From a virus, in IMG/VR virus record IMGVR_UViG_3300031602_000015, positions 1 through 32,886 of that record: a stretch of DNA of 32,886 nucleotides, one strand, 5' to 3'. Position numbers and translations under genes: made by a program. The notes beneath the pieces were generated by a model. The model ran no database searches, had not been told where the DNA came from, and worked only from the letters and a program-made list of their open reading frames with translations. Of the stretch, positions 1 to 32,886 are shown piece after piece (position 1 is the stretch's first letter; each line of letters starts with the position of its first letter).

Positions 1-274
1 ACATTGGTTATGATACATAAGTTTGTTGCTGCGCCAAATGAAACAACAGCAGAAATTTCAGTTGTAGCAATTACAGCGCCATTTTTTGCGATATATAAAG
101 ATAAGTTTTGGTTATTATCTCCGCTAGTCGAAGGAGCTATACTCATAGAGACGTGTATAGTTTGAGTTATAGCGGCAGCGTTTGTGTACTGTATCCTACC
201 AGCAGTTGTGCCTGTGTAATTGTCTAGCTCGCCTATTACAAATGTTCCCGCTACCAGCACCGGAGTTGCTGTTG
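1..274. repeat. Left copy of near-identical contig-end repeat
   Basis: These 274 bases match 32613-32886 over their whole length with 7 substitutions (at 57, 90, 144, 151, 174, 210 and 215) and no gaps. Four changes are synonymous and three are conservative in the gene that crosses the ends (Val/Ala, Met/Ile, Thr/Ser). The simplest reading is an unmerged overlap of a circular or circularly permuted genome assembled from two coexisting variants. Confidence 0.9.
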
Positions 275-755
275 AAGAAATAACCGTAGCTGTAGAATTA
301 TCTTGAAGCGTTACTTGCGCTCCGTACAAAGCATCTTTTGCGTTGATAACTATAGAGTTTGACGAAGCATTTAGCTCAATTCCTGAGCCAGCAAACAAAC
401 TAACAAAAGTTGGACTTATTGCTGTCGTGTTCAGCATTATCGGTAGTCCAACAGCGTCTACGGTAAAGTTGTGCTTGACCGATACACCATTAGTTCCAGA
501 AATGCTGGCTGCTATTCCAGAGCCATTTTCTATGTTTCTTATCTTATTAATAGTTCCGTCTTTTTCTAAAACTGGAGTTGCAGTCCCAGAGCCAGTAGTG
601 ACTATTGTTCCAGTTACACCAAAGCCAGATACTAAATTAGTGTACGAAATACGATAGTTTGTATTGTCAACAAAGTAGTCCATAAAGGAATTAGCGGGAA
701 CCGTGTCCTGCGCTACAAAATCAGACTTCTTGCGACCTGATGCTCTTTTAACCAT
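1..755 (-). CDS. Conserved virion-cluster protein, N-terminal and central part (crosses the circular junction)
   Basis: The frame starts at ATG 755, preceded by GAGGTG about 7 nt upstream, and stays open to the left edge. It continues in the same frame at 32612 and stops at 32516, giving 283 residues on the circle. The N-terminus begins MVKRASGRKKSDFVAQD. The rest is rich in Thr, Ser, Gly and Ala with alternating hydrophobic residues (TGTIVTTGSGTATPVL, KHNFTVDAVGLPIML), consistent with a beta-rich, probably trimeric structural protein. It starts 8 nt inside the gp4-like gene and abuts the gp10-like gene, so it belongs to the head-tail connector cluster. Similar proteins occur beside gp10-type genes in environmental podoviruses (from memory). 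Role inferred: tail accessory, plug or needle-like component; not proven. P22 itself has no gene between gp4 and gp10. Confidence 0.8.
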   Translation of the reverse strand, partial: MVKRASGRKKSDFVAQDTVPANSFMDYFVDNTNYRISYTNLVSGFGVTGTIVTTGSGTATPVLEKDGTINKIRNIENGSGIAASISGTNGVSVKHNFTVDAVGLPIMLNTTAISPTFVSLFAGSGIELNASSNSIVINAKDALYGAQVTLQDNSTATVISSTATPVLVAGTFVIGELDNYTGTTAGRIQYTNAAAITQTIHVSMSIAPSTSGDNNQNLSLYIAKNGAVIATTEISAVVSFGAATNLCIITN

Positions 756-1230
756 TAGTATTCACCTCAAGGCCAATAGAGCCAGTAGTCTCTGCAAGTA
801 TCTTTGCTTCTTGATCTGGGAAAAAATTAGTGCTGATCCCAAAATTATTGTCTTCGTTACCAGAGCCAATAGGCAAGGTGCAAGGATATCTGCTAGTACC
901 CATGCTTTGACCTATTAACTGCATCGTGTTGTAACCATCACGAGCAGCTTTTGCTAAGCCTGCTGAAATGATTCCGTTGTAATCTGGAGCGACCTCAATA
1001 GCCATGTTAGCTATTAAGCCTCTCAGTGCGCCCGTAGGTATTGTTACGTCATCACCTAAATCAGACACAACTGTATAGCCTAGCTGAATGCCTGAAGCAT
1101 CTAGCTCTGCCATGTAATTATTCATTGAAAATATAAAATCTTGGTACTCGTCAGCCTGTAGTGGGGCTTCACTAGCCTGTACCAATATCCGTTGAAGTGA
1201 GGACGTTGCGACCTGAGCGACAGTAGCCAT
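748..1230 (-). CDS. P22 gp4-like head-completion / tail accessory factor
   Basis: 160 residues, against 166 for P22 gp4. The N-terminus ATVAQVATSSLQRILVQASE, the acidic PLQADEYQDFIFSMNNYM segment and the GALRGLIANMAIEVAPDYNG segment resemble the P22-type tail accessory factor family that binds under the portal and closes the filled head. The family is largely alpha-helical, which fits the N-terminal two thirds. Gene order (coat, gp4-like, then gp10-like across the junction) agrees with P22. The start at 1230 overlaps the stop of the upstream 56-residue gene by one base (TAATG), suggesting translational coupling. It also carries its own weak transcription problem: a terminator sits at 1401-1424 upstream. 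Confidence is high for the family and moderate for the exact role. Confidence 0.8.
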   Translation of the reverse strand: MATVAQVATSSLQRILVQASEAPLQADEYQDFIFSMNNYMAELDASGIQLGYTVVSDLGDDVTIPTGALRGLIANMAIEVAPDYNGIISAGLAKAARDGYNTMQLIGQSMGTSRYPCTLPIGSGNEDNNFGISTNFFPDQEAKILAETTGSIGLEVNTNG

Positions 1231-1400
1231 TATTCGTATGTACTCTTTGAAGGTTTTTTGGGCAGCTCTCTTTTATGAAATACCCGAACACTGTTTTTAG
1301 TGTGAGTTAATCCAGTGTGAACTGTGCCGTCAGCCATTGTATGAGTTTTCCCATTATACGGCCTTCCAGAAGATTTAAAGTGCTTTGCGTTTTTAGCCAT
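1230..1400 (-). CDS. Small basic protein, 56 aa, unknown
   Basis: ATG 1400 to TAA 1230, a lysine- and histidine-rich protein beginning MAKNAKHFKSSGRPYNGK and ending KKPSKSTYE. No signal peptide, membrane segment or known domain is visible. It lies between coat and the gp4-like gene and ends in a TAATG overlap with the latter, a junction type used repeatedly in this genome, which supports it being real. There is no Shine-Dalgarno sequence at normal spacing: the bases directly before the ATG are the T-run of a rho-independent terminator hairpin. The last three residues (T-Y-E) recur in other genes here. Possible roles are a minor capsid or decoration protein; this is inference. Confidence 0.65.
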   Translation of the reverse strand: MAKNAKHFKSSGRPYNGKTHTMADGTVHTGLTHTKNSVRVFHKRELPKKPSKSTYE

Positions 1401-1424
1401 AAAAAACTGGGAGCCGAAGCTCCC
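1401..1424 (-). terminator. Rho-independent terminator after coat gene
   Basis: On the minus strand the sequence reads GGGAGC TTCG GCTCCC AG TTTTTT: a perfect 6-bp GC-rich stem, the very stable UUCG tetraloop, then six T. It lies 17 nt beyond the coat stop codon. Partial termination here would enrich coat and scaffold over the following tail genes. The T-run touches the ATG at 1400 of the next gene. Confidence 0.9.
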
Positions 1425-1440
1425 ATAACACCTCTATGAA

Positions 1441-2709
1441 CTAAACCCCGAAACCGTGACCGGCCATAAAAGGATTAAACGTGGCATACGCAGGCAAGCA
1501 ATCAAATCTAACCTTTTGCGTATTAGCGTCACCGTCTGAATACTTACTAACTCGGATGGACATACCATCTTCAGTAGTAGCAATCGTGTCAGTGGAGTAC
1601 AACTTCGGCAACTTAACAGTACCTATACCAAACGCTTGCTTCATATAGAACAAGTTAGGTTGATAGGTTGTCGCAGAAGCACTAAGTATAGTAACAACCG
1701 CACCATTAGCAGGAGCAGCGTCAACTGTGTTGTACTGACCGTTGGCTTCAAAGATAGCAGGCCCAGCTACTACTAGAGTGCCTGTACCTGTACCACTTAG
1801 AGTTACGTCAGCAGTTACAACACCTGTCCAATGAACCGCAGCACCGTTCTCATCTATCATAGCTGTACGAGAGTTGATGTTTAGACGATTAACATTAGCG
1901 ATCTTAATCATATCGCCAGCCTTAACTACCATGCCTGCCTGTAGAGCAGCAACAGCAATACTCTGCGTCATTGTGTCCTTAGCTGCCAAGTAAGTAGCAT
2001 TTGGAGCAGCACTCAAAGTACCTGCGCGATCTGTGCCAGTACCAGATGTAAACGTGTTCAAGCTCTGAGAAGTCAACGCTCTAAGTCCACCAAAATTGGC
2101 AGAAATCTGGCTGTTTTCCCATGCTGTACGAACAAGTTGATCGGCAGCATTCAGGCCATTCTGTGCGTTTGCAAGTTTAGTAGCCGTAAATGGATTCATA
2201 ACGTAGTATTTATCTGCTTCAGGTGGCACTCCAACGCTATCGAGTAGCGCGCCTGCACCAGCGATATCAGTCCAAGCATCAGCAAAGACACCGTGAGTAC
2301 CATAACGCAGTGAAGCATTCTTCATCATAAAACCACCAAGATCAGTCTCGATATCAGTGACAATTCTTCGCGCCATAGGAGCGAGGATTTGCTCTAACTG
2401 ATCCAGCTCAAGAGCCTCTTGAATGTTCGTGAACTCGGTAGCTACAGTGAAGTAGGGCTGCACCGTACCTGTGGCCTTGCCTGCAATGATGTCAGACTTG
2501 GCTGAGGCAGAAATGTCTCCACCAGCAGTACGGATAGTGTTGTAGTCGTGAGGACGTTTAAAATCCACACTACTACCAGTTGAAGGAGTGAAGCGCCCTG
2601 AAAGCAGTTGAGTATCAACCGTCTTGGTTAGGACTCGTGAACTCTGAAACGCATTTAAGAACACCCGTGCCAGAGGACGGGTTATATTACTTGATAAGCT
2701 ATTAGCCAT
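1441..2709 (-). CDS. Major capsid (coat) protein, P22 gp5-like
   Basis: 422 residues, close to the 430 of P22 coat. The N-terminus (MANSLSSNITRPLARVFLNA) and the FTVATEFTNIQEALELDQLE and IVTDIETDLGGFMMKNASLR segments fit the P22-type HK97-fold coat family. A Thr/Ser/Gly/Ala-rich stretch around residues 220-345 lies where P22 coat carries its inserted I-domain, and the C-terminus returns to core-like sequence (FYMKQAFGIGTVKLPKL, then CLPAYATFNPFMAGHGFGV). ATG 2709 is preceded by GAGGTAG about 9 nt upstream, a good ribosome site that fits high expression. Scaffold lies immediately upstream (16-nt gap) and a strong terminator follows. Family call is firm. Confidence 0.9.
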   Translation of the reverse strand: MANSLSSNITRPLARVFLNAFQSSRVLTKTVDTQLLSGRFTPSTGSSVDFKRPHDYNTIRTAGGDISASAKSDIIAGKATGTVQPYFTVATEFTNIQEALELDQLEQILAPMARRIVTDIETDLGGFMMKNASLRYGTHGVFADAWTDIAGAGALLDSVGVPPEADKYYVMNPFTATKLANAQNGLNAADQLVRTAWENSQISANFGGLRALTSQSLNTFTSGTGTDRAGTLSAAPNATYLAAKDTMTQSIAVAALQAGMVVKAGDMIKIANVNRLNINSRTAMIDENGAAVHWTGVVTADVTLSGTGTGTLVVAGPAIFEANGQYNTVDAAPANGAVVTILSASATTYQPNLFYMKQAFGIGTVKLPKLYSTDTIATTEDGMSIRVSKYSDGDANTQKVRFDCLPAYATFNPFMAGHGFGV

Positions 2710-2725
2710 GATCGTACTACCTCAT

Positions 2726-3529
2726 TTATTCAAAAGTTGCTCCTTTCGGGCCACCAGCTTTGGGGCTTATCCCAGCGCCTTTCGGCGTGTCTAGTGGATC
2801 AGGAGCGGCATTAACATTAGGTTTAAGTTTTCTAGCCTTTGGCATAATGATCTGATCCAAATACAACAACGCTTTATTAGCAGGCATATTTGCCAACTTA
2901 TCCAACTCTAAGAGATTCTGACCTAAGTACAGCGTTCCAAGACTTCCATCTTCTATATCTATCAGATGACTAGACAGCATTGAGTTAATCCCAAACTGGC
3001 CTATCTTGTTTGCTGCGCTTTGCAGATCCTCAGTTTTTACACCAAGGTTCTTAGAGCGTTCTGCGTAGGTTGCGATCTTCGCATTTTGCTCACTAATTGC
3101 TGTTGCTTGCTGCTGACGCTGCATTTCTAGCTGCTGACCTTCTGCGGCCTGCTGCCGTGCTGCGAATTCTGCTCGCTTGGCAATCGCCTCATCACGCTGT
3201 CGGAGCTGATCCTGTATCTCTCTATCAGAGAGGCTATAGAAGTCAGGCACTTTCGGCACTTCGGGCGGCTGTTCTTTAGGAATCCTAGCTTCAAGATCTA
3301 CAAGGCGCTTGCGGTAATCTTCGGCCTGACGCTCTGCTTCTCGCGCCTTCCAAGTCTTCTCGCTTATAGCCTTATCAAATACCTTCTGCTGCTCTTCATT
3401 AAAAACAGGTCTAGTGGATTGTTCTTGGTCTTCACCAGTATCCGTTGATGATTCGGAATCAGTTTCCTGATCTGCAGTTGCTACGTCTTCAAGCTCTAAA
3501 GCCTCATCGACCATATCTTCTGGTTGCAT
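2726..3529 (-). CDS. Scaffolding protein, P22 gp8-like
   Basis: 267 residues (P22 gp8 is 303). The first 45 residues are very acidic, followed by a long charged coiled-coil region about residues 45-165 rich in Glu, Gln, Arg and Lys (e.g. RQRDEAIAKRAEFAARQQAA). A short hydrophobic-helical part follows (about 170-240), then a basic C-terminus containing MPKARKLKP, and the protein ends KGATFE. A basic C-terminal coat-binding end is the hallmark of P22-type scaffolds, which direct procapsid assembly and then leave. Position between portal and coat agrees with P22, apart from an inserted gene upstream. Its 5' leader is a 350-base non-coding stretch full of inverted repeats. Confidence 0.8.
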   Translation of the reverse strand: MQPEDMVDEALELEDVATADQETDSESSTDTGEDQEQSTRPVFNEEQQKVFDKAISEKTWKAREAERQAEDYRKRLVDLEARIPKEQPPEVPKVPDFYSLSDREIQDQLRQRDEAIAKRAEFAARQQAAEGQQLEMQRQQQATAISEQNAKIATYAERSKNLGVKTEDLQSAANKIGQFGINSMLSSHLIDIEDGSLGTLYLGQNLLELDKLANMPANKALLYLDQIIMPKARKLKPNVNAAPDPLDTPKGAGISPKAGGPKGATFE

Positions 3530-3664
3530 CTTATACCTACTGTTATGCCGTCAAATAAACGGTGACGTTCCGTGCCTCCATAAAAGCGTGGAGTACGCTA
3601 GTGGTCAAATATACCACAATTTGATAAAAAGCAATACTTTCATACAGCTTTTTTAAATCCGTGG

Positions 3665-3707
3665 CTACGGACAAAACAAGAGTTTTTTAATTGAGTTTTG
3701 TCCGTAG
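3665..3707. repeat. 13-bp perfect inverted repeat
   Basis: CTACGGACAAAAC (3665-3677) is the exact reverse complement of GTTTTGTCCGTAG (3695-3707), separated by a 17-nt AT-rich spacer. Neither strand has an adjoining T-run, so it is not a standard terminator. As DNA it could be a dimeric protein-binding site; as RNA a long hairpin. Its right arm shares three bases (TAG, 3705-3707) with the next 8-bp repeat, so the two hairpins compete at that edge. Confidence 0.8.
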
Positions 3708-3772
3708 GCAGGTTTTCGTGTATTTTTATTGCAAATTCCTGCCTAGATAAAAACGCCAATCTTAGTTAAGGT

Positions 3773-3840
3773 GGAAGCGGCACTCCGTGCGAGGCTCCGA
3801 TAGATTACCGCCCGTGGATTCGAACCACTATTACGCTTCC
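3773..3840 (-). ncRNA. Cloverleaf-like element with a T-arm-like hairpin (not a canonical tRNA)
   Basis: On the minus strand a perfect 7-bp helix GGAAGCG/CGCTTCC (8 bp counting a flanking T-A pair) encloses about 54 nt that can form three hairpins. The first is GTGG TTCGAAT CCAC, identical in form to a tRNA T-arm loop (TTCRANT). The second is CGGTA ATC TATCG, and the third is GCAC GGA GTGC. The T-like arm comes first rather than last, the other loops are too short for D and anticodon arms, and no canonical acceptor partner follows the T-arm, so this is not an ordinary tRNA. Options: tRNA-mimicking leader RNA, a decayed tRNA fragment or att remnant, or chance pairing in a repeat-rich leader. 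Confidence 0.4.
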
Positions 3841-3879
3841 ATAAATCGTTTATGCAATTCCTCTCAATGCTGACATTTC

Positions 3880-5961
3880 TTAGTTTGCTCTGCGAGCTTG
3901 TATATCTTTCAGCATCTCTTCAGTTATCACACCGCCTCTAGTGCCTCGGCGCAAAGTGTATTGTTCTTTCGCTAAAGTAGATGGATCAGCTCTAAGCAAA
4001 GAATCAACGCTGTCAAATCCTCTGGCGCTTACAAGATCAGGCATTAACTCAAAGACATTTATATCTTGCTCTCTCAAAATGCCTTCAGGTCTTCCTGCTA
4101 ATCCTTGACCATAGGTGCGATGACCAGACACTTCAAACCTTGAATCACCATATGGATTTGCAATACCAACATTTTGAAGATTGAAATCAGGAGCGTTGTA
4201 TTGAGCGCGATCACTTACAGCCAATCTTGCTTGTCCTATACCTAGACCTCCTTCGTTTCTCAAATCTCTATCCATAACTTGCAATAACGATTTTCTTGGA
4301 TCGCCTGTCATTTCTCTAATCTGATCTATGCTTTCAGGATTATCTATTCCTTTCCACGTTGGATAGAATTCTTTTATGGTCTTGTCTGCTTGACTCTTTG
4401 CTTTCCTAGAAACAGCATTTCTAGCGTGAGTAACCATTACCTCTCCGGTCATAGTAGAGAAGTCTCCACCACTTGGGGCCATCCGGTAAGGCAACATAAG
4501 CACCTCATCAGCTATTGGCTTGCCATCTAATCCCATAAATGAGTTTAAAAAGGCTGATGTCGCTCCTCTATCTTGCGCCCAGACTTGTCCTTCTCTGCCT
4601 GCTGGGTTGGAAAACATAAAGTCTTGACCGCCTTGCAGCTCTACAGGCAAGTCATAATTAACTCCTTCAGCTCCAGTGATACGAGATCCAGCCTTTGTCC
4701 TATCTGCCATAGTTATTCTAAATGGCTTTCCTTCATAATCAAAAATACTAACTTCAGGACGCGCTATAGGCGATCCTTCATATGTTAGCTCTGTATCTGA
4801 TATACGTTGCTGTTCTTTAGCACGACTGTCAAACCTTGGATCAAAGCCTTCATCTCCTATGCGAAACGTCTCTCGCAGCGCCGAGCCGCCAGCAATAGCT
4901 GAGCCTTGCCTGCCGCCGCCTGAGTATAGGTCTGTAGTATCGTAGTTGAGAGCCGAGCGTGTATCCGTATCTGGGAAATAGTTGACTCTTTCAATGATGC
5001 TTCCATCTGCATCGATTACTTCAGCACCTATAAAACCTTCATCTATATTTTTTTGAGTTAAATTCTGGCTGTATTCAGGATTTTTTTGAGCGACAATGCC
5101 CATCCCAGCCTTATCCATTAAAGAATACTGCTTATAGTTTCCACGCCTTGTTATATATGGGAAAACATTAGGGTCACTATAGTCTCCTGCTTCATTCCTA
5201 AATCTAGGAGCTGCCGTATTTGCATAGAAATCAGATATCCTAGATCCTTCTGGTGTAGCACCGTAGAAACCTTCTCCTATAAAACCAGAATCTCTAGCAC
5301 CTGTTTTGCTAGATGTTGGCTGTCTTATATCGTCAGATGTGCCATGCAAGAATAGATTCTCAGTATCCATTCCTTGTCTTTCAAGCTCATCCATAGACTT
5401 TCTTTGGTCAGGCGTATAGTTAGCTGTTTTGCTTCCCATTGTGCCAAGAATTACTTGGTTGCTGGGAGTGTTCCTTACAGCCTTCATACCAGCGCCACTG
5501 CCTCCCATAACCAAAGTAGGATCAAACTCTACAATTCTCCTAGTTTCTGGATCATAGTATCGACCATCAGAGCCTGCTGCTCGCATTTGCTCGTCTATCA
5601 TCTGCGGAACAGCTTTGACAACTCCTCTGATAGCACTGACAGCTTTGCCAGCAGCTTGCGATTGCTCGTTAGCATCACCAAAGAAGATGTCATTAAGAAA
5701 AGATCCAGCAGACCTAGCGCCTCTGAATGCCGGACTGTATGAGGAATCTATCTCAGTCTCACCGTACTGAGCCGGAATTGTTTCGACTATAGCTTGACCA
5801 CTATCATCAAAGTCTACGATCTGGCTTTCCTCTTCGCTAAGAATTTCTCTACGAAAAGGTAGCAGCAAGCCGCCAAGAGTAGAGTCTCCACCGTACTTGT
5901 AGTTCTTCTCAGCCATTTGGTTAATAGCCGATGATCCTGCGCTGGGTCTACGTTCAGCCAT
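3880..5961 (-). CDS. Large virion-cluster protein with an ADP-ribosyltransferase-like region (polyvalent type)
   Basis: 693 residues. Residues about 203-345 read like an ART domain of the kind found in phage polyvalent proteins: NLFLHGTSDD (His206-Gly207), GFIGEGFYGAT (Gly229-x-Gly231-x-Tyr233), SRISDFYA, and a closing YFPDTDTRSALNYD. H206 and Y233 would match two of the H-Y-E type NAD-site residues; the third is not certain (E314 in GFIGAEVID is one candidate). Residues about 400-560 (IFDYEGKPFRITMADRTKAG, GGQDFMFSNPAGREGQVWAQ) resemble a region common in large phage polyvalent proteins. No signal peptide or membrane segment. It overlaps the portal gene by 8 nt and precedes scaffold, a slot with no gene in P22, so it is probably packaged or ejected with DNA. 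Enzyme activity is inferred. Confidence 0.6.
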   Translation of the reverse strand: MAERRPSAGSSAINQMAEKNYKYGGDSTLGGLLLPFRREILSEEESQIVDFDDSGQAIVETIPAQYGETEIDSSYSPAFRGARSAGSFLNDIFFGDANEQSQAAGKAVSAIRGVVKAVPQMIDEQMRAAGSDGRYYDPETRRIVEFDPTLVMGGSGAGMKAVRNTPSNQVILGTMGSKTANYTPDQRKSMDELERQGMDTENLFLHGTSDDIRQPTSSKTGARDSGFIGEGFYGATPEGSRISDFYANTAAPRFRNEAGDYSDPNVFPYITRRGNYKQYSLMDKAGMGIVAQKNPEYSQNLTQKNIDEGFIGAEVIDADGSIIERVNYFPDTDTRSALNYDTTDLYSGGGRQGSAIAGGSALRETFRIGDEGFDPRFDSRAKEQQRISDTELTYEGSPIARPEVSIFDYEGKPFRITMADRTKAGSRITGAEGVNYDLPVELQGGQDFMFSNPAGREGQVWAQDRGATSAFLNSFMGLDGKPIADEVLMLPYRMAPSGGDFSTMTGEVMVTHARNAVSRKAKSQADKTIKEFYPTWKGIDNPESIDQIREMTGDPRKSLLQVMDRDLRNEGGLGIGQARLAVSDRAQYNAPDFNLQNVGIANPYGDSRFEVSGHRTYGQGLAGRPEGILREQDINVFELMPDLVSARGFDSVDSLLRADPSTLAKEQYTLRRGTRGGVITEEMLKDIQARRAN

Positions 5962-8200
5962 TCTGCATTCTCGCTATCTCAGAGTCAGACATGAACCTCA
6001 TTGCTTTGCGCTGGGCCTCTGCTCGCATACGCTCAGCCTCCGCTCGCTGCCTATCCATCATGTCAGCCATCTTCTCTTGATTGTCTAGCTCCTCACCCAT
6101 TGCTTGGGCGCTTGTCCTATCAATCGTTGCTCCAGCCTCTTGAGCCTTGATCTGAGTTTCCATGCGCTTAGTCTCAGCGTTGAATGAATCTATCTGGTTG
6201 TCAGCCTGATCGCCTTGCATCTGCGTCTGGAGCTTCTGAGCTTCCAGTTGTAGCTTCATCTGCTCGTTCTGAAGTTTCGCTTGCTCTATCTGCGCTCGGA
6301 GCATTTCAGCTTGAGCCTTCATCTGCTCAGCCTGAGCTAAGACCATATTAGGATCTTGCTGCTGATCTGTTGGCTGCTGCTGCGCTTCCATCATTTCGTC
6401 TTCGGTCATTTGATCTTGTGGTATCAGGCCAGACGCTATCATCTGTGCGCGCTTGCGATCAGAGATCTGCTGAGCTGAAGCAGTAGCCACGTTGTCCAGT
6501 AACACATCACCAGCGATCTGAAGAATAGTAGGATCAACCTTGGCAATCTCAATGATTGTTTCAATAGTCTCCTGTTGACGATTCTTGAAGCTCGCACCAG
6601 CCTTGACCTGTACGTCATAGTTGCCGACTGACAGATCATTAACAGTCACCACATCGCCTGTCTGTTGGTCTATGACTTTCTGATTGATGTCAGCAACATC
6701 ATAAGTATTGTCTTCCTTCAGCAGCCTTACAGTGCGCGCTGAGTCATAGATCTCTGGGATGGCAGCTACTAAGACGCGACCAGTAGCGCGGATGCCAAAT
6801 TCCAACGCCTTGAAGTATTTAATCGTAGAGTTATCGCCTTTGTTCTGTAGAGCATTAATCGCAACGCCAGACTGATTCTGTGGATTATCGCCCATGTTGC
6901 TGCTGAACATGCCAGATGCGTAGGTAATCATGCCTCTCATAGCCTCAGACATTGTGCGTAACGCTGGGTTGATCTGTGCGCCGCCTTGCTGCTGAGGCAC
7001 TTGCGGGAACTCTGGATCTACGTTGAAGAATTGCACCGGATCATGGTTGGTGTTGAGAGTCTGCAATGAATCCTCGTGGCCTGCCGCTTGTCCCATTGTC
7101 ATCCAATACTTAGACCTTGGTGCAAGGCTAGTCTCTGCTACCTCACGGCTAACTGAGTAGTTCAGCACTCGTTGTGAGTCCATGAGCTTTTCTACCAATC
7201 CCCAGAAGATAGTCTTGTTCTCAAATATCTTGTAGTTGGCGTAAATCGGAATCACCGGAATCATATTAAAGACTGTCTTTTTCTTTGCTTCTAACCAATC
7301 ACTAGCGTCAAATAACCGTGAACATACCTCTTTCTTGACGCGCTTACGCCTACGGGTTTCTGTCACTCCGATAGCTTTCAGTTCATCAGAGATCTTCTTG
7401 AAATCATCATTGACCTCATGCACCTGCCCGTTGGACATCATGACTAGCTCGCGCTCTTTCTCTTCGCAATACAGCAGCTCCCCTACGACTACGACCTCAG
7501 CTTTATCATAATACGCCTCGCCATCACGGCCTTCATCGACTGACTGACCAGATGCTTCAGGCCAGCGCCTGTCATACTCATCCTTGCCAATAGCATGCAG
7601 AACGAAGCAATACCGTGAATCAGACTTGTCTTGCTTCTCAGCCGCTGGATCAAACCAGACCCTATCAAGAGCATTACCGATAGGCTCAATGAACAGGTCT
7701 TGGTCAAAGCTATCCTGACTTACATACTTGTGAACAACGCGCCAAGCGCCGAACCCAGATGTAACCATGCTTCTGGCAGAATGACTGTAGACTTCTTTAG
7801 CATCAGACATAGACTCGATATTACGCACAATGCCAGAGTAGGTGTTGCTAATGTCCTTAGTGGAGTTGCCGCCAGCAGGCGAGACGTTTACATCAAACGA
7901 GGCTTGCTCTATCTCTGAGCAGACCTGATCAATTATCGGATTCACCATGTCAAAGCTGTAGCGTGGAGACTTGCTCTCACCAGCATTAGAATACCAATAC
8001 GGCTCCCATTGACCATCACGCTTATCTACAAACAACGCAGCCTCACGGCCATTGTCGCGCAGGTCTTGGTCTGCTGATTGAGAAGACGATAGCAAATTAA
8101 TAATATAATCGTGATCTTTGTACTTGGAGGAATCATAAGTATCCTCGCCGTACTCCTTCTTAGAGTCTTTCTCGTAAACGTAATTGTCTTTTTTAGCCAT
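5954..8200 (-). CDS. Portal protein, P22 gp1-like
   Basis: 748 residues, close to the 725 of P22 portal, far larger than siphophage portals. The core has portal-family features such as the acidic, aromatic N-terminal region with FVDKRDGQWEPYWYSNAGE, the WFDPAAEKQDKSDSRYCFVL segment and the MDSQRVLNYSVSREVAETSL helix. About the last 150 residues are an extended Gln/Met/Ala/Glu-rich coiled coil (EQMKAQAEMLRAQIEQAKLQ), matching the C-terminal barrel helices unique to P22-type portals that run into the capsid. It forms the dodecameric DNA gateway and docks the terminase. The start overlaps the end of the terminase gene by 8 nt; the next gene overlaps its end by 8 nt. Confidence 0.9.
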   Translation of the reverse strand: MAKKDNYVYEKDSKKEYGEDTYDSSKYKDHDYIINLLSSSQSADQDLRDNGREAALFVDKRDGQWEPYWYSNAGESKSPRYSFDMVNPIIDQVCSEIEQASFDVNVSPAGGNSTKDISNTYSGIVRNIESMSDAKEVYSHSARSMVTSGFGAWRVVHKYVSQDSFDQDLFIEPIGNALDRVWFDPAAEKQDKSDSRYCFVLHAIGKDEYDRRWPEASGQSVDEGRDGEAYYDKAEVVVVGELLYCEEKERELVMMSNGQVHEVNDDFKKISDELKAIGVTETRRRKRVKKEVCSRLFDASDWLEAKKKTVFNMIPVIPIYANYKIFENKTIFWGLVEKLMDSQRVLNYSVSREVAETSLAPRSKYWMTMGQAAGHEDSLQTLNTNHDPVQFFNVDPEFPQVPQQQGGAQINPALRTMSEAMRGMITYASGMFSSNMGDNPQNQSGVAINALQNKGDNSTIKYFKALEFGIRATGRVLVAAIPEIYDSARTVRLLKEDNTYDVADINQKVIDQQTGDVVTVNDLSVGNYDVQVKAGASFKNRQQETIETIIEIAKVDPTILQIAGDVLLDNVATASAQQISDRKRAQMIASGLIPQDQMTEDEMMEAQQQPTDQQQDPNMVLAQAEQMKAQAEMLRAQIEQAKLQNEQMKLQLEAQKLQTQMQGDQADNQIDSFNAETKRMETQIKAQEAGATIDRTSAQAMGEELDNQEKMADMMDRQRAEAERMRAEAQRKAMRFMSDSEIARMQNG

Positions 8201-9623
8201 GATTCTTCCAGCCTGAGAAGTTAAGAGTAACCTTCTGTTGATTAATTGCTTTGGGTGAATGGAGCGACATCATAAGTGCGTCACCCATGTTAGGACTCGG
8301 TAGCCGATAAGGAGGCTTAGCCATCTCTATCTTGCTTAGTATCTGTATCTTTCCAGCATTGTTTCGCTTGATGGGTATGCGGCAGACTTCAGCTCTAAGC
8401 TGATCTATCGTAGCTATCTCCGAAGACAGGCTGATCATATCCTCTGGATTCACATACTCGCCTTTCTCAACTGCGCGGTGAGTAGCCTCAAATCTATCTC
8501 TTAGCCGCCACCAGTATTGCGCTCGCTTGTTCTTGAAAGTCTCACGGTTAGTCTTGTTCCTCTGTGTACCGCCTCTTGTATACGGCAGCTCTGGATCTTC
8601 AGCAGCCTCTGAGCCTTTGAACATAGAGTATGTGATGCCATTCTTTCCTGAGAGCGCCTGATCTACCTGACGCTTTAGAGAAACACCTAAGCCGTCAGCG
8701 TCCCAGATGAAGTGATCAGCGTTAGCTTTGAGAGCTTTGTCCAGCGCCCAATCCATACCTTCACCAGCATCACCTGTCACCATTTCACACACATCTAGGA
8801 TGACGTTGCCATGTCTAAGCGTGAAGCCTTTACTGTCACCGCCTTCATCCGAAGGATCATGAGACGCAATTATAGCGCCTTCTGCCTTCCAGCCTAGCTT
8901 GATGTGGGCATCCACTGCCGACAAATACCACTCAACCGGAATGATGGAGTCAGCATTCTCGTCATACGTCTCGCCTTCCCAGACATGAGCGTAGAGAGCT
9001 GGTGACATATGCGCTTGGTCATATAGGCGCTCTTGCTCTAAGACTTCTGGGAAAGCTGGATTGTCGCTATGGTTCATCCAGACAATCGTGTGATGCTCGT
9101 CTTCGTAGACACCATCACGCCGCAACTCTTTCTCAAACGGCTTAACGAATCGCAAATAGAATGGATCAGCCGCTGACCTTGGGTTAGCTGCCATCCAAAT
9201 TTCTGAGCCTGCCGTCCTGAGCGTAGGAGTAAGAGCCTTGAGGCTGGCCTCTGAGATTGTCTGGCTCTCGTCCACAAACACTCTGGAGAATCCATGATAG
9301 GACTTAACGCTCTCCGGTGATCTGGCAAGACCGATATACTTAAACGCAGTCTCACCACCGTAGCGGATCTCGTTGCGCTGTATCTCAAAGCCTTTCAAGT
9401 CTAGCCGTTCTATCTCAGCACAGAGCAGCGTGTGAATGGAGTCATCAATGCTGGCTTGGAACTCACGAGCGCAGAGTGTCTTGATGCCTTGCATCTGAGC
9501 AGCCTGTAGGCACAGATCACCCATTGTCATGCTCTTCCCGCTGCCTCTGCCTCCTATGCAAATCTTGTATCGCTTAGGTGGCAAGAAAGAAAGCATCTTC
9601 TTGGGGATCTTCATCTTGGGCAT
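8193..9623 (-). CDS. Terminase large subunit (packaging ATPase-nuclease)
   Basis: 476 residues, with both expected modules. ATPase: Walker A GGRGSGKS (24-31), Walker B plus catalytic Glu VFVDE (115-119), then a coupling-type segment MAANPRS near 144-150. Nuclease: acidic residues in ASHDPSDEGGDS (253-264), WDADGLG (307-313) and NMGDALMM near residue 445, the usual RNase H-like metal-binding set. Terminase translocates DNA into the procapsid through the portal and cuts it. Similarity of both motif spacing and neighbours points to the P22 gp2 type, implying headful packaging and circularly permuted ends, which agrees with the overlapping contig ends. Start at ATG 9623 with AAGG about 15 nt upstream; ATG 9614 is an alternative. 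Confidence 0.93.
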   Translation of the reverse strand: MPKMKIPKKMLSFLPPKRYKICIGGRGSGKSMTMGDLCLQAAQMQGIKTLCAREFQASIDDSIHTLLCAEIERLDLKGFEIQRNEIRYGGETAFKYIGLARSPESVKSYHGFSRVFVDESQTISEASLKALTPTLRTAGSEIWMAANPRSAADPFYLRFVKPFEKELRRDGVYEDEHHTIVWMNHSDNPAFPEVLEQERLYDQAHMSPALYAHVWEGETYDENADSIIPVEWYLSAVDAHIKLGWKAEGAIIASHDPSDEGGDSKGFTLRHGNVILDVCEMVTGDAGEGMDWALDKALKANADHFIWDADGLGVSLKRQVDQALSGKNGITYSMFKGSEAAEDPELPYTRGGTQRNKTNRETFKNKRAQYWWRLRDRFEATHRAVEKGEYVNPEDMISLSSEIATIDQLRAEVCRIPIKRNNAGKIQILSKIEMAKPPYRLPSPNMGDALMMSLHSPKAINQQKVTLNFSGWKNHG

Positions 9624-9638
9624 GATTGATGACTCGCC

Positions 9639-9968
9639 TTATTCAAATGTAGCCGTGTCTGAAGCTGGTGGCCTAAACGCTTTAAACTTCTTGGTCTTGT
9701 AGCCTCCAGACGCATACCGCAACGCTTCTGCTTTATCTTTCATCTTGAGGAAGTTATTGGTCTTTAGAGCAGAATCCATAGCTTTGCTATTATCTTCAAA
9801 TTCCTTCAGCTTACCGCCAATCAGTTGAATGGTAGGAAAGACGTACCAGTTACCATCTTCATCTGTCTCTGCAGCCATCCGGTGAGATGAGACGCTACCA
9901 TCTGAGTTCTTGATGTAAGGATAATTCTCAGGATTGTTAATCCTATCGATGAATTCTGGTTCAGCCAT
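9639..9968 (-). CDS. Conserved phage protein of unknown function, 109 aa
   Basis: Acidic and polar, beginning MAEPEFIDRINNPENYPYIK and carrying HRMAAETDEDGNWYVFPTIQ in the middle and LRYASGGYKTKKFKAF near the end. I recall similar proteins next to terminase or portal genes in podoviruses, but no function. No membrane segment. It sits between a 47-residue gene (TAATG overlap at 9968) and terminase (15-nt gap), so it is co-expressed with packaging genes. It ends TATFE, one of several T-F/Y-E endings in this genome. Could be a packaging accessory or minor virion protein; inference only. Confidence 0.75.
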   Translation of the reverse strand: MAEPEFIDRINNPENYPYIKNSDGSVSSHRMAAETDEDGNWYVFPTIQLIGGKLKEFEDNSKAMDSALKTNNFLKMKDKAEALRYASGGYKTKKFKAFRPPASDTATFE

Positions 9969-10111
9969 TATTCGTAAGTAGCCTTGTTTTTCTTCTTCTT
10001 GGCTTTCGATAAGGCTATGGCTATAGCAGTTTGTTGGTTTTTTCCTGCCGCCATCTCAGTTCTAATGTTCTTGGAGATAGTCTTCTTACTCTTGCCTTTT
10101 TGTAGTGGCAT
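9968..10111 (-). CDS. Small basic protein, 47 aa (MPLQKGKSKKTISKNI type)
   Basis: ATG 10111 to TAA 9968. The protein starts MPLQKGKSKKTISKNIRTEM and continues with a helical, Ala/Lys-rich part (QTAIAIALSKAKKKKNK), ending ATYE. Small proteins with this N-terminal pattern are frequent in phage genomes near packaging or structural genes, with no established function that I can name. Both junctions are one-base TAATG overlaps with neighbours, which argues strongly for translation. The strong positive charge suits nucleic-acid or capsid binding (inference). Confidence 0.75.
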   Translation of the reverse strand: MPLQKGKSKKTISKNIRTEMAAGKNQQTAIAIALSKAKKKKNKATYE

Positions 10112-10476
10112 TATTCCATCACCTCAATAGTCCAGTGAGTATCAACATCGTGCTGAATTGCTGCGCCGTCAGCGCCTGTATGCTCTGTCCTGCTCTTCTC
10201 TGTCCAGCCAAGCGTCTGGCTTAGGTAGAGCTTCAGGCTTGGGAAATCCTTATCAAGAATAGCTTTGTCGCGCAGTGTCTTGGCGGCTAGTACACCATCC
10301 TTGTATCTGGCTCTAGTATAAGCGGTAAAAACTCGCTCATCTCTTTTGAAAATGTCTCGTAAGGTCTTGGAAGTTATAGAGAAATATTCAGCAAGCTGAT
10401 CCTGTGTTATTACCGGAGCAAGCTCTTTGATCTCTTCTATCTCTTCGTCTGTAAAAACTCGCTCAGGTCTAGCCAT
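10111..10476 (-). CDS. Small terminase-like / HTH DNA-binding protein
   Basis: 121 residues. The N-terminal half reads as a helix-turn-helix (DEEIEEIKELAPVITQDQLA, then EYFSITSKTLRDIFKRDE), with a helical middle (ARYKDGVLAAKTLRDKAIL) and the LKLYLSQTLGWTEKSR segment typical of phage small terminase and related HTH proteins, where KTRLGWxE-like motifs are common. Expected role: recognise the packaging site and load terminase. It lies two genes upstream of the large subunit, in the same unit. It overlaps its upstream gene by one base (TAATG at 10476). A regulatory DNA-binding protein is the alternative. Confidence 0.65.
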   Translation of the reverse strand: MARPERVFTDEEIEEIKELAPVITQDQLAEYFSITSKTLRDIFKRDERVFTAYTRARYKDGVLAAKTLRDKAILDKDFPSLKLYLSQTLGWTEKSRTEHTGADGAAIQHDVDTHWTIEVME

Positions 10477-10928
10477 TAGAGGAAACCATCCGTCTCAATT
10501 TGAATAATAGTTTGAGGAATATCGAGCGCAGTCCTTAGCTCTCGTCTAGCCATCGCTGCCACATACTCCTTGTGATCTTTATACCTGATCTTCTTGCCTT
10601 TAGACTTATCTGTGTCATAGATCAAAATGTAAAGATCGTCATCCTCTACTGATTTGGTTAGTAGATAATTACGATCTGGAGTGAAATCCTTGCTTTGCTC
10701 AAACAAGTCTCGCACTTTGAGTCCTATAGATTCTACCACACTATCACCTTTTGCGCCGCAAGAAAAACAATAGAACAGTAGCTTCTGACCTTCTGGAGTA
10801 TCAACAAGCGTGACTGACATCGAAGGATTAGTATCATCGTGTACAGGACAACAGGCAGTCCACTTGTTAGTTCCTAACTGTCTGAGCTTGTCTAGCCTAT
10901 CCAATACTGGCGCATACCATTCCATCAT
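10476..10928 (-). CDS. Primase zinc-binding (CHC2-like) domain protein, no catalytic domain
   Basis: 150 residues from ATG 10928, whose ATGA overlaps the stop codon of the helicase gene; ATG 10943 is an alternative start with no better ribosome site. Zinc ligands appear as WTACCPVHDDTNPSM (Cys26 or Cys27, His30) and FYCFSCGAKGD (Cys54, Cys57), the CHC2 pattern of DnaG and phage primases. After that domain there is only a charged tail; the protein is far too short for a TOPRIM or primase-polymerase catalytic domain. With the helicase directly upstream, the pair may act in replication initiation, recruiting the host primase, or binding template DNA. Function beyond zinc binding is inferred. Confidence 0.75.
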   Translation of the reverse strand: MMEWYAPVLDRLDKLRQLGTNKWTACCPVHDDTNPSMSVTLVDTPEGQKLLFYCFSCGAKGDSVVESIGLKVRDLFEQSKDFTPDRNYLLTKSVEDDDLYILIYDTDKSKGKKIRYKDHKEYVAAMARRELRTALDIPQTIIQIETDGFL

Positions 10929-12430
10929 AGTCTCTTGCTCCATGCGATCTGGCGGCTCTTAATCCAGCTCAGAGCTTCTGGGATTGGCTCTCGTCCTATC
11001 TGCTTCAAACCGTTAGGAGCGCAAGAGAAAGCATCTATATACTTATGGTAAGCCCAGCCTTTCTTGTAGTTATGCTGATACCCGTAATGTAGAAGAGACG
11101 AGTACCATTCTTGCTTCTCCTTTTTGGTGAGTGTCTTGCGCCTTGTCTCAGCAGGAGACAGGTTCTCAGCCTTTACGAGCTGTGTGCCATCATCCTTGAG
11201 AGTTGGCGTACCAATAGGCAGCTCCCAGCCACATTTGCATCTCAGGCCAGTGAAGGCTCCTGAACACTGCTTGCAGTTGTGAACCACTGGCTCCTTCTCC
11301 TCCTTCTTGACCTGCTTGCGCTCATCATAATTCCTGTCACCAGAGTGAAGATCTTCAGGCACAAAAGTCTCAGGATACGAGCCGAAGTGAGCGAGATTGC
11401 CAGCATGATCTAAGACTATAGCTCGCTCCTTATTTGGATGGATGCGCCAGATGCGTCCAATGCGCTGAATCCAAGTGGTAAGGCTGCGAGTCTTGTAGCA
11501 GTCAATGCAAATCTCAACACCGCTATCATCCCAGCCAGTATTCAAGAGCCTGCTGTTAATCATCACCTTGTAAACACCATCTTCAAAGTCTTGGTACTTC
11601 AGATCTCTCGTGACCTGATCATCATAACCATCAATGTGTACTGCTATCTCTTGGCCCAGTGTCTCGTTGAATCGATCTACTAAGCTCTTGCTGTACGCTA
11701 TGGATGGAGCAAAACATACAGCTCGCTTGGTCAGGCCGTCAGAGTGCTTGACGTAGTTCGATACTATGTCACCAGCCAGTGTGTCATCCTCTGCCATCCG
11801 ACTTCCTAGCGCCTCTGGATCATAATCACGATTACCAGTAGATGAGCCTTTTAGCTTCACATCACTAAAGTCAGCAGTCCTGCCGTGGTAGTAGTCAGTC
11901 GGACAAAGCCAGCCTTCATCTATCAAGTCTTGTGGAGTCGTTGTCACTATAAGATCTTGCCATAAGCCTTCTGCTCCCATACCTCGACTGTACGGAGTAG
12001 CAGTAAGGCCAATGTATACGAGGTTGTTAAAACGCTTCATTTGGTTGAGCAGACCTTTGTACATCTGATGAGCTTCATCGATTATCGCAATGTCATAAGT
12101 GAATTGATTTCGCCTGATCGCTGTAGCTGTACTTACGATTTGGATATTCTCTTGCGGATTGTACCGAGTGTCATCTGCTTGAAGCACTGAGTAGCTTGCT
12201 CCAAGAGAATCAAACGTGGCTGTAGTCTGGCTCAGCAACTTCAATCTATCGCAGAAGAAGGCTACCTTCTTGCCTTTAGCTGCCGCATTGACAGCTATGT
12301 AAGCAGCTATATGTGTCTTTCCCATAGAGCAAGGAGCTGAAAGGATCACTCTCTTGTTGCCAGCTCGCAGACTATCGCGCAGAGCGTCAACAGCGGTGAT
12401 TTGATGAGGTCTAAGGATTAAGCTGGTCAT
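10925..12430 (-). CDS. SF2 DEAD/DEAH-box helicase
   Basis: 501 residues from ATG 12430, chosen because GGAG lies just upstream; an in-frame start at 12457 is possible. Motifs in order: Q-like RPHQ (7-10), Walker A SAPCSMGKT (31-39), DEAH in IIDEAHQ (116-122), TATP (143-146), and C-terminal-domain motifs MINSRLLNTGWDD and WIQRIGRIWR. This is the RecA-like core shared by UvrB/RecG/phage-replication SF2 enzymes. After the core comes a zinc ribbon (NCKQCSGAF, then RCKCGWELP) and a basic Trp-rich tail. Such proteins in podoviruses serve in origin melting, branch migration or recombination-dependent replication. It is the only helicase here; coupling to the primase zinc-finger gene suggests replication. 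Confidence 0.88.
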   Translation of the reverse strand: MTSLILRPHQITAVDALRDSLRAGNKRVILSAPCSMGKTHIAAYIAVNAAAKGKKVAFFCDRLKLLSQTTATFDSLGASYSVLQADDTRYNPQENIQIVSTATAIRRNQFTYDIAIIDEAHQMYKGLLNQMKRFNNLVYIGLTATPYSRGMGAEGLWQDLIVTTTPQDLIDEGWLCPTDYYHGRTADFSDVKLKGSSTGNRDYDPEALGSRMAEDDTLAGDIVSNYVKHSDGLTKRAVCFAPSIAYSKSLVDRFNETLGQEIAVHIDGYDDQVTRDLKYQDFEDGVYKVMINSRLLNTGWDDSGVEICIDCYKTRSLTTWIQRIGRIWRIHPNKERAIVLDHAGNLAHFGSYPETFVPEDLHSGDRNYDERKQVKKEEKEPVVHNCKQCSGAFTGLRCKCGWELPIGTPTLKDDGTQLVKAENLSPAETRRKTLTKKEKQEWYSSLLHYGYQHNYKKGWAYHKYIDAFSCAPNGLKQIGREPIPEALSWIKSRQIAWSKRL

Positions 12431-12647
12431 TTGGCTCCAACTCCTTGCAGACATCATTGTAGATGCCTTTGTAGTCAGGATGACCGTAATCGCTAGATCC
12501 GTCTGTCATTTGGTGAGTGTCCCAGATCACAACGTCTGAGCAGTAGCGAAATTCCGCAGCAATTAGATCCTGCTTGTCAGCTTTACTCACAACAAGAAAC
12601 GCTCCAAAAATCAAAAACATTAAAAATCCAGCTTTTCGATTTGTCAC
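12411..12647 (-). CDS. Small N-terminally anchored or secreted protein, 78 aa
   Basis: Starts at GTG 12647, which overlaps the TGA of the upstream gene (GTGA) and has AAGGAG 8 nt upstream. A short basic N-terminus (MTNRKAG) is followed by a hydrophobic segment FLMFLIFGAFLVVSKAD, then a polar acidic domain with DGSSDYGHPDYKGIYNDVCK. This is a single membrane anchor or signal peptide with the remainder likely outside the cytoplasm. No family recognised. Early leftward expression could suit a host-membrane or superinfection-exclusion function, but that is speculation. The end overlaps the helicase start by 20 nt. Confidence 0.7.
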   Translation of the reverse strand: MTNRKAGFLMFLIFGAFLVVSKADKQDLIAAEFRYCSDVVIWDTHQMTDGSSDYGHPDYKGIYNDVCKELEPNDQLNP

Positions 12648-12799
12648 TTGTCGTTCTCCTTATCATCTTTTATTGATGCTGCTCTGTAAGCCTTTTCAAA
12701 ATCTGAATTCCAATGTTCATTGTGTGTTTTTTTAAATTCTTCAATTTGTTTAGATGTAAGTGGCTTTTTCATTTCTTCTATGATTTCTGATAATTTCAT
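12644..12799 (-). CDS. Small charged protein, 51 aa
   Basis: ATG 12799 directly follows the TAA of the 126-residue gene, and its TGA overlaps the GTG start of the next gene. The product begins MKLSEIIEEMKKPLTSKQIE and ends KDDKENDK; it is helical, rich in Lys and Glu, with no Cys and no membrane segment. The stop region carries the ribosome site of the following gene, as expected in a tight operon. No family recognised; possibly a small host-takeover protein. Confidence 0.65.
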   Translation of the reverse strand: MKLSEIIEEMKKPLTSKQIEEFKKTHNEHWNSDFEKAYRAASIKDDKENDK

Positions 12800-13180
12800 T
12801 TAAAAAGAACTCCTAGAAACGCCATATTCTTCGTAATAATCAAGCGGAGGCGGATTAAAGATGTCGCAATAGCGATTCCAGATTCTTTCCTCAATACCTT
12901 CTAAGATAAGATCTTTTGCTTTTTGATATGACTTATCGTACTTCAGGAAGAAGCTGTCGTGTCCCATCAGGCCAGCAAAAGCTTTTGCCATATCTGCCTG
13001 AAACTGGTCAAATTCAGCACAGGTCATATCTTCTGCTATCAGCTCATCGAGCGAGCCATTGTCTTCGATGTAAGCTACCGTTAAAAGATCCTTGTGAGCA
13101 GATGTAAGCTCAACGCAACGATCCTCTGCATTTACCATCTCTTCCACGTTGCCATTAATTACTGTTACTAAAGATTCCAT
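12800..13180 (-). CDS. Unknown acidic early protein, 126 aa
   Basis: Acidic, helical protein (MESLVTVINGNVEEMVNAED start) with aromatic C-terminal part (NRYCDIFNPPPLDYYEEYG). No motif recognised. ATG 13180 has AGAGGA 8 nt upstream, and a good sigma70-like promoter sits 48 nt further upstream (13228-13255), so this gene opens a separately promoted segment of the leftward unit. High acidity and early expression are features seen in phage proteins that bind host enzymes or mimic DNA, but nothing here shows which. Confidence 0.75.
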   Translation of the reverse strand: MESLVTVINGNVEEMVNAEDRCVELTSAHKDLLTVAYIEDNGSLDELIAEDMTCAEFDQFQADMAKAFAGLMGHDSFFLKYDKSYQKAKDLILEGIEERIWNRYCDIFNPPPLDYYEEYGVSRSSF

Positions 13181-13227
13181 TATTATTCCTCTAGTTGAAA
13201 AAAAACATTTCTTCCTTCAATACCTGT

Positions 13228-13255
13228 AGTATACAGACACCTACACTTATATCAA
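13228..13255 (-). promoter_or_regulatory. Sigma70-like promoter inside the leftward unit
   Basis: Minus-strand TTGATA (13250-13255) and TATACT (13228-13233) are separated by 16 nt; each box differs from consensus at one position. Predicted start near 13221 gives a leader of about 40 nt to the AGAGGA site of the gene at 13180. It sits in a 91-bp gap, the only sizeable gap between 14195 and 12411. Confidence 0.7.
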
Positions 13256-13271
13256 CTTTATTCCACTATCT

Positions 13272-13526
13272 TTAGATAAATAACAACCACTCATCTGGAT
13301 GCTCGCTCATGTCCATGCCAGCCTTGATAAGCTCCATCCTTTCTGGAGTCTCTACCACAGGCGCTGTGCAAGGTTTTGGGTTGGCTTGGAACATACCGCA
13401 GCCGTTGATCTTGAATAGAGCGGCAGACTCCTTGTAGCTGCCTTCTGGAGCATCGTTCTCCGTTGGCTCGTGGAATGCGTCCTGATCTTGAGGCTCGCCG
13501 CAGTGTGGGCAATAGACATTAAACAT
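13272..13526 (-). CDS. Small zinc-ribbon-like protein, 84 aa
   Basis: ATG 13526 has a strong AAGGAG 7 nt upstream. The N-terminus YCPHCGEPQDQDAF holds a CxxC pair, and a second cysteine group appears in KINGCGMFQANPKPC, enough for one zinc site. The remainder is acidic, ending EHPDEWLLFI. No enzyme motif. Zinc-ribbon small proteins of this type are common in early phage regions and often bind nucleic acid or transcription proteins; function is unknown. A GC-rich hairpin (13542-13555) lies just upstream of the ribosome site. Confidence 0.7.
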   Translation of the reverse strand: MFNVYCPHCGEPQDQDAFHEPTENDAPEGSYKESAALFKINGCGMFQANPKPCTAPVVETPERMELIKAGMDMSEHPDEWLLFI

Positions 13527-13541
13527 ATTGATTCTCCTTAT

Positions 13542-13555
13542 GCCCCCGCAGGGGC
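13542..13555 (-). repeat. GC-rich hairpin before an early gene
   Basis: GCCCC and GGGGC flank a 4-nt loop in the 39-bp gap between two early genes. There is no following T-run, so termination is unlikely; it may stabilise the mRNA end or mark a processing point. The AAGGAG of the next gene starts shortly after it in the minus direction. Confidence 0.5.
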
Positions 13556-13565
13556 TGTGATTGGT

Positions 13566-14195
13566 TTAAACTGCGGTTGTCCAGTAAACGCCATGTTCAC
13601 GACTATAGTTACCAATGCTGCGAATTCTTGTTTTGATTCCTTGATCTTTTAGTGTCTCTGAGAAAGCGAAAGCATCTCTGTAGCAATCAAATGTTTCTCT
13701 GTTTTTCTTCTCAGCTTTGACCGGAAAAAGATCAGTACCAAGGATCGCCGTAGCTCGCACCTTCATGTCTTCGCAATGAGCCAGCAGACCTGTTGCTCTG
13801 CGATGAATAGTGTATGTGAGATAAGTTTCAACAGCTTCTGCAAAATTCGTAGACGTCACGTTTTCAGCAGCTTTGTTGTAGTCTTCCTCGTTCATCATTC
13901 TTTTTTCTCGATAAGAACTGAAAGCGCCATTTAATATCAACACACTGACTGGAACTTTCACGATGTCGGCAGCAGTTTTGGCTAATTCGAAAGTGGCTTG
14001 CTCTTCCCAGCGTTCAATAGTGTCATCGAGATGTTCACGAGATATTTGAAGAGGCTGATATCCTGCGCCTCTGCAAGTGCCGCTGAAAAATCCATAATCG
14101 ACTGTATACCCATGCTTAGCAATCTCACCTGTTCTAACATTGATGGCGTGTTCGCGACCGCATAATTGGCAAGTTCCTGTGTGTGTGTGAGCCAT
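13566..14195 (-). CDS. First leftward early protein, 209 aa, Cys-containing, unknown
   Basis: Start set at ATG 14195: GGAGAT lies 5 nt upstream, and the longer frame back to 14243 would begin inside the -10 box of the promoter. The N-terminus has CQLCGREHAINVRTGEIAKH, with Cys9-x2-Cys12, and Cys41 in GTCRGAGYQPL. Phage proteins with this C-x2-C, then HGY, then CxGxGY arrangement are common and uncharacterised. The middle and C-terminal parts are helical with Lys/Arg (KVRATAILGTDLFPVKAEKK). As the first gene after the promoter it should be expressed early. No enzyme signature seen. Confidence 0.75.
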   Translation of the reverse strand: MAHTHTGTCQLCGREHAINVRTGEIAKHGYTVDYGFFSGTCRGAGYQPLQISREHLDDTIERWEEQATFELAKTAADIVKVPVSVLILNGAFSSYREKRMMNEEDYNKAAENVTSTNFAEAVETYLTYTIHRRATGLLAHCEDMKVRATAILGTDLFPVKAEKKNRETFDCYRDAFAFSETLKDQGIKTRIRSIGNYSREHGVYWTTAV

Positions 14196-14241
14196 TTTGT
14201 ATCTCCATTGTTGAGAAGCGTTTTGCCTCTCCATGACCACC

Positions 14242-14269
14242 ATTTTACTGGTATCACACGCACTGTCAA
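14242..14269 (-). promoter_or_regulatory. Main leftward sigma70-like promoter
   Basis: On the minus strand a consensus TTGACA (14264-14269) and TAAAAT (14242-14247) are separated by 16 nt, with a predicted start near 14235, 40 nt before the first gene. Two copies of TCACAC (14254-14259 and 14276-14281, plus strand) lie 22 bp apart around the -35 box, placing them on the same DNA face, and a third occurs at 14537-14542. They could be binding half-sites. Everything leftward to 18027 around the circle could start here. Confidence 0.75.
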
Positions 14270-14591
14270 CTCATTTCACACTTATTGATAGGAAAATGTC
14301 ATTTAGATGGTTTGGGACACCTAGTCCTATCTTTCAGCATGATCCGCAGTATTACTATTACCAGAACTCTTCATCATCCGTGATTACTGAGTCAAGTCTC
14401 CTATGTGTCCGCATAAACTGGTTTGCCGCCCGTCCTTTGCTGGTTGGGCGCGATCCCATCACTCTCGGAACACTGCGCTATCTGGGCGTTTAAAGGCTAC
14501 CCATAGGCCATATCGCTGAGTTTCGGTCAGGATTTATCACACCGGATTGCCAATATACTCCAAAACTATAGTGATGTACAATACCCAATAT

Positions 14592-14667
14592 ATGCTGGTG
14601 TAATGTAGTTTCCCTGCTACATCTTGTATCTCCCATCACGAGCCGATACTCTCCGGTACACCAGCAT
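14592..14667. ncRNA. Three-way-junction-like element in the control region (candidate structured RNA)
   Basis: An 11-bp perfect stem ATGCTGGTGTA/TACACCAGCAT closes a 76-nt element. Inside it are two hairpins: ATGTAG/CTACAT with an 8-nt loop (14603-14622) and GTATC/GATAC with a 14-nt loop (14626-14649). The size is tRNA-like, and the bases after the 7-nt GCTGGTG are T-A as at tRNA positions 8-9. There is no T-loop consensus and no anticodon arm, so it is not a tRNA. It may be a leader RNA of the rightward operon, a small regulatory RNA on either strand, or a protein-binding DNA site. Confidence 0.4.
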
Positions 14668-14697
14668 TCTTATTTATCAAACTTTCTTAAAACCAGC

Positions 14698-14726
14698 TTG
14701 CACATGATTTGCACATCCTGTAAAGT
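14698..14726 (+). promoter_or_regulatory. Candidate rightward promoter with 11-bp-phased direct repeat
   Basis: TTGCAC (14698-14703) and TAAAGT (14721-14726) are 17 nt apart; the -35 box is poor, the -10 box fair. TTGCACAT occurs at 14698-14705 and 14709-14716, exactly one helical turn apart, overlapping the -35 and spacer, as expected for an activator or repressor site. Predicted start is near 14733, 29 nt before the first gene. Confidence 0.4.
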
Positions 14727-14761
14727 CGTGACTCCTTTAACGAGAAGATGGGAGTCTACTC

Positions 14762-15346
14762 ATGCAAAACACGCACTTCTGGACGGCGTTTGGCGCTGCT
14801 CAAGTCAACTTCAGATCACCGAAGAAATCTGGCATTAATGCTTTTGCCAACAATCACGCTTATCACAAGCTGGAAGATCTTCTTCCTGCCGTTATTTCTG
14901 CTCTCAACGAAGAGTCGATTATCTTTCGCTTCGCAGACATTAATAAAGCGGATGAGGCTGGCACTCGTATCATTATGACGCATTTGCCTAGCGGCCAATC
15001 TCATGAGCAAGAATGCTTCGTTGACAAGAAAGAACGCAACGCCCAAGCAACGGGGGGCTGCTACACCTACGCAAAGCGTTATCTTCTGAGCAGTCTTTTC
15101 CTAATTTCAGATCCGAAGCTCGATGATGATGGCGATCATGCTACTCACGGCAATCGAAAGAAAACTGCGGCAAAACCAAAAATTGCTAGTGACGATGTTA
15201 TCGCTAAGATTAAAAAAGATCTTGCCGAATTCAATATCCCAGAAGACAAGGCACTTGAGAAGGTAGGAGCTAAGACTTGGGTTATCACTAACGAGCAAGC
15301 AACAATTATTCAAGGCCGAATTGATCAACTCAGGTCTAAGAAATGA
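14762..15346 (+). CDS. erf: Erf-family single-strand annealing protein
   Basis: 194 residues (P22 Erf is 204). Family signatures: the N-terminal QVNFRSPKKSGINAFANNHA, the YHKLEDLLPAVISALNEESI helix, and the QATGGCYTYAKRYLLSSLFL segment (about 95-114) leading into an acidic DDDGDHA. Erf proteins form rings on single strands and anneal complementary DNA for recombination and genome circularisation, which a headful-packaging phage needs after injection. ATG 14762 has GGGAG 7 nt upstream. It is the first gene of the rightward operon and overlaps the exonuclease gene by 4 nt (ATGA), the classic annealase-exonuclease pairing. C-terminal 60 residues are Lys-rich, probably the oligomerisation or DNA-contact part. 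Confidence 0.88.
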   Translation: MQNTHFWTAFGAAQVNFRSPKKSGINAFANNHAYHKLEDLLPAVISALNEESIIFRFADINKADEAGTRIIMTHLPSGQSHEQECFVDKKERNAQATGGCYTYAKRYLLSSLFLISDPKLDDDGDHATHGNRKKTAAKPKIASDDVIAKIKKDLAEFNIPEDKALEKVGAKTWVITNEQATIIQGRIDQLRSKK

Positions 15347-15981
15347 GAGTTCATTATGTCGAGCAAGGCACTGATAAGTGGCTGGCACTGCGAGCTGGGT
15401 GCATAACTGCATCTAGCTTTAAGTCTCTAGTTACCAGCCGAGGCGAGAAGACAGCCACCTCTACTCGTGACACTTACCTTAACCAAGTCATTGCTGAGAG
15501 GATGACAGGAAAGCCTGTAGACACGTTTAAGAATGCCGATATGGAAAGAGGCAATGAGCGTGAAGGCTCAGCAAGAGATCTGTTTGGTGCGATTATGGAG
15601 GTAGATGTCAAGGAAGTAGGATTTCACCTTCATGATGACTACGACATTGGCTGTTCTTCTGACGGACTATTCTGCTTAGACTCTGACACGGGCGTAGAGA
15701 TTAAGTCACCACGAGCCTCTACCCATATTAAGTATATGCGTAACAAAAAGCTCCCTACTGAGTATATGCAGCAAGTCCAACTGAGTATGTGGCTGCTTGA
15801 AGTCGATAAGTACTTCTTCTTTAGCTACCATCCAGACCTAAAACCGCTGATCGTTGAAGTAAAACGCGATGATGAGTATATCGAGAAGGCTGTGCCGATT
15901 CTAATTGACGCAGCCAAATATGTTAAATCCGAAACGGAGAAGTTAAATGTCCAACCAATTTTCCACGCTTACAAGCGTTAA
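15343..15981 (+). CDS. YqaJ / lambda-type exonuclease
   Basis: 212 residues. Motifs of the family occur in order: EQGTDKWLALRAGCITASSF (7-26), GNEREGSARDLFG with its Glu residues (70-82), IGCSSDGLF with Asp107 (102-110), the metal and catalytic EIK at 119-121 in TGVEIKSP, and the QxQ of YMQQVQLSMW (141-150). This enzyme digests the 5' strand of double-stranded ends and hands the 3' single strand to the annealing protein. It overlaps erf by 4 nt and the following small gene by 35 nt. Length and motif set are complete, so it should be active. Confidence 0.9.
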   Translation: MRVHYVEQGTDKWLALRAGCITASSFKSLVTSRGEKTATSTRDTYLNQVIAERMTGKPVDTFKNADMERGNEREGSARDLFGAIMEVDVKEVGFHLHDDYDIGCSSDGLFCLDSDTGVEIKSPRASTHIKYMRNKKLPTEYMQQVQLSMWLLEVDKYFFFSYHPDLKPLIVEVKRDDEYIEKAVPILIDAAKYVKSETEKLNVQPIFHAYKR

Positions 15982-16234
15982 TAAGAGTCAGTACGATGAC
16001 AGCTACTATGCCTCTATAGACCCAGAGGCTCTAAAGTCTCTGCTTGCAGCTTATGAGCAAGGCGCTGTTACTCTTAATAAGAATGGCAAGATCAGTCTTA
16101 AAGGCTGGAAGAACGAATCTAAGGATGGCGGTCAGCCATACATATCTTTGAAGTGGGCAGCTCCGCTTGAAAGCTCACCAGCGGCTCCGGCGGCTCCAGC
16201 GGAATCAGCGACATTTGAGGACATACCATTCTAA
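15947..16234 (+). CDS. Small protein with SSB-like acidic tip, 95 aa
   Basis: ATG 15947 has GGAG 8 nt upstream and lies within the end of the exonuclease gene. The core includes NKNGKISLKGWKNESKDGGQ and YISLKWAAP, short beta-type strands that could be an OB-like or related fold but are too short for a normal SSB. A Pro/Ala-rich linker (SSPAAPAAPAES) leads to ATFEDIPF. Bacterial SSB proteins end in a DDDIPF-like tip that recruits replication and repair enzymes. The architecture of core, flexible linker and acidic IPF tip therefore suggests an ssDNA-binding or SSB-partner-hijacking protein. Position between exonuclease and Nin-type genes supports a recombination role. Confidence 0.6.
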   Translation: MSNQFSTLTSVNKSQYDDSYYASIDPEALKSLLAAYEQGAVTLNKNGKISLKGWKNESKDGGQPYISLKWAAPLESSPAAPAAPAESATFEDIPF

Positions 16235-16473
16235 TGAAAGTTATAGACCTTAAAGAAGCAGATATCAAGAGAACTGCATCGCGGAGCAAGTACGTTGCGC
16301 GATGGCTTGAAATTTCAGAGACAGAAGCTCTGTCTTTTGATGATTATGAAGATATGAGGACTGCGTACTATTCGATAAACAGCTATTGCCGAAACCACAA
16401 AACAAAATACAAGGTGAAGCAGTTTTCGGATCAGTCTGCTGAGCGTTATCTGGTATTGAAGGTTAGAGAATGA
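16234..16473 (+). CDS. Unknown recombination-operon protein, 79 aa
   Basis: Begins at ATG 16234 in a TAATG overlap with the SSB-tip gene and ends 4 nt into the NinG-like gene. Mixed alpha/beta, basic: DIKRTASRSKYVARWLEISE, a central FDDYEDMRTAYYSINSYC, and ending RYLVLKVRE. No known motif or metal site. Tight coupling on both sides suggests it works in the recombination or DNA-processing set; identity unknown. Confidence 0.65.
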   Translation: MKVIDLKEADIKRTASRSKYVARWLEISETEALSFDDYEDMRTAYYSINSYCRNHKTKYKVKQFSDQSAERYLVLKVRE

Positions 16474-16889
16474 AAATAACCGCTGCTGATAAATTCTTTA
16501 GCAAGTGTGTGAGATCCAGAACGAACTGGTGCTGCGAAGCCTGCGGCACACAGTATGAGGAAGGATCTCAAGGACTGCACTGTAGCCACTACTTTGGGCG
16601 CAGAGCATACGCTGTACGTTTCGATCCTATGAATGCTTTCGCTCATTGTTTTGGCTGTCATCAGAAGCTGGGAAGTAATCCTAATGACTTCCAGAGATGG
16701 GCGCTTAATGCTTTAGGTGAAGGAGCGATAGATATTTTACAAGAGAAGCGTGAAAACATCAGTCTGGCTAAAGACTATAAGAAGAACCTAAAAGACGTTG
16801 CCAAGCACTACAAAGAGCAATTTGAGCTAATTCAAGCAGCACGAAAAGAAGGCAACGATGGAAGAATCGAATTCGTGGGATATATTTAA
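16470..16889 (+). CDS. NinG/Rap-like recombination nuclease, zinc/HNH type
   Basis: 139 residues. Cysteine and histidine spacing fits NinG: WCCEACG (Cys22, Cys25), GLHCSHYFGRR (His37, Cys38, His40), then AHCFGCHQ (Cys60, Cys63, His64). The phrase LHCSHYFGRRAYAVRFDPMN followed by NAFAHCFGCH is the characteristic NinG core. Lambda NinG (Rap) promotes Holliday-junction processing in Red-type recombination. The protein ends in a Lys-rich coiled part. It overlaps upstream and downstream genes (4 and 32 nt). Shorter than lambda NinG (204 residues), mainly missing extra C-terminal sequence. Confidence 0.78.
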   Translation: MKITAADKFFSKCVRSRTNWCCEACGTQYEEGSQGLHCSHYFGRRAYAVRFDPMNAFAHCFGCHQKLGSNPNDFQRWALNALGEGAIDILQEKRENISLAKDYKKNLKDVAKHYKEQFELIQAARKEGNDGRIEFVGYI

Positions 16890-17319
16890 TATGAGCGTAA
16901 ACGAAGGTCAGCACTGGATAGTTAACTCAGATCACGCTATGAAGATGTTCAAAGAGCATATAGACAAGCTGTATGCCAAAGACAAATACCTAGTCATCAA
17001 ATGGTCAACAGGAAAGCAGCGCAGCTTAAAACAGAACTCCGCGCTCCACGTTTGGTGTCAGCTCATGGCTGATGAACTCAATGCCGCTGGTCTGGGCATG
17101 GAGAAGGTCTTAGAGCATAAGGCATCTATTGATTGGACTATGGGAGGAGTTAAGGAACACCTTTGGAAGCCTGTGCAAGAAGCTATGACAGGCAAGGACT
17201 CAACAGCGTCAGTTGATAAGCTAGACTACGTTAAGGTCTATGAGACTTTAAACCGTCACTTCGGTGACAAGATGGGCATTCATGTGCCGTGGCCTACCTT
17301 TGAAAACAGCAATACTTGA
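16858..17319 (+). CDS. NinB-like recombination protein
   Basis: 153 residues from ATG 16858, chosen because AAGAAGG lies 6 nt upstream; ATG 16891 is an alternative with a weaker site. Signature: VIKWSTGKQRSLKQNSALHV (basic RSLxQN core) then WCQLMADEL, and a C-terminal DKLDYVKVYETLNRHFGDKM. NinB (Orf) proteins bind single-stranded DNA and help load annealing proteins in place of RecFOR. Together with Erf, exonuclease and the NinG-like gene it completes a lambda/P22-type recombination set. Length matches the family (about 146). Confidence 0.78.
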   Translation: MEESNSWDIFNMSVNEGQHWIVNSDHAMKMFKEHIDKLYAKDKYLVIKWSTGKQRSLKQNSALHVWCQLMADELNAAGLGMEKVLEHKASIDWTMGGVKEHLWKPVQEAMTGKDSTASVDKLDYVKVYETLNRHFGDKMGIHVPWPTFENSNT

Positions 17320-17818
17320 GATAGATCCGCTGTGGCATGAAATAGCCGCCGATAGTCCTGAATCGCTTAATGGACGGTCTGTTAATAAAAACTCGTATGC
17401 CACTGGCGTTATAGGCGAATTGGCTGTATCTCAGGCACTGGCAAGCCTTGGGATGACTTACAGCCATGATGATACCTATGACTACGATTTCCTTGTAAAT
17501 GGCGTAAAATTAGACGTAAAGAGCAGCGCGTCTAGGTTTGCCAGAGTAGGAGGAAATAACAGCACATTACTTACAAGCTATTTGCAGAATCAAGATTGCG
17601 AAGCCTATGCTTTTGCTTCTGTGTCTTATGCTGAGAATCTGGTATACATAATGGGCATTTGCGCTAAGTTCTGGTTTTGGGAGACAGGATGTGCGACTGA
17701 TTATAAGGCTGGTGATATAATAGCTGTTCGCTCTATCAAGCAAGACGCAAGAATAATGAAGTATAAGCACCTGACTAGCTTTTATGGTTTGCCATTATTA
17801 TTAGAGGCACTGAAATGA
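17264..17818 (+). CDS. PD-(D/E)XK nuclease-like protein
   Basis: 184 residues from GTG 17264; ATG 17282 or TTG 17300 may be the true start because no clear ribosome site is visible. The restriction-nuclease fold signature is present: helix Glu in TGVIGELAVSQALASLG (Glu52), YDYDFLVNG with Asp75, and LDVKSSAS with Asp84-x-Lys86, i.e. E...D-x8-DxK. A later SVSYAENLVYIMGICAKFWF segment looks like core beta strands. Likely a metal-dependent DNA endonuclease, perhaps for junction or branch resolution, or host-DNA degradation. It overlaps the NinB-like gene by 56 nt and the next gene by 4 nt. Confidence 0.65.
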   Translation: MTRWAFMCRGLPLKTAILEIDPLWHEIAADSPESLNGRSVNKNSYATGVIGELAVSQALASLGMTYSHDDTYDYDFLVNGVKLDVKSSASRFARVGGNNSTLLTSYLQNQDCEAYAFASVSYAENLVYIMGICAKFWFWETGCATDYKAGDIIAVRSIKQDARIMKYKHLTSFYGLPLLLEALK

Positions 17819-18030
17819 AACAATTAGACTTTGAAATCAAAAGCACAGCAGAGATAGAAAAGTGGCTGGAAAAAGCAAAGGAAAGAATGCCAGAGAATGA
17901 CTTTAATCATGTTGCTACGCTGGCATTCAATTTAGCCAACATGGATGAATTTATATTTGGAAACGATGAAGTCAGCGATAAATTTATGCACTATCAGGCG
18001 CAACATTATTACGGAGGAGTTTTGCATTAA
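17815..18030 (+). CDS. Unknown acidic protein, 71 aa, last gene of rightward operon
   Basis: ATG 17815 overlaps the previous stop (ATGA). Helical and acidic (KSTAEIEKWLEKAKERMPEN; ANMDEFIFGNDEVSDKFMHY), ending YYGGVLH. No family recognised. Its TAA at 18028-18030 overlaps the TAA of the converging lysozyme gene on the other strand (18027-18029), so there is no spacer between the two operons. Confidence 0.65.
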   Translation: MKQLDFEIKSTAEIEKWLEKAKERMPENDFNHVATLAFNLANMDEFIFGNDEVSDKFMHYQAQHYYGGVLH

Positions 18031-18449
18031 GAATATGATCCCGTCTCGATCATATCAGCTAACTCTATTGCTCTCTTGCCTGTTTGTTTAGCAAACTTGC
18101 TAAGCAACAACTGAATAGATGCTTCCTTATAATCAGCCTCTTCAAAGGCTAAAATCATCTTTTGAAATCCACGGAATCTTGTTGCCCCAAGACAGAAGAA
18201 CGCATCTATAACCGCTTCTTGCCTTGTCTCATCCAGATCTCCAAACCAAACATATTCTTTGCTTAGCTCCTTTATACATCTCAGGATATCATTAGACAAA
18301 AGAAAATCTACTTCATCAGGAGAGATTCCTAGACCGCCTCTCGCATCCACGTTGCGACCAACTCCGATTGTCTGACGGTCTGCTGAACACAAATAAACGT
18401 GTGTCTCCACGCCTTCATGTCTCTTGAGCATTTTAATTAGCTTATCCAT
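18027..18449 (-). CDS. Endolysin, GH24 (T4-type) lysozyme with E-C-T triad
   Basis: 140 residues. The active-site region is KRHEGVETHVYLCSADRQTI then GVGRNVD: Glu12, Cys21 and Thr27 occupy the positions of T4 lysozyme Glu11, Asp20 and Thr26, so the usual Asp is Cys. The rest fits the family: DARGGLGISPDEVDFLLSND, QEAVIDAFFCLGATRFRGFQ and FAKQTGKRAIELADMIETG. It cleaves peptidoglycan at the end of infection. There is no N-terminal signal or anchor, so it needs the holin, whose gene is directly upstream with a TAATG overlap. It is the final gene of the leftward unit. Confidence 0.9.
   Translation of the reverse strand: MDKLIKMLKRHEGVETHVYLCSADRQTIGVGRNVDARGGLGISPDEVDFLLSNDILRCIKELSKEYVWFGDLDETRQEAVIDAFFCLGATRFRGFQKMILAFEEADYKEASIQLLLSKFAKQTGKRAIELADMIETGSYS
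18033..18055. repeat. 8-bp inverted repeat at the convergence point
   Basis: ATATGATC and GATCATAT are perfect complements around a 7-nt loop, within the last codons of the lysozyme gene and just past the rightward operon stop. There is no T-run on either side, so at most it is a weak bidirectional terminator or mRNA 3'-end stabiliser. Confidence 0.55.
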
Positions 18450-18823
18450 TATTTTTCTCTGCTCACACCTTTGGTTTTCTCAAATGAGCGCATACCACCT
18501 AAGCCCAGCATAGCCATCAGCAGCGTTGTCAAAATGGACGTATCTACTTCTGGAACTGTTAGCCAAATTCCCAGTATTGGAGAGATGATTGTAGAGTAGG
18601 CCAAGGCAGAGATAGAAACCCACCCGCACATTGGACGCCAACCCGACACAAAGATGCTAGGATGCGCTGCTTCGGCCTTGTTGACCTCGATCTGAGCAGT
18701 CATCTGCTTATCTGCAAGTACCGCCAATTCGTGACTTAGCTTCTCGCGCAAGTCTTTGTCTGGAATTGCCTTCTCCAGAATTGTCATTGCTGGGCCAATC
18801 AGAGCAGTAATAGAGGATAACAT
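18449..18823 (-). CDS. Holin, 3-TM (gene-transfer-agent) type
   Basis: 124 residues. N-terminal amphipathic helix (LIGPAMTILEKAIPDKDLRE), a helical linker, then HPSIFVSGWRPMCGWVSISA and YSTIISPILGIWLTV plus ILTTLLMAMLGLGGMRSFEK: the WRP motif before closely spaced membrane helices is the mark of the 3TM holin family. It forms membrane lesions that release the endolysin. ATG 18823 directly follows the stop of the 44-residue membrane protein and it overlaps lysozyme by one base (TAATG), giving a coupled lysis cassette. Confidence 0.82.
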   Translation of the reverse strand: MLSSITALIGPAMTILEKAIPDKDLREKLSHELAVLADKQMTAQIEVNKAEAAHPSIFVSGWRPMCGWVSISALAYSTIISPILGIWLTVPEVDTSILTTLLMAMLGLGGMRSFEKTKGVSREK

Positions 18824-18958
18824 TTAGACAAATACCAAAAGCGCAAAACAGATTAATATCAGAACTAAAACACAGCCGACAATATAATCCTCTGTCTTAC
18901 CTATGCGCTTAGAAACTAAAATACCAACTTTGGCTAATGCGCTTTTTATCATTTCCAT
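18824..18958 (-). CDS. Small single-TM protein, 44 aa
   Basis: ATG 18958 has GAGGAT 6 nt upstream; TAA ends one base before the holin start. A basic amphipathic N-terminus (MEMIKSALAKVGILVSKRIG) precedes DYIVGCVLVLILICFALLVF, a C-terminal membrane helix. Its place between a coiled-coil membrane protein and the holin suggests a lysis accessory such as an antiholin or second pore former. It is too short for a two-component spanin and has no lipobox. Confidence 0.7.
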   Translation of the reverse strand: MEMIKSALAKVGILVSKRIGKTEDYIVGCVLVLILICFALLVFV

Positions 18959-18968
18959 TTTAAAATCC

Positions 18969-19454
18969 TCAGTTAATAGCGAGAGTAAATACTAATCCTG
19001 CAATGGCAATCATTAATATGAATAGCCCAGCAACAAGTTTTACAGCCAGATAGAAGTCATCATTCTTTCTATCTTTTATTATCTTTCTGCGGCGATTAGC
19101 TTGAGCCAAATTAAAATCTCTATTCTTTTGAATATTTGCTGCATCTTTTTTAACTTTAGCCCATTTATGTGACTTGCCTTGCCGTGAATACTCTTTGCCG
19201 ATACGCGACATCATGTCATCTATCTTTTGAGCTTGCTGCTCTATATGGATGGCTTCTTCCAGAGCAGAGCCTGCATAGCCGCCTTGGTTTCTTTTTACTT
19301 CATCAATCTTAGCTTCAATCTCTTCTTTTGACGCGAAGAAAGAAGATATTTCACTACCCATTGCCTCGATGTCTTTTTTTCGGTCAAGACCTGTCCTGAC
19401 CATTTTACAGGCTGTATCGAGTCCTTTTATGAGTAGAGCTATTTCGCCTATCAT
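18969..19454 (-). CDS. Coiled-coil protein with C-terminal membrane anchor, 161 aa
   Basis: The N-terminal three quarters are charged and helical (DRKKDIEAMGSEISSFFASK; ALEEAIHIEQQAQKIDDMMS), with a strongly basic stretch (ANRRRKIIKDRKND) before the membrane helix KLVAGLFILMIAIAGLVFTL. The positive-inside rule puts the body in the cytoplasm and the short C-terminus outside. Not a canonical spanin, which has an N-terminal anchor and a periplasmic body. Similar proteins occur beside tail fibre and lysis genes in environmental phages (from memory). Possible holin regulator or membrane-disrupting accessory. Confidence 0.72.
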   Translation of the reverse strand: MIGEIALLIKGLDTACKMVRTGLDRKKDIEAMGSEISSFFASKEEIEAKIDEVKRNQGGYAGSALEEAIHIEQQAQKIDDMMSRIGKEYSRQGKSHKWAKVKKDAANIQKNRDFNLAQANRRRKIIKDRKNDDFYLAVKLVAGLFILMIAIAGLVFTLAIN

Positions 19455-19457
19455 TTT

Positions 19458-19703
19458 TCATTGCTTAAAGTTGAAGTAAGCGCCAGCCATTAGCGTGGCT
19501 AAGAAAATTGTAGTCAAAGCCTGAACGATGGTTTTGCCTACTGTACGCTTTGCAGACCGCCAAGAATCTAGCAATGAGCGAAGCTCGGAGACATCAGTCA
19601 GCAAGTCTTTATCCTCGCTGCCAAGCCCAATATTTCTTAAGGCTTTTTGTGCGCCTAGCTCGGCCGACTGCTCCACCAGTTTAGCCATCTCTTCCTTAGT
19701 CAT
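19458..19703 (-). CDS. Small phage membrane protein, 81 aa
   Basis: Acidic helical N-terminal region (MTKEEMAKLVEQSAELGAQK), a LLTDVSELRSLLDSWRSAKR segment and one C-terminal membrane helix (IVQALTTIFLATLMAGAYFN). Proteins with this D-(M/L)xxLRxWRxxxxxx-TM layout are common in phage lysis and tail regions and sometimes listed as holin-like. ATG 19703 is at a TAATG junction with one of the two upstream frames. It begins the membrane-protein block 19703-18449. Confidence 0.72.
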   Translation of the reverse strand: MTKEEMAKLVEQSAELGAQKALRNIGLGSEDKDLLTDVSELRSLLDSWRSAKRTVGKTIVQALTTIFLATLMAGAYFNFKQ

Positions 19704-19809
19704 TACACAATCCGAACTTTATAGTTACCAGCATTGTCAGTATTTCCATTTGTCTTGCGGTTGTGCAGTATTTCTCTAACCCACGATAATGCTCTAATTG
19801 ACTAGACAT
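19696..19809 (-). pseudogene. Short HTH-protein-like fragment (37 aa), possibly a truncated gene
   Basis: ATG 19809 has AAGG 7 nt upstream. The product begins MSSQLEHYRGLEKYCTTARQ then MEILTML, which resembles the N-terminus of phage HTH proteins of the pattern YRxLxxYCxTxRQxEIL that normally continue into a helix-turn-helix. Here the similarity stops after about 25 residues and the frame ends, overlapping the next gene by 8 nt. A second frame over the same DNA stays open to a TAATG junction at 19703 (ending DNAGNYKVRIV) but has no ATG or GTG start. Either a remnant, a very short gene or a frameshifted product. Confidence 0.4.
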
Positions 19810-19867
19810 ACGATAACCTTGGTTTGAATTCGGTACTACGGGGATTCGGCGCAATACCGCCCCATTA

Positions 19868-20146
19868 CTACTCTTCAAGGATAGTATTTAAGTCTGCTGG
19901 CGGCTCAATATAATCAGGGTTTATAGACCATGTACTATTGATGTATTTATACTTATCCCCAAACCAATCAGCGGGCGGGGCTACTCCCTCAACTAGAGTG
20001 GCGTTACTGGAATCCATGCAAGCAATGATTAATTCTAAAGAATCGGTTTCGCCAACATTTATTAGCTTAGATGTAATATCAACAGGAGTGTCATCAGCAA
20101 AGACAAACTTAGATAGTGATGTTGCGGTTTCTATAATTGTCTTCAT
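19868..20146 (-). CDS. Tail-fibre-linked protein, 92 aa
   Basis: ATG 20146 follows AAAGGATAA, which is also the end of the fibre gene, a good ribosome site. Beta-rich protein (SLSKFVFADDTPVDITSKLI) with PADWFGDKYKYINSTWSINP near residues 58-77, a W-F-G-x-K-Y-x-Y pattern I have seen in small proteins encoded directly after phage tail fibre genes. Probably a fibre chaperone or small fibre-tip protein; evidence is position and recalled pattern only. Confidence 0.65.
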   Translation of the reverse strand: MKTIIETATSLSKFVFADDTPVDITSKLINVGETDSLELIIACMDSSNATLVEGVAPPADWFGDKYKYINSTWSINPDYIEPPADLNTILEE

Positions 20147-20150
20147 TAAC

Positions 20151-23100
20151 TTATCCTTTAATAATAAAGCTGGTGGATGATATTGCCGTACCTGCTGTTA
20201 CATTTTCATATGAAGCAGTAAGCGCGAGAGAGCCATCCCCCTGAATATAATACTTCTTGCCCGCCGTAAGTCCCGACTGAGCATCATCTACGGAACCCAC
20301 AAGCTGAACTGTCGCTGTAGTCCCAGTAGAGTATGCGGCGTTAGATACTCCTATAAAGTTCTCTGAGGTCAGCGTGGTTGTGTAAGTCGCTGGGAAATAT
20401 GACATAGAGGATAAGTCATCCGTACTGGAGATATAACTAACTACTATTGACCTGCTTCCCGAAGCGTAGGTTAACTTTAGCGAGGTAGTCCCCCAATCAG
20501 TCGTGTTTGCGTCTGTCGCGAAGGTCGTACTAGCACCTACCGTCACAGATGTAGCCGACATAGTCATGTTTGCTATCTTGCAATTACTAGAGACAGTCCA
20601 TGCAATGATAGGAATTTGCAATGATTCGTCATAGGCCAGTTGAACCGCACCCACGCTGGTAGCAAAGATTACTGATGAATTAAAGGTGACGTTAGTGGAG
20701 TTGGTTGTCACTGTTCTGACATAAGCTGCTCCATTATAGTTATAAACCAAGCAGATTCTGGATACGCTAGGATTATAAACTAACTCAATCCTGCTTCTGC
20801 TTATATAAGACCCCATTGTCTGTGCGGTGGATGGGGTTAAGTATTGATTGCTACCACTTTGAACGCAAACCTGTGACTGGCCCAAAGCGGAAGAATTTGA
20901 ATACATGACCACTGATTTATTTGCGCCGACATCATAAGCTGCGCCAATATTCGTACCATATTGCGAAGATATTACAGTCTTAGTCCCGTAGGTCACTGTA
21001 GCGCCTACCATAGTAAAGATTGTCGAGTGGATATAGTTTGAGTCCGACCTATAGAAAACTGTAACTTGGTTTGTGCTTGAGTTATATACAGCTTTATGAT
21101 CCCAGACAGTGTTGCTTCCCGCGTATTGCGACTGACTGCCAACACTAATCGAACCGGAGCTTCCTACAGTTAGAGCCTGCGCCCTGCCGTATGCGCTACT
21201 GTTATACCAGCCAACTAGAAAGTTTTCTTGGTCTGGATTATAAATAATAAAGTTTGGAGAACCTATTTCTGCGGCTAGTTGAACAGGCGTTCCGTAGACA
21301 ACGGTTGTCCCAGTTTGTGTGATTGTCATTGCATATGGATAGCCGCTTGTCCACGGAAAGACTACAACTGTAACCTTATTTACTGGGTCATAGTCTTGCC
21401 AACATTTATATCGCGAAATATCAGTCGTAGAAAACAGGTTTTTTGCACCAAGACTTGAGCCTGATACAGTTTCAACTACCGCGCTAACTGTTCCGTTTGA
21501 ATTAACAACAACAGGGTCACCATCTGCTATAGCTCCAGATGCCGTAGCGGTAAGGCTTGGCGCTGCCGATATTTCACCCCACGATGCACTGGTAGCGTTT
21601 GTTGTTAAATACTTCCCCGCGTTTCCTGCTTGCGAGGGTATCTCGTCAGGGCTTGCGGCGCTTGTCCAGTTAGTGCCATCAGATGTCAGTACATTACCGC
21701 TCGTTCCTGCTGCTGTAATGCCTGTTCCTCCGTTAGCTGCCGGAAGTGTTCCTGTTACCCCAGAAGCTAAGTTAATATCCGCAAGCGTACCGCCGAGCGT
21801 TAAATCTCCAGAGCTTGTTACCGTGCCTGTTAGGGTTAGCCCGCTAACTGTTCCTGTGCCACCAACAGAGGTGACAGACCCAGACGCGTCTAGTTGCGTC
21901 TGTATGTTGGAAGTCACGCCGTCTGTGTAGTTAAGCTCAGTCGCTGTAGCTGTTAAGTCGCTTATCTGCGACACAGTAATGGACGTAGCTACCGGGGCAA
22001 CATTTGCCCATGAGGAGCCTGTATAGACCCTCATCACATTGCTTGAGGTATTGAAATATAACGCCCCAGTTAAAAGAGCGTTACCGTCATTATCTACCGA
22101 GGGGTCGGAGGACTTGTCACCAAGATAGCGATCATCAAAGTCATCATAGGTTGCCGCAGCAGCAGCCGCTGAACTTGCCGCAGCACTAGCAGATCCAGAT
22201 GCCGCAGTAGCAGAACCGGCAGCAGTAGTGGCAGAACCAGCCGAAGATGTAGCTGATCCCGCACTAGCCGTTGCTGAGTTGGCACTAGCCGTGGCGCTAT
22301 TGGCAGAGTCTGTTGCAGAGCCAGCACTGGCAGTTGCAGAGTTGGCGCTGGCCGTGGCGCTATTAGCCGCAGCCGTTTCGCTCGAAGCCGCAGCAGTAGC
22401 ACTATTCGCAGCAGCAGTTGCACTTCCACCAGCCGTGCTCGCAGAACCAGCAGCAGCGGTAGCAGAACCAGCCGAAGCAGTCGCAGAGTTGGCGCTATCC
22501 GTGGCAGAACTCGCACTATCAGTCGCAGAGTTAGCAGCATTAGTCTCTGAGGTAGCGGCAGCAGACGCGCTGTTAGAGGCAGCAGTAGCAGAACCAGCAG
22601 CAGCGGTGGCACTACCCGCAGCGGCAGTAGCAGAGCCAGCAGAAGCCGTGGCACTATTGGCGCTAGCGGTAGCAGAACCGGCAGCAGCAGATTCAGACGC
22701 AGCAGCAGCAGTTGCAGACCCAGCAGAAGCCGTGGCACTACCAGCCGCAGCAGTCGCACTAGCAGCAGCCGCAGCACTCGTTCCTACCCACCAGCTCGCG
22801 CTTGATGCGGGGACGTGGTTAAGGTTAGTCGCCTGAAGAGATGTGTATAGAATACCGTCCGTGCCGACCACGTTCTCATTAATTGCGTATGTTCTGGTAG
22901 ATAACCAAGCAAACGCCAGAGATGCCCAATATGCAGTAACTGTTGATGGATTTTGATTAAGATTAGTATTCTGTAAAGATTGGTACTGAGTCGTGCCGTA
23001 AGTAACAACATCCCCTACACTGTAAGTAATCCCCGCATTCCACTCTACTGAGTACAAGAGCGTCCAAAAGCCAGACGTAGTAGTAGGATTGTTATTCTGA

Positions 23101-23471
23101 TTGCCGTTAGCTAATGAACGATAGTAAACACCATCACTACCTATAACCACTGCGTTTGCTGAGTAGATTCTAGTTGCTACCCAAGCATCACCGAAGTTTG
23201 TTCCTGTCTCACCAATAGGATCTCTGACAAGGATCTGAACATTGTTTTTGTCAGTAAGGATGCCTTTAGCATTACCGTTAAAGAAGATGTTTGGCTGACG
23301 GCCTGCAGCAGTAAGGATAACTGGATTTGTGTTAGGAATGGTTAAGTTGATGTCTGCAAACGTAGTTTTAGCCGTAGTTGTGCCAGACTCGTAGAAGTAC
23401 AGCTTACCACCGCCTAGAGGATCGCCAGCGTCATCAAAATATTGTGCGTTTATTTCACCGAATCTAGCCAT
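20151..23471 (-). CDS. Tail fibre / receptor-binding protein, 1106 aa
   Basis: Modular. Residues 1-95 form a head- or tail-binding domain (YFDDAGDPLGGGKLYFYESG; NTNPVILTAAGRQPNIFFNG). Residues about 96-230 contain three copies of a CBM5/12-like chitin/sugar-binding repeat, each with a W, a Y-x-x-(G/N)-x-V-V step, Y-x-S-L and N-x-NP/HVP then W (e.g. ITYSVGDVVTYGTTQYQSLQ). Residues 232-440 are Ala/Ser/Thr heptads. Then come a short folded part with TELNYTDGVTSNIQTQLD and a C-terminal half of repeated beta segments such as SRICLVYNYNGAAYVRT and IPIIAWTVSSNCKIANM, suggesting a propeller or beta-solenoid, ending in a small cap (GKKYYIQGDGSLAL). Starts by TAATG overlap with the ejection gene. It should decide adsorption and host range. 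Confidence 0.85.
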   Translation of the reverse strand: MARFGEINAQYFDDAGDPLGGGKLYFYESGTTTAKTTFADINLTIPNTNPVILTAAGRQPNIFFNGNAKGILTDKNNVQILVRDPIGETGTNFGDAWVATRIYSANAVVIGSDGVYYRSLANGNQNNNPTTTSGFWTLLYSVEWNAGITYSVGDVVTYGTTQYQSLQNTNLNQNPSTVTAYWASLAFAWLSTRTYAINENVVGTDGILYTSLQATNLNHVPASSASWWVGTSAAAAASATAAAGSATASAGSATAAAASESAAAGSATASANSATASAGSATAAAGSATAAAGSATAASNSASAAATSETNAANSATDSASSATDSANSATASAGSATAAAGSASTAGGSATAAANSATAAASSETAAANSATASANSATASAGSATDSANSATASANSATASAGSATSSAGSATTAAGSATAASGSASAAASSAAAAAATYDDFDDRYLGDKSSDPSVDNDGNALLTGALYFNTSSNVMRVYTGSSWANVAPVATSITVSQISDLTATATELNYTDGVTSNIQTQLDASGSVTSVGGTGTVSGLTLTGTVTSSGDLTLGGTLADINLASGVTGTLPAANGGTGITAAGTSGNVLTSDGTNWTSAASPDEIPSQAGNAGKYLTTNATSASWGEISAAPSLTATASGAIADGDPVVVNSNGTVSAVVETVSGSSLGAKNLFSTTDISRYKCWQDYDPVNKVTVVVFPWTSGYPYAMTITQTGTTVVYGTPVQLAAEIGSPNFIIYNPDQENFLVGWYNSSAYGRAQALTVGSSGSISVGSQSQYAGSNTVWDHKAVYNSSTNQVTVFYRSDSNYIHSTIFTMVGATVTYGTKTVISSQYGTNIGAAYDVGANKSVVMYSNSSALGQSQVCVQSGSNQYLTPSTAQTMGSYISRSRIELVYNPSVSRICLVYNYNGAAYVRTVTTNSTNVTFNSSVIFATSVGAVQLAYDESLQIPIIAWTVSSNCKIANMTMSATSVTVGASTTFATDANTTDWGTTSLKLTYASGSRSIVVSYISSTDDLSSMSYFPATYTTTLTSENFIGVSNAAYSTGTTATVQLVGSVDDAQSGLTAGKKYYIQGDGSLALTASYENVTAGTAISSTSFIIKG
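22152..22778 (-). repeat. About 30 Ala/Ser heptad repeats (21-bp period) in the tail fibre gene
   Basis: Residues 232-440 of the fibre repeat the seven-residue unit G/N-S-A-T-A/D-S/A-A (for example GSATASA, NSATASA). DNA shows a GCA/GCC-rich 21-bp period with wobble variation, so it is maintained mostly at protein level. Such repeats are typical of long trimeric fibre shafts and are prone to recombinational length change. Confidence 0.85.
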
Positions 23472-25720
23472 TATCTCATTTCCTCATTAGTCGCTGCTGC
23501 TGTTCCTGCGCCGAGTGCGCCGCCAGTAGCTGGTATCTCTGGCCTTAATCTTCTTGCTCTTCCTGCAACGTCACTCACAATCGGAGCTGCTCCAGATAGA
23601 GCCACTCTTTCTTGTCCTGCTTGTTTTGCGCTTTGAACAAAAGCGCCACCAAAGTCAAGAAGAGCTTGAGCAAACCTTCCTCCAAATCCTCTCATCGTGT
23701 TTTCGAGTTGTTTTACAGCTCTACCCGTAGGCCCAGACCCAAGAGCTGTTCCACCAATAGGTTCAATAATTTTTGATACATTCATAATATCTTTGATAAA
23801 AGAAAGCTCATCTTTGTTAAAAATAACTTTAAGCTTATCCATTCCTATTCTTTTTAAAACAGACTCCAATCCTGCGCGAGTCATTTTTTGGCCTCCAAGT
23901 TCTCCTAATGGGCCTTTAAAAGCTTCATTCCTAATATAGTTTATAGTTTCTGCTCTTAGGTCTGACCATGCCTTAGCGCCTTCAGTGCTAATAAACTTAC
24001 CTCTGCCAACAATGTAATTTTTCAAAGCACGAAGATCAGATGACGTATATCCTTTCCCAGCAACAACTCTATTAAATACATTTTCAGAAGATATCTTTTC
24101 TTCTAACAAATCTCTTATTAAGCTTTTTTGATTTTTAGAAAATTTGCTTAATTGATCTGCATCTAATCCTCTCTTAAATTCTCTGTATGCGTCACGACCT
24201 CTCTTGTAAGCATCTCTTCCTAAAGCTCTTGTAACATCATCATCAAGAGCCTCTTTGACATCTCTTATTATAATGCGAGCAGTACCATTAGCTCCGTCAA
24301 ACAACTGGTTAGCATATTGTCTTACTATTTCTGCTTGTTGAGGTGTAACCATAACAGGCCCATCAGGAGCGGCTTTGCCTTTAGGTATATCAATTCCTAA
24401 ATCTTGCTTAACCTGACCTCTAAGAGCTTCGTATGTTCCAACAGACCTTTTATTTAATGGCTTGAATGTATGCAGCTTTTCTAAAAAACCACTAATATTA
24501 ACGCCAGCAGAACCTTCTAAAACCTCGTCTGCTTCTCTGTAGAGTTTGCCTATCTCATTGTCTAGCTTAGTAGCCTTAGCTATAACAGCAGTTTGTATAG
24601 GAGCAAGCTCAGAACTAACAACTCCACCTGTTTTTGCTTCTACAGTTTCAAATGCTTCACCAATTCTAATTTGTTGTTGTTCTAACGCAGTTGTTACTGG
24701 GCCTGTCTCTTTCGCCAAATCTTGTTGCTTTACAAAGTCATCAGTTGTGCGAGTAATTTGTGCTTTTGTAGGCGTTAATTTTAAACGCTTAAATAAATTA
24801 TATCTTTCAGCTTGAGCTTGAGTAGGCTTACCAGAAACTAAAAACTCATCCATCCTTTTTGTAAACTCAGCAATATCATCTGCGCTTCCAGACAGTCCTA
24901 AAGATCCTGTTTCAGCCAACTCCATAATTTCATCAAAAGCCGCGCTTTCTATATTTTCTGTGCTAGAGTTTTGCCTCATCTCTCTAATTGCTTCACGCTT
25001 AAACTGTCCAGTAGATTCATCAATTACGTTAGCTGGGCTTTGCTTGCCAGTAAGCCTAGAGTATACCTTTGATCCAAGATTAAATACGCCACGACCAAAC
25101 ACATCGCCAGCCATAACAATCAATGGAGTTGTAGCAAGCCTAGAAGTTTGTAAGTCTTCTCCTCTAATCGCTCTTTCTGCTACGTTGCCCATCTCTGTAG
25201 AAAGACCAATACCGCCTTGCTGCAAAGCACCTTTAACCAGTGTAGTCGCTGGAGAAGCCAGAAATGGAGCTGCTTCTTCTACAAAACCCATTACTCCTCT
25301 GCCAGCCCGACCAATATCACCAGCACTTAGACCGCCACGATTCAAGTAACGCTGTTCACCAGCGCGAGTTTGAACTGTTGGCCTTCCATATCGATCTTCG
25401 GATACCTGAGCGCCAGTATACTTGCCAAACATTCCTTCGCCTGAAGAAGATAATGGGCCAGAACTCAGTTGATCAATGTATGCTTGCGCCTCTCTTGGGT
25501 CTGTAGGCATCCGCAGAGCTGACTCTACTTCTGGAAAGTCTTCTTGGAAGCGCGGAGAAATAGCCTCTTGTACAGCGCCCATCATACCTTGGCGCGGTCT
25601 AATTAAACCGTCTTTGATAGCAGCATCAAGAAGAACTCTGGCATCTCCAGTAAGTTCTTGATCTCTGCCTGCGTCTACTATCTTTTGCAGATCAGAAACA
25701 ATTTCATTTTTAGTTGCCAT
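23471..25720 (-). CDS. DNA ejection protein, P22 gp16-like position, 749 aa
   Basis: Long, mainly helical protein. Features: an N-terminal acidic helical part, a Gly-rich linker around 90-145, a hydrophobic amphipathic section (VMGFVEEAAPFLASPATTLV) able to interact with membrane, extended coiled and basic helices (residues 200-640), and a Gly/Ala-rich C-terminus. No enzyme motif. It is the last of the set before the tail fibre, as gp16 is in P22 (609 residues), and such proteins leave the capsid first and build the channel through the cell envelope. TAATG overlaps at both ends. Family placement is by size, composition and position rather than by motif. Confidence 0.65.
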   Translation of the reverse strand: MATKNEIVSDLQKIVDAGRDQELTGDARVLLDAAIKDGLIRPRQGMMGAVQEAISPRFQEDFPEVESALRMPTDPREAQAYIDQLSSGPLSSSGEGMFGKYTGAQVSEDRYGRPTVQTRAGEQRYLNRGGLSAGDIGRAGRGVMGFVEEAAPFLASPATTLVKGALQQGGIGLSTEMGNVAERAIRGEDLQTSRLATTPLIVMAGDVFGRGVFNLGSKVYSRLTGKQSPANVIDESTGQFKREAIREMRQNSSTENIESAAFDEIMELAETGSLGLSGSADDIAEFTKRMDEFLVSGKPTQAQAERYNLFKRLKLTPTKAQITRTTDDFVKQQDLAKETGPVTTALEQQQIRIGEAFETVEAKTGGVVSSELAPIQTAVIAKATKLDNEIGKLYREADEVLEGSAGVNISGFLEKLHTFKPLNKRSVGTYEALRGQVKQDLGIDIPKGKAAPDGPVMVTPQQAEIVRQYANQLFDGANGTARIIIRDVKEALDDDVTRALGRDAYKRGRDAYREFKRGLDADQLSKFSKNQKSLIRDLLEEKISSENVFNRVVAGKGYTSSDLRALKNYIVGRGKFISTEGAKAWSDLRAETINYIRNEAFKGPLGELGGQKMTRAGLESVLKRIGMDKLKVIFNKDELSFIKDIMNVSKIIEPIGGTALGSGPTGRAVKQLENTMRGFGGRFAQALLDFGGAFVQSAKQAGQERVALSGAAPIVSDVAGRARRLRPEIPATGGALGAGTAAATNEEMR

Positions 25721-27315
25721 TAAAGAACCTCTGACGAATTGAGTCTATTAATTACTCTATCAAGTTCGCCTTCAGGCTGCATAAACGAAGGAACTCCTCC
25801 GGTTGGTATATCTATGTTAGGAATATAATCTTCCAAAGCTCCTTGTGTTCTTGCATCTATTAAAGCTTGATATTCATTTTCAGCCGCTTGTTGCTGTCTA
25901 ATAAAAGTTTCAAGAAGATTAATGTTTACAGTTTCATCTCTTCCTATACCAAACAAAGCCTTCTTTGCTCCTTTAACATCGTCATCTGTTGGCCTAACTT
26001 CTCCAGTAGCTTTAAGTCTTTCTCTAGCTGCAAATTCTGCAAAAGAATCAAGAGCCTCATCAAATTGACCTTGCTCCGAATAAGTTCCAAAAGGTAAAAA
26101 ACTAGCTAATTTTCTTCCAGCTCCAGAACCTTTTTCGCCAGACCTGAATGCGTTAAGAAATTGTTGTGCCGTTTCCATTCCTGTCATGCGATTAGCTCTT
26201 GCTTCAGCTAACTCATTTAACCTTTTCAAATTTGCTTTTTGTGCTTCAGTTTGAACCGGAGAAAGTTTGTCGGCGTCTACCGCTACTCTTCTTGCTTCTA
26301 CTGCCGCTTTTCTTGCTTCTTCTGCTGCGGCTCTTTCTTGTTGTAAGTCTTCTTGTTCTCGATCTGCCCTCGCAATTGCTGCTTGTTGAGAACTTAATCC
26401 AGCATACGGATTAACAGTTTCGGCAGGACGAGAACTCACTCCTTGTATAGGCCCAGCAGCGCTAAGAGTTGAGCTTGGCAGTGCATTGCCCAAACCGGAT
26501 ATCTCACCTCGCTGCCGCATCTGAGCAACTAGATCAAGGCTTAAACCAGCAAATGGGCCGTTTACATACTTCTCTACGCCGTCAATAGTAAAGGTTTGGT
26601 AATCAGCAGCACTTTCTGTGCTTGAAAGAATATTAGGCTCGCCTGTGCGCGTATTAATGGTTGCAGAAGATCCCGTAGGAATTCGATATTGCAGCATCTC
26701 TGCGTCAGTCATTGGCCTAATTGCATCTTGAGCCTCGCCTTGATAACCAGAGACGGTAGTTGCTGTTGGTGCGCCACCCATACGCCTACTGATCATCTGG
26801 CCTTGACCTGTAACGAACTTCGGATCAATAGTCTGCTCAGGCAAATTGTTAAGGAAGGTGTCGATCTCGCCCATTACTATGTCTGGCCTGCCGCCTATAA
26901 GAGCATCTCTTAGCATCTTGGTGTCTTCATAATCTTCGCCACCTTCTTCTAGCAAGTTCATGCGATCAACAAGGATGTCTACAGCTTTTGGCATATTCTC
27001 TTTTCTTATAGCATCTTGAATAGAATTTGCGTCCATAACTGTAGCTTGCAAAAGCTGCATATTTTTTTGCTGTCGCTGGTTTTCTCTGGATTCAAAAAAT
27101 TCGTCACCTCGGCCTACAGTAAGTGCGCCAAAGCCACGAGCAACAGTCCCTACCCTATCTGCAAAGCTAGGTTTTTCTCTAGGTATCGGCCTAAAATTAT
27201 CCTGAGATGAAACAGAGCGCGTAATAGGCTGTCTATTACTCTGGGTTCTTTGAGGAATTGCCCTAGAGATAGACACTGGCGCTCCTCCAAGCATTGTTTC
27301 AACTTCATCAGCCAT
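25720..27315 (-). CDS. DNA ejection protein, P22 gp20-like position, 531 aa
   Basis: Helical, polar protein with a disordered N-terminus (AIPQRTQSNRQPITRSVSSQ), a VGTVARGFGALTVGRGDEFF segment, a long Ala/Arg/Glu coiled coil at about residues 320-370 (QQERAAAEEARKAAVEARRV), and a C-terminal helical part with FLNAFRSGEKGSGAGRKLAS. No membrane helix, signal or catalytic motif. It lies between the Gly/Ala-rich 831-residue protein and the gp16-like protein, the place of gp20 in P22 (471 residues). Likely packaged in the head and ejected. ATG 27315 has AAGGA 9 nt upstream. Downstream overlap is TAATG with GAGG ahead. Confidence 0.6.
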   Translation of the reverse strand: MADEVETMLGGAPVSISRAIPQRTQSNRQPITRSVSSQDNFRPIPREKPSFADRVGTVARGFGALTVGRGDEFFESRENQRQQKNMQLLQATVMDANSIQDAIRKENMPKAVDILVDRMNLLEEGGEDYEDTKMLRDALIGGRPDIVMGEIDTFLNNLPEQTIDPKFVTGQGQMISRRMGGAPTATTVSGYQGEAQDAIRPMTDAEMLQYRIPTGSSATINTRTGEPNILSSTESAADYQTFTIDGVEKYVNGPFAGLSLDLVAQMRQRGEISGLGNALPSSTLSAAGPIQGVSSRPAETVNPYAGLSSQQAAIARADREQEDLQQERAAAEEARKAAVEARRVAVDADKLSPVQTEAQKANLKRLNELAEARANRMTGMETAQQFLNAFRSGEKGSGAGRKLASFLPFGTYSEQGQFDEALDSFAEFAARERLKATGEVRPTDDDVKGAKKALFGIGRDETVNINLLETFIRQQQAAENEYQALIDARTQGALEDYIPNIDIPTGGVPSFMQPEGELDRVINRLNSSEVL

Positions 27316-27340
27316 TTTATAAAATCCTTGTATAATCTAC

Positions 27341-27355
27341 GAGGCTATCAGCCTC
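27341..27355 (-). repeat. Hairpin between ejection genes
   Basis: GAGGCT and AGCCTC form a perfect 6-bp stem around a 3-nt loop, in the only sizeable gap (46 bp) of the ejection operon. No T-run follows, so RNA stabilisation or pausing is more likely than termination. It sits 26 nt ahead of the ATG of the 531-residue gene. Confidence 0.6.
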
Positions 27356-27361
27356 TTCAAA

Positions 27362-29857
27362 TCAAGACGGTATGCTTGACATGAAATTTGGAATAATGCC
27401 TTTAACCTGACTTGTTCCACCCAAGCTGGCTGGGTTGTAAGCTGCGCCAGTTCCTTGGGCTATTCCTGCAAGTTGACCAGCAGTACCACCAATCAAGCCA
27501 GACATTCCAGCACCTGCACCGCCTTGAATCCCAGCTAAAATATTAGCCTGTTGACCGATCAGATCAGACATACCGATACCTTGATCGCCTTGATACTGAG
27601 CAAGAGCGTTTACTTGGCCTGTAATGTTTCCAGCAATATCACGGCCTGCTTGCATCCTGTTTTGAGACATTGCGCCGCCAGTGCCGTACAAGTAGTCACC
27701 GACTGTCATACCACCAGTGAGGCTTATATCGCCAAGCTGCCTGCCAGCTTCAGAAGCTAACCGAGACTGCGCCAAAGACCTTCCACTTGCTATGTCGGCT
27801 AACTGAGCGCCTGCTCCTGTAAGAGCCTGCATTCCCAAAGTGCCGCCAGTAACGCCAATGTTTCCTAGTTGCTGACCAGCACCCGTCAGCGTGTTAAGTC
27901 CTTGCTGACCTGCCAGTGTTCCAAGTCCTGCCAACTGCTGGCCTGTGCCAAGTTGTGATTGTCCTATTTGACTACGCATTGCAGCTAACTGCTGAGCAGC
28001 TTGAGTCTGTAAGTCTGCCTGAGCTGCACCGCCTTGAGCAGCATACTGAGCCGCGCTACCACTCGCTCCAAGACCTTGAGATCCTAGCTGTTGTAAGTTA
28101 GCTATCTGGTTTTGTAAATCTTGAGAAGCAAGTCCGGTATTGAACCTAGATAACTCTTTCATGACGTTGCCGCCGCCTACACCGCCTCTAGCGGCTGCTG
28201 TGCGTAACGCTGCTCTTTCGCCTTGCTCACGCAAGAACTGCTGCTGTGGGCTGTTCTGGAAAGCCTGATTAAAAGCATCCTGTCCTGACGCGCCAGATAA
28301 AGCTGCCTGTTGCTGAAGCGCCGCAGTGCCTGCCTGACGGTACGGATCAAACATCTGACCAGCTTGACCAAGACCGAGACTAAGTTGCTGAGAAGCGAGA
28401 TCACGAGCCGCCGTGACATTGCCCATTCCTTGTCCGTATTGTTGATTTGCCGCTTGTTGAGCTGCCTGAAGATCAACTCTAGCGCCGCCTAGACCTTGAT
28501 ATAACGCTCCAAGTCCAGCCTGTGTGCCTCCCAAAATATCTTGCCTCGCCGCGCCAAGACCAGTACCTAAAGCCTCTAATCCTAATCCAGTGCCTGATTG
28601 AATCAAGCCACCAGCTTCTTGAGCGCCTCGTGTTAAATCCTGACGAGCAATCTGGCCTCCACCAATAATATCTGCTCGTGCTTGGCCTGCGCCTGCCTCA
28701 ATAGCTTGTGCAGCAGCCGTAACACCGCCAGCTAAGGCGCGCTCTGATCCAGCCAATCCAGTTTGACCAGCTCCTCCTGCTCGGCCTCCTACCGCTGTTG
28801 GAGAAGCGACAGAAGTTGTTCCAGAAGCAACTCCAGCGCCAGTTCCTCCCACTACAGAAGTCCCAGCTACTGTACTTCCCGTTCCTGTAGACGATGTGCC
28901 TGTGCCTACTCCTGTAGCGCCTGTTATATCTGCTATATTTGTGCTTACGCCTGTATTTGTAGCGCCTCCTGCTCCAGCAGCGCCTGCTGCTGCGCCTGAT
29001 CCTGCTGCTGCTCCTGCTGCTCCAGCTCCAGCTCCAGCGGCTCCAGCTCCAGTGCCAGCGGCAGCGGCTCCAGCGCCAGCAGCGCCTGTTGCTGCTGCTC
29101 CTGCTCCTGCTGCTGCTGCACCGCCATCTTTTGCTTCGTTATAAGCTGCTTGTACGTCAGCTAATGGAATGCCTGTGGCTCTTGCCATATCGTCAACAGT
29201 TAGACCTAAATTGTCCATGTGACCAGCTATCTGTACAGCAGAGTCAGTAGTTTCTGCGGCATAACGCTTCAATAGGTTGTCTGGAATACCGTTAGGAAAA
29301 TCTTTTAACGCTTTTTCAACACCGCCTTTCGCTATGTCTTCAATTTGAACCATCTCTTGGGCGCGAGTGTATCTAGTCGTAGCCGCATCTAATGGATAAT
29401 TTACAGCGGCGGCAGCTTGTTCAATACTTACATTCTGCTTAACCATCTCTCTGTAAACATCTTGATCGTTAGTTGCCTGTCCTGAATTAACATAGTCAAG
29501 AACATTCTGAAGACCAGTTTGTGCCGCAACTTCTGTTGCTGCTACTTCAGTCGCTGCCAATGCTGTCGTATTAGCCTGAGCTGCAACTGTTGCCGCCTGA
29601 GCCTGAGCTGCCGCTGCTTGCTCTGCTGCAATATCTGCCGCCGTAGGCCCACTCAGTGCTTGGTTATAAGCCGCTCTAGCATCTGCCGGACTAACTCCAA
29701 ATGTCTGCGCCAAAGAGTCAATATTAGCTCCGGTCTGTTGTATCAATGTGGAGATATCAGTCAAGGACGCATTTGGATTGCCGTTCATATAGTCAATTAC
29801 TATGCTCTCTGGCGTTATACTTATCCCGCCAAGACCTTCCATAAAATCTTCTTCCAT
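27362..29857 (-). CDS. Large Gly/Ala-rich internal virion protein, 831 aa
   Basis: Three parts. Residues about 17-242 contain three diverged copies of a helical unit that ends in a similar way: FGVSPADARAAYNQA (to about 67), VNYPLDAATTRYTRA (to about 166) and TGIPLADVQAAYNEA (to about 242), each preceded by a hydrophobic helix. Residues 245-299 are almost only Gly and Ala. The rest is low-complexity, amphipathic helix with LREQGERAALRTAAARGGVG then GGNVMKELSRFNTGLASQDL, a pattern I know from phage internal virion or ejection proteins, followed by Gln/Gly/Leu-rich repeats such as LGTGQQLAGLGTLAGQQGLN. It has no counterpart of this size in P22 and probably lies in the capsid as an ejected protein. 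Starts by TAATG overlap. Confidence 0.65.
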   Translation of the reverse strand: MEEDFMEGLGGISITPESIVIDYMNGNPNASLTDISTLIQQTGANIDSLAQTFGVSPADARAAYNQALSGPTAADIAAEQAAAAQAQAATVAAQANTTALAATEVAATEVAAQTGLQNVLDYVNSGQATNDQDVYREMVKQNVSIEQAAAAVNYPLDAATTRYTRAQEMVQIEDIAKGGVEKALKDFPNGIPDNLLKRYAAETTDSAVQIAGHMDNLGLTVDDMARATGIPLADVQAAYNEAKDGGAAAAGAGAAATGAAGAGAAAAGTGAGAAGAGAGAAGAAAGSGAAAGAAGAGGATNTGVSTNIADITGATGVGTGTSSTGTGSTVAGTSVVGGTGAGVASGTTSVASPTAVGGRAGGAGQTGLAGSERALAGGVTAAAQAIEAGAGQARADIIGGGQIARQDLTRGAQEAGGLIQSGTGLGLEALGTGLGAARQDILGGTQAGLGALYQGLGGARVDLQAAQQAANQQYGQGMGNVTAARDLASQQLSLGLGQAGQMFDPYRQAGTAALQQQAALSGASGQDAFNQAFQNSPQQQFLREQGERAALRTAAARGGVGGGNVMKELSRFNTGLASQDLQNQIANLQQLGSQGLGASGSAAQYAAQGGAAQADLQTQAAQQLAAMRSQIGQSQLGTGQQLAGLGTLAGQQGLNTLTGAGQQLGNIGVTGGTLGMQALTGAGAQLADIASGRSLAQSRLASEAGRQLGDISLTGGMTVGDYLYGTGGAMSQNRMQAGRDIAGNITGQVNALAQYQGDQGIGMSDLIGQQANILAGIQGGAGAGMSGLIGGTAGQLAGIAQGTGAAYNPASLGGTSQVKGIIPNFMSSIPS
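28961..29125 (-). repeat. Gly/Ala tract (55 residues)
   Basis: Plus-strand text is built of GCTCCAGCT- and GCTGCTGCT-like words, coding residues 245-299 of the internal virion protein as irregular GAGAA/AAGA units. Codon wobble varies, so it is not one exact satellite. Open frames on the other strand in this segment are shadows of the composition. Confidence 0.8.
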
Positions 29858-30393
29858 TAGTATCGCCCCATTGCTTGTAACTCAGCCAAGGTATCAGGAT
29901 CTATTCCCATGCCAGCCAAGGCATTAACGGCCTGATCTCTGCTAACAGAGTTATTTGTAGAATTATTTGTAGAATTATTTGTAGCGCCTAAACCTAGATA
30001 TGCAGGATTAGCCACTGCGTCAGGTAACTGCTGCTGAGCAAAAGACATATCGTAGCTGCCTTCAAACGGCTGCAAGCCTCCATAATTAACATTACTGCCT
30101 CTTATCGCCTGCTCGTACATAGGCATACCTGAAAGCAAAGAGTTCTGAGCGGCTACATTGCCACCGACAAAAGCATTAGCTTGTTGGGGCATTGTTTGCC
30201 CGTAAACATCTAATCCAGCTTGCTGGCCTGCCGTCAAAGCGGCAAACTGAGCTGGCATAGCGTTTTTGATGTCAGTTCTAGCTGTGGTTTGTTGGCGCTC
30301 CATAAACTTCAATAATTCTGCATTTGACTTTGATTGAGCCTTGATGCCTTTATCTGATTCGCCGCCGAATAACGCTGTAACTAATTTACTCAT
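29857..30393 (-). CDS. DNA ejection protein, P22 gp7-like position, 178 aa
   Basis: ATG 30393 has GAGG about 7 nt upstream and overlaps the previous stop by 8 nt. The protein begins MSKLVTALFGGESDKGIKAQ, continues Gln/Ala-rich and helical (AQFAALTAGQQAGLDVYGQT), then has a NNSTNNSTNNS linker, and ends in a small helical domain (RDQAVNALAGMGIDPDTLAE). The order gp14-like, this gene, larger internal proteins and fibre corresponds to P22 gp14-gp7-gp20-gp16, so it most likely is the gp7 analogue (229 residues). Composition agrees; sequence identity cannot be judged. Confidence 0.6.
   Translation of the reverse strand: MSKLVTALFGGESDKGIKAQSKSNAELLKFMERQQTTARTDIKNAMPAQFAALTAGQQAGLDVYGQTMPQQANAFVGGNVAAQNSLLSGMPMYEQAIRGSNVNYGGLQPFEGSYDMSFAQQQLPDAVANPAYLGLGATNNSTNNSTNNSVSRDQAVNALAGMGIDPDTLAELQAMGRY
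29951..29984 (-). repeat. 12-bp tandem repeat (2.8 copies)
   Basis: TTATTTGTAGAA occurs twice and then TTATTTGTAG, without mismatch, coding the Asn/Ser/Thr linker of the gp7-like protein. Exactness at third positions indicates recent slippage expansion, so the copy number may vary among relatives. Confidence 0.9.
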
Positions 30394-30850
30394 ATCTGGC
30401 CTCTAATTCTTTTCTGGTTATTCCGAGAATCCACTGATCGTATATTTCGCCGTTTTTCTTAAAAGACTGCCTTATTGTTCCTTCGGCCTTCATGCCGCAT
30501 TGAACAGCAAACATTTTAGCGTTGGGAAAACACGTTGCTATCTCGGCGTTTATCTTCTCGTACTTGGTGTTCTTGGTTATCCAAGTGAAGAATTCTTTAG
30601 CGCCTTTGTAAGCCTTCTTTCCTCTGAACTTCTTTAAGATCATTGGATGTATTTCAATCGTAATGCCGTTGCGTAATTCAGCCATCCAAAGACCGCATAT
30701 CTCATCATCTTCAGTATGGACAAACCAGCCAGAATTCATATCTGGATTCCATTGTTCTCTTGAAAAATTATCCTCGCTGATCTCATCAAACACCTCGGAT
30801 TCAGTGACGAATGATCTTATAAATTCAGCATTTTCTATTCTGTCAATCAC
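30386..30850 (-). CDS. P22 gp14-like / GNAT-related virion accessory protein
   Basis: 154 residues from GTG 30850, which overlaps the TGA of the upstream gene (GTGA), a coupling also used at 12647; a TTG at 30862 is the longer option. GNAT-like features: GWFVHTEDDEICGLWMAELR (beta hairpin), ITIEIHPMILKKFRGKKAYK (where acetyl-CoA would bind, R/Q-x-x-G/A replaced by KFRGKKAY), CFPNAKMFAVQCGMKAEGTI (the common NxxAxxxxxxxGF/M-xxEG region) and IYDQWILGITRKE. P22 gp14 belongs to a related family. Whether it acetylates anything or is a structural or chaperone derivative cannot be told. Confidence 0.65.
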   Translation of the reverse strand: MIDRIENAEFIRSFVTESEVFDEISEDNFSREQWNPDMNSGWFVHTEDDEICGLWMAELRNGITIEIHPMILKKFRGKKAYKGAKEFFTWITKNTKYEKINAEIATCFPNAKMFAVQCGMKAEGTIRQSFKKNGEIYDQWILGITRKELEARYE

Positions 30851-31098
30851 ACGAGAATCCAACCTTTTGTTCTATCGCCTCCAATACTGGGAAGCATCTT
30901 TCTATATTGTATCGCTCCAGCAGAACCAGAGCCATTCAGATAAAGACTATATTGTACAGCTTCTATCACGCCTTCTGGAGTTCCGGTTCCGACTATTGGA
31001 ATACTAAGAGAAGCCTCTTGCGTGAACTGCCTAAACGCCTGACTCATAGTCCCATTATCTTCTATAATAGGTTGTCCGACATTTAATTTATAACTCAT
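30847..31098 (-). CDS. Small conserved tail-cluster protein, 83 aa
   Basis: ATG 31098 overlaps the gp10-like stop (ATGA). Starts MSYKLNVGQPIIEDNGTMSQ and ends QYRKMLPSIGGDRTKGWILV; Gly-rich and beta-like in the middle (SIPIVGTGTPEGVIEAVQYS). I recall homologues in the same place in other environmental podoviruses. In P22 this slot holds the gp26 tail needle (233 residues), but the length and the lack of long heptads argue against a complete needle. It may be a needle tip, plug or small adaptor. Confidence 0.7.
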   Translation of the reverse strand: MSYKLNVGQPIIEDNGTMSQAFRQFTQEASLSIPIVGTGTPEGVIEAVQYSLYLNGSGSAGAIQYRKMLPSIGGDRTKGWILV

Positions 31099-32516
31099 TG
31101 AATGCCTTCTATATCAGCGGTCATCTGTATAATAACAGGCTTAACAGGATCACTCATCGTAAACCTAAATAACTCAAACCGTGCTGATCTGCCGTTTCTG
31201 CGCCAAATAGCTCTATGGTTATACTCGCCAATTTTACCAATGCTTCGGAAGCGAGTATCGCTCCAAGTCTTAGCGTTACGGCTGCGAGCCATTCCAATCT
31301 TAGGGTCAGGAGCTGCGGCATTACCAACACCGCTTTCAACAGTTAATTCTATCTCAGGAACTAAAAACGATTCCATATTGTTCTGAAATGGCTGTGTGAC
31401 TATTGAGCGCCTTATTTCAGTGCCGTATTCTGTATAAAAATCCGCTCCAAGATTTCCTATCCTGCCGTCTACCAAATCACCTGCCCAAATCTTGTTGTAG
31501 GCTCTAACCAAAGCAGTTACACGGTAAGCACCAAGATCTCCTTCAATTACAGACTTTCTCTCATGCCAGCGTTTACTAATTATGTCATAAACTAAAGCGC
31601 CGCTAGGTATTGCAAAGCCTACGAAATACGCACCTTTCTCCGCGTACCCCCACGAGAATATGTTTGAGATTTGAGCCTGAGTAAGATTGCTTAGCTCTTT
31701 ATCTATTGCAGTTGTGGATATCTTCGCCACGTTATTACCTTGCAACGTCCAAATGGCTGGCGATTCATTTTGACCAGCTCCAATGAATACAAAGGTGTCT
31801 TGCAAAGATTGAATGCTAAACGGACTTACTATGCCTTTCGATAGGAATAAACCAGTTCGTTGAAAAGGAAAGTCAGCTCCACCAATGTTTTGAAATGCTT
31901 CTATCGTCTGCGAACCACCAATAAATAATTGATTGTTAAAAACAATGGGAGCAACAATCTCGTCAGGATCTGACTCGGCAGTGCCAAAGTCTAAAGCATT
32001 ATAGCTAAGGCCATTATTTAACGCGCTTACAATAAACTTCTTAGAGTCAGTGGTAAGGCAGAAGAAACCGTCAATATACACAACCAACTGAGGTGCGCCA
32101 TTGGCTGTAAAGTCAGAATCTGTAATCTCTGCGAAAGCATCAGTGACATGATTGTAGATATATCCTTTGCCACTAGGAACTAACACAAGAAGCTGAGTGC
32201 CGTTATCAGCCATTGAAACTCTGCTAGTACCTTCAACAGTTCCTATTGTTTTTAAGGCAAAAGTCGCGCTCATGCTGTAGAGCTTGTTGTCCGTGACAAA
32301 GTAAGGCACACCATTCATCTCGTGTGCGCCTCTATTACCCGTCAGGCTGTTTGCGTTTGCTACTTCTTCTAGTCCAGCCGTCCCGTATAGAGTTTCTTGG
32401 TTTAGCGCAGGAGCTTGGACAATATTTGGATAGAAGTTTACACACTCCTGAGCAGAGATCGGCAAGCTGTCACTCTCATAGAAACCATTCGCTATGGGCA
32501 GGACTATTTTAGGCAT
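31095..32516 (-). CDS. P22 gp10-like tail hub / DNA-stabilisation protein
   Basis: 473 residues, against 472 for P22 gp10. ATG 32516 is chosen because it forms TGATG with the upstream stop; an in-frame TTG at 32519 is less likely. N-terminus MPKIVLPIANGFYESDSLPI then AQECVNFYPNIVQ, typical of the family. The body has repeated beta-blade-like segments (TRVSMADNGTQLLVLVPSGK; VVYIDGFFCLTTDSKKFIVS; FSIQSLQDTFVFIGAGQNES), in keeping with a beta-propeller, followed by a C-terminal beta-sandwich-like part (IELTVESGVGNAAAPDPKIG). The protein closes the portal channel after packaging together with the gp4-type and needle proteins. Confidence 0.85.
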   Translation of the reverse strand: MPKIVLPIANGFYESDSLPISAQECVNFYPNIVQAPALNQETLYGTAGLEEVANANSLTGNRGAHEMNGVPYFVTDNKLYSMSATFALKTIGTVEGTSRVSMADNGTQLLVLVPSGKGYIYNHVTDAFAEITDSDFTANGAPQLVVYIDGFFCLTTDSKKFIVSALNNGLSYNALDFGTAESDPDEIVAPIVFNNQLFIGGSQTIEAFQNIGGADFPFQRTGLFLSKGIVSPFSIQSLQDTFVFIGAGQNESPAIWTLQGNNVAKISTTAIDKELSNLTQAQISNIFSWGYAEKGAYFVGFAIPSGALVYDIISKRWHERKSVIEGDLGAYRVTALVRAYNKIWAGDLVDGRIGNLGADFYTEYGTEIRRSIVTQPFQNNMESFLVPEIELTVESGVGNAAAPDPKIGMARSRNAKTWSDTRFRSIGKIGEYNHRAIWRRNGRSARFELFRFTMSDPVKPVIIQMTADIEGIQ

Positions 32517-32886
32517 CAATCAACACCAAATATCGCACGACTAACTAAAATATTGCCAGTAGTTGAATTGTTTTGAACAAACATTTCAAAATAATCATTC
32601 TGAGCAATATCAACATTGGTTATGATACATAAGTTTGTTGCTGCGCCAAATGAAACAACAGCAGAAATCTCAGTTGTAGCAATTACAGCGCCATTTTTTG
32701 CAATATATAAAGATAAGTTTTGGTTATTATCTCCGCTAGTCGAAGGAGCTATACTGATAGAGGCGTGTATAGTTTGAGTTATAGCAGCAGCGTTTGTGTA
32801 CTGTATCCTACCAGCAGTTGTACCTGAGTAATTGTCTAGCTCGCCTATTACAAATGTTCCCGCTACCAGCACCGGAGTTGCTGTTG
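32516..32886 (-). CDS. C-terminal part of the junction-crossing virion-cluster protein
   Basis: The frame enters from the right edge without a start and stops at TGA 32518-32516. It equals the last part of the 283-residue protein that starts at 755 once the duplicate ends are merged. Content is beta-rich: TGDNNQNL-like core SGDNNQNLSLYIAKNGAVIA, then VVSFGAATNLCIITNVDIAQ and FEMFVQNNSTTGNILVSRAI, resembling trimeric TNF/C1q-type or phage knob jelly-roll ends in composition. In this copy three residues differ from the left copy (Ala for Val, Ile for Met, Ser for Thr). It overlaps gp10-like by one base. Confidence 0.8.
   Translation of the reverse strand, partial: TATPVLVAGTFVIGELDNYSGTTAGRIQYTNAAAITQTIHASISIAPSTSGDNNQNLSLYIAKNGAVIATTEISAVVSFGAATNLCIITNVDIAQNDYFEMFVQNNSTTGNILVSRAIFGVD
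32613..32886. repeat. Right copy of near-identical contig-end repeat
   Basis: Matches 1-274 at 267 of 274 positions without gaps. Joining at this overlap closes the circle and restores one uninterrupted 283-codon gene, so circularity is supported both by sequence and by frame. Confidence 0.9.

Follow-up and report, generated by a model that had tools for sequence, protein, structure and literature searches.

The window analysed here, 32,886 nucleotides that correspond to positions 1 to 32,886 of the IMG/VR virus record IMGVR_UViG_3300031602_000015, carries P22-type head genes on its minus strand, where the block comprises terminase, portal, a 693-aa protein, scaffold and coat. The gap between the 693-aa protein gene and the scaffold gene (3530-3879) is 350 nt long, the second largest in the window by an ORF-based gene list. 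The preliminary description had noted that most gene gaps in this genome are under 20 bases, and 25 of the 35 gaps in that list do fall below 20 nt. Two further long gaps occur at 14244-14761 (518 nt), where the left and right blocks of genes diverge from each other, and at 12458-12799 (342 nt). The genes around the studied gap and the features assigned to it are as follows.

5954-8200, minus strand: portal gene, from the gene list
3880-5961, minus strand: gene for the 693-aa protein, between portal and scaffold
3840-3770, minus strand: T-loop junction, 71 nt, GGAAGCG-TAATA-GTGG(TTCGAAT)CCAC-GGGC..GCCT-C-GCAC(GGA)GTGC-CGCTTCC-ACC
3745-3666, no strand assigned: two abutting long hairpins, TAGGCAGG..CCTGCCTA at 3745-3705 and TACGGACAAAAC..GTTTTGTCCGTA at 3706-3666
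3601-3634, minus strand: predicted scaffold/coat promoter, TTGCTT at 3634-3629 and extended -10 TGGTATATT at 3616-3608
3599-3576, minus strand: distal pseudoknot PK1, S1 AGCG / L1 TA / S2 CTCCA / S1′ CGCT / L3 TTTA / S2′ TGGAG
3573-3549, minus strand: proximal pseudoknot PK2, S1 ACGG / L1 AA / S2 CGTCA / S1′ CCGT / L3 TTATT / S2′ TGACG
3527-3548, minus strand: ribosome-binding region and scaffold start codon, ATG at 3529-3527 and a weak Shine–Dalgarno (SD) sequence AGG at ~3538-3536
2726-3529, minus strand: head scaffolding protein, the gene downstream of the studied leader (PHROG 8865, E 3.1e-19)
1441-2709, minus strand: major head (coat) protein of P22 type, next downstream of scaffold (PHROG 283, E 5.3e-77)

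The coat protein exhibits 55% identity to that of Pseudoalteromonas phage H6/1 and ~46% to those of Sf6 and HK620. The window scaffold protein has no Pfam match and was assigned from PHROG 8865 and its position among the genes.

In the gap, the preliminary description had seen a single dense chain of inverted repeats ahead of scaffold and coat. The repeats themselves are genuine: a repeat search recovered their arms, including a 16-nt pair at 3662-3677 / 3695-3710 (94% complementary), an exact 8-nt pair at 3772-3779 / 3834-3841 and a pair at 3837-3845 / 3849-3857. When its folding energy was compared with dinucleotide-shuffled controls, as that description had proposed, the gap was lower than all 100 shuffles on each strand (z -3.88 on the minus strand, which also carries the flanking genes, and -3.50 on the plus). 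A scan of the minus strand of the gap for intrinsic terminators found none. Alignment of the upstream regions of 27 relatives, however, resolved the supposed chain into three parts that differ in age and distribution. The ~110 nt adjoining the scaffold gene are common to all relatives that reach that far, and a 71-nt element farther upstream is present in some relatives and absent in others. Between these two stretches lie ~140 nt with the two long hairpins, found only in the window and its relatives L001 and L002. The long hairpins are near-identical in these three and missing from other close leaders; they contribute most to the folding energy, yet they are the least conserved part of the gap. 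They constitute an element separate from the pseudoknot leader described below, upstream of the predicted promoter.

The 71-nt element folds as a four-way junction. A 7-bp closing stem leads into UAAUA, a 4-bp arm bearing the loop UUCGAAU, a second arm interrupted by an internal loop and a short arm that stacks on the closing stem, with NCC at the end. Among 12 distinct versions, 99.1% of the pairs are formed and 22 cells carry double changes, compared with 8.0 in shuffles and 0-3 when the partners are slid. Because the junction alone folds with a z of only about -0.7 to -2.2, its support comes from this covariation and not from energy. Like tRNA and the module of bacterial Y RNA that resembles it (YrlA, RF02553), it combines a four-way junction, a 7-bp stem with NCC after it (11 of the 12 versions; L489 is without NCC) and a 4-bp T-loop arm, which is of the UNNRA type in all versions. 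Unlike them, it places the T-loop arm first rather than last, and an anticodon arm with its 7-nt loop is missing. With this stem and NCC, the junction is a candidate RNase P substrate, a class for which cleavage at the 5′ end of the stem would also be expected. That order and a negative ARAGORN result led us to reject a tRNA; a permuted tRNA or Y RNA was likewise rejected, ARAGORN and RF02553 both being negative in the window's record. An attP site at a tRNA 3′ end, suggested by the T-loop arm, was also discarded, as the genome matches of the arm are real tRNA genes or chance; no integrase was found among the ORFs searched. In P22-like relatives, the junction sits on the coding strand between the stop codon of the upstream gene and the scaffold region. 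It is separate from the pseudoknot element and lies upstream of the predicted promoter. As a guess, it might be a tRNA-like intercistronic processing signal or a stability signal.

The junction also occurs elsewhere, on the coding strand in each case: ~15 nt past the terminase large-subunit gene in two phages (L416:306, minus strand; L448:1982, plus strand) and upstream of the terminase small-subunit gene in a third (L489:3847, plus strand). By tblastn, these three phages share no head genes with the window.

A conserved extended -10, TGTGGTATATT, sits mid-gap at 3618-3608 on the minus strand; TGTGGTATA is kept, with some changes, in the close leaders and in a second clade, which has TGTGGTATAGTT. 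A strict sigma-70 scan found no promoter, the candidate included, so the case for it is one of conservation. We infer a promoter before the scaffold leader, with a transcript start at ~3601, just ahead of PK1. Given this position of the extended -10, only ~3601-3530 would be scaffold leader. The earlier placement of the repeats in a 5′ leader is thus correct for this stretch, and the remainder of the gap lies upstream of the predicted promoter. In second-clade leaders (L058, L060, L190 and L199), the extended -10 overlaps a palindrome, ACCACAATATGTGGT, which is possibly a DNA operator for the late promoter in that clade.

Beside the scaffold gene, the repeats look like simple hairpins. A pattern search showed instead that the 70-nt scaffold leader holds two tandem H-type pseudoknots, PK1 and PK2, a fold that is invisible to nested folding. 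Both follow the architecture S1(4 bp)-NA-S2(5 bp)-S1′-L3-S2′, in which the loop of the S2 hairpin pairs back with the preceding four bases. Covariation in homologues, the other check that had been proposed, revealed compensatory changes both in the junction and here. In PK1, AGCG/CGCT changes to AGTG/CACT, and CTCCA/TGGAG changes to CGTCA/TGACG or CGTCG/CGACG. In PK2, ACGG/CCGT of S1 changes to ATGG/CCAT or TCGG/CCGA, and CGTCA/TGACG of S2 changes to CCTTA/TAAGG or CGTAA/TTACG. Across 25 distinct leaders, 99.6% of the cells form pairs, and 8 of the 18 pairs are doubly changed, in 32 cells, compared with 5.5 cells in shuffles. None of 500 shuffles reached the observed double-change cell count or score, and controls in which the partners were slid by 1-3 columns gave 0-2 double-change cells. 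All four helices, including both crossing ones, supply double changes, although S1 of PK1 does so through one pair (C-G to U-A). Under a strict rule, both pseudoknots are present in 43 of 45 distinct leaders, and only 0.06% of shuffles of the window leader contain at least two. Over the whole window, the number of pseudoknot matches is not in excess (6 per strand compared with 6.8 in shuffles), and so the case rests on covariation and position. On this evidence, the leader pseudoknots are almost certainly real. They are not frameshift stimulators, because in the window they lie in no gene.

Scaffold and coat relatives were then collected with two wider profiles, and the region upstream of each scaffold start was searched with relaxed lengths. 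Of 65 non-redundant P22-like scaffold leaders, 48 gave a pseudoknot match, compared with 8 of 237 regions upstream of other ORFs on these contigs and with 60 of 3250 shuffles (1.9%). Some of the 17 leaders without a match have misplaced starts or one mismatch, and others may lack the pseudoknot. The 57 pseudoknots found comprise 32 different S1 and 37 different S2 sequences, which indicates that the stem sequences are replaced and their pairing persists. Moreover, they share features that the search did not demand: the last base of L1 is A in 47, the first base of S2 is C in 51 and a G follows S2′ in 42.

The distribution extends to Sf6, HK620, APSE-1, phiSG1, ZP9, NM-3, Vibrio phage 234P9 and H6/1. 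Sf6 and HK620 carry AGTC-AC/TC-CGGCA-GACT-TAA-TGCCG within the portal gene, at its 3′ end; the other forms include GTCC-TC-CGATG-GGAC-TAAA-CATCG (ZP9), AGG-TA-CGCGA-CCT-TA-TCGCG (234P9) and ATG-TA-CGCGA-CAT-ATT-TCGCG (H6/1). In APSE-1, AGTT-AC-CTGCG-GACT-TCT-CGCAG was read by eye and shows compensatory changes relative to Sf6; the pattern search chose an overlapping alternative there. The leader of P22 gene 8 offered only a weak 4+4 candidate, which we rejected because its S2 is broken in the related JM3.2 and IME10. Among distant relatives (the L335, L337, L248 and L258 leaders), tandem pseudoknots were also observed in some and single copies in others, so that copy number changes between lineages. 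The pseudoknot is retained both where scaffold has its own predicted promoter and where it is operon-internal (Sf6 and HK620), and it thus tracks the scaffold start rather than the 5′ end of a transcript.

Crossing stems, compensatory evolution and a specific link to the scaffold gene therefore characterize this element, and several explanations have to be weighed against them. The repeats could act in DNA, with a repressor or activator dimer bound to the two S2 dyads that closely follow the late promoter, and the window arms do form tandem dyads directly 3′ of the predicted promoter. A dyad operator would leave unexplained, however, why S1/S1′ is interleaved with S2 and covaries independently of it. 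The half-sites, moreover, are wholly replaced between relatives with pairing kept (37 different S2), and in Sf6 and HK620 the pseudoknot lies within the portal gene, beside the scaffold start, all of which makes a DNA operator very unlikely. A metabolite riboswitch appears more improbable still: preQ1-I, SAM-II and SAM-V are known H-type pseudoknot riboswitches, and the structure here is similarly compact, immediately upstream of the ribosome-binding site (RBS) and sometimes tandem, but hardly any unpaired core is conserved. In contrast to ligand pockets, L1, L3 and the stems differ in both length and sequence among leaders; the linked gene encodes a structural protein, and Rfam has no matching family.

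Conservation of shape alone would also suit a passive role, such as protection of a much-used mRNA at its 5′ end, a nuclease roadblock or an RBS kept free of structure; the predicted window transcript starts at PK1, and the candidate ligand is one that we infer. Such a role is nevertheless doubtful, given that the pseudoknot is kept operon-internally (Sf6 and HK620) and is found only before scaffold, other ORF upstreams on the same contigs being near background. The conserved A of L1, first C of S2 and following G, in addition, suggest recognition over mere stability. Recognition, in turn, need not be by the scaffolding protein. Another phage or host protein (coat, ribosomal protein S1 or another RNA-binding protein) could read the pseudoknot and set scaffold translation, as the structure implies only recognition of shape plus a few bases and coat would be equally sensible as an assembly sensor. 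The P22 precedent points to scaffold itself, and we regard a different protein as unlikely.

We consider it reasonably probable, overall, that the pseudoknots act as an operator for scaffold translation, with the scaffolding protein as their most likely ligand. The conserved core would be a cis-acting RNA, made up of a small H-type pseudoknot or a pair of them immediately 5′ to the scaffold RBS; in the window, the predicted transcript would begin right at the first of these. Control at translation is the simplest reading of a pseudoknot that follows the scaffold start whether scaffold has its own promoter or is operon-internal, and control of scaffold translation in cis is quite likely. Free scaffolding protein, that is, protein not locked in procapsids, may bind the pseudoknot and block or disfavour initiation, which would set the scaffold-to-coat ratio. 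Autoregulation of the P22 scaffold is reportedly post-transcriptional. That the P22 scaffolding protein gene is autoregulated has been published (Wyckoff and Casjens 1985, as cited in PMC5744158), and in T4, gp32 binds a pseudoknot in the leader of its mRNA and represses it (PMC535899). These two precedents make scaffold the likeliest ligand, an identification by analogy for which the prospects are about evenly balanced. Counting against the operator reading, P22, in which autoregulation has been described, lacks a supported pseudoknot.

The comparison with T4 gene 32 can be drawn more closely. That operator is a ~25-28-nt H-type leader pseudoknot upstream of the RBS (PMC535899), and the scaffold leader likewise has an H-type pseudoknot in this position. 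Both precede the gene for a protein needed in stoichiometric amounts, and in both the sequence diverges while the shape is kept. By contrast with gene 32, UUAAA repeats for cooperative spreading were not seen in the scaffold leaders, the pseudoknots are often tandem, the product is a capsid scaffold rather than a single-strand-binding protein, and repression is a proposal drawn from the analogy. The autoregulated gene of P22 (Wyckoff and Casjens 1985) is the same gene in the same late-operon place, and Sf6 gp8, which has the pseudoknot, belongs to the P22 scaffold family (PF09306). P22 differs in its own lack of a supported pseudoknot there, and the window scaffold differs in having no Pfam match. 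Among riboswitches, preQ1-I and SAM-II are also small H-type leader pseudoknots, whereas the scaffold pseudoknots have neither a conserved ligand pocket nor an Rfam match.

The preliminary description had recognized no known riboswitch or ribozyme class in the gap, and this holds: Rfam gave no match at the gathering score in the window or in 14 related loci, and only chance-level matches in the window up to E 10. Its suggestion of an RNA-based control element, processing signals or a stable small RNA is partly supported: covariation and low folding energy bear out structured RNA, but not one single element. Operator pseudoknots are already known from phage leaders. This scaffold pseudoknot family appears new, as do its association with scaffold genes and its wide range; no description of a pseudoknot before scaffold genes was found in the literature searched, which was largely open-access. 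More tentatively, the gap may hold two undescribed phage RNA classes side by side, namely a shape-recognized scaffold pseudoknot operator that is general for P22-type phages, and a portable T-loop junction between late genes that would act as a tRNA-mimicking processing or stability signal. We hold this wider view to be possible rather than probable. How phages proportion scaffold to coat has been an open question since the P22 scaffold was found to be self-limiting, and an RNA structure at the scaffold start that may be read by shape across very distant relatives offers a defined 25-nt target, testable in Sf6 and HK620. Such short pseudoknots are missed both by standard searches for RNA families and by nested folding.

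In 31 of the 59 leaders of the wide set, the pseudoknot is followed by a hairpin that holds the SD sequence, compared with 22% of shuffles. This weak signal led us to reject a general SD-sequestering hairpin, and it is suggestive only of an output device in some leaders; in the window the hairpin is weak and not clear.

At the upstream edge of the gap, the 693-aa protein in its window version has no Pfam or PHROG match. Its C terminus varies among close relatives, resembling proteins with exchangeable end domains; the counterparts of the window gene in two relatives are L035:2061-4394 and L123:878-2521. Directly past the stop codon of the window gene lies AATGTCAGCATTGAGAGGAATTGCATAA (3850-3878, minus strand), which in L002, L003 and L010 is the coding 3′ end (..MSALRGIA*) of an alternative C-terminal version of the same gene. 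We read AATGTCAGCATTGAGAGGAATTGCATAA in the window as the scar of a C-terminal exchange.
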